Assembly: GCF_000148645.1 (NCBI RefSeq)
Contig: NC_014541.1
Location: forward strand, 1,674,001 to 1,738,000
Source: Ferrimonas balearica DSM 9799
GTDB taxonomy: Bacteria; Pseudomonadota; Gammaproteobacteria; Enterobacterales; Shewanellaceae
Direction: 5' to 3'
DNA: 64,000 nt
A model generated the notes under the pieces. That model had not been told where the DNA came from, made no database searches, and saw nothing but the letters and a program-made list of their open reading frames with translations. The position numbers and the translations under genes are program-made. Shown here in pieces: positions 1 through 64,000 of the stretch. Position 1 is the stretch's first letter. The number at the start of each line of letters is the position of its first letter.

Positions 1-27
1 AGCCCGGACTGAGTTCCGGGCTTTTTT
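1..27 (+). terminator. Rho-independent terminator of a gene upstream of the window
   Basis: An 8-bp stem, AGCCCGGA (1-8) with TCCGGGCT (15-22), a 6-nt loop, then a run of T to 27. The gene it ends lies outside the window. Confidence 0.85.
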
Positions 28-110
28 GTATATTGCATAACGAAAGGTGAAATGAAAAATATTACTTCACCCTATGCGTTTTCTTATTGAATTGGAATCT
101 GAGTTCCATT

Positions 111-126
111 CAGTTATGCATAACTG
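111..126. promoter_or_regulatory. Perfect 16-bp palindrome, candidate operator
   Basis: CAGTTATGCATAACTG is a perfect palindrome in the 356-bp gene-free stretch between the leading terminator and the LysR gene. It lacks a T tract, so it is more likely a protein-binding site than a terminator. The binding protein is unknown. Apart from this and the CRP-like site at 191-208, I see nothing in 28-383. Confidence 0.4.
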
Positions 127-190
127 GGAAACAAAAAATTTCGAATTGGAGATAATGGCAAAGCGTTGTCACATTTGTTGTGGTACTGCG

Positions 191-208
191 AAGTGAGCTG
201 GATCACGT
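191..208. promoter_or_regulatory. CRP-like binding site
   Basis: AAGTGAGCTGGATCACGT matches the TGTGA-N6-TCACA consensus of CRP at eight of ten key positions and lies about 180 bp upstream of the LysR start. In Shewanella-type bacteria CRP activates anaerobic respiration genes, which fits the respiratory operon that follows. The assignment rests on consensus resemblance only. Confidence 0.45.
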
Positions 209-383
209 GTACATTTTCATTGTCTCAAGTTATAAATTTCGCGACGCGAAAGTTAGGGGTGCCTTCAAAATTTTAAGGAGTTGTTTCTTTTACCCGGGCA
301 ATAGTGTGATCTGTGTTTGAGTGTGTTCGACAGTCTTTGCGCATTATTCTGCTCAATTGAATCGAACGCCACGGAACCCGGTA

Positions 384-1346
384 ATGAAACTCGACCAACT
401 CAGCTACAGCCAGCTGAAAGTGCTGATGGCGGTATACAAACATGGCCAGGGCCATCAGGCCGCTAACGAACTGGGCATGACCGCCTCATCCGTCAGCCGG
501 ACCCTGAAAGGGTTGCGCGACATCTTCAAAGACGCGCTGTTCGTTCGCCGCAGTTGTGGCCTGATCCCCACTGACAAAACCGAGCAACTGATCCCGCTGG
601 TAAAGAAGCTAGTGGACCAGTACCAGCAGATTGAGCAACACCACTCAGTGTTCAGTCCGGAAGAGTCCGGCGGCCAGTTCACCATTCTTGCCTATGACGA
701 GTTTGTCTACGCGGTTCAGAAGGTGGTGAATGAGCACATCCTCAATGAAGCCCCCAACCTGAAATTCGAAATTCGCACCCTCAGCCACGACTGCACCGCT
801 GAAGTGGCCAATGGCGACATCGATTTTATGGTGGTGTACGAAGGCTTTGAGGGGAAAGGGCTGAACTGGGACATGTTTTCCGAGACCGGTGACCTCTACA
901 TCCTGGCCAACAGCGAGCACCCCATTCTCGATGCCCAGGTCGACCTCAGCACCCTCAGCCGCTATCCGCTGCTGGAGCTGGACAACTACAACGACCTGAC
1001 CTGTCCGCTGCTGGTGAACCTGTGCCGGGAACTGGGCTTTGAGATGGAGGTGGCCGGCTACACCGACAGCGTCGCCACCGCGATGCGCCTGCTGGCGCAA
1101 TCCAACGCCGTCACCCTCAGCTGCAACCAATTCACCCGCCAGTTTGTGGACATGATCCAGGGCGTCGATTACGTCCGACTGCCGGACCATCTGGCTAAGA
1201 AAATCCGTGAATACCGTCGAACCGATCGCGATATCGGTAACTATATCCTTTACGGCGATATCAATAATTCAGCTTCGTTTAATTGGGTCAAATCGAAATT
1301 GACCTACGGATTAGAAAAGGAGTGGAGACTCGCTTCCCTGAAATAA
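384..1346 (+). CDS. LysR-family transcriptional regulator
   Basis: A 320-residue DNA-binding regulator of normal LysR length. The N-terminal winged helix-turn-helix covers about residues 1-60 (KVLMAVYKHGQGHQAANELG followed by a recognition helix with SSVSRTLKGL), and the remainder is the two-lobe effector-binding domain. The ATG at 384 starts the canonical MKLDQLSYSQL N-terminus; an in-frame ATG further upstream (321) would add an extension with no family resemblance. It is co-oriented with the molybdoenzyme operon and ends about 90 bp before it, so it is the likely local regulator. Its effector cannot be deduced. Confidence 0.88.
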   Translation: MKLDQLSYSQLKVLMAVYKHGQGHQAANELGMTASSVSRTLKGLRDIFKDALFVRRSCGLIPTDKTEQLIPLVKKLVDQYQQIEQHHSVFSPEESGGQFTILAYDEFVYAVQKVVNEHILNEAPNLKFEIRTLSHDCTAEVANGDIDFMVVYEGFEGKGLNWDMFSETGDLYILANSEHPILDAQVDLSTLSRYPLLELDNYNDLTCPLLVNLCRELGFEMEVAGYTDSVATAMRLLAQSNAVTLSCNQFTRQFVDMIQGVDYVRLPDHLAKKIREYRRTDRDIGNYILYGDINNSASFNWVKSKLTYGLEKEWRLASLK

Positions 1347-1381
1347 ATCAACACCCCGTAGTAACAATAAAATTTGCACTT

Positions 1382-1405
1382 TGGCCCTGTCTTCTGTCAG
1401 GGCCA
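1382..1405 (+). promoter_or_regulatory. Hairpin in the leader of the respiratory operon
   Basis: TGGCCCTG (1382-1389) and CAGGGCCA (1398-1405) form a perfect 8-bp stem with an 8-nt loop, 32 bp before the GTG of the small membrane peptide. No T tract follows. A GGCC-based hairpin also precedes the paralogous cassette (46743-46757). It may be a leader structure or the end of the LysR transcript. Confidence 0.45.
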
Positions 1406-1437
1406 CGGGAACCCTTTAACCAAAATTGAGGTACACA

Positions 1438-1605
1438 GTGGAATTCTTACTCTTCTGTATCGCTGCCTACGCCGCCTATCTGGTGCTGAAAAAGCCCGAA
1501 AAAGAGGCCCTGGCAGACCGTTTGCTCTTTGCCTGTATGGGACTGAGCTTGTTTATCTGGATCATGATGTCCTGGGGCATTTTGATGCCCATCGGCAACT
1601 ATTAA
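1438..1605 (+). CDS. 55-residue two-helix membrane peptide preceding the DsbB-like gene
   Basis: An intact GTG-initiated frame of 55 codons, VEFLLFC...PIGNY, ending 12 bp before the DsbB-like gene. It has two hydrophobic segments (about residues 3-17 and 29-50) separated by a charged hairpin, KKPEKEALADR. It is almost certainly real because a paralogue of identical length, also GTG-initiated and with the same VEFLLFC start, KPEKE turn and S-(L/V)-FIW second helix, precedes the second DsbB-like gene at 46774. AATTGAGG about 10 nt upstream could be the ribosome site. I recognise no named family; a partner or assembly subunit of the DsbB-like protein is inferred from position. Confidence 0.8.
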   Translation: MEFLLFCIAAYAAYLVLKKPEKEALADRLLFACMGLSLFIWIMMSWGILMPIGNY

Positions 1606-1617
1606 CGAGGAGCGCTC

Positions 1618-3081
1618 ATGCAAGCCCGTGACGCAATTTTTAATAAGCTGGCCTCGTTTGCCTCAGTGGTCATTATGGCCCTGCCGGTGGGGATCGCCTG
1701 CTTTATCTTTGGTTTCCTGATGAAGGATAACCCCTGCGCCTTCTGCTGGCAGGAACGGACCGCCATGATCCTGGTGGCACTGACCGCCCTCTACATTGTG
1801 CGCTTCGGCCTCAAACCCAAATACATCGGTGCGCTGGTGTGGCTCGGCATCTACGGTGCCTGGATGGCCTCCGTACACACCTCCATCAACCTCGGCAGCG
1901 ACATTGGCCAGGGTTTCTCCGTCAAGATCATGGGCGCGCACACCTACACCTGGGCGTTGCTGGTGTTCGTGGTGGTGCTGGTGGTTGTGGCCGCGCTGAT
2001 GATGTTCCTCGGTAACCGTTTCCCCGGTAAGCCGACCCAGACTCCGGGCAACCCGGCGCTGGTGAAGGTGGTCGCGTCCGTCTTCCTGTTCGTCATCTCC
2101 GGCAACATCGTGCAGGCCTTTACCCAGACTGGTCCGCCGCCGTTCGTTGGCCAGGACAGCCCCGGCCGCGTTTCCTTTAACCCCAAATTCATGAGCTGGG
2201 AGCTGGACCACTGGCCGACCTATGGCCCGGATGCCCGCGGCGCGTATGCCATCAGCGACCCGAGCTACGACCAGGTTAACCGTACCAGCCCGATGTTTGA
2301 CGGTGCCGCTCTGCCGGTCTCCGCCCAGCAGGCACTGCCGGCCGCCATCAGCAGCCGCATCACCGCCATTGACTATGAGCCGGTCAGCCAGCGCTACGCC
2401 GTAGTGACCAGCGACATGTGGGTCTACATCCTCGACAACAGCCTCAGCCGCATCCTGACTCAAGCCAAGATCGACGGCATGTACATGATTCACATCAGCC
2501 CGCTGGCCGGTGTGGCCTTTACCTCCGAAAACGAACTGGTGGTACTGGGTGACAACAAAGCGTTTGCCAAGCTGGTGCTGCAACCGGACCAGACCTGGGA
2601 AGTGAACTACCGCCGCTTTAACGAAAGCACCGATGGCATCGGTGAGTCCGAACGCGGCCAGTTCGCCACCGTTCGCGCCAAGCTGAGCTACGCCGCTGCG
2701 CTGGCTTACGACAAAGACGCAGAGCAACTGGTGACCGTGACTGCCGCTAACGAGCGCGGTGACAACCTGGTGGCCTCCCGTTTCGCTCTGGAAGACATGA
2801 CCCTCAGCGCCGAAGCCAACTTCAACCTGGGTGACAAGCAGGACCGCTGGATGGCCAACCTGCCGATGCTGACCGGTTACGCCATTGATGGTCCCCACAG
2901 CTTCCTGCTGAGCGGTTCCGCTGGCGAGGTGCTGATGATGAACACCGAAACCGGCGCCATTGACCACGGCATCCGCCTTGCGACCCCGGCCAACCCTCAG
3001 GGACTGGTTAAGGTCGGCAACAACCTGATGACCGTTGCCTTCGACAACGGCGTCAACACCCTCTACCGCTTCGAGCTGTAG
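1618..3081 (+). CDS. DsbB-like membrane protein with C-terminal propeller-like domain (copy 1)
   Basis: A 487-residue inner-membrane protein. Residues 1-135 resemble DsbB: four membrane helices and the quinone-proximal motif C40-AF-C43-WQER, matching the CxxC-x-x-ER of DsbB. The second periplasmic loop, which in DsbB carries the cysteine pair that oxidises DsbA, has none here (only C28, C40 and C43 are present). A fifth helix at about 148-168 leads into a roughly 300-residue domain with repeated beta-strand segments reminiscent of a beta-propeller, predicted periplasmic. It lies between the small peptide and the molybdoenzyme genes, suggesting a quinone-linked redox or maturation role. A close paralogue is at 46941-48401. 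It is not a standard DsbB. Confidence 0.8.
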   Translation: MQARDAIFNKLASFASVVIMALPVGIACFIFGFLMKDNPCAFCWQERTAMILVALTALYIVRFGLKPKYIGALVWLGIYGAWMASVHTSINLGSDIGQGFSVKIMGAHTYTWALLVFVVVLVVVAALMMFLGNRFPGKPTQTPGNPALVKVVASVFLFVISGNIVQAFTQTGPPPFVGQDSPGRVSFNPKFMSWELDHWPTYGPDARGAYAISDPSYDQVNRTSPMFDGAALPVSAQQALPAAISSRITAIDYEPVSQRYAVVTSDMWVYILDNSLSRILTQAKIDGMYMIHISPLAGVAFTSENELVVLGDNKAFAKLVLQPDQTWEVNYRRFNESTDGIGESERGQFATVRAKLSYAAALAYDKDAEQLVTVTAANERGDNLVASRFALEDMTLSAEANFNLGDKQDRWMANLPMLTGYAIDGPHSFLLSGSAGEVLMMNTETGAIDHGIRLATPANPQGLVKVGNNLMTVAFDNGVNTLYRFEL

Positions 3082-3093
3082 TCGGACACGTTC

Positions 3094-3155
3094 ACCGGAC
3101 CATCGGAACGGGAGTCCTCGGATCTCATCCCCCGAGCCCGCCCCGATGGTCCGGT
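3094..3155 (+). promoter_or_regulatory. Long intercistronic stem-loop between DsbB-like and molybdoenzyme genes
   Basis: A perfect 13-bp stem, ACCGGACCATCGG (3094-3106) with CCGATGGTCCGGT (3143-3155), encloses an inner 5-bp stem, CTCGG (3117-3121) with CCGAG (3132-3136). No T tract follows, so it is probably not a simple terminator. It fills most of the 113-bp gap and may stabilise or cleave the transcript, or partly attenuate it. Confidence 0.6.
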
Positions 3156-3194
3156 ACACAAGAGCAATGTGATAACAACAACACCGGTAGTGAG

Positions 3195-5399
3195 ATGATG
3201 AAACTGAACAGACGCAACTTCCTGCAGGGAATAGGCGCAACCACAGTGTTTGCCGGCCTCTCCGGTCTGGTTCCTGGGGTCGCGAACGCCCAATCCGCCG
3301 GCGCGCATCCTGGCCTTCTGGCCAAGCGTAATGGCACCATCAAGTACCACAGCTGCCTGCGTAACTGCGCTGCCCGCTGCCTGCTCAAGTTCCGGGTGCA
3401 GGACGGCCGTATGACCTACGTGACCGGCGCTGAGGAGCAAGCCAAAACCGGTACTGCACCCTGCCTGAAGGGACAGAGCTACGTGCAGTACACCTACGCC
3501 CCGGACCGCATTCTCCATCCGATGGAGCGAGCCGGTAAGAAAGGCGAGGGCAAATGGCGCCGCATCAGCTGGGAAGAGGCTTACGCCAAGATCAGCAGCC
3601 GCCTGCAACAGGTGATTGACGAGCACGGCTCCGAAGCCATCCTGCCTTACAGCTACTCCGGCAACTACGGCGCCATCGGCATGAGCGCCTCCGGTGAGCG
3701 CTTCTGGAACCGCATCGGCTCCTCCATCCTCGAGCGCAAAGTGTGCACCTACGCCGCTTACGACGGCCTCGAATCCCTCTACGGCACCTTCCTCGGTCCG
3801 GACCCGGAAGACATCATGCTCTCCGACGTCTACGTGACCTGGGGCCACGATGAGGTGGTGTCCAACGCCATCGCCATCAAACTGATCAACAAAGCCCGCG
3901 ACCGCGGCACCAAGCTGCTGGCGGTGAACCCCCAGCGCACCCCGCTCTGTTCTCAGGCTGACGTGTACCTGCAGCCCAAGCCCAGCACCGACGTGCAGCT
4001 GGCCGCCGGCATCATGAAGTACCTGGTTGAGCATGATCTGGTGGATCATAAGTTCATCGCCGAGCAGACCATCGGTTACGACGCCCTGCTGGAACGCCTC
4101 AATGAACTGAGCTACGACGACATCGAGCGCATCACCGGCGTACCGCGCGCCAAGATGTTCGAGTTTGCCCGCGTTCTGGGCGAAAACGAGAAAACCCTGC
4201 TGCGTATGGGTTATGGCTTCCAGCGCAACTACAACGGCGCCCGCATGTCCCGTGCCGTAGCGATGCTTCTGGCGGTCACCGGCAACTTCGGTAAGCGCGG
4301 TAACGGTCTGATCTACGACAACGTGCAAGCCGGTGGTGGCCTCAATCAGTACCTGGCCAGCGGCAAGTACATGCGCAAGAACAAAGACGCGCAACGCATC
4401 AACATGACCGAACTGGCCAAGGCCATTCACCCCACCCATCCCACCAGCCATGACAAGCCGTCCAAGCCGATCCACGCGATGATCATCTACAACGGCAACC
4501 CGGTGGTGGTGGCCCCGGACACCAACGCGGTGATCGAGGGCATGAAGCGTGAAGACCTGTTTGTGGTCGGCCACGACATGGTGATGACCGACAGTCTCGA
4601 CTACTGCGACATCATCGTTCCGGCCGCCAGCCAGTTCGAAACCTCCGACATCGTCGGCGATTACCACGGCTACTACACCCAGGTGTGTGAGAAGGTGATT
4701 GAGCCCCTGGGCGAGTCCAAGTGCAACTGGACCTTCTTCCGCGAACTGGGCCAGGCCATGGGCTTTGAAGATGAAGCCTTCCAGGCCAGCAACGACGACA
4801 TCATCCGTGAACTGCTGGATACCGACTCTCCGGATTACAAGGGCGTAACCTACGAGCGCCTGATGAAAGAGAAGTTCGTGAAGCTCGACATCCCGCAGCC
4901 GATTCTGGCGGATGGCAAGTACGACACCCCCAGCGGCAAGATCGAATTCAGCAGCCAGATGATGGCCGACGCCGGATTCCACCCGGTACTGGATTGGGGC
5001 CTGCCCGAAGAGGAGATGGAGCCGAAAGAGCGCGAGCTGCCTTTCCGTCTGCTCTCCAGTGGCGTACCACAGCGCGTCAACAGCTCCTTCTACAACGTTC
5101 AGTACATCCGCAACATCCCGGCCTACTACGTCAAGATCCACCCCAACGACGCGGCCAAGCACGGGGTGAAGGATAACGATCAGATCACCCTCTCCAACCA
5201 CCGCGGCGAGGCGACCTTTGTCGCCATGGTCACCACCGGCGTCGGCGAAGGCACCCTGATGGCGCCGAAGTGCAACTGGATCCGTCTCAACCCGAACGGT
5301 AAGAACGGCTGCACCAACTCGCTGACCACCGACAAACTGACCGACATGGGCGGCTGCTCCGCCTACCACTCCACCCGTGTGGCCCTGGCTAAAGTCTGA
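3195..5399 (+). CDS. Tat-exported molybdopterin oxidoreductase catalytic subunit, DMSO reductase superfamily
   Basis: A 734-residue periplasmic bis-MGD enzyme. The twin-arginine signal is NRRNFLQG (residues 5-12), followed by a hydrophobic stretch ending near ANA at 30-32. A [4Fe-4S] site is C54-x3-C58-x3-C62-x27-C90. The molybdenum ligand is probably C184 in KVCTYAAYDG, which aligns with the Cys/Sec position of formate dehydrogenases rather than the Ser of DmsA. Typical MGD-binding segments follow (VTWGHDE, LAVNPQRTPL, MIIYNGNPVV) with the C-terminal dinucleotide domain near 600-734. It is followed by its Fe-S, chaperone and cytochrome b partners. The substrate (an S-, N- or As-oxyanion, formate or other) cannot be fixed. 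Confidence 0.9.
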   Translation: MMKLNRRNFLQGIGATTVFAGLSGLVPGVANAQSAGAHPGLLAKRNGTIKYHSCLRNCAARCLLKFRVQDGRMTYVTGAEEQAKTGTAPCLKGQSYVQYTYAPDRILHPMERAGKKGEGKWRRISWEEAYAKISSRLQQVIDEHGSEAILPYSYSGNYGAIGMSASGERFWNRIGSSILERKVCTYAAYDGLESLYGTFLGPDPEDIMLSDVYVTWGHDEVVSNAIAIKLINKARDRGTKLLAVNPQRTPLCSQADVYLQPKPSTDVQLAAGIMKYLVEHDLVDHKFIAEQTIGYDALLERLNELSYDDIERITGVPRAKMFEFARVLGENEKTLLRMGYGFQRNYNGARMSRAVAMLLAVTGNFGKRGNGLIYDNVQAGGGLNQYLASGKYMRKNKDAQRINMTELAKAIHPTHPTSHDKPSKPIHAMIIYNGNPVVVAPDTNAVIEGMKREDLFVVGHDMVMTDSLDYCDIIVPAASQFETSDIVGDYHGYYTQVCEKVIEPLGESKCNWTFFRELGQAMGFEDEAFQASNDDIIRELLDTDSPDYKGVTYERLMKEKFVKLDIPQPILADGKYDTPSGKIEFSSQMMADAGFHPVLDWGLPEEEMEPKERELPFRLLSSGVPQRVNSSFYNVQYIRNIPAYYVKIHPNDAAKHGVKDNDQITLSNHRGEATFVAMVTTGVGEGTLMAPKCNWIRLNPNGKNGCTNSLTTDKLTDMGGCSAYHSTRVALAKV

Positions 5400-5410
5400 G
5401 GAGAGACAAC

Positions 5411-5959
5411 ATGGACAACCAACTGCAACGGGGCTTCGTGTTCCGCCAGGAAAACTGCGTAGGCTGCCAGGCATGCACCATCGCCTGCCAGATCCACAAC
5501 GAACTGCCGGAGAACGTGCGTTTCCGCAAGGTCGACCGTTACGAAGTGAAGCGTGGTGATGACGAGATTGACGTCTGGCTGACCCACTCCTGCATGCACT
5601 GCGGCAACCCGGCCTGCCTGATGGTCTGCCCCGCGGGCGCCTTCACCACCCGTGATGACGGCCTGGTGGTACTGGACCGCGAGCGCTGCACCAGCTGTGG
5701 CCTGTGTGTCAGCGCCTGCCCTTACGACGCCATCGCCGTGGACCCCCGCGACGGTCGTGCCGCCAAGTGCAACATGTGTGTTGAGCTGATTGACCAGGGC
5801 CAGCAACCGGCCTGTGTCACCGGCTGCACCGTCGGCTGTCTGACCACCGACAACGTCAGCCAGTTGCTGAAAAGCAACACTCACGCCAGCAAAACCGGCG
5901 TTGGCTACCGCGACAACCTGACCAAACCGAACATGGTGATCATTAAGGAGCGCGTCTGA
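5411..5959 (+). CDS. Four-cluster ferredoxin electron-transfer subunit (DmsB/PhsB type)
   Basis: 182 residues containing four cysteine groups: C16-x2-C19-x2-C22-x3-C26, CMHCGNPACLMVCP, CTSCGLCVSACP and a CNMC/CVTGC pair. This is the pattern of subunits with four [4Fe-4S] clusters that wire the molybdenum subunit to a membrane cytochrome. It has no signal peptide; such subunits are usually co-exported with the Tat-tagged catalytic subunit. It starts 11 bp after the catalytic gene with a GGAGAG ribosome site and its stop overlaps the next ATG (TGATG), implying translational coupling. Confidence 0.9.
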   Translation: MDNQLQRGFVFRQENCVGCQACTIACQIHNELPENVRFRKVDRYEVKRGDDEIDVWLTHSCMHCGNPACLMVCPAGAFTTRDDGLVVLDRERCTSCGLCVSACPYDAIAVDPRDGRAAKCNMCVELIDQGQQPACVTGCTVGCLTTDNVSQLLKSNTHASKTGVGYRDNLTKPNMVIIKERV

Positions 5960-6549
5960 TGTCTCTGCCATTCGGGGCGCAGGCCGCCCATTACCAGGCC
6001 TTTAAAGACATGGTGTTCCAGCCGGGACTGGCAAAAAACCTGGACGCGTTAATCGCGGTGCTGGAGCAGAGCGGCCTTTACCCCGAATTGCTGGCGGAGG
6101 CCCGCACGCTGCGGCCCGAGCCACAGCGACTGGAGTACGACTTTAACCGCATGTGCATCGGGCCCTACCGCCTGACTGTGCCGCCTTATGAGTCGGTCTA
6201 TCGCAGTGGCAAATCGGTGCTGAACAGCCACCACACTGTCGACGTACACGCTTACTACCAGCAACTCGGCCTGACCATCGAGCCGCGCTTTAACGAGCCG
6301 GCCGACTACATCGGCAACGAGTTGGAGTTCCTCTACTGCGCGTCTGCGCTGGCCAGCGAGCATCGCCGTGCCGGACGCGACGAGATCGCGGAAGAGCTCG
6401 ACCAGCTGGCTCGTCAATTCCTGACCGAGCACCTGGGACTGTGGTGCGGCGATTTCGCCGACAAGATGGTGGCCCATGCCCGCGAGCCGTTCTGGCGCCT
6501 CTATGGCGTCGCACTTAATCACTACGTTCAGTCACAGATGACCCATTGA
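5959..6549 (+). CDS. TorD/DmsD-family chaperone for the molybdoenzyme
   Basis: A 196-residue all-helical cytoplasmic protein. The segment YDFNRMCIGP followed by PPYESVY (about residues 55-76) is the signature of TorD/DmsD/NarJ proteins, which bind the Tat signal of a partner molybdoenzyme and hold it for cofactor insertion before export. It lies within the operon, with its ATG overlapping the stop of the Fe-S gene, and the partner has a twin-arginine signal. The signature, size and context agree. Confidence 0.88.
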   Translation: MSLPFGAQAAHYQAFKDMVFQPGLAKNLDALIAVLEQSGLYPELLAEARTLRPEPQRLEYDFNRMCIGPYRLTVPPYESVYRSGKSVLNSHHTVDVHAYYQQLGLTIEPRFNEPADYIGNELEFLYCASALASEHRRAGRDEIAEELDQLARQFLTEHLGLWCGDFADKMVAHAREPFWRLYGVALNHYVQSQMTH

Positions 6550-6599
6550 TGCCGGGGGGCAATCCCCCCGCGCAATGCACGTTGTTAAAAGGACGAATC

Positions 6600-7571
6600 A
6601 TGAAAATTCGATTTGGCATACTCCCGGCCCTGTTGCTGGCCGGAGCCACCTTTGGGGCCGTCGCGCAGCAAGCTGAAGCGCCGCAGCCGCAACTCTGGAG
6701 CCCGGTAACCCACGAAGTGGTGCAGGGTGACATTCCCGAGATCCGCGGCATCGCCGCTGACCACGTACTGCCGGCATCCAGCTGGACCGTCAACCAGGCC
6801 GAACTGACCGGCCTGGATACCCTGGGCAATGCCCAGTTCAATGCCGACCTGCTGCTGTTTGGCGTGTTCGGTGTGGCGGTGCTGTTTGCCCTGTTTGTGA
6901 TGATCAACGGCAAAGCCAAGCTGACCCACGGCTTCTCCGGCAAGCTGGTGCCGCGCTGGTCCAAAACCGATGTGGCCGTGCACTGGATCGGCGCCATCGC
7001 CTGTATGGGCCTGATCCTCACTGGTCTGGTGATGGCGGCGGGCCGCTTCTATCTCGACCCGTTGATGATGGAGGCGCGCTGGCAGGGCCTGGTCAACGCC
7101 ATGGTGGCGTGGCACAACTTCCTGGCCTTCCCCTTTATCGTCGGTGCGCTGGTGATGATGGTGAAATGGGCCCCGAAGCAGATGCCGGAAGCCTGCGACC
7201 TGGCCTGGTTTAAATCCTGCGGTGGCTACCTGAACTTCGGCAGCTTCAAAGGCAAGCACCCGGACGCGGGTTTTGCTAACGCCGGTGAGAAGCTGTGGTT
7301 CTGGTGCTTCACCCTGTTCGGCCTGATCCTGATTGGTACCGGCCTGGTGATGATGTTCCCGTCTCTGGTCAGCACCAAAGACGCGGCTAACCTCGCTCTG
7401 GTGCTGCACCTGGTGGGGGCACTGATTGTGGGTGCCTTCTCGGTGGTGCACATCTTTATGGCCACCATCATGTCGGAAGGCGGCATGGAGTGCATGGTGT
7501 CCGGCCAGTGTGATGAAAACTGGGCCAAGCAGCACCACAACCTGTGGTACGACAAGCTGAGCCGTTCCTGA
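6600..7571 (+). CDS. FdnI-type cytochrome b subunit, quinone-linked membrane anchor
   Basis: A 323-residue protein with a signal peptide (MKIRFGILPALLLAGATFGAVA), a periplasmic segment, one extra helix near 85-100, then the four-helix cytochrome b core of formate dehydrogenase gamma subunits. Candidate haem histidines include HW in VAVHWIGA, AWHNFLAF, VLHLVG and VVHIFMA. It should pass electrons between quinones and the Fe-S subunit. The ATG at 6600 follows AAAAGGA; an upstream in-frame ATG at 6546 has no such site and would spoil the signal peptide. It is the last gene of the operon, followed at once by a strong terminator. Confidence 0.9.
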   Translation: MKIRFGILPALLLAGATFGAVAQQAEAPQPQLWSPVTHEVVQGDIPEIRGIAADHVLPASSWTVNQAELTGLDTLGNAQFNADLLLFGVFGVAVLFALFVMINGKAKLTHGFSGKLVPRWSKTDVAVHWIGAIACMGLILTGLVMAAGRFYLDPLMMEARWQGLVNAMVAWHNFLAFPFIVGALVMMVKWAPKQMPEACDLAWFKSCGGYLNFGSFKGKHPDAGFANAGEKLWFWCFTLFGLILIGTGLVMMFPSLVSTKDAANLALVLHLVGALIVGAFSVVHIFMATIMSEGGMECMVSGQCDENWAKQHHNLWYDKLSRS

Positions 7572-7587
7572 GTCTCCCAGGAAAGGC

Positions 7588-7612
7588 AAACCCCGCTTCG
7601 GCGGGGTTTTTT
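7588..7612 (+). terminator. Terminator of the molybdoenzyme operon
   Basis: AAACCCCGC, a TTCG loop and GCGGGGTTT form a strong stem ending in six T residues, 16 bp after the cytochrome b stop. The symmetric A and T flanks mean it could act in both directions. Confidence 0.93.
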
Positions 7613-7774
7613 CATTTTTGCCGCTTACTTCAACAGCGGTAAAGCGGGCGTCGTGAAGTGGCTCTCAAGTTACGGATTTGCTGCCAAAAGTGCTTGTGTC
7701 ACGAAGGCCAGTCGCGCTGATATAGCGGACCGCAACGGCCGGATAGCGGCTGAGATTCAAGGAGGTAGCACGCG

Positions 7775-8119
7775 ATGTTGGCAGTGATTTTCGAGGTGAC
7801 CCCCAGTGATGCGGGGAAAGCGGCGTATCTGCAGTTGGCCGCGCAATTGAAAGCGCAGTTGGCCGAATACCAGGGGTGCCTGTCGATTGAGCGTTTTCAG
7901 AGCCTGGCGGACGAGCGTAAGCTACTGAGCCTGTCTTTCTGGCAGGACGCCGGGTCGGTGCAGGCCTGGCGCAACGATATGGCCCACCGTTTCGCCCAAA
8001 GCGAAGGCAAAAACCAGCTGTTTGAGTCCTACCGCATTCGGGTCGCCGAAGTGTGTCGGGATTACACCCACCAGCAGCGTGAGCAGGCGCCGCTGGATTC
8101 ACGGTCGATGCTGGATTAG
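7775..8119 (+). CDS. Antibiotic biosynthesis monooxygenase (ABM)-domain protein
   Basis: 114 residues with an ABM ferredoxin-like dimeric barrel: MLAVIFEVTP at the start, an EYQGCLSIERFQS strand, and SFWQDAGSVQAWRN in the middle. Homologues include small haem- or quinol-oxidising monooxygenases and many uncharacterised proteins, so the substrate is open. An AAGGAGG ribosome site lies at 7760-7766. The 3' end overlaps the convergent acetyltransferase by 4 bp. Confidence 0.8.
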   Translation: MLAVIFEVTPSDAGKAAYLQLAAQLKAQLAEYQGCLSIERFQSLADERKLLSLSFWQDAGSVQAWRNDMAHRFAQSEGKNQLFESYRIRVAEVCRDYTHQQREQAPLDSRSMLD

Positions 8120-8652
8120 TTGGCTCCGGCTGGGGTGTGGAAGTGATATTCATAGAACTGCACCCCCTCAGGCCCCTCGGGCAGCGCAATCTCGCTGAAC
8201 CCACATTTTTGCAGCACTCGTGCTGATGACGGGTGATCTTTGGAGACACCGGCGCGCAGGCAGGCCACCTGCTGATGTTGCTGGCACCACGCCATCAAAC
8301 CCTGCACCAGTTCACTGGCCAGCCCTTGTCGCCAGTGGGCCTCGCCCAACAGGTAGCCCAGGTGCCAGCTGGTGCCCACCTGCACCAGTACCGTCGGACT
8401 CAGGATCAGAAATCCCACCAACTGCCCGTCACTGAGGCGGCGCACCGCCAACAGCATCGACTCTTCGGTTCGTGCCTGCAGCCACGATTGTGCCTCTGAC
8501 ACATTGGTGACTGCCGGCCAATGGCCGGGCAGGGTGTCCTGCACCGCCGGCGTTAGCAATGCCAGGGTGTCTTGCGCCAGCGTATCGACGCTGTCCGATT
8601 GCAGGGTGATGGGACGAGCACTAAGGCGTTGGGTATCGAAGTGGGGGAACAT
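8116..8652 (-). CDS. GNAT-family N-acetyltransferase (RimJ/RimL-like)
   Basis: 178 residues with the FDTQRLSARPI start typical of RimJ-type GNAT enzymes, the strand QLVGFLILSP and the acetyl-CoA-binding region WHLGYLLGEAHWRQGLASEL (the Q/R-x-x-G-x-A loop). The C-terminal strand is SSARVLQKCGF. It would transfer an acetyl group from acetyl-CoA to an amine, perhaps a protein N-terminus, but the acceptor is unknown. It is a single gene convergent with the ABM gene. Confidence 0.85.
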   Translation of the reverse strand: MFPHFDTQRLSARPITLQSDSVDTLAQDTLALLTPAVQDTLPGHWPAVTNVSEAQSWLQARTEESMLLAVRRLSDGQLVGFLILSPTVLVQVGTSWHLGYLLGEAHWRQGLASELVQGLMAWCQQHQQVACLRAGVSKDHPSSARVLQKCGFSEIALPEGPEGVQFYEYHFHTPAGAN

Positions 8653-8714
8653 GGGGCGATCTCACTGCAGGCCATTTCCAGACAGTGTGACCGCCGCGAT
8701 GCCGTTTGCAAGGG

Positions 8715-9002
8715 TTAACGGCGATGCTGATGCAGCGAACGCACCAGAGCGGGCAGGCGGGTCAGGCGCTGAACCCGGCCGCGCCAGCTGCCATCAAAGA
8801 AACTGGCCTGGCGATTGTCGCCGTACTCAATGTGGAGCCAGCCCTGATTGTCCAGAGTGAAGTGGCGGATGGCATCGAGGTTGATCACCTTGTGCTGGCC
8901 GTAAAACACCACGCCATCCGCGCTGACCAATAAGCTGCCCGATTGCGGGACGGCGGATCCCTGTGTTGGTCGATACACCATCTGTTCGTAAAGTGCGGTC
9001 AT
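8715..9002 (-). CDS. Hypothetical protein, 95 residues
   Basis: A short soluble protein without signal peptide or cysteines. The middle (SGSLLVSADGVVFYGQHKVI) is strand-rich and the C-terminus is basic (RGRVQRLTRLPALVRSLHQH). It resembles small beta-barrel proteins that sense or bind a ligand, but I recognise no family. It stands alone on the minus strand between an acetyltransferase and the RegA-type gene. The opposite strand shows no convincing alternative gene. Confidence 0.55.
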   Translation of the reverse strand: MTALYEQMVYRPTQGSAVPQSGSLLVSADGVVFYGQHKVINLDAIRHFTLDNQGWLHIEYGDNRQASFFDGSWRGRVQRLTRLPALVRSLHQHRR

Positions 9003-9107
9003 GCCACGCTCCTTGTGCTCACCGGTTATCTGGCCCTATCCCTGGCCGCGGTAACAGGTTAAGCGATCCCCTTGGGCGCGATGACAGATTGGAGTGTGAC
9101 GGGATCC

Positions 9108-9136
9108 GGACCTCCCGTTATCACGTCGGGAGGTCC
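9108..9136 (-). terminator. Hairpin after the RegBA-type operon
   Basis: A perfect 10-bp stem, GGACCTCCCG (9108-9117) with CGGGAGGTCC (9127-9136), with a 9-nt loop, lies 9 bp beyond the response-regulator stop. It has no T run, so it is either a weak terminator or an mRNA 3'-end stabiliser. Confidence 0.5.
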
Positions 9137-9144
9137 AGCTGGCG

Positions 9145-9690
9145 TCAGGCGAGGGCGTCGTCCGCCAACGGTTTTTTCTGCAGTTTGCGCTGAAGCGTTC
9201 GGCGGTGCATACCAAGGGCGCGGGCGGTGGCGGAGACGTTACCGTCATGCTGGCGAAGAGCCTGTTGCAGGTGCTCCCACTCCAGCCGTTTCGGGTTGAT
9301 TGGCGTGTCGTCAGCGCACTCGCTCAGGGCCACTGGCGCGTCGGTCAGGGCGCTGAGCAGGGTGGCGGTATCCACCGGCTTGGCCAAATAGTGGTTGGCC
9401 CCCAGCCGCATGGCATCGACCGCAGTGCTGACGCTGGCGTAGCCGGTCAGCAGCACCAGTTGGGCCTGGGGCAGGGTGGCGCGCAGCGGCGCGATCAGCG
9501 CCAGGCCATTGTCCTCCCCCAGGTTCATGTCCAACAGCAGGTGGCTGGGACGCCACTGGCGGGCGTCCAGCAGGGCGTCGGTTTTGTTGTTGACCCAGCG
9601 GGTGTCATAGCCGTGCTGGTTCAGTCGCCGGGCCAGCACCGGGCCCAGCAGCGGGTCGTCCTCAATGATCAGGACGCGTTGGGCGCTCAT
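9145..9690 (-). CDS. regA: RegA/PrrA/ActR-type response regulator
   Basis: 181 residues. The receiver domain (1-120) has the acidic pair D11-D12, phosphoacceptor D54 in HLLLDMNLG, the T of LLTGYAS and the K of YLAKPVD. A short linker leads to a Fis-type helix-turn-helix, LQQALRQHDGNVSATARALG then MHRRTLQRKL, which is the hallmark of RegA/PrrA/RoxR redox regulators. Its ATG overlaps the end of the kinase gene. In other bacteria this pair controls aerobic-anaerobic switching, terminal oxidases and other redox genes; targets here are not visible. Confidence 0.88.
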   Translation of the reverse strand: MSAQRVLIIEDDPLLGPVLARRLNQHGYDTRWVNNKTDALLDARQWRPSHLLLDMNLGEDNGLALIAPLRATLPQAQLVLLTGYASVSTAVDAMRLGANHYLAKPVDTATLLSALTDAPVALSECADDTPINPKRLEWEHLQQALRQHDGNVSATARALGMHRRTLQRKLQKKPLADDALA

Positions 9691-10883
9691 CGTGCCACCT
9701 CCGGCAGGCAGATGCGGGCTTCGGCGCCCCCCTCACGATGGTTGCTCAGACGCAGTGAGCCGCCGAGGCGCTCAAAGGTGGCGTGACTCAGCAGCAGGCC
9801 CACCCCAAGGGAGCGGCTTTCAACCCGTTCCCGCCCCAGCTTCTCTTTCATCGGCCCCAGCCCCGGCCCCCAGTCACGGAACACCAGAATGATCCCTTCC
9901 GCTTCCATCGACACCTGCAGCGCCAGTTTGTCGCTGCCTTTGCGCAGGCTGGCCTGAGCGCCGTTGTAGGCCAGTGACAACAGAGCCGGCTGCAGCGCCG
10001 GGTCGCCACTGAGCCAGGGGTTATGTGAGCACGGGCTGACGTCCAGTTCGATCTGCGGCAGCAGCAGTTGCAGCTGGGTTTTCAGGCCGCTGAGCAGCGC
10101 TTCCAGCGATTGCGGCTCGGGGGAGTCGCTGCGCAGTTTTTCGCTGGTCTGGCGCAGGCCGTTGAGGCTTTGCTGGCACAGCGACAGGGGGCCGCTCATC
10201 TGTGGCAGCAGCGGACTGTCCGGATGCTGTTCCAGCGCCTCTTCGTGCAGCAGTGTCAGGGTGGATAGCGGGGTGGCCAGCTGGTGAGCCAGCTGAGCGG
10301 AAGCGGTGCCCAGTGCCAGCAGGTGCTCCTGGCGCAGCTGGGATTCCCGCAGACGGGCCAGCTCCTGCTCCTGCTCCCGGCGGCGTCGGGCCATCACCGC
10401 GACGGCGCCCAGCAGTACGGCGCAGCTGAGCAGGAAGTTCAGCCACATGCCGAGGAAGTGCGCCGCCATCTGGCTGTCGTGCATATGGGCATCATGGGGC
10501 ATCGACAGCATCATCAGGCTGTAACTGAGGCAGGCCAGCGCCGCGATGCAGAGCGCGTGGCGCAGCGGCAGCATCACCGCTGAGATCGCCACCGGCATCA
10601 ACAACAGGGTGACAAAGGCGTTGGTGGCACCGCCGGAGAAGTGCAGCCAGAGCGCCCACAACAGCGTGTCCACCACCAGTTGGGCAAACAGCGGCAGGCG
10701 CTGACCCATCGGGAGGGTGGTCACGCCGAGAAACAGTGCCTCGATCATCATAATGGCGATGAGCGGCGGGAAATCGAGGGTCAGGCCAAGCAGCGGGCCG
10801 GTACCGGCCACCAGTCCGACCTTAAGAATCAGGCCGAGACCGCGCAGCCACCACAGTTGGGTTTGCGGGCGGTAGGGAAGCAT
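9687..10883 (-). CDS. regB: RegB/PrrB-type redox sensor histidine kinase
   Basis: 398 residues from the ATG at 10883, which has AACAAGG just upstream; an in-frame extension to 10979 looks untranslated. About six membrane helices cover residues 15-165. The quinone-site signature GGxxNPF of RegB appears as G84-G-A-T-N-A-F90, with the Pro changed to Ala. The phosphorylated H200 lies in the characteristic H-box LAHQLATPLSTL, and the ATPase domain has SLAYNGAQAS and FRDWGPGLG. It should sense the quinone-pool redox state and phosphorylate the adjacent RegA-type regulator, with which it overlaps by 4 bp. Confidence 0.88.
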   Translation of the reverse strand: MLPYRPQTQLWWLRGLGLILKVGLVAGTGPLLGLTLDFPPLIAIMMIEALFLGVTTLPMGQRLPLFAQLVVDTLLWALWLHFSGGATNAFVTLLLMPVAISAVMLPLRHALCIAALACLSYSLMMLSMPHDAHMHDSQMAAHFLGMWLNFLLSCAVLLGAVAVMARRRREQEQELARLRESQLRQEHLLALGTASAQLAHQLATPLSTLTLLHEEALEQHPDSPLLPQMSGPLSLCQQSLNGLRQTSEKLRSDSPEPQSLEALLSGLKTQLQLLLPQIELDVSPCSHNPWLSGDPALQPALLSLAYNGAQASLRKGSDKLALQVSMEAEGIILVFRDWGPGLGPMKEKLGRERVESRSLGVGLLLSHATFERLGGSLRLSNHREGGAEARICLPEVAR

Positions 10884-11060
10884 CCTTGTTACATCCTGTT
10901 GAGGGTGATCCGCCGCAGCATAACAAAAGCCAATAGGCAAAAACGCTACCCGGTTAGCAAGTCGGTGCCCCAAATTCATAGATTTGGTTGCACTTGCCCC
11001 ATTGCTGTTGGCTCATCAGTTGGTTAGCTTGCGGTTAACGCCCTGTCATGGAGACCCGAT

Positions 11061-12767
11061 ATGTGGACCCGGAGCCGTCCCCTGCTTGCCAGCCTGGTAT
11101 TAACGCTAAGCTGCGCCATCCCCGCCAGCGCCTTTGATCGTGTCACCGGCGCACCGTTTGCCTCACGTTCACCGGTGTATGCCGAACAGGGGATGGCGGC
11201 CACCAGTCAGCCCCTCGCCACCCAGGTGGCTCTGGATATTCTGCAATCCGGCGGTAACGCCATTGATGCCGCGATTGCCGCCAATGCGGTGCTGGGGTTG
11301 GTGGAGCCCACCGGCTGCGGCATTGGCGGGGATCTGTTCGCCATCGTCTGGGACGGTGAGACGCAAACCCTGCATGGCCTCAATGCCTCGGGGCGCAGCC
11401 CGAAAAGCCTGACTCTGGACACCTTCAAAGAGATGGGACTGGAGCGGATCCCGCCTTATGGGCCGCTGCCGGTGTCGGTACCCGGCGCGGTGGACGGCTG
11501 GTTTGAACTGTCCGAGCGCTTCGGCAAACTGCCGATGAGCCAGCTATTAAAGCCCGCCATTGACTACGCCGAACGGGGCTTTATCGTCTCCGACCTTATC
11601 GCCTACTACCTCGAACGCAGTGCACCACGGCTGGGAAAATATGACGGGTTTGCCGAGACCTTTATGCCCGATGGCAGGATGCCGGCGGCCGGGGAGCGTT
11701 TCCGTAACCCCGGCCTGGCGTACAGCTACAAGCTGCTGGCCCGGGAGGGGCGTGACGCGTTTTACCGGGGCGAAATCGCCCGTCGCATCGATGAGTATAT
11801 GAAGGCCCAGGGCGGCTACCTCAGCTACGACGACCTGGCCAGCCACCGCAGTGAATGGGTGGACCCAGTCAGTGTCGATTATCGGGGCGTCACCCTGTGG
11901 GAACTGCCTCCGCCGGGGCAGGGCATCGCAGCGCTGCAGATCCTGAAGCTGCTGGAGGGGTATGACCTCGCCGCCATGGGCCGCGACAGCGCCGAGTTTG
12001 TGCACACCTTTGTGGAGGCCAAGAAACTGGCCTTTGCCGACCGCGCCAAGTTCTATGCCGACCCGGCGTTTGTCGAGGTGCCGGTGGCCGAGCTGATCTC
12101 CACGGAGTACGCGGAGGCCCGGCGCAGTGAGATTGGGCCGACCGCCGCCAAAGCGGTGGAGCCGGGCAACCCCGCGCTGCTGCACGGTGACACCATCTAC
12201 CTCACCACCGCCGACCGCTACGGCAATATGGTGTCGCTGATTCAGAGCAACTACCGGGGCATGGGCTCCGGCATGACGCCGCCGGGGCTGGGCTTTGTGC
12301 TGCAGGACCGGGGCGAACTGTTCACCCTCACACCGGGGGAGGCCAACACCTATGCCCCGGGTAAGCGGCCTTTCCACACCATCATTCCGGCGTTTGCCAC
12401 CCGGGATGGCAAACCCTGGCTGTCATTTGGGGTGATGGGGGGCGCCACTCAGCCCCAGGCCCACGCCCAGATCATCATCAACATGGTGGATTTTGGCATG
12501 AACCTGCAGGAGGCCGGGGACGCGCCGCGCATTCTCCACACCGGTTCCAGCCAGCCTACCGGTGAAGTGATGCGCGACGGTGGCGTGGTCAGCCTGGAGT
12601 CGGGGTTCTCCTATCACACCCGCCGCGAACTGATGAAGCGCGGCCACGTGATGCAGGAGAACCTGGGGGGCTACGGTGGCTATCAGGCCATCGAGTTTAA
12701 CCCCGCGACCAACAGCTATATCGGCGCCTCAGAAAGCCGTAAGGATGGACAAGCGGCGGGCTACTGA
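11061..12767 (+). CDS. ggt: Gamma-glutamyltransferase, periplasmic
   Basis: 568 residues with a signal peptide (cleavage near ASA at 22-24). The family core is clear: GMAATSQPLATQVALDILQSGGNAIDAA, GCGIGGDLFAIVWD, and the autocleavage site where Thr378 in GDTIYLTTAD would become the N-terminal nucleophile of the small subunit. The small subunit keeps NMVSLIQSNYRGMGSGM. It hydrolyses or transfers the gamma-glutamyl group of glutathione and related peptides. The sequence fits the broader Ggt family better than the E. coli enzyme, so the exact donor is uncertain. It is monocistronic; its end overlaps a convergent small gene by 7 bp. Confidence 0.9.
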   Translation: MWTRSRPLLASLVLTLSCAIPASAFDRVTGAPFASRSPVYAEQGMAATSQPLATQVALDILQSGGNAIDAAIAANAVLGLVEPTGCGIGGDLFAIVWDGETQTLHGLNASGRSPKSLTLDTFKEMGLERIPPYGPLPVSVPGAVDGWFELSERFGKLPMSQLLKPAIDYAERGFIVSDLIAYYLERSAPRLGKYDGFAETFMPDGRMPAAGERFRNPGLAYSYKLLAREGRDAFYRGEIARRIDEYMKAQGGYLSYDDLASHRSEWVDPVSVDYRGVTLWELPPPGQGIAALQILKLLEGYDLAAMGRDSAEFVHTFVEAKKLAFADRAKFYADPAFVEVPVAELISTEYAEARRSEIGPTAAKAVEPGNPALLHGDTIYLTTADRYGNMVSLIQSNYRGMGSGMTPPGLGFVLQDRGELFTLTPGEANTYAPGKRPFHTIIPAFATRDGKPWLSFGVMGGATQPQAHAQIIINMVDFGMNLQEAGDAPRILHTGSSQPTGEVMRDGGVVSLESGFSYHTRRELMKRGHVMQENLGGYGGYQAIEFNPATNSYIGASESRKDGQAAGY

Positions 12768-12979
12768 TCGTGCCCGCACATCTCGAAGTAGGCCCCGGAC
12801 GGGTGGAAATCGATGGGGTCAGCGCCCTGGTCGGTCAGCCAGTCCCGGGCCTGTCGCAGGCAGGGGCACTGTTTCTGTTCCACCAGATTGCCGTCCGCAC
12901 CGTAGGCGCGGGCGATGTAGAGATCGCCCTCCAGTGACCAGATGGCGCCGGTTTGCGCCCGTTTTTTGATTCCAAACAT
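12761..12979 (-). CDS. Hypothetical protein, 72 residues
   Basis: A small soluble protein starting MFGIKKRAQTGAIWS, with CPC and C in a charged C-terminal half (QKQCPCLRQARDW, YFEMCGHDQ). A GGGAGA ribosome site precedes the ATG at 12979; the frame is open to 13030 but that extension has no such site. It lies 17 bp after the SDR gene on the same strand, so it is probably the last gene of that operon, and it overlaps the ggt end. No family recognised. Confidence 0.55.
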   Translation of the reverse strand: MFGIKKRAQTGAIWSLEGDLYIARAYGADGNLVEQKQCPCLRQARDWLTDQGADPIDFHPSGAYFEMCGHDQ

Positions 12980-12995
12980 CGCTGCGTCTCCCGTG

Positions 12996-13700
12996 TTACC
13001 AGGGGACCGGGCTGCCGGTCCAGTCCACAAAGCTCAGTTCACCATCTGCCACCGCTTCATCCATCAGCCGCTGCAGGACCGTGGCGCTCTGCAGGGGGGA
13101 CAAGCGGGGGCGGTTGGCCGCGAAAGGTTCAGACAGGGGGCTGACCACCGTGCCCGGATGGTAGGCCATCAATTTGACCGCAGGGGCCCGGCGCGCCAGC
13201 TCAATGGCGCTGCAGCGCAGCAGCATATTGAGACCCGCTTTGGCGGCGCGGTAGCCGTACCAGCCACCCAGTTGGTTGTCGCCGATGCTGCCCACCCGCG
13301 CACTGAGTACCGCCACCGTGGCATTGGGCTGGCGCACCAGCAGCGGCAGCAGGTCCGCCACGTAGAGTTGCGGCAGGATGGCATTCACCTGATACAGCTC
13401 GGCCAGCGCCTCACCGCTGAGATGTTCCAGTCGACGCTCCGGTTGCAGGTGGTCGTTATGCAGCAGGCCGAGGCAGATCACCACCCGGTGCCAGTGGCCG
13501 GGCAGCTCCATCAGGGCATCGAGGCAGTGGGCCCGTTGCGGATCACTGTGGTCGCAGGGCATCCATTGAAAGTGGGCATGGTCAATCTCCGGGTCATCCC
13601 GGCTCAGGCCTACCACGCGTTCGTTTCGTGCCAGGGCCAACTCGGCCATGGCACGCCCTATGGCGCTCCCGGCACCAACGATCAGGGTATTAGCGGTCAT
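12996..13700 (-). CDS. Short-chain dehydrogenase/reductase (SDR)
   Basis: 234 residues. The N-terminal Rossmann motif is LIVGAGSAIGRAM (TGxxxGxG type), a conserved N-A segment precedes YGYRAAKAGL with the catalytic YxxxK, and YHPGTVVSPLS follows as in classical SDRs resembling C-factor or Rossmann-fold YciK proteins. It should reduce or oxidise a small carbonyl/alcohol with NAD(P)H; the substrate is unknown. Its start overlaps the end of the upstream DCC-family gene by 11 bp, so they form an operon. Confidence 0.82.
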   Translation of the reverse strand: MTANTLIVGAGSAIGRAMAELALARNERVVGLSRDDPEIDHAHFQWMPCDHSDPQRAHCLDALMELPGHWHRVVICLGLLHNDHLQPERRLEHLSGEALAELYQVNAILPQLYVADLLPLLVRQPNATVAVLSARVGSIGDNQLGGWYGYRAAKAGLNMLLRCSAIELARRAPAVKLMAYHPGTVVSPLSEPFAANRPRLSPLQSATVLQRLMDEAVADGELSFVDWTGSPVPW

Positions 13701-14076
13701 GGTTGCACACCTCACACCGTTGTTCGCCGGTCAGCAGGTAGGACAGGCGGTGACGATGGCGGGCAAAAAAACGGTAGGCCAGATCCGCGACCGGCTTCAC
13801 CGGACGCCAACGCAGCGGTGCGGTCCAATGTCCCCGCCCCACCAGCGTCCAGGCGGCGTGGGTGACATCCAGCCCGGTCAGCCAGGTGCCATCAGAACGT
13901 TGACCGTGCAGCACCCGGTTGGCGAGCGTCAGGTCCAGCTCCGGGAATCGCTCGGCAATATCAGGGTGGTTGAGGTCCTCGAAACGGATGCGATGCAGTG
14001 CATCGCGAGCCTTGAGCGCCTCGATTTCCCGGCGACATAACGGACATTGGCCATCAAAGAAAAGCGTCAAGTACAT
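13690..14076 (-). CDS. DCC-family thiol-disulfide oxidoreductase-like protein (DUF393)
   Basis: 128 residues starting MYLTLFFDGQCPLCRREI: the DGxCPLC signature of the DCC family lies at residues 8-14. A second cysteine pair, CEVC, is at the C-terminus. The family is predicted to be thioredoxin-like but lacks a well-defined role. An alternative ATG 12 bp upstream adds four residues; neither has a strong ribosome site. It is the first gene of a three-gene minus-strand operon with the SDR and the 72-residue protein, divergent from folE. Confidence 0.8.
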   Translation of the reverse strand: MYLTLFFDGQCPLCRREIEALKARDALHRIRFEDLNHPDIAERFPELDLTLANRVLHGQRSDGTWLTGLDVTHAAWTLVGRGHWTAPLRWRPVKPVADLAYRFFARHRHRLSYLLTGEQRCEVCNHDR

Positions 14077-14202
14077 GACAGAGTCCATCTGGGAGGTAAC
14101 ACTAGGGGTTACGGCAAGTGGGGTGTGACGGATCACGCCAGCAAACCAAACGGCGCATTGGGCCGTATGCATATGGACAGTTAAAGAAGGGGCGCGATCA
14201 CA

Positions 14203-14838
14203 ATGAATGAAGAAGCCAAGCTGGTACGGGATACCCTGATAGCCCGAGGACTTGAGACGCCGTTGGTGGACAGCGAGCTGAACAACGAGCAGAAGTACGC
14301 CCGCATCAAAGGGCTGATGGCGGAAGTGATGGGCACGCTGGGGCTGGACCTGAGCGATGACAGCCTGCGGGAAACCCCCCATCGTATCGCCAAGATGTAC
14401 GTTGAGGAGATTTTTGCCGGTCTGGATTACGAGCAGTTTCCGAAGCTGTGCGTTATCGACAACAAAATGGGCGTGGATGAGATGGTTAAGGTGAAGGAGA
14501 TCAGTCTGGTCAGCACCTGTGAGCACCATTTTGTCACCATCGACGGCACCGCCACGGTGGCATACATTCCCGACAAAAAGGTGATTGGCCTGTCCAAGAT
14601 CAACCGCATCGTGCAGTTTTTTGCCCGCCGGCCCCAGGTGCAGGAGCGCCTGACCCAACAGGTGTTGGTGGCACTGCAAACCCTGCTCGGCACCAATAAT
14701 GTGGCGGTCTCTATCCAGGCGACCCACTACTGTGTGAAGGCCCGTGGCGTCGCTGACGCCAGCTCCTACACCGAAACCACCGCGCTGGGCGGCGTGTTCA
14801 AAACCAAGGCGGCCACCCGGGCGGAGTTTCTGCGATGA
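14203..14838 (+). CDS. folE: GTP cyclohydrolase I
   Basis: A 211-residue enzyme converting GTP to 7,8-dihydroneopterin triphosphate, the first step to folate and tetrahydropterins. Recognisable parts are [19 protein letters not shown], the zinc-binding [34 protein letters not shown] and the third zinc ligand in [10 protein letters not shown]. Length is normal for bacterial type IA enzymes. Its stop overlaps the next ATG by 4 bp (ATGA), coupling it to the pteridine reductase. Confidence 0.95.
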
Positions 14839-15542
14839 CGGCTCCGGTTCTGATCACTGGCGTTGGACAGCGGGTTGGCCTGCATCTGGCGCTGGCGTTT
14901 CTGGAGCAGGGGGTGCCGGTCATTGGCACCTACCGTCGCGAGCGCGAGGCGCTGGCAGGATTGCAGGCGGAAGGGGCTCGGTTATATCCGGCAGATTTCT
15001 GCCACGAACCCAGTCTGGAGGGGCTGATTGCCACGTTGCGTGATCGTCACCCGGCACTTCGGGCCATCATCCACAACGCCTCAGACTGGATGAAGGAGGG
15101 CGATGCCCCGGACGCTGAGGTGATGACGAGGATGATGCAGGTGCATGTCAATGCCCCGTATCGGCTTAATCTTGCCCTGGCGGAAGCCCTGAAGGCCGGG
15201 GCTGACCCAGTGGCAGACATCATCCATCTCACCGACTACGTGGCCGACACCGGCAGTGCCAAGCACATCGCTTACGCCGCCAGTAAAGCCGCGCTGGCCA
15301 ATATGACTCTCTCATTCGCCAAGCGGCTGGGCCCGACCGTTAAGGTCAACGCCATTGCACCGGCACTGATCCGCTTTAACGAGCACGACGATGAGACCTA
15401 CCGGCAAAAAGCCCTCGCCAAATCGGTGATGGGCAAAGAGGGCGGGGAAGCGGAGGTGTGGCATACCGTGCAATACCTGATGCAGTCCCAGTACGTCACT
15501 GGCCGCACCCTGCATCTGGATGGCGGCAGGCATCTGGTTTAA
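14835..15542 (+). CDS. folM: Dihydromonapterin reductase/FolM-like SDR
   Basis: A 235-residue SDR with [16 protein letters not shown] at the N-terminus (the glycine motif carries QRVG, seen in pteridine reductases), IIHNAS for the NNAG position and YAASKAAL as the active-site YxxxK. Coupling to folE and similarity to FolM indicate reduction of dihydromonapterin (and weakly dihydrofolate) with NADPH. Such pairs make tetrahydromonapterin, the cofactor of bacterial phenylalanine hydroxylase. Confidence 0.85.
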
Positions 15543-15576
15543 CACCACCACTTCAATTCAGGATGCATAACCGGCC

Positions 15577-15599
15577 GTAGCGTGCGCCGGCGGCGCACG
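15577..15599 (+). repeat. REP-like hairpin 1 (GTAG-headed)
   Basis: GTAG (15577-15580) is followed by a perfect 8-bp stem, CGTGCGCC/GGCGCACG, with a 3-nt loop. It has the layout of REP sequences recognised by RAYT transposases. About 28 bp upstream of GTAG is also shared with element 3. Confidence 0.75.
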
Positions 15600-15688
15600 A
15601 ACCGAACGGGAGAATGGCTGCGAGCGCCACACTCCAGCCATCTGCTCCTAAGCTGGGTGTCCAGTTAAGCCCGAATCCATTTGGTTTC

Positions 15689-15711
15689 CGTGGGCCACAG
15701 GCCCACGCTAC
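15689..15711 (-). repeat. REP-like hairpin 2, inverted orientation
   Basis: CGTGGGCC/GGCCCACG stem with loop ACA followed by CTAC, the complement of GTAG. It has the same architecture as elements 1 and 3 on the other strand, with one compensated base pair changed in the stem, so pairing is conserved. Confidence 0.75.
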
Positions 15712-15751
15712 GGTTAACGCCGCCGCTTCGATTCAGAGTGCGAAACCGATT

Positions 15752-15774
15752 GTAGCGTGCGCCTGTGGCGCACG
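15752..15774 (+). repeat. REP-like hairpin 3
   Basis: GTAG (15752-15755), then CGTGCGCC, loop TGT, GGCGCACG. The 28 bp before GTAG (from 15724) align without gaps to those before element 1 (from 15549), so the repeat unit is about 51 bp. The three elements fill the folM-tetR gap (15543-15798), which has no gene. Confidence 0.75.
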
Positions 15775-15798
15775 GCATCAACAGGCCCTATCGCCCCC

Positions 15799-16389
15799 TT
15801 AAACCCGCCCCAACGCCGCCAATATCAACCCGCGATTCAAGTGCTGCAGCCGGTTCACAAAGGCTTCGGTTTCCTGTTTGTTGGTCAGGTCTTTAAACGC
15901 CACCACCTGACTCTGAATGTTGGCGGCGATGGCGGACGTCAGCATCGGTAACGGCAGGGTCAGTTCCGCGGTGGGCAGGGTTCTGGTCAGGTTGGCTTCC
16001 ACCTCGTTGACGATAAGCCGGGCGATCTTGTGCTTGGCCAGTTCGCTGTCCGCACCCAGGGTGTAGCCCAGTGAGCGACGCAGGTTGCTGTTGGCGGCTA
16101 CCCGACCGAAAAAGTGATGCAGACTGGGCGCGGCCTCCAGCGCGAGCCAGTCCTGTTCGCTCTGGTAGTCGGCCAGCATCTGGCGAAACCGGTTGGTGTG
16201 GTGCAGCAACAGCACATCCAGTTTGGAGCTGAAGTGACGATAGAAGGTGCTGCGGCCAACGGACGCCTGCCTCATCAGTTCACCCACGGTCACCTGCTGG
16301 TAGGTCACCAGCCGTAAACGCTCGGTCAATGCCGTCACGATGTTTTGCCGGGTCCGTTCACCCTGACCAAGCCTCTCCTGATGCGTCAC
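15799..16389 (-). CDS. TetR/AcrR-family transcriptional regulator
   Basis: 196 residues. The N-terminal DNA-binding domain shows TRQNIVTALTERL, then VTVGELMRQASVGRSTFYRHFSSK, a typical TetR helix-turn-helix with the F-Y-x-H-F recognition helix. The C-terminal helices are ligand-binding and unclassified. It is divergent from the secreted phosphatase gene, with a near-perfect operator-like palindrome in the shared upstream region (16445-16462), so autoregulation and control of the phosphatase are likely. Confidence 0.85.
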   Translation of the reverse strand: MTHQERLGQGERTRQNIVTALTERLRLVTYQQVTVGELMRQASVGRSTFYRHFSSKLDVLLLHHTNRFRQMLADYQSEQDWLALEAAPSLHHFFGRVAANSNLRRSLGYTLGADSELAKHKIARLIVNEVEANLTRTLPTAELTLPLPMLTSAIAANIQSQVVAFKDLTNKQETEAFVNRLQHLNRGLILAALGRV

Positions 16390-16444
16390 GCTGTCTCCAA
16401 TAATGCGGTTATGACGGAGTAGATAGAACTCTTGCCGGCCATTT

Positions 16445-16462
16445 AGTTTCGGCGTCGAAACT
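16445..16462. promoter_or_regulatory. Candidate TetR operator
   Basis: AGTTTCGGCGTCGAAACT: two 7-bp arms, AGTTTCG and CGAAACT, in perfect inverted repeat around GCGT. It lies between the divergent TetR gene (start 16389) and the phosphatase gene (start 16561), the expected place and size for a TetR-family site. Confidence 0.65.
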
Positions 16463-16560
16463 GATTTTTCGCTTACCGGGACAAATCGGCGCCGTTGTCT
16501 CTCTCACCCCGGTGAAGCGCTGGCATACCTTAGCGCCACAACCAACCCAGTGGAGCTCAA

Positions 16561-17115
16561 ATGAAACCTCTGTTTGCTTTAAGCCTGGCGCTGTTTGCTG
16601 CCAGCAGCTTTGCCAATATTGACCGCACGGCGCTGCCGGAACTGCCCAATGTCTATGTGTATGGTCCGCACCTTGTTAGTGCCGGTTTACCCAAGTCTGA
16701 CGACTATGCCGCACTGAAGAGCGCGGGTGTCGATGTGGTGATCAATGTGATTCCCCATCACAGCAAGTGGGATAAGGAGAATGGCTTTGTGCCGGATCCG
16801 GCCAGTGCCCGCAGCAGCGGACTGACTCATTACACCGTGCCGTTTGAGTCGGCGGAACCGGTGGCGACCATGGAGCACTTTATTGCGGTGATGGACCGGA
16901 TGTCCCAGACCGAACAGGACGTGTTGGTGCATTGTGCCGTGAACTGGCGGGCGTCGGGTCTGGTTTACCTTTACCACGCCATTAAGACAGGTAAGGCGGA
17001 CAAAACCGAGCTGAAACCCTGGGGCGATCTGGAACAGGCGTTTGCCGAAGCGCCCAATCTTAAGCATTTCTTTGACGTGGTCGAAGCGCACTATGGTTTA
17101 GCGCCCGCGCTCTGA
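16561..17115 (+). CDS. Secreted dual-specificity-type phosphatase-like protein
   Basis: 184 residues with a signal peptide (MKPLFALSLALFAASSFA). The fold is that of small cysteine phosphatases of the DUF442/beta-lactamase-hydrolase-like group: LVSAGLPKSDDYAALKSAGVDVVINV, then the P-loop H124-C125-AVNW-R130-AS. Spacing is C-x4-R rather than the C-x5-R of classical protein tyrosine phosphatases, as in DUF442 proteins. It is likely periplasmic. The substrate is unknown. GGAGCTCAA lies just before the ATG. A bidirectional terminator follows. Confidence 0.72.
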   Translation: MKPLFALSLALFAASSFANIDRTALPELPNVYVYGPHLVSAGLPKSDDYAALKSAGVDVVINVIPHHSKWDKENGFVPDPASARSSGLTHYTVPFESAEPVATMEHFIAVMDRMSQTEQDVLVHCAVNWRASGLVYLYHAIKTGKADKTELKPWGDLEQAFAEAPNLKHFFDVVEAHYGLAPAL

Positions 17116-17153
17116 TTTCGCCGTGACGGTGGGCGATACAACCCAACCCGATA

Positions 17154-17186
17154 AAAGCCGCCCGGACTGTTCATCCGGGCGGCTTT
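17154..17186. terminator. Bidirectional terminator
   Basis: AAAGCCGCCCGGA and TCCGGGCGGCTTT form a perfect 13-bp stem around a 7-nt loop, shared by the phosphatase gene and the convergent NikR-like gene. Confidence 0.9.
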
Positions 17187-17228
17187 CGTGATTGGGGGGC
17201 GGCCTCAATCCGGCCTGCCGTAGCGGGC

Positions 17229-17651
17229 TCAGATGGTGGTGTCGAGAATCATCGGTACCAGGTGGAGGCAGCCGTTCATCACGCCGCTTTCACTCAATTG
17301 CAGGTTGGCGAACTGATTTAGCTGGTGGGCCTTGCCGACCAGCGCCACGCTCTCCAGCCGGAAGTGGTCGTCGAGGCAGACAATCTGGCTGGCCCGGACG
17401 ATGTCATGATGCTGATTCAGGTTGTCCTGCAGTCGGGTGAGGAGGGTGCGCTTGCGGGTGTCAAACACGTAACTGAGCGTGGCCATGCAATCGGTGTCGG
17501 GCTCCGCTTGTATCAGCTGCTCCGAGCGACGCTGGCGGATCAGGTCGCGGAAGAACTCGCTGCGGTTGCGGTACTCCCCCAGTTCCGTCATCCGGTCCAG
17601 CTCTGACAAAAGCTCGCTGTCCAGCGAGACGGTGATGCGTTCGGTCGTCAT
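17229..17651 (-). CDS. NikR-like ribbon-helix-helix regulator with altered metal site
   Basis: 140 residues from the ATG at 17651 (a GTG at 17660 would add three). The N-terminal ribbon-helix-helix is RITVSLDSELLSELDRM...RSEFFRDLIR and the C-terminal ACT-like domain aligns well with NikR (ATLSYVFD, HHDIVRASQIV, GVMNGCLHLVP). Against E. coli NikR as I recall it, the four square-planar nickel ligands H76, H87, H89 and C95 fall on N79, I90, C92 and R98 here, so the classical nickel site is absent. It is divergent from a metal-chelate uptake operon and probably represses it and itself through the direct repeats at 17674 and 17728. The effector may be another metal or a metal chelate. Confidence 0.82.
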   Translation of the reverse strand: MTTERITVSLDSELLSELDRMTELGEYRNRSEFFRDLIRQRRSEQLIQAEPDTDCMATLSYVFDTRKRTLLTRLQDNLNQHHDIVRASQIVCLDDHFRLESVALVGKAHQLNQFANLQLSESGVMNGCLHLVPMILDTTI

Positions 17652-17673
17652 CGTTGTCACACCCCCAAAATCG

Positions 17674-17702
17674 AAGTATTACGAATTTTATCGTCTTCAC
17701 AT
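17674..17702. promoter_or_regulatory. Operator-like direct repeat A, NikR-like side
   Basis: AAGTATTACGAA, nine variable bases, then CTTCACAT. It matches repeat B (17728) at 11 of the first 12 positions and seven of the last eight, and begins 22 bp upstream of the NikR-like ATG. The two repeats are 54 bp apart start to start, about five helical turns. Confidence 0.65.
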
Positions 17703-17727
17703 TTTATTGATTCTGATCAGAAACACA

Positions 17728-17756
17728 AAGTATGACGAAAACTAATATCTTCACAC
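17728..17756. promoter_or_regulatory. Operator-like direct repeat B, uptake-operon side
   Basis: AAGTATGACGAA, nine variable bases, then CTTCACAC, ending 12 bp before the start of the binding-protein gene. The GTATGA core equals one half-site of E. coli NikR operators (GTATGA-N16-TCATAC), but the matching inverted half-site is absent. Confidence 0.65.
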
Positions 17757-17768
17757 TGACGTCAGGGA

Positions 17769-18716
17769 GTGAGTGTGGTGAGGGTGTTTGTTCGTTTTAT
17801 GCTGTTTGTGCGTCTTATGGCGATGCTGAGTCTGCTGCCGATGGTGGTACAGGCCGCTGTTCCTCTGGTGAACTGCGGGGTACCACTGACGCTGGCTGGG
17901 CCGGCACAACGGATTGTGACCCTCAATCAACAGGCAACCGAGGCACTGGTGGCCATTGGCGCCGGGCAAAAGGTTGTGGGCCAGGCCTATCAGGATGACC
18001 GGCCCGCGGCCCGGTGGGCCGAGCGCTATAACGCCATCCCGGTGATGGCCGAGGAGTACCCCAACCCGGAATCGTTGCTGGCAACCGCGCCGGACCTGCT
18101 GGTGGCCGGATTTGCCAGCGCCTTCAGTGATTGGGGCGTGGGGGCGCGGCAGCGCTGGCTGAACTACGGCACCAACAGCTACCTGTTCGAGTCCGCTTGC
18201 GCGGCGCAGACGGTGACGCTGGAGGGGCTGTACCGCGATATGACCCATCTGGGCCAACTGACCGGCCATCAGCAACAGGCCACCTCGTGGATTGCTGAAC
18301 AGCAGCAGCGCCTGTCGCAGATCCGCTGGCCGGAATCCCAGCGCAAACCCAAGGTGTTGCTGTGGCTGCGGGGGTATGATCTGCCCTATGTGGCCGGGTG
18401 TTGTGGCGCCGGCAACCTGCTGATTGAACAGGCAGGGGGCATCAATATCGCCGCCGACCTGCCCAAGTCCTGGGGCCATCTGTCCTGGGAAACCATCCTC
18501 AGTCGTCAGCCGGATCTGATCCTGATGGTGGATTCCAACTGGTCGTCGTTCAGTCAGAAGGAAACCTTCCTGAGCGGCGCGCTCTACGCCCGTCACCTCA
18601 ATGTGATGTCCACCGGCCAACGCCACCCTATCGCGTTTTCCGAGGTGATGGCGGGGGTGCGGTTGCCCGACGGCATTGAACGTGCCCACCACTGGTTCCG
18701 GGCCTGGCAGCCATGA
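17769..18716 (+). CDS. Periplasmic binding protein of a metal-chelate ABC transporter (BtuF/FecB type)
   Basis: Up to 315 residues. The first 35 form a signal peptide (hydrophobic run ending VVQAA). The body has cluster A-2 features: RIVTLNQQATEALVAIGAGQKVVG, EEYPNPESLLATAPDLLVAG, and EQAGGINIAADLPKSWG then DLILMVDS. A CC pair occurs in VAGCCGAGN. It captures a chelate in the periplasm for the FecCD-type permease. The start is ambiguous: GTG at 17769 overlaps the AGGGAG ribosome site, so GTG at 17775 or 17778 may be used. Its stop overlaps the permease ATG. Whether the ligand is cobalamin, a ferric siderophore or another metallophore is open. Confidence 0.85.
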   Translation: MSVVRVFVRFMLFVRLMAMLSLLPMVVQAAVPLVNCGVPLTLAGPAQRIVTLNQQATEALVAIGAGQKVVGQAYQDDRPAARWAERYNAIPVMAEEYPNPESLLATAPDLLVAGFASAFSDWGVGARQRWLNYGTNSYLFESACAAQTVTLEGLYRDMTHLGQLTGHQQQATSWIAEQQQRLSQIRWPESQRKPKVLLWLRGYDLPYVAGCCGAGNLLIEQAGGINIAADLPKSWGHLSWETILSRQPDLILMVDSNWSSFSQKETFLSGALYARHLNVMSTGQRHPIAFSEVMAGVRLPDGIERAHHWFRAWQP

Positions 18717-19711
18717 TTGGGCCTGATAAACCTCTGGCGACCTACGGGGTCGGCCTTATCGCGTTGCTGTGTTTGCTGCTGGCCAGCCTCTCCTGGGGCG
18801 CGTTGTCCCTCGATATGACGCAACTGCTTGGTGGGCTGCAACGTCAGCCGGAGCAGGCTTTGGCTCAGGCGATCATCTGGGAGATGCGTCTGCCCCGGGC
18901 GCTGCTGGCGGCGCTGGTGGGGGCCGCGCTGGCGGTTGCTGGGGTGCTGAGCCAGACGCTGGTACGCAACCCCCTAGCCGACCCCTATCTGCTGGGCATC
19001 GCCAATGGCGCCTCCTTCTTTGCGGTGGCCGGGCTGACCCTCGGACTGGCCGTCCCCCAACCCCTGCTGGCGCTGCTGGGCGCGGGTGTCACCTTTGCCC
19101 TGGTGATGATGACGGCGCAACAGAAGGGGCTGCGACTGGCGCCCTTTGCCTTGATACTCTGCGGCGTCACCATCAGTGCGTTGGGTTCATCGCTGACGAC
19201 GCTGATGATGTTGATGGGGGATGAACGGGCGCTAAGCCAGATCCTCCACTGGCTGATGGGATCGCTGGCGGGCACCGAGTGGCCGGAACTGATGCCATTG
19301 GCCATCGCGCTGGCCGTCGTCCTGCCGCTGTTGATTCGGCACAGCCATGAATGGGACCGGCTGCTGTTGGGCGAAGACAAAGCCCAGTCGCTGGGGCTGA
19401 GCCTGGTGACCACCCGTCGTTTGTTGGCGCTGGCGATTTTGGTGCTGACCGCATTGGCGGTGGCCAGTGCCGGTGTGGTGGGCTTTCTGGGCCTGTTGGT
19501 GCCTCACCTTTGTCGGATGTGGATGGGGGCAGGGCACCGAATTCTGCTGCCCACTGCGGCGCTGACCGGCGCTGTGCTCTGCGTCGCGGTGGATCTGCTG
19601 TGCCGCACCGTGCTCGCCCCAACCGAAATTCCCCTCTCCATCCCGCTGGCGATTCTGACGGCGCCGATGCTGCTGTCGCTGATCCGGAGGCAGGCCAATG
19701 CTGTTAATTGA
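18713..19711 (+). CDS. FecCD/BtuC-type ABC transporter permease
   Basis: 332 residues, about ten membrane helices. Typical segments are MRLPRALLAALVGAALAVAG, LSQTLVRNPLADPYLLGIAN and GVVGFLGLLVPHLCRM, diagnostic of BtuC/FecCD permeases for cobalamin, haem and siderophore chelates. It overlaps the binding-protein gene by 4 bp and the ATPase gene by 14 bp. Confidence 0.92.
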   Translation: MIGPDKPLATYGVGLIALLCLLLASLSWGALSLDMTQLLGGLQRQPEQALAQAIIWEMRLPRALLAALVGAALAVAGVLSQTLVRNPLADPYLLGIANGASFFAVAGLTLGLAVPQPLLALLGAGVTFALVMMTAQQKGLRLAPFALILCGVTISALGSSLTTLMMLMGDERALSQILHWLMGSLAGTEWPELMPLAIALAVVLPLLIRHSHEWDRLLLGEDKAQSLGLSLVTTRRLLALAILVLTALAVASAGVVGFLGLLVPHLCRMWMGAGHRILLPTAALTGAVLCVAVDLLCRTVLAPTEIPLSIPLAILTAPMLLSLIRRQANAVN

Positions 19712-20459
19712 TCACCTGCAGCTGGCCAGCCACGGCCTGCGGTTGGCCAAACCGCTGGAGTTGCGCCTGCCAGAGGGGCAGTGGCTGGGATTGCTGGGCC
19801 CTAATGGTTGTGGCAAAACCACGCTGCTGAAAACCCTGGCCGGGCTGCTTCCGGCCAGCCAGGGCGGGCTGTGGTTTGCCGACCAGTCACTGCTGACCAT
19901 GACGCCGCGGGAGCGGGCCCATCAGCTGGCGATCATGGTGCAGCACAACGCCCCTTGTGGTGGCCTGACGGTGGAGCAGGTGGTGGCGCTGGGTAAAGCG
20001 CCGGACCGGGTACTGGATCGCACCTGGCTCGACCAACTGCTGCGACTGTGTGGCCTGAGCGAGTTGCGCCGCGCCCCGCTGGAACGCCTGTCCGGCGGGC
20101 AGGTTCAGCGTACCATGCTGGCCCAGGCGCTGTTTCAGGACACGCCGGTGATGCTGCTGGACGAACCTGCCAACCACCTCGACATCTTTCACCTGCACCA
20201 CCTGCTTTCCCTGTTGCGCCAGCGCTCGCTTACCGTGATTGCCAGCTTCCACGACATGAACGTGGCGGCGCAGTACTGCGACCAGCTGCTGCTTCTGGCC
20301 GATGGCGAACAGGTGGCCTGCGGCGCGCCGGAGCAGGTGCTGACTCCCGCCCATCTACAGCAAGCCTATGGCGTGGATGCCCACGTCACCACGGGCATTC
20401 ATGGACGTCCCCAGGTCACAGTACTTGGGGCCTGCGACAACAGAAGGAACTGGATATGA
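19698..20459 (+). CDS. ABC transporter ATPase (BtuD/FecE type)
   Basis: 253 residues. Walker A is GPNGCGKTT, the signature is LSGGQVQR, Walker B is VMLLDEPANHLD and the switch histidine is in IASFHDMN. It powers the co-encoded permease. The last codons overlap the receptor start (ATGA at 20456-20459), so the whole set is translationally coupled. Confidence 0.92.
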   Translation: MLLIDHLQLASHGLRLAKPLELRLPEGQWLGLLGPNGCGKTTLLKTLAGLLPASQGGLWFADQSLLTMTPRERAHQLAIMVQHNAPCGGLTVEQVVALGKAPDRVLDRTWLDQLLRLCGLSELRRAPLERLSGGQVQRTMLAQALFQDTPVMLLDEPANHLDIFHLHHLLSLLRQRSLTVIASFHDMNVAAQYCDQLLLLADGEQVACGAPEQVLTPAHLQQAYGVDAHVTTGIHGRPQVTVLGACDNRRNWI

Positions 20460-22357
20460 GCCGAACCCGGCTACTCCTTGCCATCGCCCTGCTGCCGATG
20501 GCCACACCCGCCCTTGCGGTGGATGAAGTGATGGTGGTGACCCACCGTACTCTGGAAGAGAGCCTGACGCTCGATCAGGCCCGCCTGGGCAACAGCCTGG
20601 TGATTGTGGAGCGCGAGCAGATTGAGCGCTTTGGCCAGGGTGACATCAACGACATTCTGGCCCAGCTGGTGCCGGGGTTGTTTGCCGCCGGAAAGGGGGG
20701 CCGTTTCGATGGCGCTTACTACTCCCTTCAGGGCTCGCGTAAGCAGGATATCCTCTGGCTGATTGACGGCAACCGGCTTAACAACCGCCTGTACGGCGGG
20801 ATCTACCTGGACAGCCTGAACCCCAACATCATTGAACGGATTGAGGTGCTCAAAGGCGGGCAGGGGATCATCTACGGCAGTGACGCCATCGCCGGGGTGA
20901 TCAACATCGTCACCCGCAACTACCAGGGTGAAAGCGAAACCAGCGTCGGCATCGGCACCGATACCCTGCCCAGCGTCAATACCGACCTCTTTCTCAGTCG
21001 CGCTTACGGTGACGTCGAGGTGTCGCTGTTTGGCGCATACGCCTGGAGTGAGGGCTACCAGCTTTGGCGCGACAGCGACATCCACTGGACCGCCGCCGAT
21101 GACGTCGAGCGGGGTTATCGCGTGGCAAACCTCGGGGGCAAAGTGCGCTGGGTGCTGGACGATGACCGTTACCTCACCTTGTTGGCCCAGTGGAACGACA
21201 GCGATCTGGAGCGTCTGCGTCCCTACGGCACCATCGACAGCAACAATGAACGCGAAGAGAAGATCGCCACCCTTGACTACCAGCACCGGCTGAATCCGAA
21301 ATGGATGCTGCAACTCAAGGCCTACTATCACGCGTGGGACAGCTACTACAACCGCATCGACCAGAACGAGTCCGGCCAGATCATCGTGATGGACGACAAC
21401 AGCTACTGGGGCTTCGAAGATTACGGCCTCAAGGCGTTGATGCACTGGGACGGTGAGTCCGACCAGAGCTGGCTGTTCGGCGCCGAGTTGCAACGCTATC
21501 GCGGTGAAGACGAGGTGATGGACTTCGTCAGTGAAACCGAAACCGTCAGCTCGCTGTTTGCCCAGTACCGGCCCAGAGTGCTGGATACTGACCTCGCCCT
21601 TGGCCTGCGCTACAGCAACATCACCGGCGCCGGCGACAGCCTGAACTGGAGCGTCGGCGGCGATCATGAGTACAACGACGTGATTCGTTTTAACGCCTCC
21701 ATCGGCAGCGGATTCCGCCTGCCCACCGCCGAAGAGCTCTACTCCGTGGAGGAGGAGGGCGGCATCACCGGCGACCCCAATCTCAAGCCTGAACACAGCC
21801 TCAATGCCAACCTCGGCGCCCTGATGACGTTGTCCGACTGGACGCTGGAGCCGCTGCTGTTCTGGCGTCAGGTGGACGACCTGATTGGCATTGAGGACAG
21901 CACCTTCCGCAACCTGGAAGGGCGGGTGGAGACCTACGGCATCGAGGTGCTGTTGGGCACCTCCGGCGAGCACTGGCAGTTCAATATGGCCTCCAGTTAC
22001 GCCAGCAGTCAGGAGGAGGGCAGTGACGAGCAGATTGATCAGGTGCCCCAGTGGCTGGCCAGTGCCGACCTGACCCTTCAGCCCACCGAGTTTCTGCAGC
22101 TGTTTATCCAGGGCCACTACACCGGTGAGTTCACCCAATATGACACCAAGGCCGGTGACTACTGGCTGCTTCACCTGGGCGCGCAGTATCGCCTTGCCCG
22201 CCATCAATTTAACCTGAGGCTCGAAAACGCACTGGATAACGAATACGACGTCAGCGTGTTTAACCCGGGCTCCTCCGCACCGGAGGCGCACCGCGAGCCG
22301 ATCACCACCCGGGGCATGCCCCGCAACCTGCAGTTCAATTACCGTTACCAGTTCTAG
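20456..22357 (+). CDS. TonB-dependent outer-membrane receptor
   Basis: 633 residues from the ATG at 20456; the frame is open upstream through the ATPase gene but that part has no receptor homology. Signal peptide ends near ALA; a TonB-box-like DEVMVVT follows directly. The plug (about 40-150) includes GDINDILAQLVPGLF, GSRKQDILWLIDG and IIERIEVLKGG then IYGSDAIAGVINIVTRN; the barrel ends in aromatic F (NYRYQF). It brings the chelate across the outer membrane using TonB energy. It is about BtuB length. No cobalamin riboswitch was seen upstream, so cobalamin is not assured. Confidence 0.92.
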   Translation: MSRTRLLLAIALLPMATPALAVDEVMVVTHRTLEESLTLDQARLGNSLVIVEREQIERFGQGDINDILAQLVPGLFAAGKGGRFDGAYYSLQGSRKQDILWLIDGNRLNNRLYGGIYLDSLNPNIIERIEVLKGGQGIIYGSDAIAGVINIVTRNYQGESETSVGIGTDTLPSVNTDLFLSRAYGDVEVSLFGAYAWSEGYQLWRDSDIHWTAADDVERGYRVANLGGKVRWVLDDDRYLTLLAQWNDSDLERLRPYGTIDSNNEREEKIATLDYQHRLNPKWMLQLKAYYHAWDSYYNRIDQNESGQIIVMDDNSYWGFEDYGLKALMHWDGESDQSWLFGAELQRYRGEDEVMDFVSETETVSSLFAQYRPRVLDTDLALGLRYSNITGAGDSLNWSVGGDHEYNDVIRFNASIGSGFRLPTAEELYSVEEEGGITGDPNLKPEHSLNANLGALMTLSDWTLEPLLFWRQVDDLIGIEDSTFRNLEGRVETYGIEVLLGTSGEHWQFNMASSYASSQEEGSDEQIDQVPQWLASADLTLQPTEFLQLFIQGHYTGEFTQYDTKAGDYWLLHLGAQYRLARHQFNLRLENALDNEYDVSVFNPGSSAPEAHREPITTRGMPRNLQFNYRYQF

Positions 22358-22366
22358 GAGAGCGAG

Positions 22367-23110
22367 ATGAGTCAGCGAATTCTGTTTCTTGGGGTTTATG
22401 GCATGGAGATGGTTGAGTGTGGTGGCGCTCTGGCCATTAACGCCAACAATGGCGGGCACTCCTTTGCGTCAGTGATGCTGGCCAAAGATGAGATGAAGGC
22501 CCAGCTTCGCCGAGCGGCTGAGGTGTTGGGGGTGGAGCGGATCGACTTTAATGACTTTGAGCGCGGCGGCATCGACCTGCGCCATGAGTACAAGCTGGCG
22601 CTGGTCAGGGTGATTCGGGAAACCCGGCCGGACATCATCATTACCCAGGACCCGGAACACAGCTTTGAAGATCTCGATCCGGACCGCCGCCCGGCGATGC
22701 TGTTGATCCTGGAAGCGATCGCCCTGGCGGGGCGGGATTATGGCCTTGAGGCGATGCCGGAGCTGGCACCCCATCCGGTGCCCACCATCTACTACATGAG
22801 CCCGAAGAATCCCAACTGCAGCGTGACGCTGGCGCAGGTGTGGCAGCAGAAGGAGGAAGCGATGGATTGCCTCAGCAGCCAGATGACCTTCTCCGGCCAC
22901 CACTTCACCGAGCGTCTCAGCGCCGCTGAGCAAACCGCCCTGCATCCCCGGTTTGCCGAGCTGTCGATGGCGCAGCGGGGCCGGGAGGTGCAGCGGGCGA
23001 TGGACCGGGCTCTCTACCTGCACACCGGCCTGTTGAGCCACAGCCGCTACGCGCTGGCTGAGCCCTATCGCCGCCAGGGTATTATGGAGCTGGACGCGTT
23101 GATGGTGTGA
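22367..23110 (+). CDS. PIG-L/GalB-fold protein lacking the usual zinc ligands
   Basis: A 247-residue cytoplasmic protein. The overall plan is PIG-L/LmbE: an N-terminal RILFLG strand, CGGALAINANNGGH, LRRAAEVLGV, RVIRETRPDIIIT and a C-terminal QKEEAMDCLSSQ helix. The expected metal motif HPDD (or HSAD in GalB-type hydratases) reads YGMEM, and the second motif HPDH reads LDPDRR, so the family's zinc ligands seem lost. It starts 9 bp after the receptor gene with GGAGAGCG upstream and a terminator follows, so it belongs to the uptake operon. A role in handling the imported chelate is inferred; a binding or regulatory rather than hydrolytic function is possible. Confidence 0.75.
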   Translation: MSQRILFLGVYGMEMVECGGALAINANNGGHSFASVMLAKDEMKAQLRRAAEVLGVERIDFNDFERGGIDLRHEYKLALVRVIRETRPDIIITQDPEHSFEDLDPDRRPAMLLILEAIALAGRDYGLEAMPELAPHPVPTIYYMSPKNPNCSVTLAQVWQQKEEAMDCLSSQMTFSGHHFTERLSAAEQTALHPRFAELSMAQRGREVQRAMDRALYLHTGLLSHSRYALAEPYRRQGIMELDALMV

Positions 23111-23205
23111 CGCCGGATATGAGGGGGGGAATCCACCTCTTCCATCACGGGTCCTTTCGCGGATCCCAACATGTGGGCTGAGCCTGACAACCAGGTATGA
23201 AATTC

Positions 23206-23229
23206 GGGGTGCGTTTGCGCCCCTTTTTT
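23206..23229 (+). terminator. Terminator of the metal-chelate uptake operon
   Basis: GGGGTGC and GCGCCCC pair around GTTT (one G-U pair), followed by six T residues. The end of the T run is also the TAA of the convergent Omp85-like gene. Confidence 0.85.
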
Positions 23230-24388
23230 AAATGCCGGTTCCGACGGTGATGTAAAACGCCGTATCACTGTCACTAAAAGCCAGGTCGACGCCCATATGA
23301 ATGCCGTAGCGACGGGCGATCTGGTAGCGAAATCCGCCGCCGTAGGCATCCGCCGTTTCCCGCTCAGAGCTGGCCCCCCGGGTCTGTCCGATGCCGTAGA
23401 AACCCAGCAGGGTCCACCGATTATCCAATTGGTACATCAGTTGGGCCTGCACCGAACCGACCTCTTCCCCCTGATATCGAAACATCGAGATGCCCCGCAG
23501 GTGGATATAGGGGTTCAGCGTAGGGGGGAGCAGGTCACTGCTGTTCAGGGTCTCATAGCGTCCGGCGATGGCCAGTGACCAACGATGGGCCAGAGGCAGG
23601 TAGCCTTCGCCCTCCAGCAGCAGCGTCTGGTAGTCGTAATCGGCACCAATGGCATTGTCGTGAACCATGTATTCGGCGTTCACCTCGAAGCCGCTTGTTG
23701 GGAAAAAGATGTTGTTGCGGGTGTCGTAGGTGGCCACCACACCCAGACCCGAGTTGGTGCTTCTGTCCAGGCCCGTCATCCGAAAGAAACCGTCCACGAT
23801 GACATTGGATGAACTCAACGTGGATTGGACAAACAGTTGCTTGACGCCAAGCAACAGGGGACTGCTGCCAAGCCGAAATTGCAGCGTTTGCATCAATACC
23901 GCTGCGTCGGTTTGGGTATCAAACTTGACGCTTCCGCCACCGGGGAGCAGCCCACCAAGATCGGTGTAGATATCCAGTTTGGCCTCTCCGGCCCCGCCGC
24001 CCACCAGGTAACGTATTTTGTCTTCCCCCCAAGTTCTTCGGTGCCCGGCAAACGCAAACCAGGTGCCGTTTTCTGTGCCCAATGCCCCTGCGACGGTGGC
24101 GGCGGGAGGGAGCAGTTTGGCGCCGCCATCAAAACTGGCCAGAGCCTGAACCTTGCGTTGTTCCTTTTCTGCTTCCGACTCGTGCAGAAAGACACCAGCC
24201 ACGCCAAATCCGTACCCTACGGCAGGCTCGGTAATGAGGATGGGCACGGGCAAAAAACCGTAGGCGTTCTCCGCCAGGTAGTTGCCCATATCAAAACGCC
24301 GGTCCACCGGATCAAAGAAGTCGATGCTGGCGCTGGCATCGGCAGTGAGGGAGAGTGCCAGCAGGGGCAGACTGAACAATCGTTTCAT
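23228..24388 (-). CDS. Omp85/BamA-type outer-membrane barrel without POTRA domains
   Basis: 386 residues from the ATG at 24388 (a TTG at 24397 is possible). Signal peptide ends near SAS. The remainder resembles the bacterial surface antigen (D15) barrel: FLPVPILITEPAVGYGFGVAG, ATYDTRNNIFFPTSGFEVNAEY, LNPYIHLRGISMFRYQG (with the LRG loop motif) and alternating strands to the C-terminus FYITVGTGI. POTRA repeats of BamA/TamA are absent, so it is a short member whose cargo is unknown. It is monocistronic. Confidence 0.8.
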   Translation of the reverse strand: MKRLFSLPLLALSLTADASASIDFFDPVDRRFDMGNYLAENAYGFLPVPILITEPAVGYGFGVAGVFLHESEAEKEQRKVQALASFDGGAKLLPPAATVAGALGTENGTWFAFAGHRRTWGEDKIRYLVGGGAGEAKLDIYTDLGGLLPGGGSVKFDTQTDAAVLMQTLQFRLGSSPLLLGVKQLFVQSTLSSSNVIVDGFFRMTGLDRSTNSGLGVVATYDTRNNIFFPTSGFEVNAEYMVHDNAIGADYDYQTLLLEGEGYLPLAHRWSLAIAGRYETLNSSDLLPPTLNPYIHLRGISMFRYQGEEVGSVQAQLMYQLDNRWTLLGFYGIGQTRGASSERETADAYGGGFRYQIARRYGIHMGVDLAFSDSDTAFYITVGTGI

Positions 24389-24799
24389 ATTACTCAATGT
24401 GGTTAAGTGGCTTCAGGCCGAAAAGAGAGCCATCGTGTGCTCAAGCCGCTGCGGCGAGTCCAGGCACGACATCCCGGCGTCATCGTTATCCCGTCATGGC
24501 GTCTGCTTGGGAGCCGGTCGGCGAGCAGAAAACAACATCACCACCACACTACATCTGGTTTTCGGCTGCAAGTTCTTCAGCCACCATCGAGCTGAGCCAA
24601 CGCTCTGAAACTCTGGCTGAAAGTCGTCTGGCTGGTTCTGGATAATGGAACACGGGGGACACGATGAGATGAACGGTGACCGTGACGTCATAACCTGAGA
24701 GGGGCGAAAACGGGTTAAAGGCCACGGCCAGGAACCGGCGGGGTGGCGCACAGAGGATTGGTTCCCACTGTGCCTCACCATGAACCTATCCTGTCTCCA
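24389..24799. other. 411-bp stretch without a supported gene
   Basis: No frame here has both a ribosome site and sensible composition. The only structure noted is an imperfect hairpin, GTGGCGCACAG (24743-24753) with CTGTGCCTCAC (24768-24778), with two internal mismatches and no T tract, which could mark the 3' end of the minus-strand zinc-ribbon gene. Confidence 0.5.
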
Positions 24800-25093
24800 C
24801 TACACTGGCTCAGATGGGCTGAGCACCACCTTATGCCAAAGCGCGGTAAAGAGGACGACGTAACAGAGCAGGCCGCCAACGGCGATGGCCGGCCAGGGCC
24901 CGTCCGGGTGTTGTTCGGCGCAGAGCAGGCCGGTTAACAGCCCAAGGGTGGCGCCAGCCCGGGCCAACGGTTTGGGCCGGTTAATCCGCAGTGTTTGTTG
25001 GCAGTAAGGGCAGGAAAAGGTGTGGTAGCGCCAGGTCAGCAGGGCGCGCCAGGCCGACAGAGTATGTTGGCAGTGTGGGCATCGTGGAGACAT
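24800..25093 (-). CDS. Small zinc-ribbon membrane protein
   Basis: 97 residues. An N-terminal ribbon with two CxxC pairs, CPHC (5-8) and CPYC (28-31), spaced by 19 residues, is followed by two hydrophobic helices (about 47-60 and 68-88). This layout matches a family of small CxxC-20-CxxC membrane proteins of unknown function. It stands alone. Confidence 0.72.
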   Translation of the reverse strand: MSPRCPHCQHTLSAWRALLTWRYHTFSCPYCQQTLRINRPKPLARAGATLGLLTGLLCAEQHPDGPWPAIAVGGLLCYVVLFTALWHKVVLSPSEPV

Positions 25094-25330
25094 CTCGACA
25101 TCCTTGCTCTGACGGGGGATTAAGTGGTCCCCCTTACCGTGGTTTTAGCACAAGAGACGATCTGCCAGACTGATCCGGGTCAGGGTTTTGTCACGGCCCA
25201 AGGCCGCTGAATCATAACCTGCCGTGATGATCTTGATAGCGTGACATCATTTCCGTTCCCCGGAGCCATCGGGTAGCGTGAGCGGACGCCCGGTTGTGGC
25301 GTTTGATCTTCGTTATTCCAGGAGTTTGCC

Positions 25331-26314
25331 ATGCGTGCGGTGACCTACCACCCCGACCGAGACCAGTTTGTTCTGAGCCATCAACCGATGCCTGCACCGG
25401 GCCCCGGTGAGGTGTTGGTGCGGGTGGAAGCCTGTGGGCTGAACCCGGTGGACGCCAAAATCCACCTCTGGCACGGTCAGGCCCCGGGCATGAGCCGGGA
25501 CTGGGTGCCCGGCCTCGATGTGGCCGGGGAAATTGTGGGCCTGGGCGAGGGCGTTGAGACGTGGAAATTGGGGGACCGGGTGCTGTATCACGGCGACATG
25601 TTCCGCCCCCATGGTGGCTTTGCGGAGTACGCGGTGCACGCGGCAGGAACGCTGCTGCGTCACCCTGCGGTGTCGCCCGCCGTGGCGGCTGCCACCCCCT
25701 GTGCGGGTTGGACCGCCTGGCGAGCCCTGATCGATCGCCTCAAGATCAGCGCACATGACAGCCTGTTCGTTGCCGGTGGCGCTGGCGGCGTGGGCAGCTT
25801 TGCGCTGCAGATCGCCCGGGATTTTGGGGTGGCGACCCGGATTGCTACCTGCTCAGCGGCCAACACCGAGTTTGTTCACCAGGTGGGCGCCACACACGTC
25901 CTCGACTACCAGCGCGACAATGTGTTGGCTGAAGTGCAGGCGATCACCGGTGGCCAGGGCGTCAGTAAAGCACTGGATGCGGTCGGTGGCGATAACGACA
26001 TCCTGGCAGCGTCGGCGCTCGGCTACGAAGGGCAGATGGTGGAGTTGGTGCGCACCGTACGGCCGGAGTCTTATCCGCAGGCCTTTATGTTGGGGCTGGG
26101 ATTCCACCAACTGTCACTGGGGTCAGGCCATCGTAATGGTGCGCGCGGCCAGCGCGAACTGGTGGCCGCCGGCGAAGCGTTTTCCGCCCGGCTGGAAGCC
26201 GGGGCGATCACGGTGCCGCAACTGACGCCGCTGAGTCTGGATTTGGTGCCGGAGGCCCTGATGGCGATGCGGGAGCAGCGCACCGTCGGCAAGTTGGTGC
26301 TGGTCAACGACTGA
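25331..26314 (+). CDS. Zinc-independent MDR-superfamily oxidoreductase (quinone-reductase-like)
   Basis: 327 residues. The N-terminal GroES-like domain has APGPGEVLVRVEACGLNPVDAKIH and GLDVAGEIVGLGEGV; the Rossmann domain carries AGGAGGVGSFALQIARDFG and a DAVGGDND segment. Catalytic zinc ligands (the GHE motif) are absent, as in quinone oxidoreductases and enoyl reductases. It probably reduces quinones or activated double bonds with NAD(P)H. AGGAG lies 6 bp before the ATG. Confidence 0.85.
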   Translation: MRAVTYHPDRDQFVLSHQPMPAPGPGEVLVRVEACGLNPVDAKIHLWHGQAPGMSRDWVPGLDVAGEIVGLGEGVETWKLGDRVLYHGDMFRPHGGFAEYAVHAAGTLLRHPAVSPAVAAATPCAGWTAWRALIDRLKISAHDSLFVAGGAGGVGSFALQIARDFGVATRIATCSAANTEFVHQVGATHVLDYQRDNVLAEVQAITGGQGVSKALDAVGGDNDILAASALGYEGQMVELVRTVRPESYPQAFMLGLGFHQLSLGSGHRNGARGQRELVAAGEAFSARLEAGAITVPQLTPLSLDLVPEALMAMREQRTVGKLVLVND

Positions 26315-26330
26315 CTTGCTAAGGGCGGGG

Positions 26331-26367
26331 TTTCACTGGCACCTTGGAGAGATTGGTGCCAGTGAAA
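26331..26367. promoter_or_regulatory. Perfect 13-bp inverted repeat
   Basis: TTTCACTGGCACC (26331-26343) and GGTGCCAGTGAAA (26355-26367) with an 11-nt spacer, in the 66-bp gap between the oxidoreductase and the membrane-protein gene. No T tract follows. It may terminate or stabilise the upstream mRNA, or occlude the downstream ribosome site AAGGAAA, which starts 3 bp later. Confidence 0.6.
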
Positions 26368-26380
26368 TCAAGGAAATATC

Positions 26381-27424
26381 GTGTCCTCTGACCCGCTAAG
26401 CCCGCAACTGAAAGCCGGCGTCGATGCCGGCATCATCACGCCGCAACAGGCGCAGGCGCTGCAAACACTGTGGCAGGCCGCGCCCGGACAGGCGCCCGCC
26501 CGGTTCGATCTTACCCACCTGCTTTATTACCTCGGCGCCCTGATGGCCATTGGCGCCATGACGGTGTTTCTTGAACTCAGCTGGGACCACTTCGGCGGCT
26601 TTGGCATTCTGGCCCTGACCGGCCTCTATGCCCTGGCGGGCCTGGCGCTTCAACGTCGCTTTGAACGACAGCAACTGATGCTGCCGGCAGGGCTCTCTCT
26701 GGTGTTTGTGGTTTGTCTGACGCCGCTGGCGCTGTATGGCTTTTTGCTTGGTATGGGCTGGTGGCCGGACAAGCCATCATTCCCCGGCCTGTTCCGCTCC
26801 CTCAGCGGGCATTATCTGCTGCTCGAACTGGCCACCATCCTGACCGCCACACTGGCACTGTACTGGCGGCGGGTCCCGTTCCTGTTGATGCCTTTTTCCG
26901 TGGCAGTGTGGTTCCTATCCATGGACATCACTCAGCTCTGGGCCGCCGAGCGCCTGAGCTGGGAAGCACGAGGCCAGATCAGCATGGTGGCCGGTGCGGT
27001 GCTGGTGGCGCTGGCACTCTATGTTGATGGGCGCCAACACCGGTTGACGCCGCCGGGCGACTACGCGTTCTGGCTCTATCTGTTCGGTGTACTGGCCTTT
27101 TGGCTGGGGCTGAGCTCACAGGAGAGCAACAGCGAACTCAGCCGCGCTGTTTATGGTGCCATCAACTTAGCCATGATGTTCGCCGGTGTGCTGCTGAACC
27201 GGCGGGTGTTTACCCTGTTTGGGGCGCTGGGGTTTTGTGGCTATCTCGGTCACCTGGCCTATGACCTGTTCCGCGACAGTTGGTGGTTCCCGCTGGTGTT
27301 AACCCTGCTGGGGCTGGCGGTGGTGCTGCTGGGCGTCCGCTGGCAGAGGCAGGGTCAGCAATGGCGGCAGTCGCTGTTGGCCAGGCTGCCGGAGCGCTGG
27401 CGCCGTTTTCCGCCGTTTAACTGA
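26381..27424 (+). CDS. DUF2157-like multi-helix membrane protein
   Basis: 347 residues starting at GTG 26381 after AAGGAAA. A short soluble N-terminus (LKAGVDAGIITPQQAQALQ, resembling the N-terminal helix pair of DUF2157 proteins) precedes about ten hydrophobic helices, with basic residues at the C-terminus (RLPERWRRFPPFN). No enzymatic motif is visible. The end overlaps the convergent acetyltransferase by 8 bp. The function of the family is unknown. Confidence 0.75.
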   Translation: MSSDPLSPQLKAGVDAGIITPQQAQALQTLWQAAPGQAPARFDLTHLLYYLGALMAIGAMTVFLELSWDHFGGFGILALTGLYALAGLALQRRFERQQLMLPAGLSLVFVVCLTPLALYGFLLGMGWWPDKPSFPGLFRSLSGHYLLLELATILTATLALYWRRVPFLLMPFSVAVWFLSMDITQLWAAERLSWEARGQISMVAGAVLVALALYVDGRQHRLTPPGDYAFWLYLFGVLAFWLGLSSQESNSELSRAVYGAINLAMMFAGVLLNRRVFTLFGALGFCGYLGHLAYDLFRDSWWFPLVLTLLGLAVVLLGVRWQRQGQQWRQSLLARLPERWRRFPPFN

Positions 27425-27932
27425 GAAGGCTGCGCTCAAATCGGCGCACCGCCTCGCTGGCTGGCTCCAGCCGGATCGTGCCGGTTTCCGCAAACCCGAG
27501 CCGGGTCAACAACGCCGCAGATGCGCTATTGTCCGGCGCCGTGATGCCCAACAGGGTGTTGAGTCTCCATTCGGTTTTGGCCCGGTTCAGCACATGCTCG
27601 CAGGCCTCCAGGGCAAAGCCCTGGCGATGGTATTGCGGCAACAGCGCAAAGCCTAAATCGGGGAAGGGCAGGGCATCGCGGTTCAGCAGTCCGCACAGCC
27701 CGATGGGGGCGTGGTCCGGCTTGATGCAGACCACGTAGAGGCCATAGCCATGGGCCTGATAGTGGCTTTGCAGCTGGTTTTCGATGTAGTCGATGGCCTG
27801 GTCCAGGGTGCGGATGCCGCGATCACCGATAAAGCGAAGCCAGCCCTCACTGTTGACCAGAGCAAGAATAAAATCGGCGTCGGCGCGGTGGGCCTCGCGC
27901 AGCACCAGACGTTCGGATTGTTGCATCGTCAA
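27417..27932 (-). CDS. GNAT-family N-acetyltransferase (RimJ-like)
   Basis: 171 residues: ERLVLREAHRADADFILALVN at the N-terminus, YGLYVVCIKPDHAPIGLCGLLNRD in the centre and the acetyl-CoA loop LLPQYHRQGFALEAC, then NSASAALLTRLGF. It resembles RimJ/RimL-type acetyltransferases acting on protein or small-molecule amines; the acceptor is not predictable. Single gene. Confidence 0.85.
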   Translation of the reverse strand: MTMQQSERLVLREAHRADADFILALVNSEGWLRFIGDRGIRTLDQAIDYIENQLQSHYQAHGYGLYVVCIKPDHAPIGLCGLLNRDALPFPDLGFALLPQYHRQGFALEACEHVLNRAKTEWRLNTLLGITAPDNSASAALLTRLGFAETGTIRLEPASEAVRRFERSLLS

Positions 27933-27993
27933 TACCTTGTTTATGGGTCGGGTGATGGCCTGAGTGTGATGGTTGCAACAGTCTTAATAAAGC

Positions 27994-28033
27994 GTTAATT
28001 GACCAGTAGCCAAGGGAAACTTTTTCAATTAAC
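27994..28033. promoter_or_regulatory. Inverted repeat upstream of the Mrp operon
   Basis: GTTAATTGA (27994-28002) and TCAATTAAC (28025-28033) are perfect inverted repeats 22 nt apart. In addition ATTGACC (27998-28004) recurs inverted as GGTCAAT (28045-28051) just before the first gene. The region may be a regulator site or a leader RNA structure. Confidence 0.45.
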
Positions 28034-28068
28034 TTAACACGATAGGTCAATATGTGGTCGAGGGAATG

Positions 28069-28533
28069 ATGCGGCCTTTAGTGAGTCTAGCTCTGTTTTT
28101 GATGTTGCTGTGGTTGTCCAATTCAGGGCATTACGGGCCACTGCTGTTAGGTTTGGGAACGGTCTCAATTGTACTGGTGTTGTGGCTGAGTGCGCGTATG
28201 GGCATGTACGCCAAACCCATGCCGCTTCGCCTCAGTAAACTGCCCCGTTATTGGCTGTGGCTGATGTCGGAAGTGGTGCGCGCCAACATTCAGGTGGTGC
28301 GCCATATCTGGCGTGGCTACCGCTCCATCTCTCCGGGCGTCGCCCGTCTGCCTCTGCCACAAAAGTACGACGTCACCCGCGTGGTGTACGCCAACTCCAT
28401 CACCCTGACCCCCGGTACCGTCACCCTGCGCATTGACGGCGACACCATTGAGGTGCACGCCCTGAACGCCGCATCCCTTGACGAGTTGGCCGAGGGCGAA
28501 ATGAGCCGGCGAGTGCTGGCACTGGAGTCCTGA
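28069..28533 (+). CDS. mrpE: Na+/H+ antiporter subunit E (MrpE/MnhE)
   Basis: 154 residues from the ATG at 28069, whose product (MRPLVSLALFLMLLW) begins as MrpE proteins do; ATG 28066 and GTG 28054 are in-frame alternatives. Two N-terminal helices are followed by PRYWLWLMSEVVRANIQVVR and a soluble C-terminal domain with ANSITLTPGTVTLRIDGD, the MrpE signature. It belongs to the multisubunit cation/proton antiporter encoded by the next eight genes and its stop overlaps the mrpF start. Confidence 0.88.
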   Translation: MRPLVSLALFLMLLWLSNSGHYGPLLLGLGTVSIVLVLWLSARMGMYAKPMPLRLSKLPRYWLWLMSEVVRANIQVVRHIWRGYRSISPGVARLPLPQKYDVTRVVYANSITLTPGTVTLRIDGDTIEVHALNAASLDELAEGEMSRRVLALES

Positions 28534-28796
28534 TGCTGGCAGCGGCGGCGTTAGGCCTGACGGTGGCCATGTTACTGGCCCTGGTGCGAGCGGTGGCGGG
28601 CCCCACCCTGTATGACCGCATCCTTGCGGTAAACCTGTTTGGCACCAAAACGGTGTTGTTGATTGCGGTACTGGGCTTCCTGATGGGGCGCCCGGATTTT
28701 CTCGATATCGCCCTGGTGTACGCGATGATCAACTTTATTGCCATCATCGGCGTGCTGCGTTTCTTTGAGCAGCGCCAGGAGGACAAGGAGTCATGA
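28533..28796 (+). CDS. mrpF: Na+/H+ antiporter subunit F (MrpF/MnhF)
   Basis: 87 residues, three helices, with RAVAGPTLYDRILAVNLFGT, the conserved GP-x-x-x-DR turn of MrpF. Overlaps mrpE (TGATG) and mrpG (ATGA). A small structural subunit of the antiporter. Confidence 0.9.
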   Translation: MLAAAALGLTVAMLLALVRAVAGPTLYDRILAVNLFGTKTVLLIAVLGFLMGRPDFLDIALVYAMINFIAIIGVLRFFEQRQEDKES

Positions 28797-29104
28797 TGGA
28801 CTGGACCTTCTGGTTTGGCAGCGTGCTGTTGTTCTTTGGCACGTTGCTCTGCATCAGCGGCACCGTTGGGGTGCTGCGCTTTCCCGATATCTATACCCGA
28901 CTGCATGCGGCCAGTGTTACCGATTCACTGGGCAGTGGCTGCATCCTGGCCGGTCTGGCGTTCTGGGTCGAAGGGGATTGGCTGGTGCTGGCCAAGCTGT
29001 TCTGGGTCTTTATGTTTTTGATGGTCACCAGCCCGACCGCTGGCCATACCATCGCCCAGGCGGCCCTGACCGGCGGAGTGAAACCCAAGATAGGGTCGGA
29101 GTGA
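28793..29104 (+). CDS. mrpG: Na+/H+ antiporter subunit G (MrpG/MnhG)
   Basis: 103 residues, three helices: GTLLCISGTVGVLRFPDIYTRLHA and SVTDSLGSGC match the MrpG core (G-x-x-R-FPD-x-x-x-R-x-HA). Overlaps mrpF by 4 bp and lies 13 bp before the next gene. Confidence 0.9.
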   Translation: MMDWTFWFGSVLLFFGTLLCISGTVGVLRFPDIYTRLHAASVTDSLGSGCILAGLAFWVEGDWLVLAKLFWVFMFLMVTSPTAGHTIAQAALTGGVKPKIGSE

Positions 29105-29117
29105 GGGATAACGGGAA

Positions 29118-30104
29118 ATGGAGTTTCTGCTTGATATTGTTCTGCTGAGTTTGCTGGCCCTGACCGCACTCGCCATTGTCCGTACCCGTGACCTGTTCGC
29201 CTGCGCCATGCTCACGGGCATCTACAGCCTGTTGTCCGCGTCGTTTTTTGTCTTGATGGACGCAGTGGATGTGGCGTTTACCGAAGCGGCAGTGGGGGCG
29301 GGGATCTCCACCCTGCTGATGCTGGCGGCCCTGACTCTGACCGGGCGCTTTGAAAAACCGCATACCCATCAGGCGCGCCGCGCTATCAGCGTGATTGCCT
29401 TCATCACCTTTCTGATGCTCTACGGCCTCGAAGATATGCCGCGATTCGGTGACCCAAATGCCCCGGCCCAGCGCCACGTGGCGGAGCACTATCTCGAGGA
29501 CGGCTTTGAAGAGGTGGGGGTCCCCAACCTGGTGACCTCCGTGCTGGCCAGTTACCGGGGCTTCGATACCTTCGGTGAAACCGTGGTGGTGTTTACTGCG
29601 GGCATTGGGGTGTTGGCACTGTTGGCCCGTCGTCGCCAGCGTCACCCCAGTAAGGCGCTGAACGATGGCCACCGGATGGAGAACCACCTGATCCTCCGGG
29701 TGGTATCACGTTTTCTTGTGCCCCCGATTCTGCTGTTTGCGCTGTACGTCCAGTTTCACGGTGACTTTGGCCCCGGAGGGGGCTTTCAGGCCGGGGTGAT
29801 CTTCGCCGCTGGGTTGATTCTTTACGCCATGGTGTTTGGCCTCGAAGCGCTGCGCAAAGTGATACCGGAAACGGTGATCCGGGTGCTGGCGGCCTTGGGG
29901 GTGCTGCTTTATGGCAGCGTTGGCATGGTGGCGCTGTTGCAGGGCAAACCTTTCCTCGACTACCGGGCGCTGGCGGATGACAACATCGCGGGCCAGCACC
30001 TGGGTATCTGGCTGGTGGAACTGGGCGTGGGCATTACCGTCGCGGCAGTGATGCTGCTGCTGTTTATGGTGTTTTCCGCCCGTTATGACAGGGGAGCCGA
30101 GTGA
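29118..30104 (+). CDS. Fused MbhD-MbhE-MrpB subunit of the antiporter
   Basis: 328 residues. About 1-80 is the DUF4040/MbhD domain (DLFACAMLTGIYSLLSASFF, DVAFTEAAVGAGISTLLML), 85-175 resembles MbhE (NLVTSVLASYRGFDTFGETVVV) and 185-328 is MrpB (FLVPPILLFALYVQFHGDFG, GPGGGFQAGVIFAAGLIL). In classical Mrp operons the first two domains form the C-terminal part of the large MrpA subunit; here they are joined to MrpB, while the NuoL-like part appears as separate downstream genes. Confidence 0.85.
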   Translation: MEFLLDIVLLSLLALTALAIVRTRDLFACAMLTGIYSLLSASFFVLMDAVDVAFTEAAVGAGISTLLMLAALTLTGRFEKPHTHQARRAISVIAFITFLMLYGLEDMPRFGDPNAPAQRHVAEHYLEDGFEEVGVPNLVTSVLASYRGFDTFGETVVVFTAGIGVLALLARRRQRHPSKALNDGHRMENHLILRVVSRFLVPPILLFALYVQFHGDFGPGGGFQAGVIFAAGLILYAMVFGLEALRKVIPETVIRVLAALGVLLYGSVGMVALLQGKPFLDYRALADDNIAGQHLGIWLVELGVGITVAAVMLLLFMVFSARYDRGAE

Positions 30105-30463
30105 TGATGAGCTGGCTGGCACAATACAACTATTACATCGTGGTGGTGCTGATGATGATTGGGTTTTACATCGTCATCGCCCAGGCCAACCTGATCAAAA
30201 AACTGATGGGGCTGAGCCTGTTCCAGACCTCGGTATTCATTCTTTACATCAGCATGGGCAACGTGGAAGGCGGTACGGCGCCGATTCTCGACCCCGAGTT
30301 CGGTGTGTTCTCCAACCCCTTACCCCACGTTCTTATCCTGACCGCCATTGTTGTCGGCGTGGCCACCACCGCGCTGGGACTGGCGCTGGCGGTGCGGCTG
30401 CATGAAGCCTACGGCACGCTGGAAGAGGACGAGATTCAACAACAGGATGACGGTGCATGTTGA
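30104..30463 (+). CDS. mrpC: Na+/H+ antiporter subunit C (MrpC/MnhC, NuoK-like)
   Basis: 119 residues from the ATG overlapping the previous stop (GTG at 30101 and ATG at 30107 are alternatives). Three helices with GFYIVIAQANLIKKLMGLSL and PLPHVLILTAIVVGVATTAL, the conserved NuoK/MrpC pattern. Overlaps the next gene by 7 bp. Confidence 0.9.
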   Translation: MMSWLAQYNYYIVVVLMMIGFYIVIAQANLIKKLMGLSLFQTSVFILYISMGNVEGGTAPILDPEFGVFSNPLPHVLILTAIVVGVATTALGLALAVRLHEAYGTLEEDEIQQQDDGAC

Positions 30464-31926
30464 GCCATCTGCCCATTCTCCCGGTAATTTTGCCGCTGTT
30501 GGCGGCACCCAGCTGTTTGTTGCTGGGCCGGCCCCGCTTGGCAGCCGGTTTTGCCCTGGCGGTCAGTGCCGCTGTGCTGGCGATGAGCGTACTGCTGTGG
30601 CAGCAGGTTGTCTCAACCGGTGTCTGGAACTACCCGCTGGGTGGCTGGCAGGCCCCTTGGGGCATTGAGTACCGCATCGATGCGGCCAGCGCGATGATGA
30701 TGGTGCTGGTCAGTGCCATGGCGTTTGTCGTCTTGGTGGCGGCACCCACCAGCCTCAGTCGGGAGCTGGCGGATGAACGGCAGACCCCGTTTTACATCCT
30801 CTACCTGTTGGTGCTGGCCGGTTCACTGGGGATTGTGGCCACCGGCGATGCCTTTAACCTGTTTGTGTTTCTCGAGATCAGTTCGCTGGCCACCTACGCG
30901 CTTATCGCCCTGGGCCGTGATCGGCGGGCCCTGTGGGCGGCCTATCAGTACCTGATCCTCGGTACCCTTGGTGCCACCTTTATCCTGATCGGGGTCGGCC
31001 TGCTCTACATGATGACCGGCACGCTCAACATGGCGGACCTGGCCGCGCGCCTGCCCGCGGTGGAGAGCACCCGCACCATCTACACGGCGTTCGTGTTTAT
31101 CCTGGTCGGAGCCTGCCTTAAGTTGGCGCTGTTCCCGTTACACCTTTGGTTGCCCGGCGCTTACGCCTGCGCCCCTTCGGTGGTGTCCGCCTTCCTCGCC
31201 GCCACCGCCACCAAGGTCGCGGTGTATGTGCTGCTGCGGTTTATCTACTCCATCTTCGGGGACTTCTTCAGCTTTACCCACCTGCCATTGCAAACCAGCC
31301 TGTTGGTGCTTGGGGTGCTGGGGGCAATCGCGGCCTCCATCGCCGCCATCTACCAGTTCAGCGTCAAGCGCCTGTTTGCCTACTCCAGTGTGGCTCAGGT
31401 GGGTTACCTGATCATCGGTATCGCCACGGCCAGCGCCACCGGCCTGCTGGCCACGCTGCTGCACCTGGTGAACCACGCCCTGATGAAAGGCGCGCTGTTC
31501 CTGGCATTGGCTGCAGTGGCGTATCAGATGGGCCACACCCGCATGAACCAGTTTGCCGGACTGGGGCGCCGCATGCCCTGGACGATGGCGGCCATTGTGA
31601 TTGGCGGGCTGAGCCTGGTGGGCATTCCCGGTACCGTGGGATTTGTCAGCAAGTGGTATCTGGTGCTGGCCCTGTTTGAGCGCGAATGGTGGCTGGCCGC
31701 GGTGGCGGTATTGGTGGGGTCTCTGCTGGCGTTGATCTACCTGTGGAAGGTGGTGGAGCAGGCCTACTTTGTCGAGGGCGATGGACCCAGCGGCGAAGCA
31801 CCATTGGCAATTCTGCTGCCTACCTGGTTGCTGGTCATCGCCAATATCTACCTCGGTATTGATACCCGCTGGACCATGGGTGCCGCCGAAGCGGCTGTCG
31901 TTGCACTGATGGGGGTTGCGCCATGA
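30457..31926 (+). CDS. mrpD: Na+/H+ antiporter subunit D (MrpD/MnhD), first proton-channel subunit
   Basis: 489 residues, about 14 helices, related to NuoM/N. Hallmarks are FNLFVFLEISSLATYALIAL with its conserved glutamate, GACLKLALFPLHLWLPGAYA with the conserved lysine, ATATKVAVYVLLRF, and YSSVAQVGYLIIG. It translocates protons or cations. Overlaps both neighbours by a few bases. Confidence 0.9.
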   Translation: MLSHLPILPVILPLLAAPSCLLLGRPRLAAGFALAVSAAVLAMSVLLWQQVVSTGVWNYPLGGWQAPWGIEYRIDAASAMMMVLVSAMAFVVLVAAPTSLSRELADERQTPFYILYLLVLAGSLGIVATGDAFNLFVFLEISSLATYALIALGRDRRALWAAYQYLILGTLGATFILIGVGLLYMMTGTLNMADLAARLPAVESTRTIYTAFVFILVGACLKLALFPLHLWLPGAYACAPSVVSAFLAATATKVAVYVLLRFIYSIFGDFFSFTHLPLQTSLLVLGVLGAIAASIAAIYQFSVKRLFAYSSVAQVGYLIIGIATASATGLLATLLHLVNHALMKGALFLALAAVAYQMGHTRMNQFAGLGRRMPWTMAAIVIGGLSLVGIPGTVGFVSKWYLVLALFEREWWLAAVAVLVGSLLALIYLWKVVEQAYFVEGDGPSGEAPLAILLPTWLLVIANIYLGIDTRWTMGAAEAAVVALMGVAP

Positions 31927-33353
31927 TTGAAGTGCTGTTGTTGCCCCTGCTGGTGGCGATGGCCATCGGCCTGACCGGACGCTGGCCAAATCTGCGTGAG
32001 GCGATCTCGCTGCTGGGTGGAGTGGCGTTGTTCGTAATGGTGCTGGGGCTGTACCAATCACCGCCGCAGCCGATTACGCTGGAGGCGCCATTTCCCGGCC
32101 TGACCGTGGGTTTTGCGGCGGAACCCCTTGGTCTGCTGTTTGCCCTGGTGGCCAGCGCACTGTGGCCCATTACCGCGCTGTACGCGGTGGGCTATATGCG
32201 TGGCCATGGTGAAAAGAACCAAACCCGCTTCTTTGCCTGTTTTGCCCTGGCGATGTCGGCGGTCATGGGCATCGCCTTTGCCCAGGATATGCTGACCCTG
32301 TTCTTCTTCTACGAACTGCTGACCCTGGCCACCTATCCGCTGGTCACCCACGCCGGCACCGATGCGGCGCGACAGGGTGGGCGGGTCTATCTCGGTGTCC
32401 TGCTGCTCACCTCCATTGGATTGCTGCTGTTTGCCATGCTGGGCATCTTCCAACAGGCCGGCACTCTCACCTTTACCCCGGGCGGCGTGTTCGGCAGTGG
32501 GCACAGCCCCATCATGCTGAGCGTGCTGCTGGTGATGTTTGTGATGGGGATAGGTAAAGCGGCCATGATGCCGTTCCACCGCTGGTTGCCGGCCGCCATG
32601 GTGGCACCGACGCCGGTCAGCGCCCTGCTGCACGCGGTGGCGGTGGTTAAAGCCGGGGTGTTTACCGTACTCAAAGGGGTGGTCTACCTGTTCGGTCTGG
32701 AGACCGTATCGGGTCTGCCCATCACGCCGTGGCTGCTGGGGCTGGCGGGGTTCTCCATCATCGCCGCCTCGGTGGTGGCGATGCGCCAGGACAACCTGAA
32801 AAAGCGACTGGCGTACTCCACCGTCAGCCAGCTCGGTTACATCACGGCGGCGGCGTTGCTGGCCACGCCGCTGGGCATTGCAGCGGGGGGCCTGCAGATT
32901 GCGGCCCACGCGCTGGGCAAAATCACCCTGTTTTTCTGCGCGGGCGCCATTCTGGTGGCGGCCCACAAGAGCCGCGTCAGCGAGTTGGATGGGTTGGGGC
33001 GGCAGATGCCCTGGACCATGGCCGCCTTCTTTATCGCCAGCCTCAGCATTATTGGTTTGCCGCCCACCGGCGGGGCCTGGGGCAAGTGGCTTCTGCTCAA
33101 TGCCAGTATCGACAGCACCCAATGGATGCTGGTGGCGGTGTTGGCGCTCAGTACCTTATTAAACGTGGCTTACCTGCTGCCCATTCCGGTGCGGGCCTTC
33201 CTTGGCCGCAGCGATGAACCGCAGCATGGCGGCGAGGCGCCCTGGCCGGTGCTGGTGGCGCTGCTGCTGACCGCCATAGGCACCCTGGTGCTGTTCTGGT
33301 TGCCGCAGCCTTTGCTGGCGTTGGGTGAGATGGCAGGGGGAGTTCAGGGATGA
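31923..33353 (+). CDS. Second NuoL/M-like antiporter subunit
   Basis: 476 residues, about 14 helices, paralogous to MrpD. Key segments are LTLFFFYELLTLATYPLVTH with the conserved glutamate, MGIGKAAMMPFHRWLPAAMVAPTPVSALLHAVAVVKAGVF with conserved lysines, and YSTVSQLGYI. It may stand in for the NuoL-like N-terminal half of MrpA. Overlaps the next gene by 4 bp. Confidence 0.85.
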   Translation: MIEVLLLPLLVAMAIGLTGRWPNLREAISLLGGVALFVMVLGLYQSPPQPITLEAPFPGLTVGFAAEPLGLLFALVASALWPITALYAVGYMRGHGEKNQTRFFACFALAMSAVMGIAFAQDMLTLFFFYELLTLATYPLVTHAGTDAARQGGRVYLGVLLLTSIGLLLFAMLGIFQQAGTLTFTPGGVFGSGHSPIMLSVLLVMFVMGIGKAAMMPFHRWLPAAMVAPTPVSALLHAVAVVKAGVFTVLKGVVYLFGLETVSGLPITPWLLGLAGFSIIAASVVAMRQDNLKKRLAYSTVSQLGYITAAALLATPLGIAAGGLQIAAHALGKITLFFCAGAILVAAHKSRVSELDGLGRQMPWTMAAFFIASLSIIGLPPTGGAWGKWLLLNASIDSTQWMLVAVLALSTLLNVAYLLPIPVRAFLGRSDEPQHGGEAPWPVLVALLLTAIGTLVLFWLPQPLLALGEMAGGVQG

Positions 33354-33592
33354 ATCACTGGGGCATGAAACTGTTTTATGGGATTTGCGTCGCCCTGCTG
33401 GCGCTCGATTTTGTGGTCCATCGCCATACCGAACACCCGTGGGAAACCCTGTTGGGCTTCTACCCGCTGTATGGCTTTGTGGGCTGCGTGGTGCTGGTGT
33501 TGCTGGCTAAGGTGATGCGCAAGGTGGTGATGCGTCCGGAGGACTATTACGACCGACTGGAAGGCCGTGAGGGGGAGAACCGTGATGATTGA
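33350..33592 (+). CDS. Small two-helix membrane protein of the antiporter operon
   Basis: 80 residues: helices at about 7-20 and 35-54, then a charged tail (RKVVMRPEDYYDRLEGREG). It is embedded between two antiporter subunit genes with overlaps on both sides (4 and 8 bp), so it is probably an accessory subunit. I recognise no named family, but such small proteins occur in Mrp-like clusters that contain three NuoL/M/N-type subunits. Confidence 0.72.
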   Translation: MNHWGMKLFYGICVALLALDFVVHRHTEHPWETLLGFYPLYGFVGCVVLVLLAKVMRKVVMRPEDYYDRLEGREGENRDD

Positions 33593-35282
33593 TTTTCCGC
33601 CCTATCTGCTGTTCGTTATCGGCGCGCTTCTGGTGGCGCTGGTGCGTCCGGGTATTGGTCGCTGGATAGCGCTGACCACGCCGTTGCTGAGCCTGGCGCT
33701 GGTGTGGCAAGTGCCTTTGGGCAGCCACGTTGAGCTGGTGCTGATGGGGCATACCCTGGAGCTGTTCCGACTGGATGCGCTGAGCCGGGTGTTTGTTCTG
33801 ATTTTCCATCTGGCGGCGTTTCTGGCGCTGCTGTTTGCCAGCCATCTGACCGCCCGACTGGAATGGGTGGCGGGCCTGCTGTACAGCGGCAGCGCCATCG
33901 GTGCGGTGCTGGCGGGAGACATGCTCAGCCTGTTCCTGTTCTGGGAAGGGATGGCACTCAGCTCGGTATGGCTGGTGTGGGCCCGGGGAACCGAACGGGC
34001 CTATACCGCGGGCATGCGCTACCTGATTGTGCAGGTGGTGTCTGGCCTGTTGCTGTTGGTGGGCGGCCTGCTTTACCTGCACCAGCACGGCACCCTGTCG
34101 TTCGGCCCCATGACGCTGGCGGATCCCGCTACCTGGCTGCTGTTCCTGGCCTTTGGCATCAAATGTGTTTTCCCGATGCTGCACAGCTGGCTGGTGGACG
34201 CGTATCCGGAAGCGACGCCCACCGGCACGGTATTCCTCAGCGCCTTTACCACCAAGGTGGCGCTGTACGCGCTGGCCCGGGGCTTTCCCGGCACCGAGCT
34301 GCTGGTCTACATCGGCGCTGCCATGGCCTGCTTCCCCATCTTCTACGCCGTAATTGAAAACGACCTGCGCCGGGTACTGGCCTACAGCCTGATTAACCAG
34401 GTGGGCTTTATGGTGGTGGGCGTCGGGCTGGGCAGCGAGCTGGCGATGAACGGGGCGTTGGCGCACGCGGTCAACGACATCCTGTTTAAGGGACTGCTGT
34501 TTATGTCGATGGGCGCGGTGCTGATGATGACCGGCAAGATCGACGGCTCCCGCCTTGGCGGCCTCTACAAGACCATGCCCAAAACCACCATCCTCTGTAT
34601 CGTCGGCGCTGCCTCCATCTCAGCGTTCCCGCTGTTCAGTGGCTTTGTCAGTAAGTCGATGGTGATGAGTGCGGCGTTGATCGAAGGGCATCCGGTGGTG
34701 TGGCTGATCCTGCTGTTTGCCTCGGCCGGGGTGTTCCACCACGCTGGTATCAAGATCCCGTACTTCGCGTTCTTTGCCCACGACAGCGGCCTGAAAGCCT
34801 CCGATCCGCCCAACAATATGTTGTTGGCGATGACCATCGCTGCGCTGTTCTGTGTGGCCATTGGCATCTATCCGCAGGCGCTGTACCAGCTGCTGCCCTA
34901 TGACACCGGCTACTGGCCCTATGACGTGACCCACGTGCTGGCGCAGACCCAGTTGCTGGCGTTCTCTGCACTGGCGTTTGTGTGGCTGAACCGCCGCGGT
35001 TTGTATCCGCCGGAGTTGCCCTCGGTCAACCTGGATGCGGACTGGCTTTATCGGGGCATTGGCTACCGGATGGGCGCGGCGCTGTGGCAGCGTGGCTGGG
35101 CATTGCAGGCGTGGTTGGGCGAGCGTGCCCAGGCATGGCGCCAGTCCGCCGGACGTTACCTGGCGACCCATGTGCCGGAAGGGCAGTTGGGCGGCTCACC
35201 GTTGTCCGGTGCCATGGTGATCTGGGTGGCGGTGATCCTGGCCGGTTACCTGCTGCTGAGCTTCCTGCCCGGTATGGGCTAA
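33585..35282 (+). CDS. Third NuoL/M/N-like antiporter subunit
   Basis: 565 residues from the ATG at 33585. About 14 helices in the core: MLSLFLFWEGMALSSVWLVW with the conserved glutamate, FGIKCVFPMLHSWLVDAYPE, STFTTKVALYALA-like STKVALYALARGFPG and YSLINQVGFMVVGVG, plus a C-terminal extension with an amphipathic region (LWQRGWALQAWLGERAQAWR) and a final helix. It closes the operon. Three such subunits in one operon is one more than the MrpA/MrpD pair of standard Mrp complexes. Confidence 0.82.
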   Translation: MIDFPPYLLFVIGALLVALVRPGIGRWIALTTPLLSLALVWQVPLGSHVELVLMGHTLELFRLDALSRVFVLIFHLAAFLALLFASHLTARLEWVAGLLYSGSAIGAVLAGDMLSLFLFWEGMALSSVWLVWARGTERAYTAGMRYLIVQVVSGLLLLVGGLLYLHQHGTLSFGPMTLADPATWLLFLAFGIKCVFPMLHSWLVDAYPEATPTGTVFLSAFTTKVALYALARGFPGTELLVYIGAAMACFPIFYAVIENDLRRVLAYSLINQVGFMVVGVGLGSELAMNGALAHAVNDILFKGLLFMSMGAVLMMTGKIDGSRLGGLYKTMPKTTILCIVGAASISAFPLFSGFVSKSMVMSAALIEGHPVVWLILLFASAGVFHHAGIKIPYFAFFAHDSGLKASDPPNNMLLAMTIAALFCVAIGIYPQALYQLLPYDTGYWPYDVTHVLAQTQLLAFSALAFVWLNRRGLYPPELPSVNLDADWLYRGIGYRMGAALWQRGWALQAWLGERAQAWRQSAGRYLATHVPEGQLGGSPLSGAMVIWVAVILAGYLLLSFLPGMG

Positions 35283-35303
35283 GCCCCACCACCACGGCTC
35301 GTC

Positions 35304-35324
35304 GCCGGGCTGAATGGGCCCGGC
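35304..35324 (+). terminator. Hairpin after the Mrp operon
   Basis: GCCGGGC (35304-35310) and GCCCGGC (35318-35324) pair around a 7-nt loop, 22 bp after the last Mrp gene. No T run, so termination may be Rho-assisted. Confidence 0.45.
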
Positions 35325-35457
35325 CTCACACCCAGAGCGGAAGCGGTATCGCGCCCACTTCAACGCTATTGTGTACCTGTCAGTCTTTTCTGGCGGGTAC
35401 ACCTATCTCCTTTTTGCCCCCCTTAAAACGCGCTTTTTCCTGCCGCGCGTAATGGCA

Positions 35458-35532
35458 TTTGTGAACGCGGCGGATGACCCAGTTCACAAACTTATCAGTT
35501 GGTTCGCAAACTACCATTTGGCGTTTACAAAC
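35458..35532. promoter_or_regulatory. Phased decamer repeats upstream of the octahaem cytochrome
   Basis: Three direct copies of GTTYRCAAAC occur at 35482-35491 (GTTCACAAAC), 35502-35511 (GTTCGCAAAC) and 35523-35532 (GTTTACAAAC), spaced 20 and 21 bp, about two helical turns each; one inverted copy (TTTGTGAAC) lies at 35458-35466. AraC-family activators bind such phased direct repeats, and an AraC gene follows the cytochrome. This region (35325-35599) otherwise shows no gene. Confidence 0.7.
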
Positions 35533-35599
35533 GACCTACTTTCAAAATAACGCGCTGATTACATTTCCTGATGCGAAAGCCGCAATAACATGCAGAGGA

Positions 35600-37162
35600 A
35601 TGATGATGAAAAAGCGCATATCGCAACACACCAGATTGACACTTTGTGCCAGCGCACTGATGACCATTTTGGCCGGATGTGGCAGCGACAGTGACGACAA
35701 TAACACCACAAAACCCGATCCGAACCTGCCGCCGGTGGCTGGTGAAGTCTCGACGATTGTGGTGATTGGTGAAGAGACCGCCATCGACTTGATTGCGGAG
35801 GCCAGTGACCCGGAGGGAGACGCGTTAACCCTGGCCGAAGCCACCGTAACTCAGGGCGCCGGGTCGGTTCGGGTGGAGGACAACCTGCTTTGGTTCAGCT
35901 CCGACGATTACGGGCTTGCCCAGGTGGAATACCTTATCCGTGACGCGCAGGGAGCAGAGACTCGCGCCGTGGCGGACGTGGAGGTGAAAGCCAGCCTGCA
36001 GGAGTATGCCGGCACCGAAACCTGTCTGCGCTGTCACCAGGATAAGGCGAGTTTCCTGGAGACCGGCCACAACTACAAATTCACCAAGGTGGAGAACGGC
36101 GAGCGGCCGGAATTCCCCTTTACCACCCTGAAAGGGGCGTTGGCGCTGTATGAAGGCGTCGAGAACAGCGCAGGTACGCCGGAAACCTGGGCGGACATCA
36201 GCTACGTGTTGGGTGGCTACCAGCGCCAGGCGATTCTGCTCGATAACAACGGCTACATGATCAACGGCACCAAGGCGATGTTCGATGTGCTGCCGAAGGG
36301 CGAAACCCTGGGCCCGGATCGGGCGGTGCCATTTGCGGCGGGAGCGGGCGGTGACGGCATGCCCTACAGCTGCGGTACCTGCCACAACACCGGCTGGCGT
36401 GATTACACCTCCGAGCCGGATGATCATCGTAACCGCAACCGTCAGGATGACCTGATCGGCATGCAGGGCACCTTCGCCCTGACCGGCGTCCAGTGTGAAG
36501 CCTGCCACGGTGCCGGTGCGGACCACGCTAAGACGCCAAGCAAAGACAACATTACCCTGATTGCCGAGGGTCGCAGCCGTGCTGACCTGCAGGCGATGAA
36601 CATGGCCTACGGTGAGGCGGTGGCCTGTGGCGAGTGCCACACCAAAGCGGGTGAGCGTCACTATCCGGACTACATGACCAGCTACGACGAGAAGTTCGGC
36701 ACAGACACCATCGGTGGCTTTGTGAAGGACTACTTCGAAGAGGGCCGGAACGCGGGTGATGCGCTGCTGGGCTATGACCCGGATACCGGCGAAGCCACCG
36801 GTGCGAAGCGGATGTTCCACTGTACCGAGTGCCACAACCCGCACCTCTCCACCAACTTCCAGGATAAGCCTGGCCACGGTGAAGCACTGACCAAAGCCTG
36901 TCAGGACTGCCACCCGAGCGTGGAGTTTGCGGACGGTGTCGGCGCGATGCACGGTGCCATGGCCGACTGTACCGATTGTCACATGCCTAAGAACTCTCAC
37001 CTGTTCAGAATTGACATCTCCGAGCCGTCAGAGAGCCCCTACCACTATGGTGAGGATGGCAAATACCGTCAGCCCTGGCTGAGACCGGTGCAGTCCTGTA
37101 AGACCTGCCACGCTGAGAACTACGACGATGTGGCCTCTCGTGTTGAGCGTATCCACCGCTAA
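35600..37162 (+). CDS. Octahaem c-type cytochrome lipoprotein with N-terminal Ig-like domain
   Basis: 520 residues from the ATG at 35600 (35603 and 35606 are equally placed after GAGGA). A lipobox, ILAGC, puts the lipidated Cys at 27. Residues 42-130 form a cadherin/Ig-like repeat (EASDPEGDALTL, AQVEYLIRDAQGAETRAV). Eight CxxCH haem sites follow: CLRCH (142), CGTCH, CEACH, CGECH, CTECH, CQDCH, CTDCH and CKTCH. It should sit on the membrane surface and move electrons in an anaerobic respiratory chain. No CxxCK or other atypical active-site haem was seen, so a pure electron carrier is as likely as a reductase. Own terminator follows. Confidence 0.85.
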   Translation: MMMKKRISQHTRLTLCASALMTILAGCGSDSDDNNTTKPDPNLPPVAGEVSTIVVIGEETAIDLIAEASDPEGDALTLAEATVTQGAGSVRVEDNLLWFSSDDYGLAQVEYLIRDAQGAETRAVADVEVKASLQEYAGTETCLRCHQDKASFLETGHNYKFTKVENGERPEFPFTTLKGALALYEGVENSAGTPETWADISYVLGGYQRQAILLDNNGYMINGTKAMFDVLPKGETLGPDRAVPFAAGAGGDGMPYSCGTCHNTGWRDYTSEPDDHRNRNRQDDLIGMQGTFALTGVQCEACHGAGADHAKTPSKDNITLIAEGRSRADLQAMNMAYGEAVACGECHTKAGERHYPDYMTSYDEKFGTDTIGGFVKDYFEEGRNAGDALLGYDPDTGEATGAKRMFHCTECHNPHLSTNFQDKPGHGEALTKACQDCHPSVEFADGVGAMHGAMADCTDCHMPKNSHLFRIDISEPSESPYHYGEDGKYRQPWLRPVQSCKTCHAENYDDVASRVERIHR

Positions 37163-37174
37163 ACGCGATTGAGT

Positions 37175-37205
37175 AAAGACACCGGCCAGGCCGGTGTCTT
37201 TTTCG
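37175..37205 (+). terminator. Terminator of the octahaem cytochrome gene
   Basis: AAAGACACCGGCC and GGCCGGTGTCTTT are perfect inverted repeats separated by one base (so the real loop opens a few pairs), ending in a T run. Confidence 0.88.
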
Positions 37206-37248
37206 ATCCAACGTCACAACGGTTTATCGATATCAGAGACAGTGAAAA

Positions 37249-38151
37249 ATGACGACTTTTGATATTAACCCAGCGGAAACGCAGGAGATGGAGGCGCCGG
37301 AGGCATCCGGCATTGAGGTGAGGGACCTGGACGGCCTCTACCACGCTCAGCGCGCTTCCCCTGCCAGCCTGTTTCAACCACATCCTGTGAACGGTACCGG
37401 TTTTATCTACATTGAGCAGGGCGAAGGCGAGCATCGAATTGATGGGGGAGTGTACCCCTACCAGGCGGGCAGCCTGATCTTTGTGGATGAGGGGCAACGG
37501 CACGCGTTTGACCCGTCCGACCGCCCCCAGGGCAAGATGGTGACCATCCCATCCTCTTTCTTTACCGAGTGCGCTTTCACCATTCGACACTCCAATTTCG
37601 TGCCCTTCAGATTAAGCTTGTTGTGCGCGCCGGTACTCCAGTTGACGCCGGATCAGAGCGCCAGCTGCAAACGCCTGTTGAGCCAGATAGCGGCGGCCAA
37701 AAACGACGTCGGCATCGATGCCATTATGCTCCAGTTGCTGTTTTCCGCCCTGGTCCACAAATTGTCCAACTACTCCAGCCACCAGCGTTCGGTTGCCAAT
37801 GATCCCTGCCGGCAACGCTTCGATGAGTTTCTGGCGTTATTGGAAGAGGGCTATCAGCAGGGTCGTGAAGTGAAGTGCTACGCCAACCAGATGGCGCTGA
37901 GCTACAAACAGCTGAACCAGCTGTGCAAGCGGTGCAGCGGCCGCACGGCCAAGCAGTTGATCGACCTGCGGGTCAACCTGGCGATTACGCGCAAGCTCAG
38001 GGAGGAGGGGGGCTGCATTCAAGCCATTGCCGATGAGTTTGGCTTTGATGACATCACCAACTTTGTCCGCTACTTCAAGCGGCACAACCGGATGACGCCG
38101 TCCTGCTATCGGGCGGCGTATCAAGGCCAGCGGCACCACCCGGACGATTGA
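37249..38151 (+). CDS. AraC-family transcriptional activator
   Basis: 300 residues. The N-terminal cupin-like domain includes GFIYIEQGEGEHRIDGGVYPY and AGSLIFVDEGQRHAF; the C-terminal double helix-turn-helix (about 200-292) shows YANQMALSYKQLNQLCKRCSG and IQAIADEFGFDDITNFVRYFKRHNRMTPS, the AraC signature. It follows the octahaem cytochrome and may bind the phased decamers upstream of that gene. The inducer is unknown. Confidence 0.88.
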   Translation: MTTFDINPAETQEMEAPEASGIEVRDLDGLYHAQRASPASLFQPHPVNGTGFIYIEQGEGEHRIDGGVYPYQAGSLIFVDEGQRHAFDPSDRPQGKMVTIPSSFFTECAFTIRHSNFVPFRLSLLCAPVLQLTPDQSASCKRLLSQIAAAKNDVGIDAIMLQLLFSALVHKLSNYSSHQRSVANDPCRQRFDEFLALLEEGYQQGREVKCYANQMALSYKQLNQLCKRCSGRTAKQLIDLRVNLAITRKLREEGGCIQAIADEFGFDDITNFVRYFKRHNRMTPSCYRAAYQGQRHHPDD

Positions 38152-38210
38152 GAGGCGCCAGCCCGATGGCGGTGCCGGGCGGGGGCCGACGCAGTCTTCA
38201 GGCCATAAAC

Positions 38211-38243
38211 AAAAACCCCGATGGTTTGCACCATCGGGGTTTT
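38211..38243. terminator. Bidirectional terminator between araC-type gene and fusA
   Basis: AAAAACCCCGATGG, loop TTTGCA, CCATCGGGGTTTT with T-rich and A-rich flanks; serves both convergent genes. Confidence 0.92.
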
Positions 38244-38267
38244 CTTTAAGAATCAGCCGAAGTCAGA

Positions 38268-40358
38268 TTACTTCTTAGCTTTCTTCTCTTTCTGCTCAGC
38301 GATAACGGCTTCCGCAACGTTGTTCGGGCAAGCAGAGTAGTGGCTGAACTCCATGGAGAACTGGCCACGACCAGAGGTCATGGTACGCAGGTGACCGATG
38401 TAGCCGAACATTTCGGACAGCGGTACGTCAGCCTTGATGCGAACGCCGGTTACACCAGCTTCCTGGTCTTTGATCATGCCGCGACGACGGTTCAGGTCAC
38501 CGATAACATCACCAACGTGATCTTCCGGAGTGAACACGTCAACCTTCATGATCGGCTCCAGCAGCTGCGGGTTAGCCTTCGGAATGGACTGACGGAAAGC
38601 GCCTTTAGCGGCGATTTCGAACGCGATGGCAGAGGAGTCAACAGCGTGGAAAGAACCGTCGAACAGCTCAACTTCAACGTCCAGAACCGGGAAGCCAGCC
38701 ATGGTACCGGTGGCCATCATCTCTTTGAAGCCTTTCTCAATGGCAGGCCAGAATTCCTTCGGTACGTTACCACCTACAACAGTGGAAACGAACTTGAAGC
38801 CAGAACCCTGCTCGCCAGGCTTGATGCGGTAGTCGATCTTACCGAACTGACCGGAACCACCAGACTGCTTCTTGTGGGTGTAGCTGTCTTCAACCGCGGA
38901 GGTGATGGTTTCACGGTAGGCTACCTGCGGCTGACCAACGATCAGTTCAACGCCGTAGGTACGCTTCAGGATGTCTACCTTGATGTCCAGGTGCAGTTCG
39001 CCCATGCCTTTCAGGATGGTCTGGCCGGACTCTTCGTCGGTTTCAACCTGGAAGGACGGATCTTCGGAAACCAGTTTACCGATGGCGATACCCATCTTCT
39101 CAACGGAACCTTTGTCCTTCGGCTCAACCGCGATGGAGATAACCGGATCCGGGAAGATCATCGGCTCCAGGGTGCACTCGTGCTTCGGATCACACAGGGT
39201 GTGACCGGTCTGTACGTTCTTCATGCCCACTACCGCGATGATGTCACCAGCCTGAGCGGTGGTGATTTCGGTACGGTCGTTAGCGTGCATCTCCACCATA
39301 CGGCCGATACGCTCGGTCTTACCGGTGTGAGAGTTCAGGATGGTGTCACCCTTCTTCATGGTACCGGAGTAGATACGTACGAAGGTCAGGGCGCCGAAAC
39401 GGTCATCCATGATCTTGAACGCCAGGGCGCGCAGCGGCTCTTTCTCGTCAACAACAGCAACTTCGCCAGTCGGCTCACCGGTTTCTTTGTCGGTCAGCGG
39501 CTGAGCGTTTACTTCGGTCGGGGACGGCAGGTAGTCAACTACTGCGTCCAGAACCAGCTGGATACCTTTGTTCTTGTAAGCAGAACCACAGTAGGTCGGG
39601 AAGAACATCAGGTCACGGGTACCGGTACGGATACAACGCTTGATGTCTTCCAGAGACGGCTCAACGCCCTCTTCCAGGTACTCCATCAGCAGATCTTCGT
39701 CGGCTTCCAGAGCGGTTTCGATCAGTTCTTCACGGTACTGAGCGGCTTTCTCTTTCAGCTCTTCCGGGATCTCTACAACTTCGTAGTTTTCCGGCAGACC
39801 AGAGTCATCCCAGATGTAGGCTTTCTGGCTCAGTACGTCGACAACGCCAGAGAACTCGTCTTCGATACCGATCGGCAGAGTCATAACCAGCGGGCGAGCA
39901 GCCAGTACGTTCTTCACCTGATCAACAACGCGGTAGAAGTCTGCACCCATACGGTCCAGCTTGTTCACGAAGATCAGACGAGCAACTTTGGATTCGTTAG
40001 CGTAGCGCCAGTTGGTTTCGGACTGGGGCTCTACGCCGCCGGAACCACAGAATACGCCAACACCGCCATCCAGAACCTTCAGAGAACGGTAAACTTCGAT
40101 GGTGAAGTCAACGTGCCCAGGGGTGTCGATGATGTTCAGGCGGTGGTCGTTCCAGAAACAGGTGGTCGCAGCAGACTGAATGGTAATACCACGCTCAGCT
40201 TCCTGCTCCATGAAGTCGGTGGTGGTGGAGCCATCGTGAGTGTCACCGATCTTGTGGATCTTACCGGTCAGCTTCAGAACACGCTCGGTGGTGGTGGTTT
40301 TACCAGCATCAACGTGGGCGAAGATGCCGATGTTTCTGTACTTGGAAAGGTCTGCCAT
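38268..40358 (-). CDS. fusA: Elongation factor G (stand-alone, EF-G 2 type)
   Basis: A 696-residue translational GTPase that moves tRNA and mRNA through the ribosome. The G1 motif is [12 protein letters not shown], switch [13 protein letters not shown]3 DTPGHVDF and G4 NKLDRMGAD; domains II-V follow at normal length. The [14 protein letters not shown] segment differs from the EVHDGAATMDWM of str-operon EF-G and matches the second EF-G found in many marine gammaproteobacteria. The ribosomal genes rpsL, rpsG and tuf are absent around it, supporting a second copy. A TATACT -10-like element lies 42 bp upstream. Confidence 0.93.
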
Positions 40359-40399
40359 TTTTGTACTCTATTGGTCAGGGTCAAACAAAATTGCGCGGT

Positions 40400-40405
40400 A
40401 GTATA
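40400..40405 (-). promoter_or_regulatory. -10-like element upstream of fusA
   Basis: TATACT on the minus strand, 42 bp before the fusA ATG; no clear -35 is seen at the right distance. The remaining gene-free stretch 40406-40784 shows no other structure I can support. Confidence 0.35.
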
Positions 40406-40784
40406 CAGGAATTCCCAAAGGTTTACGAAAACTTCGTCCTCTGGAAACGCCGCCTGTTCCAAACACTCCGCTACCTTGCCTTCCGTCTAGAGACCGCTGC
40501 GGCTTTGCATGCGGCGGGGACCGGCGAAGGGTAAGTGTAGGCCGCGCTGAGTCTGATGCGAGTGCGGTCAGAACGGAAATGGTTGGCTGTGAATTTTGGA
40601 CGATAGATATCCTTAATCGCCGTGGCATTTTAGCGGCTTTTATGGCCATGACAAGATAAGCTTGACGGGATTTCGTTCTTGTGGGACTCACCCGTCAACT
40701 TGGTCTGCATTGCGTTACCGCCGTTCTAACCGGTTTTTATGACCGGGTCATGGGGTAAGGCAGTGGCAAAGTAGGGGCAACGAT

Positions 40785-41081
40785 ATGAACCGTCGATACC
40801 TGAGTGACCAACACCAGGGGCTGGAATGGGAACTGATGAAGGAGCAAAGCGGGGCGCTGGGCCGGGCCGGCAAAGCGCTCAAGGCCGCGATCGCCGATTA
40901 CCGCGCTCTGCCCGAAGATGACCCCGGGCGCGATGCGGCCCTTCAAGCCGTGTGTGACGCGGTATGGAATCTGGAGATGCAGCGTGAGTTTGTGGGGTTT
41001 GTTGACCAAAACCTCGATGCCATTCTGGCGGAGTTCGATGTCCCCGCCGAAGCGCTGGCGCGGCGGGGTGCCCGATCCTGA
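40785..41081 (+). CDS. Hypothetical protein, 98 residues
   Basis: A charged, helix-rich soluble protein (WELMKEQSGALGRAGKALKAAIADYRAL, AALQAVCDAVWNLEMQREFVGF), probably a small helical bundle with a C-terminal helix ending EALARRGARS. No signal peptide and no recognised domain. It is transcribed convergently with the Lol-like operon. It looks like a real gene by composition; function unknown. Confidence 0.65.
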   Translation: MNRRYLSDQHQGLEWELMKEQSGALGRAGKALKAAIADYRALPEDDPGRDAALQAVCDAVWNLEMQREFVGFVDQNLDAILAEFDVPAEALARRGARS

Positions 41082-41107
41082 GGCGGTCCGTCCCGACCAA
41101 CCTCGAT

Positions 41108-42295
41108 TCAGAAGTTCCAGCGCACCTGACCAAACAGCAGGGTAGCAGGGCTTTGGCCAAACAGGCTGCTGTCGCTGCCATCAAAACGCTGCAATACGCC
41201 CAGCAACTGCCAGTCATCCGCCAGTGAGTGGCTGGCGTTAACCCCAATAAAGTAGGAGCCATCATCGTAACCGGTGCCGGAGAGGGTGATGCGGCTTAAG
41301 GGTGAGAGGTCAAAGCTGGCGTCGGCGTAGCCACTCCAGCGGGTAAAGCTGAGGGTTCGGGCGGTCAGTGGCAGATTCAGGAACGCCAGCGCGTTGCCGG
41401 GGTCCTGCGGGTTACTGATGTAGAGCAGGGCGCCGCGCACCATCCAGTTGCGCTGACCGGCAAAGCTGTAGTCACTCTCCAGAGTGGCAACGGTGGCGTG
41501 TTGCAGCGCCTGTCCCTGCCACTCACTCCGGTTGGGCGAGAAGTGGCTGACCTCCCCACGCACCCCGGCGCCGGCGATGTCTCCGGCGAAGCCCGCGCCA
41601 ATCACGTTATCCAGCCCGGCCTTTCCCAACACCAACTGGCCATCCCAGCCCTGATGGTTGAACAGGTAGCGCCCTGCGGCACTGTTCAGTTCACTGTCGT
41701 CCGCAGGGTTGTAGACCAGGTCGGCCTGGCTGGCGAAACCCAGTACACGGGTGAGGCTGATGGCATCGCTGCCGGGCCGCTCTTCGTAATCAAAGTCGTA
41801 GATGGAGTAGCTGTTGAACAGGTCGTTGGGGTTCCACAGCGTGGCCATGGCCCAGTTGATGCGAAAGCGGCCACCGCGCACCTGCCATTGGCCGCTCTGC
41901 CAGTCGAGGTAGAGCCGATCAAAGGTGGTGGTGGCCACCAGCCCCTTGTTGTCGACCCAGTTATGGGTCAGGTCGAAATAGCCATCATCCCGGCCAATCA
42001 GGTCGCCGTAACCCGGCAGTTCGGCGCTGTCGCCAGCCAGTACCCGGTTGCGCATGCCCGCGTTAAAACGGAGCGAGGGACTGAAGCGGTATTCGACATT
42101 GAAGCGTTGGTGCAGCAGGTGATCGAAGCCGTTGTCAGTTTGGTCTGGCAGGGTGGCGGTGGCCATGTATTTGACGTAGCCGCCGAACTGCCAGGGCTGC
42201 TCCGGTGCCAGGCCGGGAATGGTGGCGGCAGCAGCACCGCTGTACAGCGCCAGCATCAGCGGCACCCCGGAGGCGAACCGAACGTGGCCACTCAC
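41108..42295 (-). CDS. Outer-membrane beta-barrel protein of the Lol-like operon
   Basis: 395 residues with signal peptide (cleavage near AAA-TIPGL) and a strand-rich barrel typified by RFNVEYRFSPSLRFNAGMRN, GGRFRINWAMATLWNPNDLF and a final aromatic strand (LLFGQVRWNF). It has the general look of DUF1302-like barrels that travel with lipid-type exporters. It is the last gene of the operon; its ATG overlaps the end of the ATPase gene by 4 bp. Substrate unknown. Confidence 0.72.
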   Translation of the reverse strand: MSGHVRFASGVPLMLALYSGAAAATIPGLAPEQPWQFGGYVKYMATATLPDQTDNGFDHLLHQRFNVEYRFSPSLRFNAGMRNRVLAGDSAELPGYGDLIGRDDGYFDLTHNWVDNKGLVATTTFDRLYLDWQSGQWQVRGGRFRINWAMATLWNPNDLFNSYSIYDFDYEERPGSDAISLTRVLGFASQADLVYNPADDSELNSAAGRYLFNHQGWDGQLVLGKAGLDNVIGAGFAGDIAGAGVRGEVSHFSPNRSEWQGQALQHATVATLESDYSFAGQRNWMVRGALLYISNPQDPGNALAFLNLPLTARTLSFTRWSGYADASFDLSPLSRITLSGTGYDDGSYFIGVNASHSLADDWQLLGVLQRFDGSDSSLFGQSPATLLFGQVRWNF

Positions 42296-42975
42296 TGCTG
42301 CCGGTCCTCGGTGATCTGGCCATCCTCAATCACGATGACCCGACGGGCTCGTTTGATCACCCGGGGGTCATGGGTAGAGAAGATAAAGGTGGTGCCTTCG
42401 CTCTGATTCAGCTGCTGCATGATGTCCAGCAGTTCGGCGGTGCTTTGGGCGTCCAGGTTGGCGGTGGGCTCATCCGCCATCACAAAGCGCGGACGGGGGG
42501 CCAGGGCACGGGCCACGGCGACCCGTTGCTGCTGGCCACCGGATAGCTTAGCGGGCACCTTGTGCAGGTGGTCTGCCAGGCCCACTTCGGTCAGCAACTC
42601 GGTGGCGCGTAGGCGGCACTCGGCTTCCGGGTGGCCCTGCAGCTGCATCACAAATTCGACGTTTTCCAGCGCAGTCAGTACCGGCAGCAGGCTGTAGTCC
42701 TGAAAGATAAAGCCCACGTGGTCGCGGCGAAAACTGATCAGCTGATGTTGGTTGAGGTTATCCAGCCGGTCGCCGTCGATGCTGATGCTGCCTTTGGAGG
42801 GCACATCGATGCCCCCCAACATATTCAGCAGGGTGGTTTTGCCGGAACCCGAGGGGCCCATAATGGCAACGAACTCACCCTGCTCAATGGTCAGGGAAAC
42901 GTCCCGCACCGCGTGCACCGGAAACTCGGAATCCGGGTTGTAGATTTTGCTCAGTCCTTGAATCGCGATGGTCAT
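42292..42975 (-). CDS. LolD-type ABC transporter ATPase
   Basis: 227 residues: Walker A GPSGSGKTTLLNMLGG, Q-loop FIFQDYSLLPVLTALENV, signature LSGGQQQRVAVARALAPRPRFVMADEPTANLD with Walker B, and the switch H in FSTHDPRV. This is the MacB/LolD/FtsE subclass that pairs with FtsX-fold permeases. It lies 7 bp after the second permease gene. Confidence 0.92.
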   Translation of the reverse strand: MTIAIQGLSKIYNPDSEFPVHAVRDVSLTIEQGEFVAIMGPSGSGKTTLLNMLGGIDVPSKGSISIDGDRLDNLNQHQLISFRRDHVGFIFQDYSLLPVLTALENVEFVMQLQGHPEAECRLRATELLTEVGLADHLHKVPAKLSGGQQQRVAVARALAPRPRFVMADEPTANLDAQSTAELLDIMQQLNQSEGTTFIFSTHDPRVIKRARRVIVIEDGQITEDRQQ

Positions 42976-42982
42976 GGTTATC

Positions 42983-44212
42983 TCAATGTCGATGGGCCAT
43001 GGCTTCCGCCGGATGCTGCCGGAGGATCTGGCGGGCCGGGTAGAGGGCAGACAGCAGGCTGGCAGCCAGTACGGTGGTCAATACCATCAGGTAGTCGCTG
43101 CGGGTGACCTCCGGGTAAAGCTGGGTGTCTGCCCCAAAGGCTGCCAGACCGTCCGCCATGGCGCCCAGAGGGATGCCGGTGTGACCCAGCAGGGCGATGA
43201 CGCCAACGCTGGTCACCACTCCCAGGATGCCGCCGCACAGGCCCAGCAGGCCTGCCTCCAGCAGGATCAACAGCAGCACCCGTGGCTTGGTCATCCCCAC
43301 CGCCATCAGTACGCCAAACTCCCGGGTTCGCTCGAATACTGACATCAGCATCAGGTTGACGATGCCAAAACTCATGGCCAGCACGTATATTGCCAGGATG
43401 ATGGCGTTGCTGACCCCCATCTGGCTGAGAATGGCGGCCAGCATCGGTTGTACCGCCTGCCAGTCGCGCACCGAGTTGGCGTCGTCCAGTGTTCTCAACT
43501 GCTGAATCAGTTGCGCCGTTGCGGGGCCATTGGCTTCGGCCCCGTCCTCCGTGACCACCGCGATCTCGTGCACCCCATCCAGCTGGGCCAGGGCGGCCAG
43601 ATCACTGCGGCGCACAAACAGCTGGCTGTCATCAAAGGCGCTGATGGGGCTCTTAAACAGGCCCCGTACCCGGAAGGCGGCGCCGCTTACCTCACCGTCC
43701 GGGCCGGTAAAGGTCAGCACCACCTTGGATCCCAACTTCAGCCTCAGCCGCTCGGCGGTTTTGACCGACACCACCACCGGGTTGCGCCCTTCGGCATCCA
43801 GCCACTGCCCCTCGCGGACATGGCGGGCCACCGGACTGACGCTGGCTTCGGCTTCGGGCACGACGCCATTGATGCGAATGCCGCGGGTGCTGCGGGCGGA
43901 AGCGACCATGCCATCCACCACCAGTCGGGCCGACCAGCCCTCGACCGTTGGGCTGTCGCTCAGCAGGGCGGTGATGGCGTCCGGGTTGGCGAGGGTATCC
44001 TGGATGTCCGGGTGATCCAGGTAGTTGCGGCTGTGGATCTGCAGGTGACTGGTTTGCCAGGCGATGGCGTTCTGAATCATGTTGCTGTAGAGGCCGCTGA
44101 TAAAGCCGATCATCACGATCACGCCAAGCAGGCCAAACACCATGGCGGCCAGCATGATGCCGGTGCGCAGGCGGTTACGCCAAAGGTTGCGCCAGGCCAG
44201 CTTAACCAACAT
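42983..44212 (-). CDS. FtsX/LolE-like ABC permease (second of pair)
   Basis: 409 residues: an N-terminal helix (LAWRNLWRNRLRTGIMLAAMV), a large periplasmic domain (about 50-260) and three C-terminal helices with FGIVNLMLMSVFERTREFGVLMAVGMTK, the MacB/FtsX signature. Overlaps the preceding permease by 11 bp. Together the two permeases and the ATPase resemble LolCDE mechanotransmission machines. Confidence 0.87.
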   Translation of the reverse strand: MLVKLAWRNLWRNRLRTGIMLAAMVFGLLGVIVMIGFISGLYSNMIQNAIAWQTSHLQIHSRNYLDHPDIQDTLANPDAITALLSDSPTVEGWSARLVVDGMVASARSTRGIRINGVVPEAEASVSPVARHVREGQWLDAEGRNPVVVSVKTAERLRLKLGSKVVLTFTGPDGEVSGAAFRVRGLFKSPISAFDDSQLFVRRSDLAALAQLDGVHEIAVVTEDGAEANGPATAQLIQQLRTLDDANSVRDWQAVQPMLAAILSQMGVSNAIILAIYVLAMSFGIVNLMLMSVFERTREFGVLMAVGMTKPRVLLLILLEAGLLGLCGGILGVVTSVGVIALLGHTGIPLGAMADGLAAFGADTQLYPEVTRSDYLMVLTTVLAASLLSALYPARQILRQHPAEAMAHRH

Positions 44213-45428
44213 GGCCGCCCCCTTTCAGGGCGTCCACCAGCACCAGCCGGTGAATTCGCCATAGCGGATAGAGCAGGCACAGCACCAGAAGTCCCAGCAC
44301 GATGGCGATCTGCTGGCCAAACAGCCAGGGTTCAACCAGAGCGGGAAGCAGCGGGTCCCAGCCCATCTGGCGAATCATCTCGGCGGTGTCGCCGCCCAGG
44401 CTGATGGGATTGGCGTGCAGCCAAAGCAGTAACGGCACGCTGACGGCCAGTCCCATCGCCACGCCAACGACAGCCAGCATCAGCGATTCGAGCAGCACCA
44501 GCTGCACCAGTCTGGCGCGGACCATCCCGGTGGCCAGCATTACCCCAAATTCGCGCTGTCGTTCCAGGGTCATCATCAACAGGGTGGCAAACAGGCCAAA
44601 ACCGACCACGCCATAGAGCAGGGCGATCATAAAGACGCCGCCGGCCCGGTCGAGCGCAATCTGCTGAGCCATCTCGGGGGCAAGATCGGCCCAGTCCCGC
44701 ACCCGTTGCTCGGGGTATTGTTGCGCCAGGGTGCGCTGCAGTCGTGGCAGGGCAGCGAGGTCGGGGGTGTGCAGCACCCAGGCGCTGATCTGGTCACCGG
44801 TGCTGTACAGTTGCTGGCCCAACGTCAACGGCAGGTAGACCAGCTGGTTGTCGATGCCAGGCATCGGGAAGCGTAACAGGCCACGGATGGGGTAGAGGCC
44901 CGCCGCAGTCTGGCCGCGATAGCCCTGGCCATAGAGCACCAGCTTGTCCCCGACCTCCAGCTCAAGAAAGCGCGCCAGCCCCTCGCCAACCAGCACCCCT
45001 TGGTCGTCATCGGTCAGGTACTGGCCGGCAACGACGCGCTCGTCCACCTTGGCGTATTCCGCCTCCCTGCTGGGCAGCACCGCCATCACCATCGCGCCTT
45101 TGGAGCGCTGCTCGCCAGCGGCCAGTGCAAAGGACTCGAGGCGGGGCAGTACGTAATTGATTGGTTTATCCGCCCGGGCGGCCTCGATGAACTCCCGGTT
45201 GCCGGGCACCAGGTCATCAATGCTGTGGCTGTCGCCAAAGTCGGGGTGTTGGATCTGGATAAGGCCGGTGGCAAAGCGGGCGGCATTGTCGATGTTGTTG
45301 GCGTAGCTGCCCTCCTGCAGGCTGCGGGTCAGCAGTGACAGGATCAGCGCCAGCGCCAGCGCCGCCGCAGTCAGCAAGGTTCGGCGTTTTTGCCGCCACA
45401 GGTTGCGCCAGGCCAGTTTCAGCAGCAT
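44202..45428 (-). CDS. FtsX/LolC-like ABC permease (first of pair)
   Basis: 408 residues with the same layout: LAWRNLWRQKRRTLLTAAALAL at the N-terminus, a periplasmic domain, and GVVGFGLFATLLMMTLERQREFGVMLATGMVRARL in the C-terminal helical part. It begins 7 bp after the lipoprotein-sorting gene. Homologous to the next permease, suggesting a heterodimer. Confidence 0.87.
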   Translation of the reverse strand: MLLKLAWRNLWRQKRRTLLTAAALALALILSLLTRSLQEGSYANNIDNAARFATGLIQIQHPDFGDSHSIDDLVPGNREFIEAARADKPINYVLPRLESFALAAGEQRSKGAMVMAVLPSREAEYAKVDERVVAGQYLTDDDQGVLVGEGLARFLELEVGDKLVLYGQGYRGQTAAGLYPIRGLLRFPMPGIDNQLVYLPLTLGQQLYSTGDQISAWVLHTPDLAALPRLQRTLAQQYPEQRVRDWADLAPEMAQQIALDRAGGVFMIALLYGVVGFGLFATLLMMTLERQREFGVMLATGMVRARLVQLVLLESLMLAVVGVAMGLAVSVPLLLWLHANPISLGGDTAEMIRQMGWDPLLPALVEPWLFGQQIAIVLGLLVLCLLYPLWRIHRLVLVDALKGGGHVG

Positions 45429-45435
45429 CGGCGCC

Positions 45436-46194
45436 TCAGTCCCGCAGGGCTTTCATTTGCGATTGCGAGAAGAAGGCGTCGTCGATGGCAAAGTCGAACT
45501 GGGCGGTGTGGGTGATGATCTCGGTTTTCTGCCCTGGCTTGTCGGCGGGTTCCATCTCCATCCGGGAGGCCACCTCGCGGCCTCCCATCGTCCTGACGTC
45601 GTAGGTTCTGAGGGTGTTGACCAGTTCATCAAACTCGTCATAGAAAGCCACCTGACGCTGCAGGTAGCTTCGCTGGCTGATCCACAGCCTGACTTTGCTC
45701 CACACCACCGGGGCATCCGGTTTGGCGATGGCGTCGATCACCCAGGTGTTCTCGCCGTCATACTCCGCTTCACCCACCAGTTGATGGTCGTAGTCCACGA
45801 CGATGGAGGATTGGTTGATCAGGTCATCGTTGGTGAAATCTGAGCCCATCCAGGATTGCCCCAGCATGGAGGGGGCGATTTTGACCACCCGTTCGATGCT
45901 CGGCAGCCAGTTCCACATCTCCCTGTGCCGCTTCAGTGAGGCACTGCCCTTGTCCCTTGCGGGCGCGGTCACCAGCACCAGTGAGTAGGACTGCCCCTTG
46001 GTCCAGCTCTTCATGGTCATGCTGCGGGTCCAGTCCGGACGGATGATGTTCATGGTCAGTTCGCTGTAGCTGGCGCTGCCGCGCATCTGCTCGTCGGAGC
46101 GCTGCACCAGTTCGCTGGCATCGGGTGGGGTCGCGGCGTTGGCCAGTGGCGACAGTATCGTCAGCAGAGCCAGTGCAAATCGGGAAAGCGCCAT
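45436..46194 (-). CDS. Outer-membrane lipoprotein-sorting protein (LolA/LolB-like fold)
   Basis: 252 residues from the ATG at 46194 (AGGGAC upstream), with a signal peptide ending near ANA. Conserved parts are ELTMNIIRPDWTRSMTMKSWTKGQ, SIERVVKIAPSMLGQSWMGSDFTNDDLI and DAIAKPDAPVVWSKVRLWI, as in proteins annotated as outer membrane lipoprotein-sorting proteins, which share the LolA-like half-barrel. It heads the operon and probably ferries lipid or lipoprotein cargo between the ABC pump and the barrel protein. Confidence 0.85.
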   Translation of the reverse strand: MALSRFALALLTILSPLANAATPPDASELVQRSDEQMRGSASYSELTMNIIRPDWTRSMTMKSWTKGQSYSLVLVTAPARDKGSASLKRHREMWNWLPSIERVVKIAPSMLGQSWMGSDFTNDDLINQSSIVVDYDHQLVGEAEYDGENTWVIDAIAKPDAPVVWSKVRLWISQRSYLQRQVAFYDEFDELVNTLRTYDVRTMGGREVASRMEMEPADKPGQKTEIITHTAQFDFAIDDAFFSQSQMKALRD

Positions 46195-46773
46195 GGTCGA
46201 TGTCCCTGTTAACCGAGCGGTATCCCCAGTTTGCCAAAATTCGGGCGCGCTGAAAAATCGAACAGTTGGGGCGGCTTGTCGAAAAAACGCGCTTCGATAC
46301 CGGGAATTGACGTCATTTTCACCAGCGTAGTCGCCCGCTGCTTTGTTGGTCAAAGCGGAGGCGCGTCACGCGGGTCGTGTCCGGGCGAGAAGAAATCTAC
46401 CTGGCGCGGACCCGTGCTGTGAGGATGGGCGGTATCGCGGCGGAAGGTCGAGGCGGATCACCCTCCAAGGTCCGGAATTTGTGGGGCGTCTCAATTGACG
46501 TTCAAAAGCGGGAATTCTCGCAAAACTCCGGGGCGAAAACTGAAAAAGCTTATCTATCACCAAAGGGGTAATTTGGGCGGATTTTCGCATTTGCAAACCG
46601 TGGCTAAGTCGTGCAGGTGCCAGTGTGAACCCGGTGACATTTTTTCATTTTTACCCTGCGTAATCTTCTCCCCCGAAAACGGTGGTGACCGAAACCCTAC
46701 TGCGAGTTCAACGCGTTAGGGCGGCCCATCCCAACCTCGAAACGGCCACACTGGCCGAATTTTGGAGAATACC
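46195..46773. other. 579-bp intergenic region between Lol-like operon and the second DsbB-like cassette
   Basis: Divergent promoters for both units must lie here. No frame is convincing. The base composition is more AT-rich than the flanking genes around 46490-46700. The only structure noted is the hairpin CGGCCA/TGGCCG at 46743-46757. Confidence 0.5.
46743..46757 (+). promoter_or_regulatory. Hairpin in the leader of the second DsbB-like cassette
   Basis: CGGCCA and TGGCCG pair around CAC, followed by AATTTT, 17 bp upstream of the small-peptide GTG. It occupies a position like the hairpin at 1382-1405 before the first cassette. Confidence 0.4.
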
Positions 46774-46941
46774 GTGGAGTTTTTGCTCTTCTGTCTGGTG
46801 TTTGTGAGCGCCTTCCTGGTGGCGTTCAAGCCCGAAAAAGAGAAGCTGGCCAGCCGCCTGCTGGTGATCAGCATTCTGCTCAGCGTCTTTATCTGGTTCG
46901 TTATGACCGCAACCATGATCATTCCGGCGGGGAACCTGTAA
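46774..46941 (+). CDS. 55-residue two-helix membrane peptide (paralogue of 1438-1605)
   Basis: GTG-initiated, 55 codons, stop overlapping the next ATG (TAATG), with TTGGAGAAT as ribosome site. The two hydrophobic segments flank FKPEKEKLASR. It shares VEFLLFC, KPEKE and S-x-FIW with the first copy and has exactly the same length, which supports both as genuine genes. Overlap with the DsbB-like gene implies stoichiometric co-translation. Confidence 0.82.
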   Translation: MEFLLFCLVFVSAFLVAFKPEKEKLASRLLVISILLSVFIWFVMTATMIIPAGNL

Positions 46942-48401
46942 TGAACAAAGCACTTCTCAATGATGTGATGATGAACCGCATCGTAGCGCTGGCCTCTCTG
47001 GCCCTGATTGCGCTGCCGGTTGGTATCGCCTGTATCATCCTGGGCTTCGGCATGGGCGATAACCCCTGTGCCCTGTGCTGGCAGGAGCGCACCGCCATGG
47101 TGCTGGTCTCCCTGATTGCGCTGTTTATCACCCGCTACGGCCTGAAGCCGAAGTACATCGGCCTGCTGCTGCTGACCGCCATCTACGGTCTGTTCGCCGG
47201 CTACCGTCACAGCTCCGCCCACATCCTGCGCGACATCGGTCAGGGCTTTGGCCCCGCCATCTTCGGCGTGCACACCTACGTGTGGGTAATGGTGGTGTTC
47301 CTGGTGGTGCTGCTGTTCGCTGGCGTGCTGTTGCTGCTGCAGGGTGACAAGCTGGTTCAGTGGACCGAAAAAACCCGCTGGGAAGGCCTGAACAAGGCCG
47401 CAGCCAACGTGTTCCTGGTGGTGATCGCGTTCAACATCGTGCAAGCCTTCAGCCAGACCGGCCCGGCGCCGTTCCTGGGCCAGGGCGACCCGGTTCGCAT
47501 GAGCTTCAACCCGCAGAACATCATCTGGTCTGCTGGCAAGTGGGATGGCCTGTCCAAGGTGTCTCTGCGTGGCGCTTACTCCATCGCCAAGCCGGACTTT
47601 ACCGATATGCCGACCAACGACGCGACCCGCGCTGCGGCTGACACCACCATTGAAGCCGTTAAGAGCGTGACTCTGCCGGCTGAGATCGAAGGTGCGGTAA
47701 CCGGCATCAGCTACAACCCGAACAGCCAGCTGTTCGCCGTTGTGACCAACAAAAACTGGGTAGCGTTCCTGAATCAAGACCTGACCCAGGTACTGGCCAA
47801 AGCCAAGATCGATCCCAACTTCTCCGTTGAGATCTCCAACCTGGCCGGTGTGGCGTTCGACAGCGACAACAGCGTACTGGTGACTGCGGACCACAAGAGC
47901 TTCGCCCGCGTTGCTTACGACCCGCAAGCCAAGCTGGCTGACTACTACGCCAACTTCTTTGAAGGTACTGACGGCATCACCGAGTTCAAGCGTGGCCGTT
48001 TCGAAACCGCCCGTGCCAAGTACAACTACGTTGGCAGCGCTGGCTTTGATGCCGCCAACAACGAGTACCTGATGGTGACTCTGCCGGACGTGAAGCGTAA
48101 CAACTTCGTGCTGGTTCGCCTGAGCGGTGCCGACTTCAAACTGAACAGCGAGCGCGTTCTGAGCATCGACACCCAGGCTCTGCCGATGGTAACCGGTGTG
48201 GTACTGAGCGGTGATGAGCTGGTGATGCTGAGCCAGTCCGGCCAGCAGCTGCTGACCGCTGACGCTGCCACCGGTGCGGTTCACGGTGCCATCAACCTGG
48301 CGGAAGCCGGCAACCTGCAGGCGCTGACCGAGCAGGACAACCACCTGCTGGTGGTGGACGCTGCCGAAGGCCGTAACCAGGTGCGTTTCTACGCGAAATA
48401 A
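46941..48401 (+). CDS. DsbB-like membrane protein with C-terminal propeller-like domain (copy 2)
   Basis: 486 residues, colinear with the protein at 1618-3081. The motif C43-AL-C46-WQER follows DNP, GLKPKYIG and HTYVW are conserved, and no cysteines occur in the second periplasmic loop or beyond. The C-terminal domain keeps the strand repeats (SQTGPAPFLGQ, YNPNSQLFAVVTNKNWVAFL, LAGVAFDSDNSVLV). It is not attached to a reductase operon and has its own strong terminator, so it may serve a general role or an enzyme encoded elsewhere. Confidence 0.8.
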   Translation: MNKALLNDVMMNRIVALASLALIALPVGIACIILGFGMGDNPCALCWQERTAMVLVSLIALFITRYGLKPKYIGLLLLTAIYGLFAGYRHSSAHILRDIGQGFGPAIFGVHTYVWVMVVFLVVLLFAGVLLLLQGDKLVQWTEKTRWEGLNKAAANVFLVVIAFNIVQAFSQTGPAPFLGQGDPVRMSFNPQNIIWSAGKWDGLSKVSLRGAYSIAKPDFTDMPTNDATRAAADTTIEAVKSVTLPAEIEGAVTGISYNPNSQLFAVVTNKNWVAFLNQDLTQVLAKAKIDPNFSVEISNLAGVAFDSDNSVLVTADHKSFARVAYDPQAKLADYYANFFEGTDGITEFKRGRFETARAKYNYVGSAGFDAANNEYLMVTLPDVKRNNFVLVRLSGADFKLNSERVLSIDTQALPMVTGVVLSGDELVMLSQSGQQLLTADAATGAVHGAINLAEAGNLQALTEQDNHLLVVDAAEGRNQVRFYAK

Positions 48402-48420
48402 GTTCGATTTCATCGACGCG

Positions 48421-48450
48421 AAGGCCGGGGTTTTCCCCGGCCTTTTTTTT
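48421..48450 (+). terminator. Terminator of the second DsbB-like cassette
   Basis: AAGGCCGGGG, loop TTTT, CCCCGGCC and eight T residues: a textbook intrinsic terminator. Confidence 0.95.
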
Positions 48451-48538
48451 GTGCCCGCGTCATCAAAAATTCCCTTTGTTTTGCTGCCGGAGTGGCGTAG
48501 ATTGCGCCGGTTTCTGCTAGTCAGCTTTGGAGAGGGTT

Positions 48539-49033
48539 ATGTCTGAGTGGTTGTCCATTGCCCCGTTCGAATGGCCACGCATCGGTGCGGCGCTGTTCTG
48601 CGGCTTTATTGTCGGTCTCGAGCGTCAGATCCGCGGCAAGCCCGTCGGGATCCGGACCTCCTCGCTGATCGTGCTGGGTACCCACCTGTTTATCGTGGCG
48701 TCGATGACCATGAACAACGAGATGACGGACACCTCCCGCATCATCGGCCAGGTGGTCACCGGGGTGGGCTTCCTCGGCGCCGGGGTGATGCTGGCCCGGG
48801 ATGGCATCGTGGTCGGGGTGACCTCCGCCGCCACTATTTGGGCTCTGGCGGGCATCGGTGTATGTCTGTCGGTACTCAGCCCGATGCTGGCGATTAAGCT
48901 GTCGTTTGTGGTGGTGGGAATTCTGTACGGGGTGGACGTGGTGGAAAACTGTTCCAACGCGCTGACCCGGGGCGTGCACAGCCGCTACTACGACCTCAAG
49001 CGGCGCATGCGCGGCGGCATTAAAGAGGAGTAA
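48539..49033 (+). CDS. MgtC/SapB-family membrane protein
   Basis: 164 residues from the ATG at 48539 (GGAGAGGGTT upstream). The signature FIVGLERQIRGKPVGIRTSSLIVLGTHLF and QVVTGVGFLGAGVMLARDGIVVGVTSAATIWALAGIGV match MgtC/SapB membrane domains. It lacks the C-terminal ACT-like domain of virulence MgtC, which is common for the short members. Proposed roles include magnesium limitation and membrane-potential homeostasis. Confidence 0.88.
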   Translation: MSEWLSIAPFEWPRIGAALFCGFIVGLERQIRGKPVGIRTSSLIVLGTHLFIVASMTMNNEMTDTSRIIGQVVTGVGFLGAGVMLARDGIVVGVTSAATIWALAGIGVCLSVLSPMLAIKLSFVVVGILYGVDVVENCSNALTRGVHSRYYDLKRRMRGGIKEE

Positions 49034-49038
49034 GTGCC

Positions 49039-49695
49039 CTAGCGGGCATCGTAGAACTCGGCGGCGAAGTTCTGAACGCAGAGGTAGCCGTAGAGAGGGT
49101 GGCGGCCAAAACCGATGCCCACCATGCGAAAGTTGGGGTTCATGATGGCGATACGGTGGCCGCGGTCCGGTACGCCATCATCGACAATCAGCGCCATCAC
49201 CACGAAGCGGCCCACCTCGCGGTCCGCTTCGCCATAAAACAGGTTCTCACCGGCGGAGCCACGCCACAGGCCAAAGCGGCTGATGCGGTCTGCCGGGGTG
49301 GAGCCATCCTTGCCGATGTGGCCCATCCGCCCCTGTTTCGCCTGCTCCTCCCGATAGGCCCGGGCTGCCAGGGTCAGGCCGTAGGAGGGGGTCAGCGCCG
49401 GTACCGGGGCTGCCCCGGCCATGTTAGCAATCGCCTCCTCAAGCGCCGCCACACCCTCCCGGGTTTCCACCATCTGAATCACCCCGGGGCGGGGCGTCTT
49501 CCAGGGTGGGTCAACCATGTCCGTCCCCTGGAAATAGCGCCGCATCGGCTCCAGCACTTCACGGGCATAACGGGCCGGCTCGGTGCGGGCAAAGTTCAGC
49601 TCCGACAGGATTTCGGCTTCCACCGGGGTCAGCCGCAGCGGCTCCGCCGCGGTCAGCGGCGCCAGCACAACCAGAATCAACATTATCCATCTCAT
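49039..49695 (-). CDS. CAP/SCP-domain extracellular protein
   Basis: 218 residues with a signal peptide ending near TAA. The CAP domain shows EILSELNFARTEPARYAREVL near its start, then AARAYREEQAKQGRMGHIG with the first His, GENLFYG, and DRGHRIAIMNPNFRMVGIGFG with the second His, before the C-terminal LCVQNFA. These residues form the CAP cavity. Function of bacterial CAP proteins is mostly unknown. Ends 5 bp from the mgtC-like gene, convergently. Confidence 0.85.
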   Translation of the reverse strand: MRWIMLILVVLAPLTAAEPLRLTPVEAEILSELNFARTEPARYAREVLEPMRRYFQGTDMVDPPWKTPRPGVIQMVETREGVAALEEAIANMAGAAPVPALTPSYGLTLAARAYREEQAKQGRMGHIGKDGSTPADRISRFGLWRGSAGENLFYGEADREVGRFVVMALIVDDGVPDRGHRIAIMNPNFRMVGIGFGRHPLYGYLCVQNFAAEFYDAR

Positions 49696-49788
49696 GCCCT
49701 GAGCTTAGCCTGACCGGCGGCGCCAGCGAAAGTGGTTGCGTGACGACTACACTGTCAATCACGCAAAACCGCAGGCAGGAGAGTCGGG

Positions 49789-50586
49789 ATGAATCGATGG
49801 CAAGGGTCGCTATGGGCGCTGGTTTTCTTTACCGCAACGGCTTGGGCAGACGGCTGGCAGGGCCGCTGGATTGACCTTACTCATCCCTTCTCCGCGCAGG
49901 CCATCTACTGGCCCACGGCGGATCGCTTTGAGAAAACCACGGTGTTCGATGGTGTCACCGACAAGGGCTTCTACTACTCCGCCTTTAATTTTCGCGCCGC
50001 CGAACATGGCGGTACCCACGTGGACGCGCCAGTGCACTTTGCCAAGGGCCGGCGTGGTGTGGCGGACATTCCGCTGGAGCAGCTGATCGGCCCCGGCGTG
50101 GTGATTCGGGTTGCCGACCGGATTGGTGATGACCGCAACTACCAGGTCAGTGTCGACGACCTGACACGCTGGGAAACGCGTCATGGGCGGTTGCCCGAGG
50201 GGGCCATCGTGTTGATCGATTCCGGCTCCGCCCAATTCTGGCCGGACAGCCAGCGTTACATGGGCACGGCGGAGCGCGGTGAAGCGGCCGTGGCCAAGCT
50301 GACTTTTCCCGGCATCCACCCGGAGTTGGCCCGTTTTCTGATTGAAGAGCGCCAGATCCGGGCGGTGGGCATCGACACCCCCAGCATCGATTACGGGGCC
50401 TCCACCTTGTTTGAAACCCACCGCATCCTGTTTGAGCAGAATGTGCCGGGGTTTGAGAACGTGGCCAATCTGGATGGGTTGCCTGAAAAGGGCTTTCAGG
50501 TGATTGCTCTGCCAATGAAGATTGCCGCGGGCAGTGGCGCGCCCCTGCGCATCATCGCTTTTGTGCCTGAGGCGTCGGGACGGTAG
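49789..50586 (+). CDS. Cyclase-family (kynurenine formamidase-like) metal hydrolase, secreted
   Basis: 265 residues with a signal peptide (cleavage near AWA). The metal motif is AEHGGTHVDAPVHF (HxGTHxDxPxHF), and GIDTPSIDYGASTLFETHRILF is the second conserved block. Family members hydrolyse N-formylkynurenine or cyclic amides. The periplasmic location is unusual for a kynurenine formamidase, and no tryptophan-catabolism genes are adjacent, so the substrate is open. Confidence 0.82.
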   Translation: MNRWQGSLWALVFFTATAWADGWQGRWIDLTHPFSAQAIYWPTADRFEKTTVFDGVTDKGFYYSAFNFRAAEHGGTHVDAPVHFAKGRRGVADIPLEQLIGPGVVIRVADRIGDDRNYQVSVDDLTRWETRHGRLPEGAIVLIDSGSAQFWPDSQRYMGTAERGEAAVAKLTFPGIHPELARFLIEERQIRAVGIDTPSIDYGASTLFETHRILFEQNVPGFENVANLDGLPEKGFQVIALPMKIAAGSGAPLRIIAFVPEASGR

Positions 50587-50646
50587 CCCGGTGGTGGCGG
50601 GTTTTGGTAGGATCCCCCGCCTAAAAGACGTGACCAGGATACCCCG

Positions 50647-53600
50647 TTGAGCAACACCAATCCCTTTGCCCCAGAACAGCTTGCCCTTTGTATGCAGGCG
50701 GACGCCGCCGCCATTCGCCGACGTTTGTCGGGGATGAAGAAGATCAAGGACAAGACCAAACAGGCAAAGCTCACCGAACAGCTGCAAACGCTGATGGCTG
50801 ACAGCCAGGCCCGGGTGGCCCTGCGGGCCCAGAACGCGCCCAAGGTGCGTTATCCGGACCTGCCGGTTTCCGACAAGCGGGACGAGATTGCCGAGGCCAT
50901 CGCCAACCATCAGGTGGTGATCGTGGCGGGGGAGACCGGCTCCGGTAAAACCACCCAGCTGCCCAAGATCTGTCTGGAGCTGGGCCGGGGTCAGCGTGGC
51001 CTGATTGGTCATACCCAGCCACGTCGGCTGGCGGCCCGTGCCGTGGCCACCCGGGTGGCGGAGGAGCTGGAGTCGCCGCTGGGCCAGCATGTTGGCTTTA
51101 AAGTGCGATTTGCTGACCAGAGCTCGCCGGACAGCTACGTCAAACTGATGACCGACGGCATCCTGCTGGCTGAGATCCAGCATGACCGTTGGCTCGACCA
51201 GTACGACACCCTGATCATCGACGAAGCCCACGAGCGCAGCCTCAACATCGATTTTATCCTGGGTTACCTCAAGCAGCTGCTGCCCAAGCGTCCGGATCTC
51301 AAGCTGATCATCACCTCCGCCACCATCGACGTGGCGCGCTTCTCGCACCACTTCGATGCCGCGCCGATCATCGAAGTGTCCGGCCGTACCTTCCCGGTGG
51401 AGCAGCGCTATCTGCCGCTGGTTCAGGAGGAGGGCCCGGATCTCGACCTGATGGAGGGGATCTTTGCCGCCGTGGATGAGCTGTGCGATGAGGGCCCCGG
51501 TGACATCCTGATCTTTATGAACGGCGAGCGCGAGATCCGCGACGCCGCCGATGCGCTGAACCGCCGTAACCTGCGGGATACCGAGGTCCTGCCGCTGTAT
51601 GCGCGCCTGTCCCATGCGGAACAGGCCCGCATCTTTGCGCCCCATGGTGGCCGCCGCATCGTGCTGGCCACCAACGTGGCGGAAACCTCGCTGACGGTGC
51701 CCGGCATCAAGTACGTGATTGACCCCGGCACCGCCCGCATCAGTCGCTACAGCTACCGCACCAAAGTGCAGCGCCTACCCATTGAAGCGATCTCCCAGGC
51801 CAGCGCCAACCAGCGCGCCGGTCGTTGTGGCCGGGTCAGCGAAGGCATCTGTATCCGCCTGTACAGCCAGGAGGATTTTGAATCCCGTCCGGCGTTTACC
51901 GACCCGGAGATCCTGCGCACCAACCTGGGCTCGGTGATCTTGCAGATGCTGGCTTTGGGCCTGGGCGACATCGCCGCGTTTCCCTTTATCCAGCCGCCGG
52001 ACAGCCGCCACATCAAAGACGGCATGACCCTGCTGGAGGAGCTGGCGGCGATCACCGTCAGCAAAGGCCAGCCGAAGATGACTCCGCTGGGCCGCCAACT
52101 GGCCCGCCTGCCCATCGACCCGCGCCTGGCGCGAATGGTGATTGAGGCCCAGAAGCAGGGCTGTGTCCATGAGGTGATGGTGATTGCGGCCGCGCTGTCG
52201 ATTCAGGACCCGCGCGAGCGCCCGATTGAGCGCCAGCAGGCGGCGGACGAGAAGCACGCCCGCTTTGCCGACAAGGGCTCGGACTTTATCGCCTTCCTCA
52301 ACCTGTGGGATTACCTTAAGGCTCAGCAGAAGGCGCTGTCCGGCAACCAGTTCCGACGCCAGTGCAAGGCGGAGTTCCTTAACTACCTGCGGGTGCGCGA
52401 GTGGCAGGACCTCTACTCCCAGCTGCGTCAGAGCCTGAGTGACCTCGACATTCGCCTGACCATCGGCGAGCGTGCCGGGGAAGACCAGATCCACCGCGCC
52501 CTGCTGGCGGGCCTGCTGTCCCACATCGGCATGAAAGAGGCAGAGGGGCACTTTAAGGGCGCGCGCAACACCAAGTTCTATGTGTTCCCCGGCTCCCAGC
52601 TGGCCAAGAAGCCGCCCAAGTGGCTGATGGCCGCCGAACTGACCGAAACCAGTCGCCTGTTTGCCCGCACCGTGGCCAAGTTTGACCCGGAGTGGGTGGA
52701 ACCGCTGGCGCAGCACCTGATCAAACGCAGCCACAGCGAACCGCACTGGGAGAAGAAGCCCGGCTCGGTGGTGGCGTATGAGCAGGTCAGCCTGTACGGC
52801 GTGGTGGTGGTGCCGCGCCGCAAAGTGCAGTACGGACCGGTGAACGCCGTTGAAGCCCGCGAGATCTTTATCCGTGAAGCGTTGGTGACCGGCGAGCTGG
52901 GCCTGAACGAGAAGTTCCTGCAGAGCAATCTGGCCCTGATCGACGAGGTGCAGGCGCTGGAGCACAAGTCCCGCCGCCGCGACATCCTGGTGGATGAGCA
53001 GACCCTGTTCGCCTTCTACGATGAGCGCATTCCGGAAGGGATCTACACCCGTCAGCGCTTCCAGGGCTGGTGGAGCAAAGAGCGCCGGATTCAGCCTGAT
53101 CGACTCGATCTCTCCAAGTCCGATTTGATGAAGCGCGATGCCGACCACGTCGGTGAGCAGGACTACCCGGATCACTGGAGCCAGGGGGGCATCACATTGC
53201 CGCTCTCCTACCAGTTTGAGCCCGGCGCTGAGGACGATGGTGTGTCACTGCACCTGCCGATTGCGCTGCTGAACCAGGTGGAGCCGGAAGGGTTCGATTA
53301 TCTGGTACCGGGCTTGCGCCATGACCTGCTGGTGGCGCTGATCAAGACGTTGCCCAAGCCGCTGCGTCGCAACTTTGTGCCAGCCCCCAATTACGCCAGC
53401 GCCGCGCTGAACGCCATCACGCCGTTCGAGATGCCGCTGCTGGAGGCGCTGTGCAAGCAGCTACTGCGGATGACCGGCACCCGGGTCAACCCGGAAGATT
53501 TTGACCTGAGCGCGTTGGATAAGCACCTGGTGTTTAACTTCAAGGTAGAGGACGACAACGGCAAGCTGATCGCCCAGGGGCGTGACCTGCTGGCGCTGAA

Positions 53601-54519
53601 GCAACAGCTCAAGGGCCAGATGAAGCAGGTGATCGCTAAGGTGGCGGACAGCGGCATTGAGCAGTCCGGCCTGACCGACTGGACCCTGGGCGACCTGCCC
53701 AAAAGCTACGAGCAGAAACGGGGCGCCTACGCGGTGAAAGCGTATCCGGCTTTGGTGGATGAGGGCGACAGTGTCGGTATCAAGCTGTTTGATGCCGAGG
53801 ACAAGGCGGCCCGTGCCAATCGGGTGGGTCTGCGTAAGCTACTGCTGATCAACGTGCCCAGCCCGGTGAAGTATCTGCAACAGAAGCTGCCCAACAAGTC
53901 CAAGCTGGCGATGTACTTCAACCCCTTCGGCCGGGTCGACCTGCTGATCAACGACTGCATCGACGCCGGCATCGATAAGCTGCTGGCGGAGCATAAGCTG
54001 AACGTGACCAACAAGGCGGAGTTTGAGGCGGCCCGCGAGGTGATTCGCGCTGAGCTGAACGACACCGTGGTCGGTATCGCGGTGCAGGTGGAGCGGGTGC
54101 TCACCAGTTGGGGCGGCATTCGTAAGAAGCTGAAGGGCAAGATCAGCCTCGAGATCGCGTTCGCCATGTCGGACATCCAGGCTCAGCTGGATCGCCTGGT
54201 GTACAAGGGCTTTGTAGCCGACACCGGTTGGGATCGACTGGATGACCTCAACCGCTACCTGAAAGGGGTGGAACGACGGCTGGAGAAACTGCCGGTGGAC
54301 CCACATCGGGACAAGCTGCACCTGCTGAAGGTGCAGAAGGTGGAGCAGGCCTACCAGGCCGCGCTCAACAAATTGCCCAAGGGCCAGTCGGTGCCGGAGG
54401 CGCTTACCGCCGTGCGCTGGTTGCTGGAGGAGTACCGCATCTCCTGCTTTGCCCAAGCGCTCGGCACTAAGGTGCCGATCTCCGATAAGCGCATCCTCAA
54501 TGCGCTGGAAGAGCTCTGA
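50647..54519 (+). CDS. hrpA: ATP-dependent RNA helicase HrpA
   Basis: 1290 residues, the size of E. coli HrpA. Starts at TTG 50647. Helicase motifs: GETGSGKTTQLPK (I), QPRRLAARAVA (Ia), DEAHERSLN (II), ITSATIDV (III), LATNVAETSLTVPGI (V) and QRAGRCGRVSEG (VI), followed by winged-helix, ratchet, OB and the long DUF3418 C-terminal region typical of HrpA. It is a DEAH-box helicase linked to mRNA processing and ribosome-collision rescue. Monocistronic with a strong terminator. Confidence 0.95.
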   Translation: MSNTNPFAPEQLALCMQADAAAIRRRLSGMKKIKDKTKQAKLTEQLQTLMADSQARVALRAQNAPKVRYPDLPVSDKRDEIAEAIANHQVVIVAGETGSGKTTQLPKICLELGRGQRGLIGHTQPRRLAARAVATRVAEELESPLGQHVGFKVRFADQSSPDSYVKLMTDGILLAEIQHDRWLDQYDTLIIDEAHERSLNIDFILGYLKQLLPKRPDLKLIITSATIDVARFSHHFDAAPIIEVSGRTFPVEQRYLPLVQEEGPDLDLMEGIFAAVDELCDEGPGDILIFMNGEREIRDAADALNRRNLRDTEVLPLYARLSHAEQARIFAPHGGRRIVLATNVAETSLTVPGIKYVIDPGTARISRYSYRTKVQRLPIEAISQASANQRAGRCGRVSEGICIRLYSQEDFESRPAFTDPEILRTNLGSVILQMLALGLGDIAAFPFIQPPDSRHIKDGMTLLEELAAITVSKGQPKMTPLGRQLARLPIDPRLARMVIEAQKQGCVHEVMVIAAALSIQDPRERPIERQQAADEKHARFADKGSDFIAFLNLWDYLKAQQKALSGNQFRRQCKAEFLNYLRVREWQDLYSQLRQSLSDLDIRLTIGERAGEDQIHRALLAGLLSHIGMKEAEGHFKGARNTKFYVFPGSQLAKKPPKWLMAAELTETSRLFARTVAKFDPEWVEPLAQHLIKRSHSEPHWEKKPGSVVAYEQVSLYGVVVVPRRKVQYGPVNAVEAREIFIREALVTGELGLNEKFLQSNLALIDEVQALEHKSRRRDILVDEQTLFAFYDERIPEGIYTRQRFQGWWSKERRIQPDRLDLSKSDLMKRDADHVGEQDYPDHWSQGGITLPLSYQFEPGAEDDGVSLHLPIALLNQVEPEGFDYLVPGLRHDLLVALIKTLPKPLRRNFVPAPNYASAALNAITPFEMPLLEALCKQLLRMTGTRVNPEDFDLSALDKHLVFNFKVEDDNGKLIAQGRDLLALKQQLKGQMKQVIAKVADSGIEQSGLTDWTLGDLPKSYEQKRGAYAVKAYPALVDEGDSVGIKLFDAEDKAARANRVGLRKLLLINVPSPVKYLQQKLPNKSKLAMYFNPFGRVDLLINDCIDAGIDKLLAEHKLNVTNKAEFEAAREVIRAELNDTVVGIAVQVERVLTSWGGIRKKLKGKISLEIAFAMSDIQAQLDRLVYKGFVADTGWDRLDDLNRYLKGVERRLEKLPVDPHRDKLHLLKVQKVEQAYQAALNKLPKGQSVPEALTAVRWLLEEYRISCFAQALGTKVPISDKRILNALEEL

Positions 54520-54540
54520 GCGCTGCCGCCAAAAGCAGCA

Positions 54541-54570
54541 AAAAAAGCCACCCGAATGGGTGGCTTTTTT
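54541..54570. terminator. Bidirectional terminator after hrpA
   Basis: AAAAAAGCCACCC, loop GAAT, GGGTGGCTTTTTT: a perfect 13-bp stem with A and T flanks, shared with the convergent DUF2541-like gene. Confidence 0.95.
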
Positions 54571-54581
54571 ATGGCGTGGGC

Positions 54582-54968
54582 TTAGCGCTTATGGCCCAGT
54601 ACGGTGACGCCAGCGCTGGAGCCGTCGGAGTTACCGAACACCTCGATATGGGTGACGCAGCGGGAGTAGGCGAACTTGCGCCACTGGGTCTGCTCGCCCT
54701 TCTTCATGTCGCGGTAGTAGTTAAAGGTGCGGGTGTCGCCATTTTGGAAGGTCACCTTGATGCGCTTGAGGTGCAGGCGACGCTTGGCTTTCAGCTTAAT
54801 GGCGTTGGTGTTGCGGCACACCAGCAGGGGGATGTCAGCACCGCGGTTGCCGTGTTCCAGCAGGATGGTACGGCCCAGGGTGAAATCGTCGTCTGCCAGG
54901 GCAGCAGCCGGTGCCAGCAGGGTGCTGGCCAGCAGCAGAATCGGGGCCAGGCGCGAGGCGTTGATCAT
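54582..54968 (-). CDS. Periplasmic DUF2541 (YaaI-like) protein
   Basis: 128 residues with a signal peptide ending ALA. The body (FTLGRTILLEHGNRGADIPLLVCRN, IKLKAKRRLHLKRIKVTFQNG, FAYSRCVTHIEVFG) matches the plan of YaaI/DUF2541 proteins with two cysteines that could form a disulfide. Function of the family is unknown. Single gene. Confidence 0.62.
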   Translation of the reverse strand: MINASRLAPILLLASTLLAPAAALADDDFTLGRTILLEHGNRGADIPLLVCRNTNAIKLKAKRRLHLKRIKVTFQNGDTRTFNYYRDMKKGEQTQWRKFAYSRCVTHIEVFGNSDGSSAGVTVLGHKR

Positions 54969-55084
54969 GGTTTTTCAGCGTCCAGATAAAAGGGGCGCGA
55001 ACCATACATCCGGCAGCGGATGTGAGCCATCGGAATGCGCTGAAAATCGGGTCAAAACCACAGTTTTTATTCGCCGCTGAACAG

Positions 55085-55111
55085 AAAAAACGCGGGCACA
55101 GGGCCCGCGTT
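55085..55111 (-). terminator. Terminator of the flavocytochrome operon
   Basis: On the minus strand ACGCGGGC and GCCCGCGT form an 8-bp stem with a 5-nt loop followed by a run of T (A at 55085-55090 on the plus strand), 23 bp beyond the cytochrome stop. Confidence 0.85.
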
Positions 55112-55133
55112 GCAACGAGGTATCTCAAGGGTG

Positions 55134-55487
55134 CTAACCGTTAAACTTGGGATAGTCGAAGTTGTGGCACTCCTGGCACAGCGCTTTTTTCGGGGTGTGT
55201 TCGCCGTGACAGTCCATGCAGGGCGCGTCTTTGCCATAGTGCAGGCTGTCATGCGGGTTCTGGTGCGCCTCTTCGCCTTCTCGGGCGGTTTGCTTGGCCA
55301 GCGCTTCCGGGTCGTGACACTGCAGGCAGGCCTCGTCGGAGGGGTAGCGGTTGAGGCCCTGGTCGTGGCAACTGTCACAGCCGGCTTCGTACAGGGGGGC
55401 GTGGTAGTCACGTTTGTCCATGGCCAGAGTCGGTTGGCTCAGGGCCAGCAGCAGGGGACAGACGAGTATCATCAGGGTCTTGTTCAT
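55134..55487 (-). CDS. Periplasmic tetrahaem cytochrome c (c3 type)
   Basis: 117 residues from the ATG at 55487 with a signal peptide ending TLA. Four haem sites: CDSCH, CLQCH, CMDCH and CQECH, plus extra His residues for bis-His ligation. It resembles the haem domain of Shewanella flavocytochrome c fumarate reductase, here encoded as a separate protein. It lies 2 bp downstream of the flavoprotein gene and should be its electron donor from the quinol-oxidising CymA-type pool. Confidence 0.9.
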   Translation of the reverse strand: MNKTLMILVCPLLLALSQPTLAMDKRDYHAPLYEAGCDSCHDQGLNRYPSDEACLQCHDPEALAKQTAREGEEAHQNPHDSLHYGKDAPCMDCHGEHTPKKALCQECHNFDYPKFNG

Positions 55488-55489
55488 GA

Positions 55490-56992
55490 TCAGGCCTCCA
55501 TCATGGAACGGGCAGCGATGATGCCAAAGGCAAGGCATTCGGGAGTGGCACAGCCACCAAGGCGGCTGACGCCGTGGACACCACCGGTCACTTCACCGGC
55601 GGCATAGAGGCCGGCAATGGGCTGGCCGGTGGCCGCCGCAATCACCTCCGCCTTCGGATTGATCTGCACACCGCCCTGGCAGTAGTGCACCTTGGGCCAC
55701 AGGCGCTGGACGATAAAGGGCGCCGTCAGCTTGATGCCGCGACCAGCGTCCATGCGTTTGCCGAACTGCGGGTCATGGCCTTCGTCGACGTAGCGGTTCC
55801 AGTCGGCAATCTGTTGTTTCAGCGGCTTCAGCGGCACATCAAAGTGCTTGGCCAGCGCTTCTACGGAATCGAACTCCCAGGCGACGTTGTACTTGAGCAC
55901 CTTCTCCATGGAGGGGTCATTCTTCGCTTCCGCCTTGGGCACAATCAGCAGTGCCGGGTTGGGCTTGCCATCCTTGTCGCGGCGCTGCAGCTCCAGGTCT
56001 GCACGGGTTTTACGGTCGGCAATTTCGTCCATAAAGCGCTGGCCAGTGGTGCGGTCGACGGCGATGGAGTGGGGGAAGTTGTACAGCGCAAAGCCTGCGC
56101 CGTAACCAAAGCCCCCTTCATCCGGAGAGGCCCAGGGGCCGGACTGGATGTGGGACAGGTGCACCGGGGTGGCGCCGGCAGCCAGCATCTCGATCAGGCC
56201 ATCACCGGTGGCGCCCTTGGCGTTGGTGCAGCCCACTTCGGAGGTCAGGGTCGGATCCTGAGCCTGGCGGAAGCTGATGTTGTAACCGAAGCCGCCGGTG
56301 GCCATCAGCACACCGCGGGTGGCGCGGACCTGGATCACGTCACCGCTTTCCTCTTTGCCGAAGTGGTAGCCCCGGCGGATCTCCACCCCGATAACCCGGC
56401 CTTTTTCATCGCGGATCAGGTGGTCGAACTTGTGGCGGTTGTAGGTTTCCACCCCCATTTCGCGGGCGGTTTTCAGCAGAGGCTGGATAAAGCCAGCACC
56501 GGAACGCTCAATCACCTGGTGGCTGCGGGTGGCGCTGGTGCCGCCGGTGGTGATGATGTGGTCACGGTATTTGGAGCCGCAATCCAAAGTCAGTTGGTAC
56601 ACGTAGGGGCCCAGTTCGGCGCTGGCGCGCAGCAATGCTTCGCTGGCCAGGCCACGACCGGCCTTTAGCTGGTCCAGCACCATCAGGTTGGCGTTGTCTT
56701 CGATGCCGAGCTTTTTCTGCAGGTCGGTGCCCGCGAAGCAGGCCTGGCCGGCATTCAGGGTGCTGTTGCCGCCGTACACGCCCATCTTTTCAAATACCAC
56801 CACGCGCTTGGCGCCCAGCTTCTTCGCTTCCACCGCCGCGGCCAGTCCGGCAAAACCGGAACCGATGATCACCACATCGTACTCACTGTGCCAGTCCGGG
56901 GTCTGGCCACACTGTGCTGCGGCCAGGGGCAGGGTAGCGCCCATGGCGGCCACGCCTGCACCCAGCTTCAGAAACTCGCGTCTTCCTTTCAT
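55490..56992 (-). CDS. Tat-exported FAD reductase of the fumarate reductase/flavocytochrome c family
   Basis: 500 residues. Twin-arginine signal GRREFLKLG (3-11). The FAD-binding Rossmann motif is VVIIGSGFAGLAAAVEAKKLGA; GGNSTLNAG, MATGGFG and GLYAAGEVTGGVHG also fit the family. The Arg proton donor region is present (RFMDEIADRKTRAD) and the C-terminal Arg in SRLGG. The two histidines that hold fumarate in FccA seem changed: the HPT-like segment reads HIQSGPW and HHTMGG reads HYCQGG. It is therefore probably a reductase of another enoate, with methacrylate, urocanate or cinnamate reductases as relatives. Confidence 0.88.
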   Translation of the reverse strand: MKGRREFLKLGAGVAAMGATLPLAAAQCGQTPDWHSEYDVVIIGSGFAGLAAAVEAKKLGAKRVVVFEKMGVYGGNSTLNAGQACFAGTDLQKKLGIEDNANLMVLDQLKAGRGLASEALLRASAELGPYVYQLTLDCGSKYRDHIITTGGTSATRSHQVIERSGAGFIQPLLKTAREMGVETYNRHKFDHLIRDEKGRVIGVEIRRGYHFGKEESGDVIQVRATRGVLMATGGFGYNISFRQAQDPTLTSEVGCTNAKGATGDGLIEMLAAGATPVHLSHIQSGPWASPDEGGFGYGAGFALYNFPHSIAVDRTTGQRFMDEIADRKTRADLELQRRDKDGKPNPALLIVPKAEAKNDPSMEKVLKYNVAWEFDSVEALAKHFDVPLKPLKQQIADWNRYVDEGHDPQFGKRMDAGRGIKLTAPFIVQRLWPKVHYCQGGVQINPKAEVIAAATGQPIAGLYAAGEVTGGVHGVSRLGGCATPECLAFGIIAARSMMEA

Positions 56993-57081
56993 GATTCTCG
57001 CCTCAATGAATGAACTCGAGACGCACTGTAAAGGCGTTAAATATGGTGAAATTTGAATGTCGTCACAACAAGTTTTTCATC

Positions 57082-57093
57082 GAAAAGCTTTTC
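57082..57093. promoter_or_regulatory. Palindrome between flavoprotein and TetR genes
   Basis: GAAAAGCTTTTC is a perfect 12-bp palindrome, flanked by CATC and TTGATG, in the 207-bp divergent region. It could be the TetR operator. No other gene is visible in this gap. Confidence 0.45.
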
Positions 57094-57199
57094 TTGATGG
57101 CGTAGGAAAACTTCATGCGAAATGGTTTTGTGAAGCGCCACGCAATAACTTTTCGGTGCTTATGGGAAAGTCGGGAAAAATGAAAATGGATGGATTGAT

Positions 57200-57976
57200 A
57201 TGCCCTGTCCCAAAAGCAATATGGACATTGTTCACTGCGACGAACTGCTCAACGTGGCGGAAGCCCTGGTGGAGGAGCATGGCGTGGTGTCGTTTCGGTT
57301 TGCCCAGATCGCCAAGGATGCACAGTGCTCCAATCACACCCTGTACAAGTACTTCCGTTCTCGCGAGGATGTGCTGGTTTGCCTGTTTTTGCGTAACTGC
57401 ACCTCCAACTACCTGCCGCTGTTTTTGAAGCAGAACCCGGACCTGACCCCTTGGCAGCGTGCGGCGCTGGCGGCGGTGTTCTCCAATGTGGCGGTACAGC
57501 GCAATGCCACGTTCGATACCCTGCGGGTGGTTTCCATCAACAGTCTGTTCTGGCAACCGGCCAGTGATGAGAAGGGGCAGTTGTTGCGCCAGCGGGTCAA
57601 TCTGTTCTGGGACCGGGTGCGCTTTCATGTTCAGCAGGCGGCGGATGAGGGGGCGCTGCTGGCGGACTCGGACCAGGTGCTGGAATTAACCCAGAGCCTC
57701 TACTTCTTTATGGCGGGTATCCTCTCCTCCTACGAAAGTCAATTAATGAGCGAACGTTATTTAACAGAGCGAGATCCCACTTTCTATCGTCATCTGGCGA
57801 AAGTTCTTGGTCAGCAGCAATGGAATATTCCGCTCGATGTTCAATCGTTGGAAGAATTGGGCGACAGAGTCAATCACTTCTTTGATGAGAATTATCTGGA
57901 AAATAAAAGCTGTCGCCACTGCCGGGAATTAAATGGGTTAAGTGATATTCCTGCACTGAACGCCGCATTAAACTGA
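57200..57976 (+). CDS. TetR-family regulator divergent from the flavocytochrome operon
   Basis: 258 residues, longer than most TetR proteins. The DNA-binding domain is LLNVAEALVEEHGVVSFRF, AQIAKDAQCSNHTLYKYFRSREDVL. The ligand domain is long and ends in a cysteine pair (CRHC) within a C-terminal tail, a possible redox or metal motif. The last third (from about 57740) is more AT-rich than its surroundings. Divergent placement suggests control of the reductase pair in response to its substrate. Confidence 0.82.
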   Translation: MPCPKSNMDIVHCDELLNVAEALVEEHGVVSFRFAQIAKDAQCSNHTLYKYFRSREDVLVCLFLRNCTSNYLPLFLKQNPDLTPWQRAALAAVFSNVAVQRNATFDTLRVVSINSLFWQPASDEKGQLLRQRVNLFWDRVRFHVQQAADEGALLADSDQVLELTQSLYFFMAGILSSYESQLMSERYLTERDPTFYRHLAKVLGQQQWNIPLDVQSLEELGDRVNHFFDENYLENKSCRHCRELNGLSDIPALNAALN

Positions 57977-57996
57977 CCCCGCTCAATCCCGCTGTC

Positions 57997-58016
57997 AGGG
58001 CCCGTCATCGGGCCCT
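57997..58016 (+). terminator. Hairpin after the TetR gene
   Basis: AGGGCCCG and CGGGCCCT pair around TCAT, 21 bp past the stop; only a weak T-rich stretch follows. The rest of the 57977-58206 gap shows nothing I can support. Confidence 0.55.
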
Positions 58017-58206
58017 CATAGTTTGTTGCTATTTCGGCGTTTGGCACCGAATCGGGCAGCGAATAAGCGCCCGTTGCCACGCTGCCCGGTTTGCCGCACA
58101 CGGTCATTGAATGTGTCGCCGATTGGGCCCAAAATGCGGGCCCTTGGGGTCGGATGGACCCCGCTGTACCCTGCTGCAGCATCAGTCAGACCGAGGAGAA
58201 TGAAGT

Positions 58207-58902
58207 ATGAAAGAAGCGGTCAAGCTGATTGCGTTTGACGCCGACGACACCCTCTGGGTGAACGAACCCTACTACCGCGGCGCCGAGCAAGCCTACGTTG
58301 AGATTCTGGGCCGTTATGTTGACCATGAAGACCTCGCCACCCGCCTGTACCAGACCGAGGTGAAAAACCTCAATCTGTTTGGCTACGGCGCCAAGGGGTA
58401 CATGTTGTCGATGATTGAAACCGCCCTGGAGCTGACCCAGTACCAGATTGATGGCCGCGATATCGACCGCATTATCCAACTGGGCAAAGAGGTGCTGAGC
58501 TACCCCATCGAGATCCTGCCGCAGGTGCGGGAGACGCTGGAGACCCTGCAGGGGCGCTACCCGCTGATGGTGATCACCAAAGGTGACCTGTTGGATCAGG
58601 AGAGCAAGGTGGCGCGCAGCGGTCTGGCGGATTACTTCGGCCGCATCGATGTGGTGTCGGAGAAGGATCCGGCCACCTATGGCCGCCTGTTCAGTCAGTT
58701 GGGACGCCACCCCCAGGAGGTACTGATGGTGGGTAACTCGCTGAAGTCCGACATCCTGCCGGTGCTGGAGATCGGTGGCCATGCCTGCCACGTTGACCCG
58801 GGCTACGAAGGCTGGGTGCATGAGCAGGTCAGCGACCGGTGTCTGGCGGAGCATCGCTTCCACAGCTTTGACAACATCAGCAAGGTTCTGACCCTGCTGT
58901 AA
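58207..58902 (+). CDS. HAD-superfamily hydrolase (phosphatase)
   Basis: 231 residues. Motif I is FDADDTLW with nucleophile D10 and acid D12; a helical cap (about 18-90) follows; motif II is MVITKG, motif III includes K in VVSEKDPATYGRLF and motif IV MVGNSLKSDI. This matches subfamily IA phosphatases such as YjjG-like nucleotidases. Substrate unknown. GAGGAGAATG ribosome site. Confidence 0.88.
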   Translation: MKEAVKLIAFDADDTLWVNEPYYRGAEQAYVEILGRYVDHEDLATRLYQTEVKNLNLFGYGAKGYMLSMIETALELTQYQIDGRDIDRIIQLGKEVLSYPIEILPQVRETLETLQGRYPLMVITKGDLLDQESKVARSGLADYFGRIDVVSEKDPATYGRLFSQLGRHPQEVLMVGNSLKSDILPVLEIGGHACHVDPGYEGWVHEQVSDRCLAEHRFHSFDNISKVLTLL

Positions 58903-58923
58903 TCCCATACAAATTCCGTGGAT

Positions 58924-58972
58924 CCAAACGGACCTGAATCACGTATCATCGGGTCCGTTGGTTTCCATTTTT
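58924..58972 (+). terminator. Terminator after the HAD gene
   Basis: CCAAACGGACC (58924-58934) pairs with GGTCCGTTGG (58952-58961) with one bulged A and a 17-nt loop, followed by a T-rich run (TTTCCATTTTTT). Confidence 0.65.
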
Positions 58973-58984
58973 TGCCGTAAAAGC

Positions 58985-60463
58985 ATGACTTTCGACCTGC
59001 AAACCTGTGCCGAATTGCTGACCCATCCCCAGACCGAAGCCGTGCCCGGTGCCGAGCTGCGTCCGCGCATTGCCGTTATCGGCGGTGGCGTGGCGGGCAG
59101 CACCGTGGCGTTGCGACTGGCCCAACAGGGCGAGCTGGACGTGGTGCTGATGGAGCAGGGCCCGAGCTTGGTGAATGGTCCGCCGATGTGCCATTTGCAC
59201 GCCGGTGGCAACCTGTACCGGGAGATCAGCGACGCGCAGTGCCTGAAGCTGCTGAAACAGTCCATTGACACCCTGAAACTCTATCCCCATGTGGCCAATG
59301 TCCGGCCCACGGTGATCGCCGTGCCGACCCGTGATGCCGGTGACCCGCTGGCGTTGCTGCCGCGGCTGGAGAAAGTCCGGGCGGCCTATCATGCGTTGGT
59401 GCAACAGGACCCGGACAACGCCCGACTTGGCGCACCGGAGGAGTACTTCCGGCTGTTTGAGCGAGCTGAGCTGGAAGCGTTGCGGGAAGCGCCGCTGCCG
59501 CAGCAGCCGGAGCGCCCTGAGCACTGGATGATTCCACTGGCCAAAACGCTGGATTTTGACACGGTGCAATGGCCCCTGGTGCTGGTGCAGGAGTACGGCC
59601 TCAGCCTGTTCCGGCTGGCGGCCAGTGCCGAGCTGAGTCTCGCCAGTTTCCCTCAGGTTGAGGTGATGTGTGGCACCCGCCTGCTGAACGTCGAAGCCAA
59701 CGGCGCGGGTTGGGACCTGCACTACCAGCAGGGTGGGGTCAGCCGCACCATGACGGTGGATTATCTGGTTAATGCCTGCGGCTACCGTACCGGCACGTTG
59801 GACGATGTGCTGGGTGAGCCACGCCAGCGACTGGTGGAGTTTAAGGCCGCCTATCTGGCGCGCTGGCCCGAGGCTGCCGGCACCTGGCCGGAAGTGATTT
59901 TCCACGGCGAACGGGGCACTCCCGAAGGGATGGCGCAGCTGACCCCCTATGGTGATGGCCTGTTCCAGCTGCACGGCATGACGGAGTCGATCACGCTGTT
60001 TAAGTCGGGTCTGGTGGCCAGCGATGACCGCAGCGCCCAGCCTCGTCTGGCACCGGAACTGGAAGCCAAGATTGTCCGCGGTTGGCCAGAGTCGGTGGTG
60101 GTGCAGCGCAGTCGTGCGGCAATCGCCCACATGAGCCACTTTTTGCCGGGTTTTGCCAGCGCCGAGCCCGGTGGCAAGCCGCTGTTCGGGGCCCAGCAGA
60201 TCCCGGGGACGGACCCCAGCCTGCGGGCAGCGGACGTCTCCTTCGGCCGTCATCGTTACGCCCGGACCGAAATTGTTAAAGCGTCCTCTGCCCTGAGTGC
60301 CGCCAATGCCATTATCGACTCTCTGGCGGAACAGGGCTGGCTGCAGGGCGATGAGCGCCCGGTGCCGATGCTGGAGCGCGATGCGGTGGTCAACCGCGCG
60401 GTGGAACTGGCCGAAGCCCGCCACTATCCCCCGCAGCTGGCCCGGCCCAGCGGCATGAAGTAG
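58985..60463 (+). CDS. FAD-dependent oxidoreductase
   Basis: 492 residues from the ATG at 58985. A Rossmann dinucleotide motif, IAVIGGGVAGSTVALRLAQQG (about 37-57), is followed by VVLMEQGPSLVNGPPMCHLHAGGNLYREIS, DYLVNACGYRTG and a C-terminal AIAHMSHFLPGF. It looks like an FAD-dependent reductase/dehydrogenase of the DAO or glucose-inhibited class but matches no well-characterised enzyme I know. Single gene with its own terminator. Confidence 0.72.
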   Translation: MTFDLQTCAELLTHPQTEAVPGAELRPRIAVIGGGVAGSTVALRLAQQGELDVVLMEQGPSLVNGPPMCHLHAGGNLYREISDAQCLKLLKQSIDTLKLYPHVANVRPTVIAVPTRDAGDPLALLPRLEKVRAAYHALVQQDPDNARLGAPEEYFRLFERAELEALREAPLPQQPERPEHWMIPLAKTLDFDTVQWPLVLVQEYGLSLFRLAASAELSLASFPQVEVMCGTRLLNVEANGAGWDLHYQQGGVSRTMTVDYLVNACGYRTGTLDDVLGEPRQRLVEFKAAYLARWPEAAGTWPEVIFHGERGTPEGMAQLTPYGDGLFQLHGMTESITLFKSGLVASDDRSAQPRLAPELEAKIVRGWPESVVVQRSRAAIAHMSHFLPGFASAEPGGKPLFGAQQIPGTDPSLRAADVSFGRHRYARTEIVKASSALSAANAIIDSLAEQGWLQGDERPVPMLERDAVVNRAVELAEARHYPPQLARPSGMK

Positions 60464-60478
60464 CAGCGATATGACACG

Positions 60479-60507
60479 AAAAAGGCAGCGTAGGCTGCCT
60501 TTTTTTG
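60479..60507. terminator. Terminator after the FAD oxidoreductase gene
   Basis: AGGCAGC and GCTGCCT pair around GTAG, with AAAAA before and seven T after, so it can act in both directions; it also serves the convergent amidohydrolase gene. Confidence 0.88.
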
Positions 60508-60521
60508 TTGTGCCCGCCTAT

Positions 60522-62258
60522 TCACCGAGCCGGAATAAACTGTCCAAAGCCGTGCTGCTGGCCCAGCTCAGGCTGCACCTCGCCCTGGTCGACGGCGACC
60601 CTGCCATTGATCAGCACCGTCCCCACCAGACCGGGATTGCGGTTTACCAGGCGCTGCTGGCCAAAACCCTCCATCTCGGCCCAGTGCACGGTTTCCAGAT
60701 TCTGGTCGAAACCCGCGGGGTCGAGGATGACCAGGTCGGCCCGGTCACCGGGGCGGATCTTGCCGGCGTCCACCCCCAACCAATCGGCTTGTTCTCCCGT
60801 CAGGCGCCATACCGCTTTGCCCAGGCTCATCATCGGCTGCCCCCGGTCCTGCTGGGTTTTAACCAGCTTTAGGAAGCGCAGCGGCAGGTTATAGAAGGCC
60901 ATATTGCGGATGTGGGCGCCTGCGTCGGAGAAGGTCACCAGAATATTGTCGTCATTCAGGGTGCGGCACAGCCGCTGTTCATTGTGGTTGCCCACCGTGG
61001 TGTACCAGCGCAGTTGGTTGCCGTAGGCCACCACCAGATCGAGAAACAGGTCAACCACGTGGATATTGCGCTCCTTCGCCACACTGGCAAAGTCGCGGCC
61101 CACCAGATCCGGTTCCGGACAGTCGAGGATGATGGCGTCGCCAAAATCCCTTTGCCACACCCGCGGGCTCAGCTTTTCGCCGTAGAAGCGACGGAATTTG
61201 CGGCGGTAGGCTTCGTCTTTCAATAGCGCGTCCCGGGCCACCTTGTCTTTCAGGTCCAGTGCCATCTCTCCGGCCCCGAACTCCTCAAAGAACACCACGT
61301 CGATGCCATCGGCGTAAACGGTAAAGGGGGTAGGGAGGACCTGCCAGCGGAAGGACCCGCCAAGCAGGCTGACCACCTTGCTGGCCAGTCGCCCCAGTGG
61401 CAGTACCGTCTTATTGCCCTTGAGGTCGAGCAGGGAGATTAGGGTGGTTTTCAGGGGGCGGCGCAGGTGACGCAACGCTTCACCGATGTACTCGAATATC
61501 TTCAGGGGATTGGCCGCATTGGGGGCGCCTTGGTGCACCCGGCCCCAGTCGCGGACGATGCGGTTGAGGCGGCGGATCTCCGACATCGGCGCGTAGGTGC
61601 TGGGCAGCGAGCGTGACCAGGCCCGATCGCCGTCGATCTTGTCCCACTTCAGCCGCATGGTGGAGAGGCCCAGAAAGCCTTCATCCATTGCCTCGGTCAC
61701 CACCCGCTCCATCTCCTTAAGCTGCGCTTCGCTGGGCGTCACGGTACGGTCGGTGGCGTCCATCAGCCCCATTACGCCCACCCGCAGGTCAGAGTGGCCG
61801 AGAAAGGAGATCAGGTTGGGCCCCAGCGGCTGCTGCTTCACCATATCCACCCACTCCCGCGGAGAGGACCAGCGCTTCTTTTGCTGCAGGATGGGCAGCA
61901 CCTTCTCCCGGGGCATGGTTTCCACCCGGGTGAAGATGTCCGACGCGTCCTCGGCGTCCGCGCAGATCATGCTCAGAGAGCAGCTGCCCACCAGCGCGGT
62001 GGTGACGCCATGACGCACCGATTCCGACAGGCTGGGGGCCACCAGAAACTCCGCGTCGTAGTGAGTGTGGGTATCGAGAAAGCCGGGGGTCACCCACTTG
62101 CCGCTGGCGTCGATGACCCGGGGGCAATCCGCCTCATCCAATGGCGACTCAGACACCTCGGCGATGCGTCCGTCGCGAACGCCAATGTGGGCGATATGGG
62201 GGTCGCTGCCGGTGCCATCAAAATAGAGGCCGTTGTTGATGATGATGTCGAAGTGCAT
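60522..62258 (-). CDS. N-acyl-D-amino-acid deacylase-type amidohydrolase
   Basis: 578 residues. N-terminal IINNGLYFDGTGSDPHIAHIGVRDGRIAEV and VIDASGKWVTPGFLDTHTHYDAEFL carry the HxH metal motif. Further ligands likely lie in SFLGHSDLR and in FSDAGAHIRNM near the C-terminus. This is the D-aminoacylase/dihydroorotase-like group that removes acyl groups from N-acyl-D-amino acids or related amides. It is divergent from an AraC regulator, which probably controls it. Cytosolic; substrate not certain. Confidence 0.85.
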   Translation of the reverse strand: MHFDIIINNGLYFDGTGSDPHIAHIGVRDGRIAEVSESPLDEADCPRVIDASGKWVTPGFLDTHTHYDAEFLVAPSLSESVRHGVTTALVGSCSLSMICADAEDASDIFTRVETMPREKVLPILQQKKRWSSPREWVDMVKQQPLGPNLISFLGHSDLRVGVMGLMDATDRTVTPSEAQLKEMERVVTEAMDEGFLGLSTMRLKWDKIDGDRAWSRSLPSTYAPMSEIRRLNRIVRDWGRVHQGAPNAANPLKIFEYIGEALRHLRRPLKTTLISLLDLKGNKTVLPLGRLASKVVSLLGGSFRWQVLPTPFTVYADGIDVVFFEEFGAGEMALDLKDKVARDALLKDEAYRRKFRRFYGEKLSPRVWQRDFGDAIILDCPEPDLVGRDFASVAKERNIHVVDLFLDLVVAYGNQLRWYTTVGNHNEQRLCRTLNDDNILVTFSDAGAHIRNMAFYNLPLRFLKLVKTQQDRGQPMMSLGKAVWRLTGEQADWLGVDAGKIRPGDRADLVILDPAGFDQNLETVHWAEMEGFGQQRLVNRNPGLVGTVLINGRVAVDQGEVQPELGQQHGFGQFIPAR

Positions 62259-62312
62259 AGGGCCAATCCGTTGAACAATTTGTTAACAAGGTATCATTCT
62301 CAGTTGACCAGT

Positions 62313-62342
62313 CTTGATAATTCGCGCAAGTTCACTTGATAA
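62313..62342. promoter_or_regulatory. Direct repeat CTTGATAA, candidate AraC operator
   Basis: CTTGATAA occurs at 62313-62320 and 62335-62342, 22 bp apart (two helical turns), in the 116-bp region between the divergent amidohydrolase and AraC genes. AraC-family proteins typically bind such phased repeats. Confidence 0.55.
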
Positions 62343-62374
62343 AATACGCAACCATAAAGGCGGGGGAGCCGAGC

Positions 62375-63322
62375 ATGCAGTACCAGGTACGCAGCAGTGC
62401 ACTGGCGGGATTTGACCGCCTGGTTGTCGAACTGGGTGGCGACCCGCTGGCGCTGCTGGAAGCGGAACACCTGCACCCGAGCGCTCTGGCCAGTGCCGAT
62501 ATGATGCTCTCCTACCGGGCGGTGGCCCGGCTGCTGACCCGCTCGGCCTGGCAGCTTGAGTGCGCTGACTTTGGCTACCGGCTGGGACAGCGTCAGGGAC
62601 TTGAGTTGCTTGGCGCACTGGGGGTGTATCTCTGTATTCAGGACAGCCTGTTTGACGCGTTCGAAGTGGGACTGAAAGCGCTGGATTACCACGTTCAGGG
62701 GATACAGATCGACGCGGTGGGGGAGCATGGCTGCACCGAGTTCCGGCTGGGATTTGCCTTTGAAGCGGAGCTGGATTGCCAGCAGTTGCGGCAACTGACC
62801 CTGAGTAACATCGCCAATATCGTTTCGGAGCTCAGCGGCGGCCAGTGTGTGCCTTGTCAGCCTTTGACCCATGGCGCCAGTACGTTGGTGTTTGCGAGCG
62901 CGGATCTGGCGCAGCCGGTCAACACCAGTGAGGTGATGCGTCAGCGCTTGTTTGCCCGCTGGCGTCGACAGGCCCCCAGCCGGCCCAGTCCTCAGCAGGT
63001 GCCCGTGGATGAAGCGGTAACCCGGGCCATTCTGGCGCTGTTGCCTACCGGTGACGTCAGCCTGGTTTCCATCGCCCGGGTGTTGGAGTTGCCAGCCCGA
63101 ACCCTGCAATACCGGCTGCGTCAGTGCGGCAGCAGTTATGGTGCTCTGCTGCAGGGCTGCCGCCGTCAATTGGCCTGTCAGTGGCTGGAACAGAGCGAAT
63201 TCACTGTCACCGATATCGCTCTGCGACTGGGCTATGCCGAACCCGCGGTATTTAACCGGGCTTTCAAAGGCTGGTACGGGGTGTCGCCCAGCCAGTGGCG
63301 GCTGGGCGAGCAGGCGCGTTAA
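62375..63322 (+). CDS. AraC-family regulator with Arabinose_bd-type N-terminal domain
   Basis: 315 residues from the ATG at 62375 (GGGGGAG upstream). The N-terminal two thirds (SSALAGFDRLVVELGGDP, LLEAEHLH, YRAVARLLTRSA) match the OruR/ArgR-type ligand domain; the C-terminal helix-turn-helix pair is VSLVSIARVLELPARTLQYRLRQCG and FTVTDIALRLGYAEPAVFNRAFKGWYGVSPSQWR. It probably activates the divergent D-aminoacylase-type gene. Its 3' end overlaps the convergent nitronate monooxygenase gene by 4 bp. Confidence 0.87.
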   Translation: MQYQVRSSALAGFDRLVVELGGDPLALLEAEHLHPSALASADMMLSYRAVARLLTRSAWQLECADFGYRLGQRQGLELLGALGVYLCIQDSLFDAFEVGLKALDYHVQGIQIDAVGEHGCTEFRLGFAFEAELDCQQLRQLTLSNIANIVSELSGGQCVPCQPLTHGASTLVFASADLAQPVNTSEVMRQRLFARWRRQAPSRPSPQQVPVDEAVTRAILALLPTGDVSLVSIARVLELPARTLQYRLRQCGSSYGALLQGCRRQLACQWLEQSEFTVTDIALRLGYAEPAVFNRAFKGWYGVSPSQWRLGEQAR

Positions 63323-64000
63323 GGGCGGGCCGCGGCCAGCTCGGCCACCAGTATCGCCATCAGCTCAGCAGCGGGCAGGGCGCGGGCCCGGGGCGCGCCG
63401 GTTCCGGCCCAGTGGGCGGCAAAATCGTGCACCTGCCGGGCCGCTGCCAGCTGGTGAAGCTGTTTGGCGGCGTCGTAGGCCACCGGATAATCGGGGATGG
63501 CCGGGGCCTCAGGCCGTTCCGCGTAGTCCATAAATCGATTGACCATGCCCCGCGCGGCGAGGCCTGACAGAGTGGCCGTCAGGCGGGTGTGGTGGGCGGA
63601 CTCGCCCAGCAGCGCGGCACGGTAGGCGGGGCTGGCAGAGGATTCCGGGCAGGCCACAAACGCGGTGCCCAGTTGCACGGCGGTGGCGCCGAGCGCCAGC
63701 ATCTTTGCTGCATCGGTGCCGTCCATAATGCCCCCGGCGGCGATAATGGGCTTATCCATCGCGCCGCTCAGCAAGGTCACTAATTCTGCTGTGGTGAGGC
63801 CGGGGTCCGGGGCGTCGGGGTCAAACTGACCTCTGTGTCCCCCCGCTTCAATACCCTGAGCCACCACCGCATCGACACCCGCATCCGCCACCCGTTGCGC
63901 CTCATCGGGCGTGGTGGCGCTGGCCAGAGTGACGATGCCCCGTTGATGCAGGGCGGACAGGGCCTCTGCGGAGGGCAGGCCAAAGTGAAAGCTCACCACC
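63319..64000 (-). CDS. Nitronate monooxygenase (2-nitropropane dioxygenase family), partial
   Basis: The C-terminal 227 codons; the N-terminus lies beyond the window edge. Visible features are GIVTLASATTPDEAQRVADAGVDAVVAQGIEAGGHRG, the conserved active-site AQG-x-EAGGHRG segment, and the FMN phosphate-binding IIAAGGIMDG with ALGATAVQLGTAFVACPES. The family oxidises nitronates such as propionate 3-nitronate with FMN and oxygen. Intact as far as it is seen. Confidence 0.9.
   Translation of the reverse strand, partial: VVSFHFGLPSAEALSALHQRGIVTLASATTPDEAQRVADAGVDAVVAQGIEAGGHRGQFDPDAPDPGLTTAELVTLLSGAMDKPIIAAGGIMDGTDAAKMLALGATAVQLGTAFVACPESSASPAYRAALLGESAHHTRLTATLSGLAARGMVNRFMDYAERPEAPAIPDYPVAYDAAKQLHQLAAARQVHDFAAHWAGTGAPRARALPAAELMAILVAELAAARP

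Follow-up and report, generated by a model that had tools for sequence, protein, structure and literature searches.

The DsbI classification is said to have been founded by Raczko in 2005. DsbI has been present in the literature since at least 2005 (via PMC4460558) and is described in the same source as having five helices, a CXXC in the loop between helices 1 and 2, no second cysteine pair and a periplasmic β-propeller. The absent second pair is also stated in PMC7089426, and a definition of the family is given in PMC4152235, which maps DsbI over the gamma- and epsilon-proteobacteria and places the proteins of the DsbL-DsbI pair, as DsbB2, in a cluster separate from it. The dba and dsbI genes are translationally coupled, and DsbI is degraded without Dba in E. 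coli (PMC3167755). In Helicobacter, a fraction of the DsbI partner HP0231 appears in the reduced form when DsbI is lost (PMC3463561), an effect that is partial and leaves motility intact (PMC4597128). The Campylobacter dsbI mutant has the highest peroxide sensitivity, for which its authors favour a separate reductive pathway (PMC7089426), a role repeated by a 2025 review, and Campylobacter AstA keeps 73% of its activity without DsbI (PMC4152235). The accessible parts of the open-access literature on DsbI contain no consensus on its partner or on which way electrons flow.

The window analysed here is a stretch of 64,000 nucleotides (positions 1,674,001-1,738,000) from the genome of Ferrimonas balearica DSM 9799, which comprises 4.28 Mb in one contig. 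It encodes two DsbI proteins, that is, members of the five-helix, single-CxxC propeller branch of the DsbB superfamily, each accompanied by Dba, and we hold this assignment to be practically certain. Copy 1 (type A; 1618-3081, forward strand, 487 aa) and copy 2 (type B; 46941-48401, forward strand, 486 aa) share 41% identity and match the Pfam DsbB family, over residues 12-92 in copy 1. The NCBIfam DsbI model NF050065, which represents Campylobacter, spans the two proteins from one end to the other, with 236 bits for copy 1 (residues 7-483) and 297.5 bits (298 when rounded) for copy 2 (residues 13-480), although neither copy reaches the curated cut-off of 800 set for Campylobacter DsbI. This equivalog cut-off bars the narrow name of the Campylobacter protein, and not membership of a DsbI family defined by its features. 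The profile matched 21 of the 21 sequences scanned, both window copies included, with end-to-end cover shown for the window copies. Of the features listed in PMC4152235, the CxxC in a periplasmic loop is present, and five transmembrane helices followed by a C-terminal propeller are present in the model of copy 1; the absence of a second cysteine pair (PMC4460558) holds throughout the alignment described below. The original prediction had proposed a module beyond the Dsb paradigm, but this is not supported, since a single pair plus a propeller is the anatomy by which published texts define DsbI (PMC4460558, PMC7089426, PMC4152235), and the oddity was therefore already known. The presence of DsbI in gamma-proteobacteria is probably not new either, and the new element may be the type-A clade.

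Copy 1 contains cysteines at residues 28, 40 and 43 only, and copy 2 at residues 31, 43 and 46 only, in matching places. Both carry the motif NPCA(F/L)CWQER, which confirms the lone CxxC-WQER expected in the first periplasmic loop, and both have zero cysteines in the second periplasmic loop and in the C-terminal ~300 residues. In copy 1 the quinone-side CxxC is CAFC (residues 40-43; 1735-1746, forward strand), followed by the invariant W44 and R47; the pair and R47 align with the equivalent cysteine pair and arginine in E. coli DsbB. To follow these residues across homologues we used an alignment of 44 rows (39 distinct sequences and 5 duplicates, window copies included), the remainder of 65 extracted rows once repeats were dropped; three type-A copies (those of genomes G687 and G744 and the second of G709) and the remnant of G737 were left out of it. 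Both CxxC cysteines are kept in 44/44 rows, as are R47, H87, D95, Q98, H108, Y110 and W112, and cysteines occur in none of the 44 rows either within residues 84-110 or after residue 170. The single-CxxC pattern is therefore not due to chance. Membrane residue 28 is a cysteine in 40 of the 44 rows and a serine in the other 4. The Cys-free second loop that had been predicted thus holds across the alignment, as does the invariance of the CxxC, which is joined by R47, H87 and further residues, and the opposite outcome, a second pair conserved in homologues and lost only here, was found in none of the 39 distinct sequences.

Among these 39 sequences, invariant positions make up 5/12 of the CxxC loop, 8/26 of the second periplasmic loop (residues 87-112; 1876-1953, forward strand; H87, D95, Q98, G99, G106, H108, Y110 and W112), 11/38 of the segment spanning the end of helix 5 and the linker to the propeller (residues 163-200; 2104-2217, forward strand; pLDDT <50) and 12/252 of the propeller. 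In E. coli DsbB the CxxC is formed by C41 and C44, the accompanying arginine is R48, and the second pair is C104 and C130, within the stretch that is shortened in DsbI. A profile of 21 sequences matched E. coli DsbB weakly (E 0.08), with the CxxC, the arginine and the histidine at DsbB residue 91 aligned, the last of these to H87; a second aligned piece, at DsbB residues 137-163, scored below zero, and both pieces lie where expected. Between residues 93 and 137 E. coli DsbB has 43 residues, compared with 14 in the DsbI profile. The second cysteine pair that a classical DsbB has in its second periplasmic loop is lacking in the window proteins, which may work partly like DsbB and are not classical DsbB. 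A decayed or truncated DsbB was considered and rejected given the conservation over 39 distinct sequences and the ordinary DsbB encoded in the same genome.

The AlphaFold2 model of copy 1 has five long helices followed by a five-bladed β-propeller (residues 236-487; 2323-3078, forward strand). Confidence is low for the membrane part, and the hydrophobic segments agree by eye with five helices. The predicted structure bears out the earlier claim of a fifth helix leading to a propeller-like domain of about 300 residues, and the modelled C-terminal fold is a propeller rather than a cytoplasmic or unrelated one. The propellers of glutaminyl cyclase and YjiK are 10-15% identical to that of DsbI, which implies no common function. 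Classical DsbB was absent among the 50 matches listed in a structure search with the whole model, a list that the propeller fills and that leaves the membrane part uninformed.

Position 1438, at which the original prediction begins its interval, is not the start of the DsbB-like gene; the interval 1438-1605 (forward strand) is a separate gene, dba, which that prediction overlooked, and dsbI begins at 1618 after a gap of 12 bases. This dba has 55 codons, a GTG start preceded by GAGG and a TAA stop, and matches the NCBIfam Dba model NF050061 with E 1e-5 and 25 bits (cut-off 90). The second dba (46774-46941, forward strand) also has 55 codons and a GTG start, and its TAA overlaps the ATG of dsbI by one base (TAATG). 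A dba gene lies directly upstream of dsbI in 21/21 loci examined, with 55 codons every time (taking a GTG start in L022) and with M1, E2, K19, P20, A26 and P51 invariant, and NF050061 matches 20 of these 21 genes (best E 7.9e-12). When Dba joined to DsbI was submitted to fold prediction, Dba was modelled as a hairpin of two helices, with a pLDDT of 71-80 for residues 1-40. Among 152 genomes of the family the two genes co-occur in 32/33 each way. The two exceptions are G737, which has a DsbI remnant and no dba match, and G712, in which dba is followed by a transposase. The G737 remnant (L134, 1728-2732, reverse strand) is a single open frame, 334 codons long, that lacks the CxxC end and the pre-propeller stretch, whereas in G712 (L129, 1669-2863) integrase core and Tnp HTH transposase genes begin 11 bases past the dba stop, at the place expected for dsbI, with no dsbI in 1.5 kb. 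In G720 (C35:6351-6458) the dba match ends at residue 36 of 55, ahead of a full-length dsbI match. Long antisense open reading frames lie opposite both window dsbI genes (1663-3240, reverse strand, 525 codons; 46716-48413, reverse strand, 565 codons) and are probably a by-product of base composition; a promoter and terminator scan returned 1 promoter-like site, where 1.0 would be expected, and 4 terminator-like sites, where 1.9 would be.

Considering all of these features, we find it fairly likely that DsbI relays electrons between quinone and a partner in the periplasm via one CxxC, with the propeller contacting the partner. C40 and C43, assisted by R47 and H87 at the site of quinone binding, would exchange electrons with quinone as the first DsbB pair does; the shuttle pair of DsbB has been lost. 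A thioredoxin-fold partner would instead be held by three elements, namely the Cys-free second loop, the conserved stretch that follows helix 5 and the propeller in the periplasm, and could then react directly with the CxxC. Dba may serve as a two-helix membrane partner that aids the production or folding of DsbI. We judge the chances about evenly balanced for quinone use, the partner, the direction of electron flow (with oxidation favoured) and the docking role of the propeller. The invariant CxxC, R47 and H87, the pairing with Dba, the 21/21 profile matches, the Helicobacter HP0231 data and the breakdown of DsbI without Dba argue for this explanation. Weighing against it are the scores far below the DsbI cut-off, the copy 1 Dba below its own cut-off, the peroxide and reductive data from Campylobacter, the partial effect in Helicobacter, the 73% AstA activity, the lack of a partner from type-B neighbourhoods, the low-confidence membrane model and the weak DsbB match (E 0.08). 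The conserved residues could also be read as a binding site, in which the CxxC holds a metal or haem cofactor and is not redox-active itself, with the invariant H87, H108 and D95, presumably on the same membrane side, as possible ligands. We find this hardly credible given that a CxxCH motif is absent and that the arginine accompanying the redox CxxC of DsbB is invariant in DsbI.

Copy 1 belongs to a locus that begins with a LysR-type regulator (321-1346, forward strand; Pfam HTH_1 and LysR_substrate), which lies upstream of dba in 7/8 type-A loci compared (the window, L013-L017 and L045), with none found beside L051. The type-A order is dba-dsbI, molybdoenzyme, iron-sulfur subunit, TorD-like chaperone and formate-dehydrogenase-type cytochrome b. 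All four genes after dsbI are on the forward strand of the window. The first (3195-5399, 734 aa) encodes a molybdopterin oxidoreductase of the DMSO reductase family (PF00384, PF01568, PF04879), Tat-exported according to an RRNFLQ signal recognised by eye, and is followed by a DmsB/FdhB-like iron-sulfur subunit (5411-5959; Fer4 families; TIGR02951 at 125 bits, cut-off 214), a TorD/DmsD-type chaperone (5959-6549; PF02613) and a cytochrome b subunit resembling formate dehydrogenase gamma (6546-7571; TIGR01583 at 160 bits, above the cut-off of 115.85). The true start of the last is probably the ATG at 6600, with a signal-peptide-like stretch, by eye, after M19. In formate dehydrogenases the metal ligand is a Cys or Sec, and the residue after it is a catalytic His. 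In an alignment to formate dehydrogenase 7bkb, C184 of the window enzyme aligns with the metal-ligand cysteine, and the next residue, His there, is Thr here, so that the Cys/Sec-His pattern is missing from this enzyme; two other formate dehydrogenases in the comparison aligned less clearly. No description of a link between DsbI and a molybdoenzyme was found in the accessible parts of the open-access literature, with PMC8708908 and PMC12502555 among the papers listed.

The coupling to a molybdoenzyme operon that had been noted is real for one DsbI clade, that of copy 1. There are 14 type-A loci in 13 of the 33 DsbI genomes, and the 11 type-A sequences in a tree of 39 form one side of a branch with 97/96 support. 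The coupling is also optional: copy 2 lies elsewhere, and 18 of 30 related enzyme loci examined (window included) have no dsbI upstream, compared with 12 that do. The enzyme of one locus without dsbI is 85% identical, the LysR gene is closer to the enzyme gene in these 18 loci, and no convincing dsbI remnants were found in them. A related enzyme is present in 54/152 genomes of the family at E 1e-150 or better. The neighbourhood survey proposed earlier thus places the enzyme beside the type-A clade, with no tie for DsbI elsewhere. Genome-wide, the enzyme occurs in 21/33 genomes with DsbI (the G737 remnant counted) and in 33/119 without (p 0.0003), but once the type-A genomes are set aside the figures are 8/20 and 33/119 (p 0.29) and the tie vanishes. 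A genome-wide association between DsbI and the enzyme was therefore rejected.

It is conceivable that type-A DsbI is a dedicated maturation factor, which introduces a disulfide into the enzyme after export or guards its cluster cysteines, as the position of dsbI directly upstream of the enzyme in a single clade would suggest. Cysteines were compared over 14 enzyme rows with dsbI and 18 without, with the window enzyme counted twice. C252, C471, C510 and C693 occur in 10-11/14 rows with dsbI and in 1/18 without, which fits a maturation role, although by their numbers they follow one subclade and are missing from 3-4 of the rows with dsbI. C498 is present in 14/14 and 5/18 rows, respectively, and C706 and C721 are present in all 32. 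No cysteine of the enzyme, iron-sulfur subunit or chaperone is present in every dsbI operon and absent from all others; for the cytochrome b subunit the comparison covers only 16 rows, most of them incomplete at locus ends. A disulfide in the molybdoenzyme as the target of DsbI was thus rejected, as no cysteine comes and goes cleanly with the gene. When the presence of dsbI is mapped on a rapidly built tree of 31 enzyme rows, 4 changes are required, at least 3 of them forced by supported branches. Together with the lack of a cleanly co-occurring cysteine and the 18/30 loci without dsbI, this makes dsbI at most an optional helper of the enzyme, and we consider a dedicated maturation factor quite improbable. 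An unlikely possibility is that the copy 1 clade is a DsbI specialised for the complex iron-sulfur molybdoenzyme, whose thiol state it would read or set from a quinone pool shared with the enzyme. The Cys-free loop (H87, D95, Q98, H108, Y110 and W112), together with the linker that follows helix 5, would then serve as a novel site for direct docking in place of the shuttle pair of DsbB.

The molybdoenzyme operon follows copy 1 only; apart from a dba of its own, copy 2 lies among different genes. Type-B loci consist of dba-dsbI with no such enzyme adjoining, and their neighbours are common to close relatives only. LolA-, MacB- and CAP-like genes flank copy 2, L021 and L024, and SIMPL and WD40-like genes flank L046 and, by eye, G737. 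Among 20 open reading frames around 9 type-B loci, no family recurred at two distant loci, and no DsbI partner could be named from these neighbourhoods. In the Shewanella loci L018 (3263-4414) and L023 (11625-12776), a chromate-transporter-like gene lies after dsbI, the two being 81% identical. That no partner enzyme is fixed beside type B would suit a sensor, in which the CxxC reports the state of the quinone pool to a propeller that signals without catalytic turnover, and the conserved Cys-free second loop and linker would be compatible with such signalling. The redox effect on HP0231 in Helicobacter (PMC3463561) speaks against it, and we regard a sensor as highly improbable.

The electron transfer that we favour would operate beside a set of other Dsb proteins. 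The genome encodes one ordinary DsbB with both cysteine pairs, a DsbA with a CPHC active site and a DsbC-like protein with CGYC. It also encodes a second DsbA-like protein, apparently a lipoprotein, in which the active site is CGGC and the linker is rich in alanine (L120, 1438-2166). DsbI thus adds a further branch rather than providing the sole route, and the CGGC lipoprotein is a possible candidate for its partner. A thioredoxin-family match also lies in a frame of 594 codons, which from its size may be DsbD. The genome contains an arylsulfotransferase gene (PF05935; G000:C1:97972-99291), a family known elsewhere as a Dsb client (PMC4152235, PMC3167755).

We favour oxidation as the direction of electron flow, with a reductive reading as a serious if somewhat unlikely rival. 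DsbI would in that case take electrons from quinol and maintain thiols of the periplasm in the reduced state; iron-sulfur or molybdenum enzymes exposed there to peroxide would be an example of the proteins concerned. The peroxide-sensitive Campylobacter mutant, most sensitive of those described, and the reductive pathway proposed by its authors (PMC7089426) are consistent with this, as is the place of copy 1 within a molybdoenzyme operon, but 18/30 related molybdoenzyme loci have no dsbI, and the genome already has the DsbC-like protein and the DsbD-sized frame. The Helicobacter data favour oxidation (PMC3463561). They also weaken the earlier argument that DsbA cannot be oxidised without a second pair, though the effect reported there is partial (PMC4597128).

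DsbI was detected in 7/14 genomes of the genus, 33/152 of the family (one being the G737 remnant) and 9/394 of the order, in counts that include the host's own genome and come from overlapping samples searched with differing queries. In a class sample of 274 genomes, full-length DsbI was found in the window's own genome only, with partial matches in 8 others, and the 2/398 positive genomes of a phylum sample are both from the same family as the host. This patchy distribution suggests gain by transfer and frequent loss. Record titles for 12 related loci in named genomes comprise 6 Ferrimonas, 4 Shewanella and 2 Marinobacter, of which the Marinobacter name looks wrong. A dba-dsbI pair was also observed on a conjugative Salmonella enterica plasmid (L043, 337-2005; CP074271.1), near pflB, acetate kinase and megL genes; a search of E. 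coli genomes at megablast level returned nothing near this copy, and the viral contigs searched contained no relative. No open-access paper on DsbI and Ferrimonas was found. Ferrimonas and Shewanella are DsbI hosts outside the pathogens in which the protein was studied, and its role can be cleanly tested in them because close relatives differ in dba-dsbI at the same place. The window copies thus provide a useful test case for a little-understood family, for which type A supplies one concrete candidate client.

With the DsbI of the DsbL-DsbI pair (DsbB2) of uropathogenic E. coli and Salmonella, the window proteins have in common the name and the wider DsbB superfamily. Compared with E. coli DsbB, helices 1-3 with the CxxC, arginine and histidine align, weakly (E 0.08), but DsbI has a shorter stretch where DsbB carries its second pair, and possesses in addition a fifth helix and a propeller. 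The closest likeness is to Campylobacter jejuni DsbI, compared here solely via the NCBI model, and to Helicobacter pylori DsbI (HP0595), the anatomy of both being taken from published descriptions: five helices, a first-loop CxxC with a following arginine, no second pair and a periplasmic propeller. As in Campylobacter, dba lies upstream of dsbI, and the Campylobacter-based NCBI Dba model is 55 positions long. Unlike Campylobacter DsbI, the window copies fall short of the cut-off of 800, at 236 and 298 bits, and the clade of copy 1 is tied to a molybdoenzyme operon.
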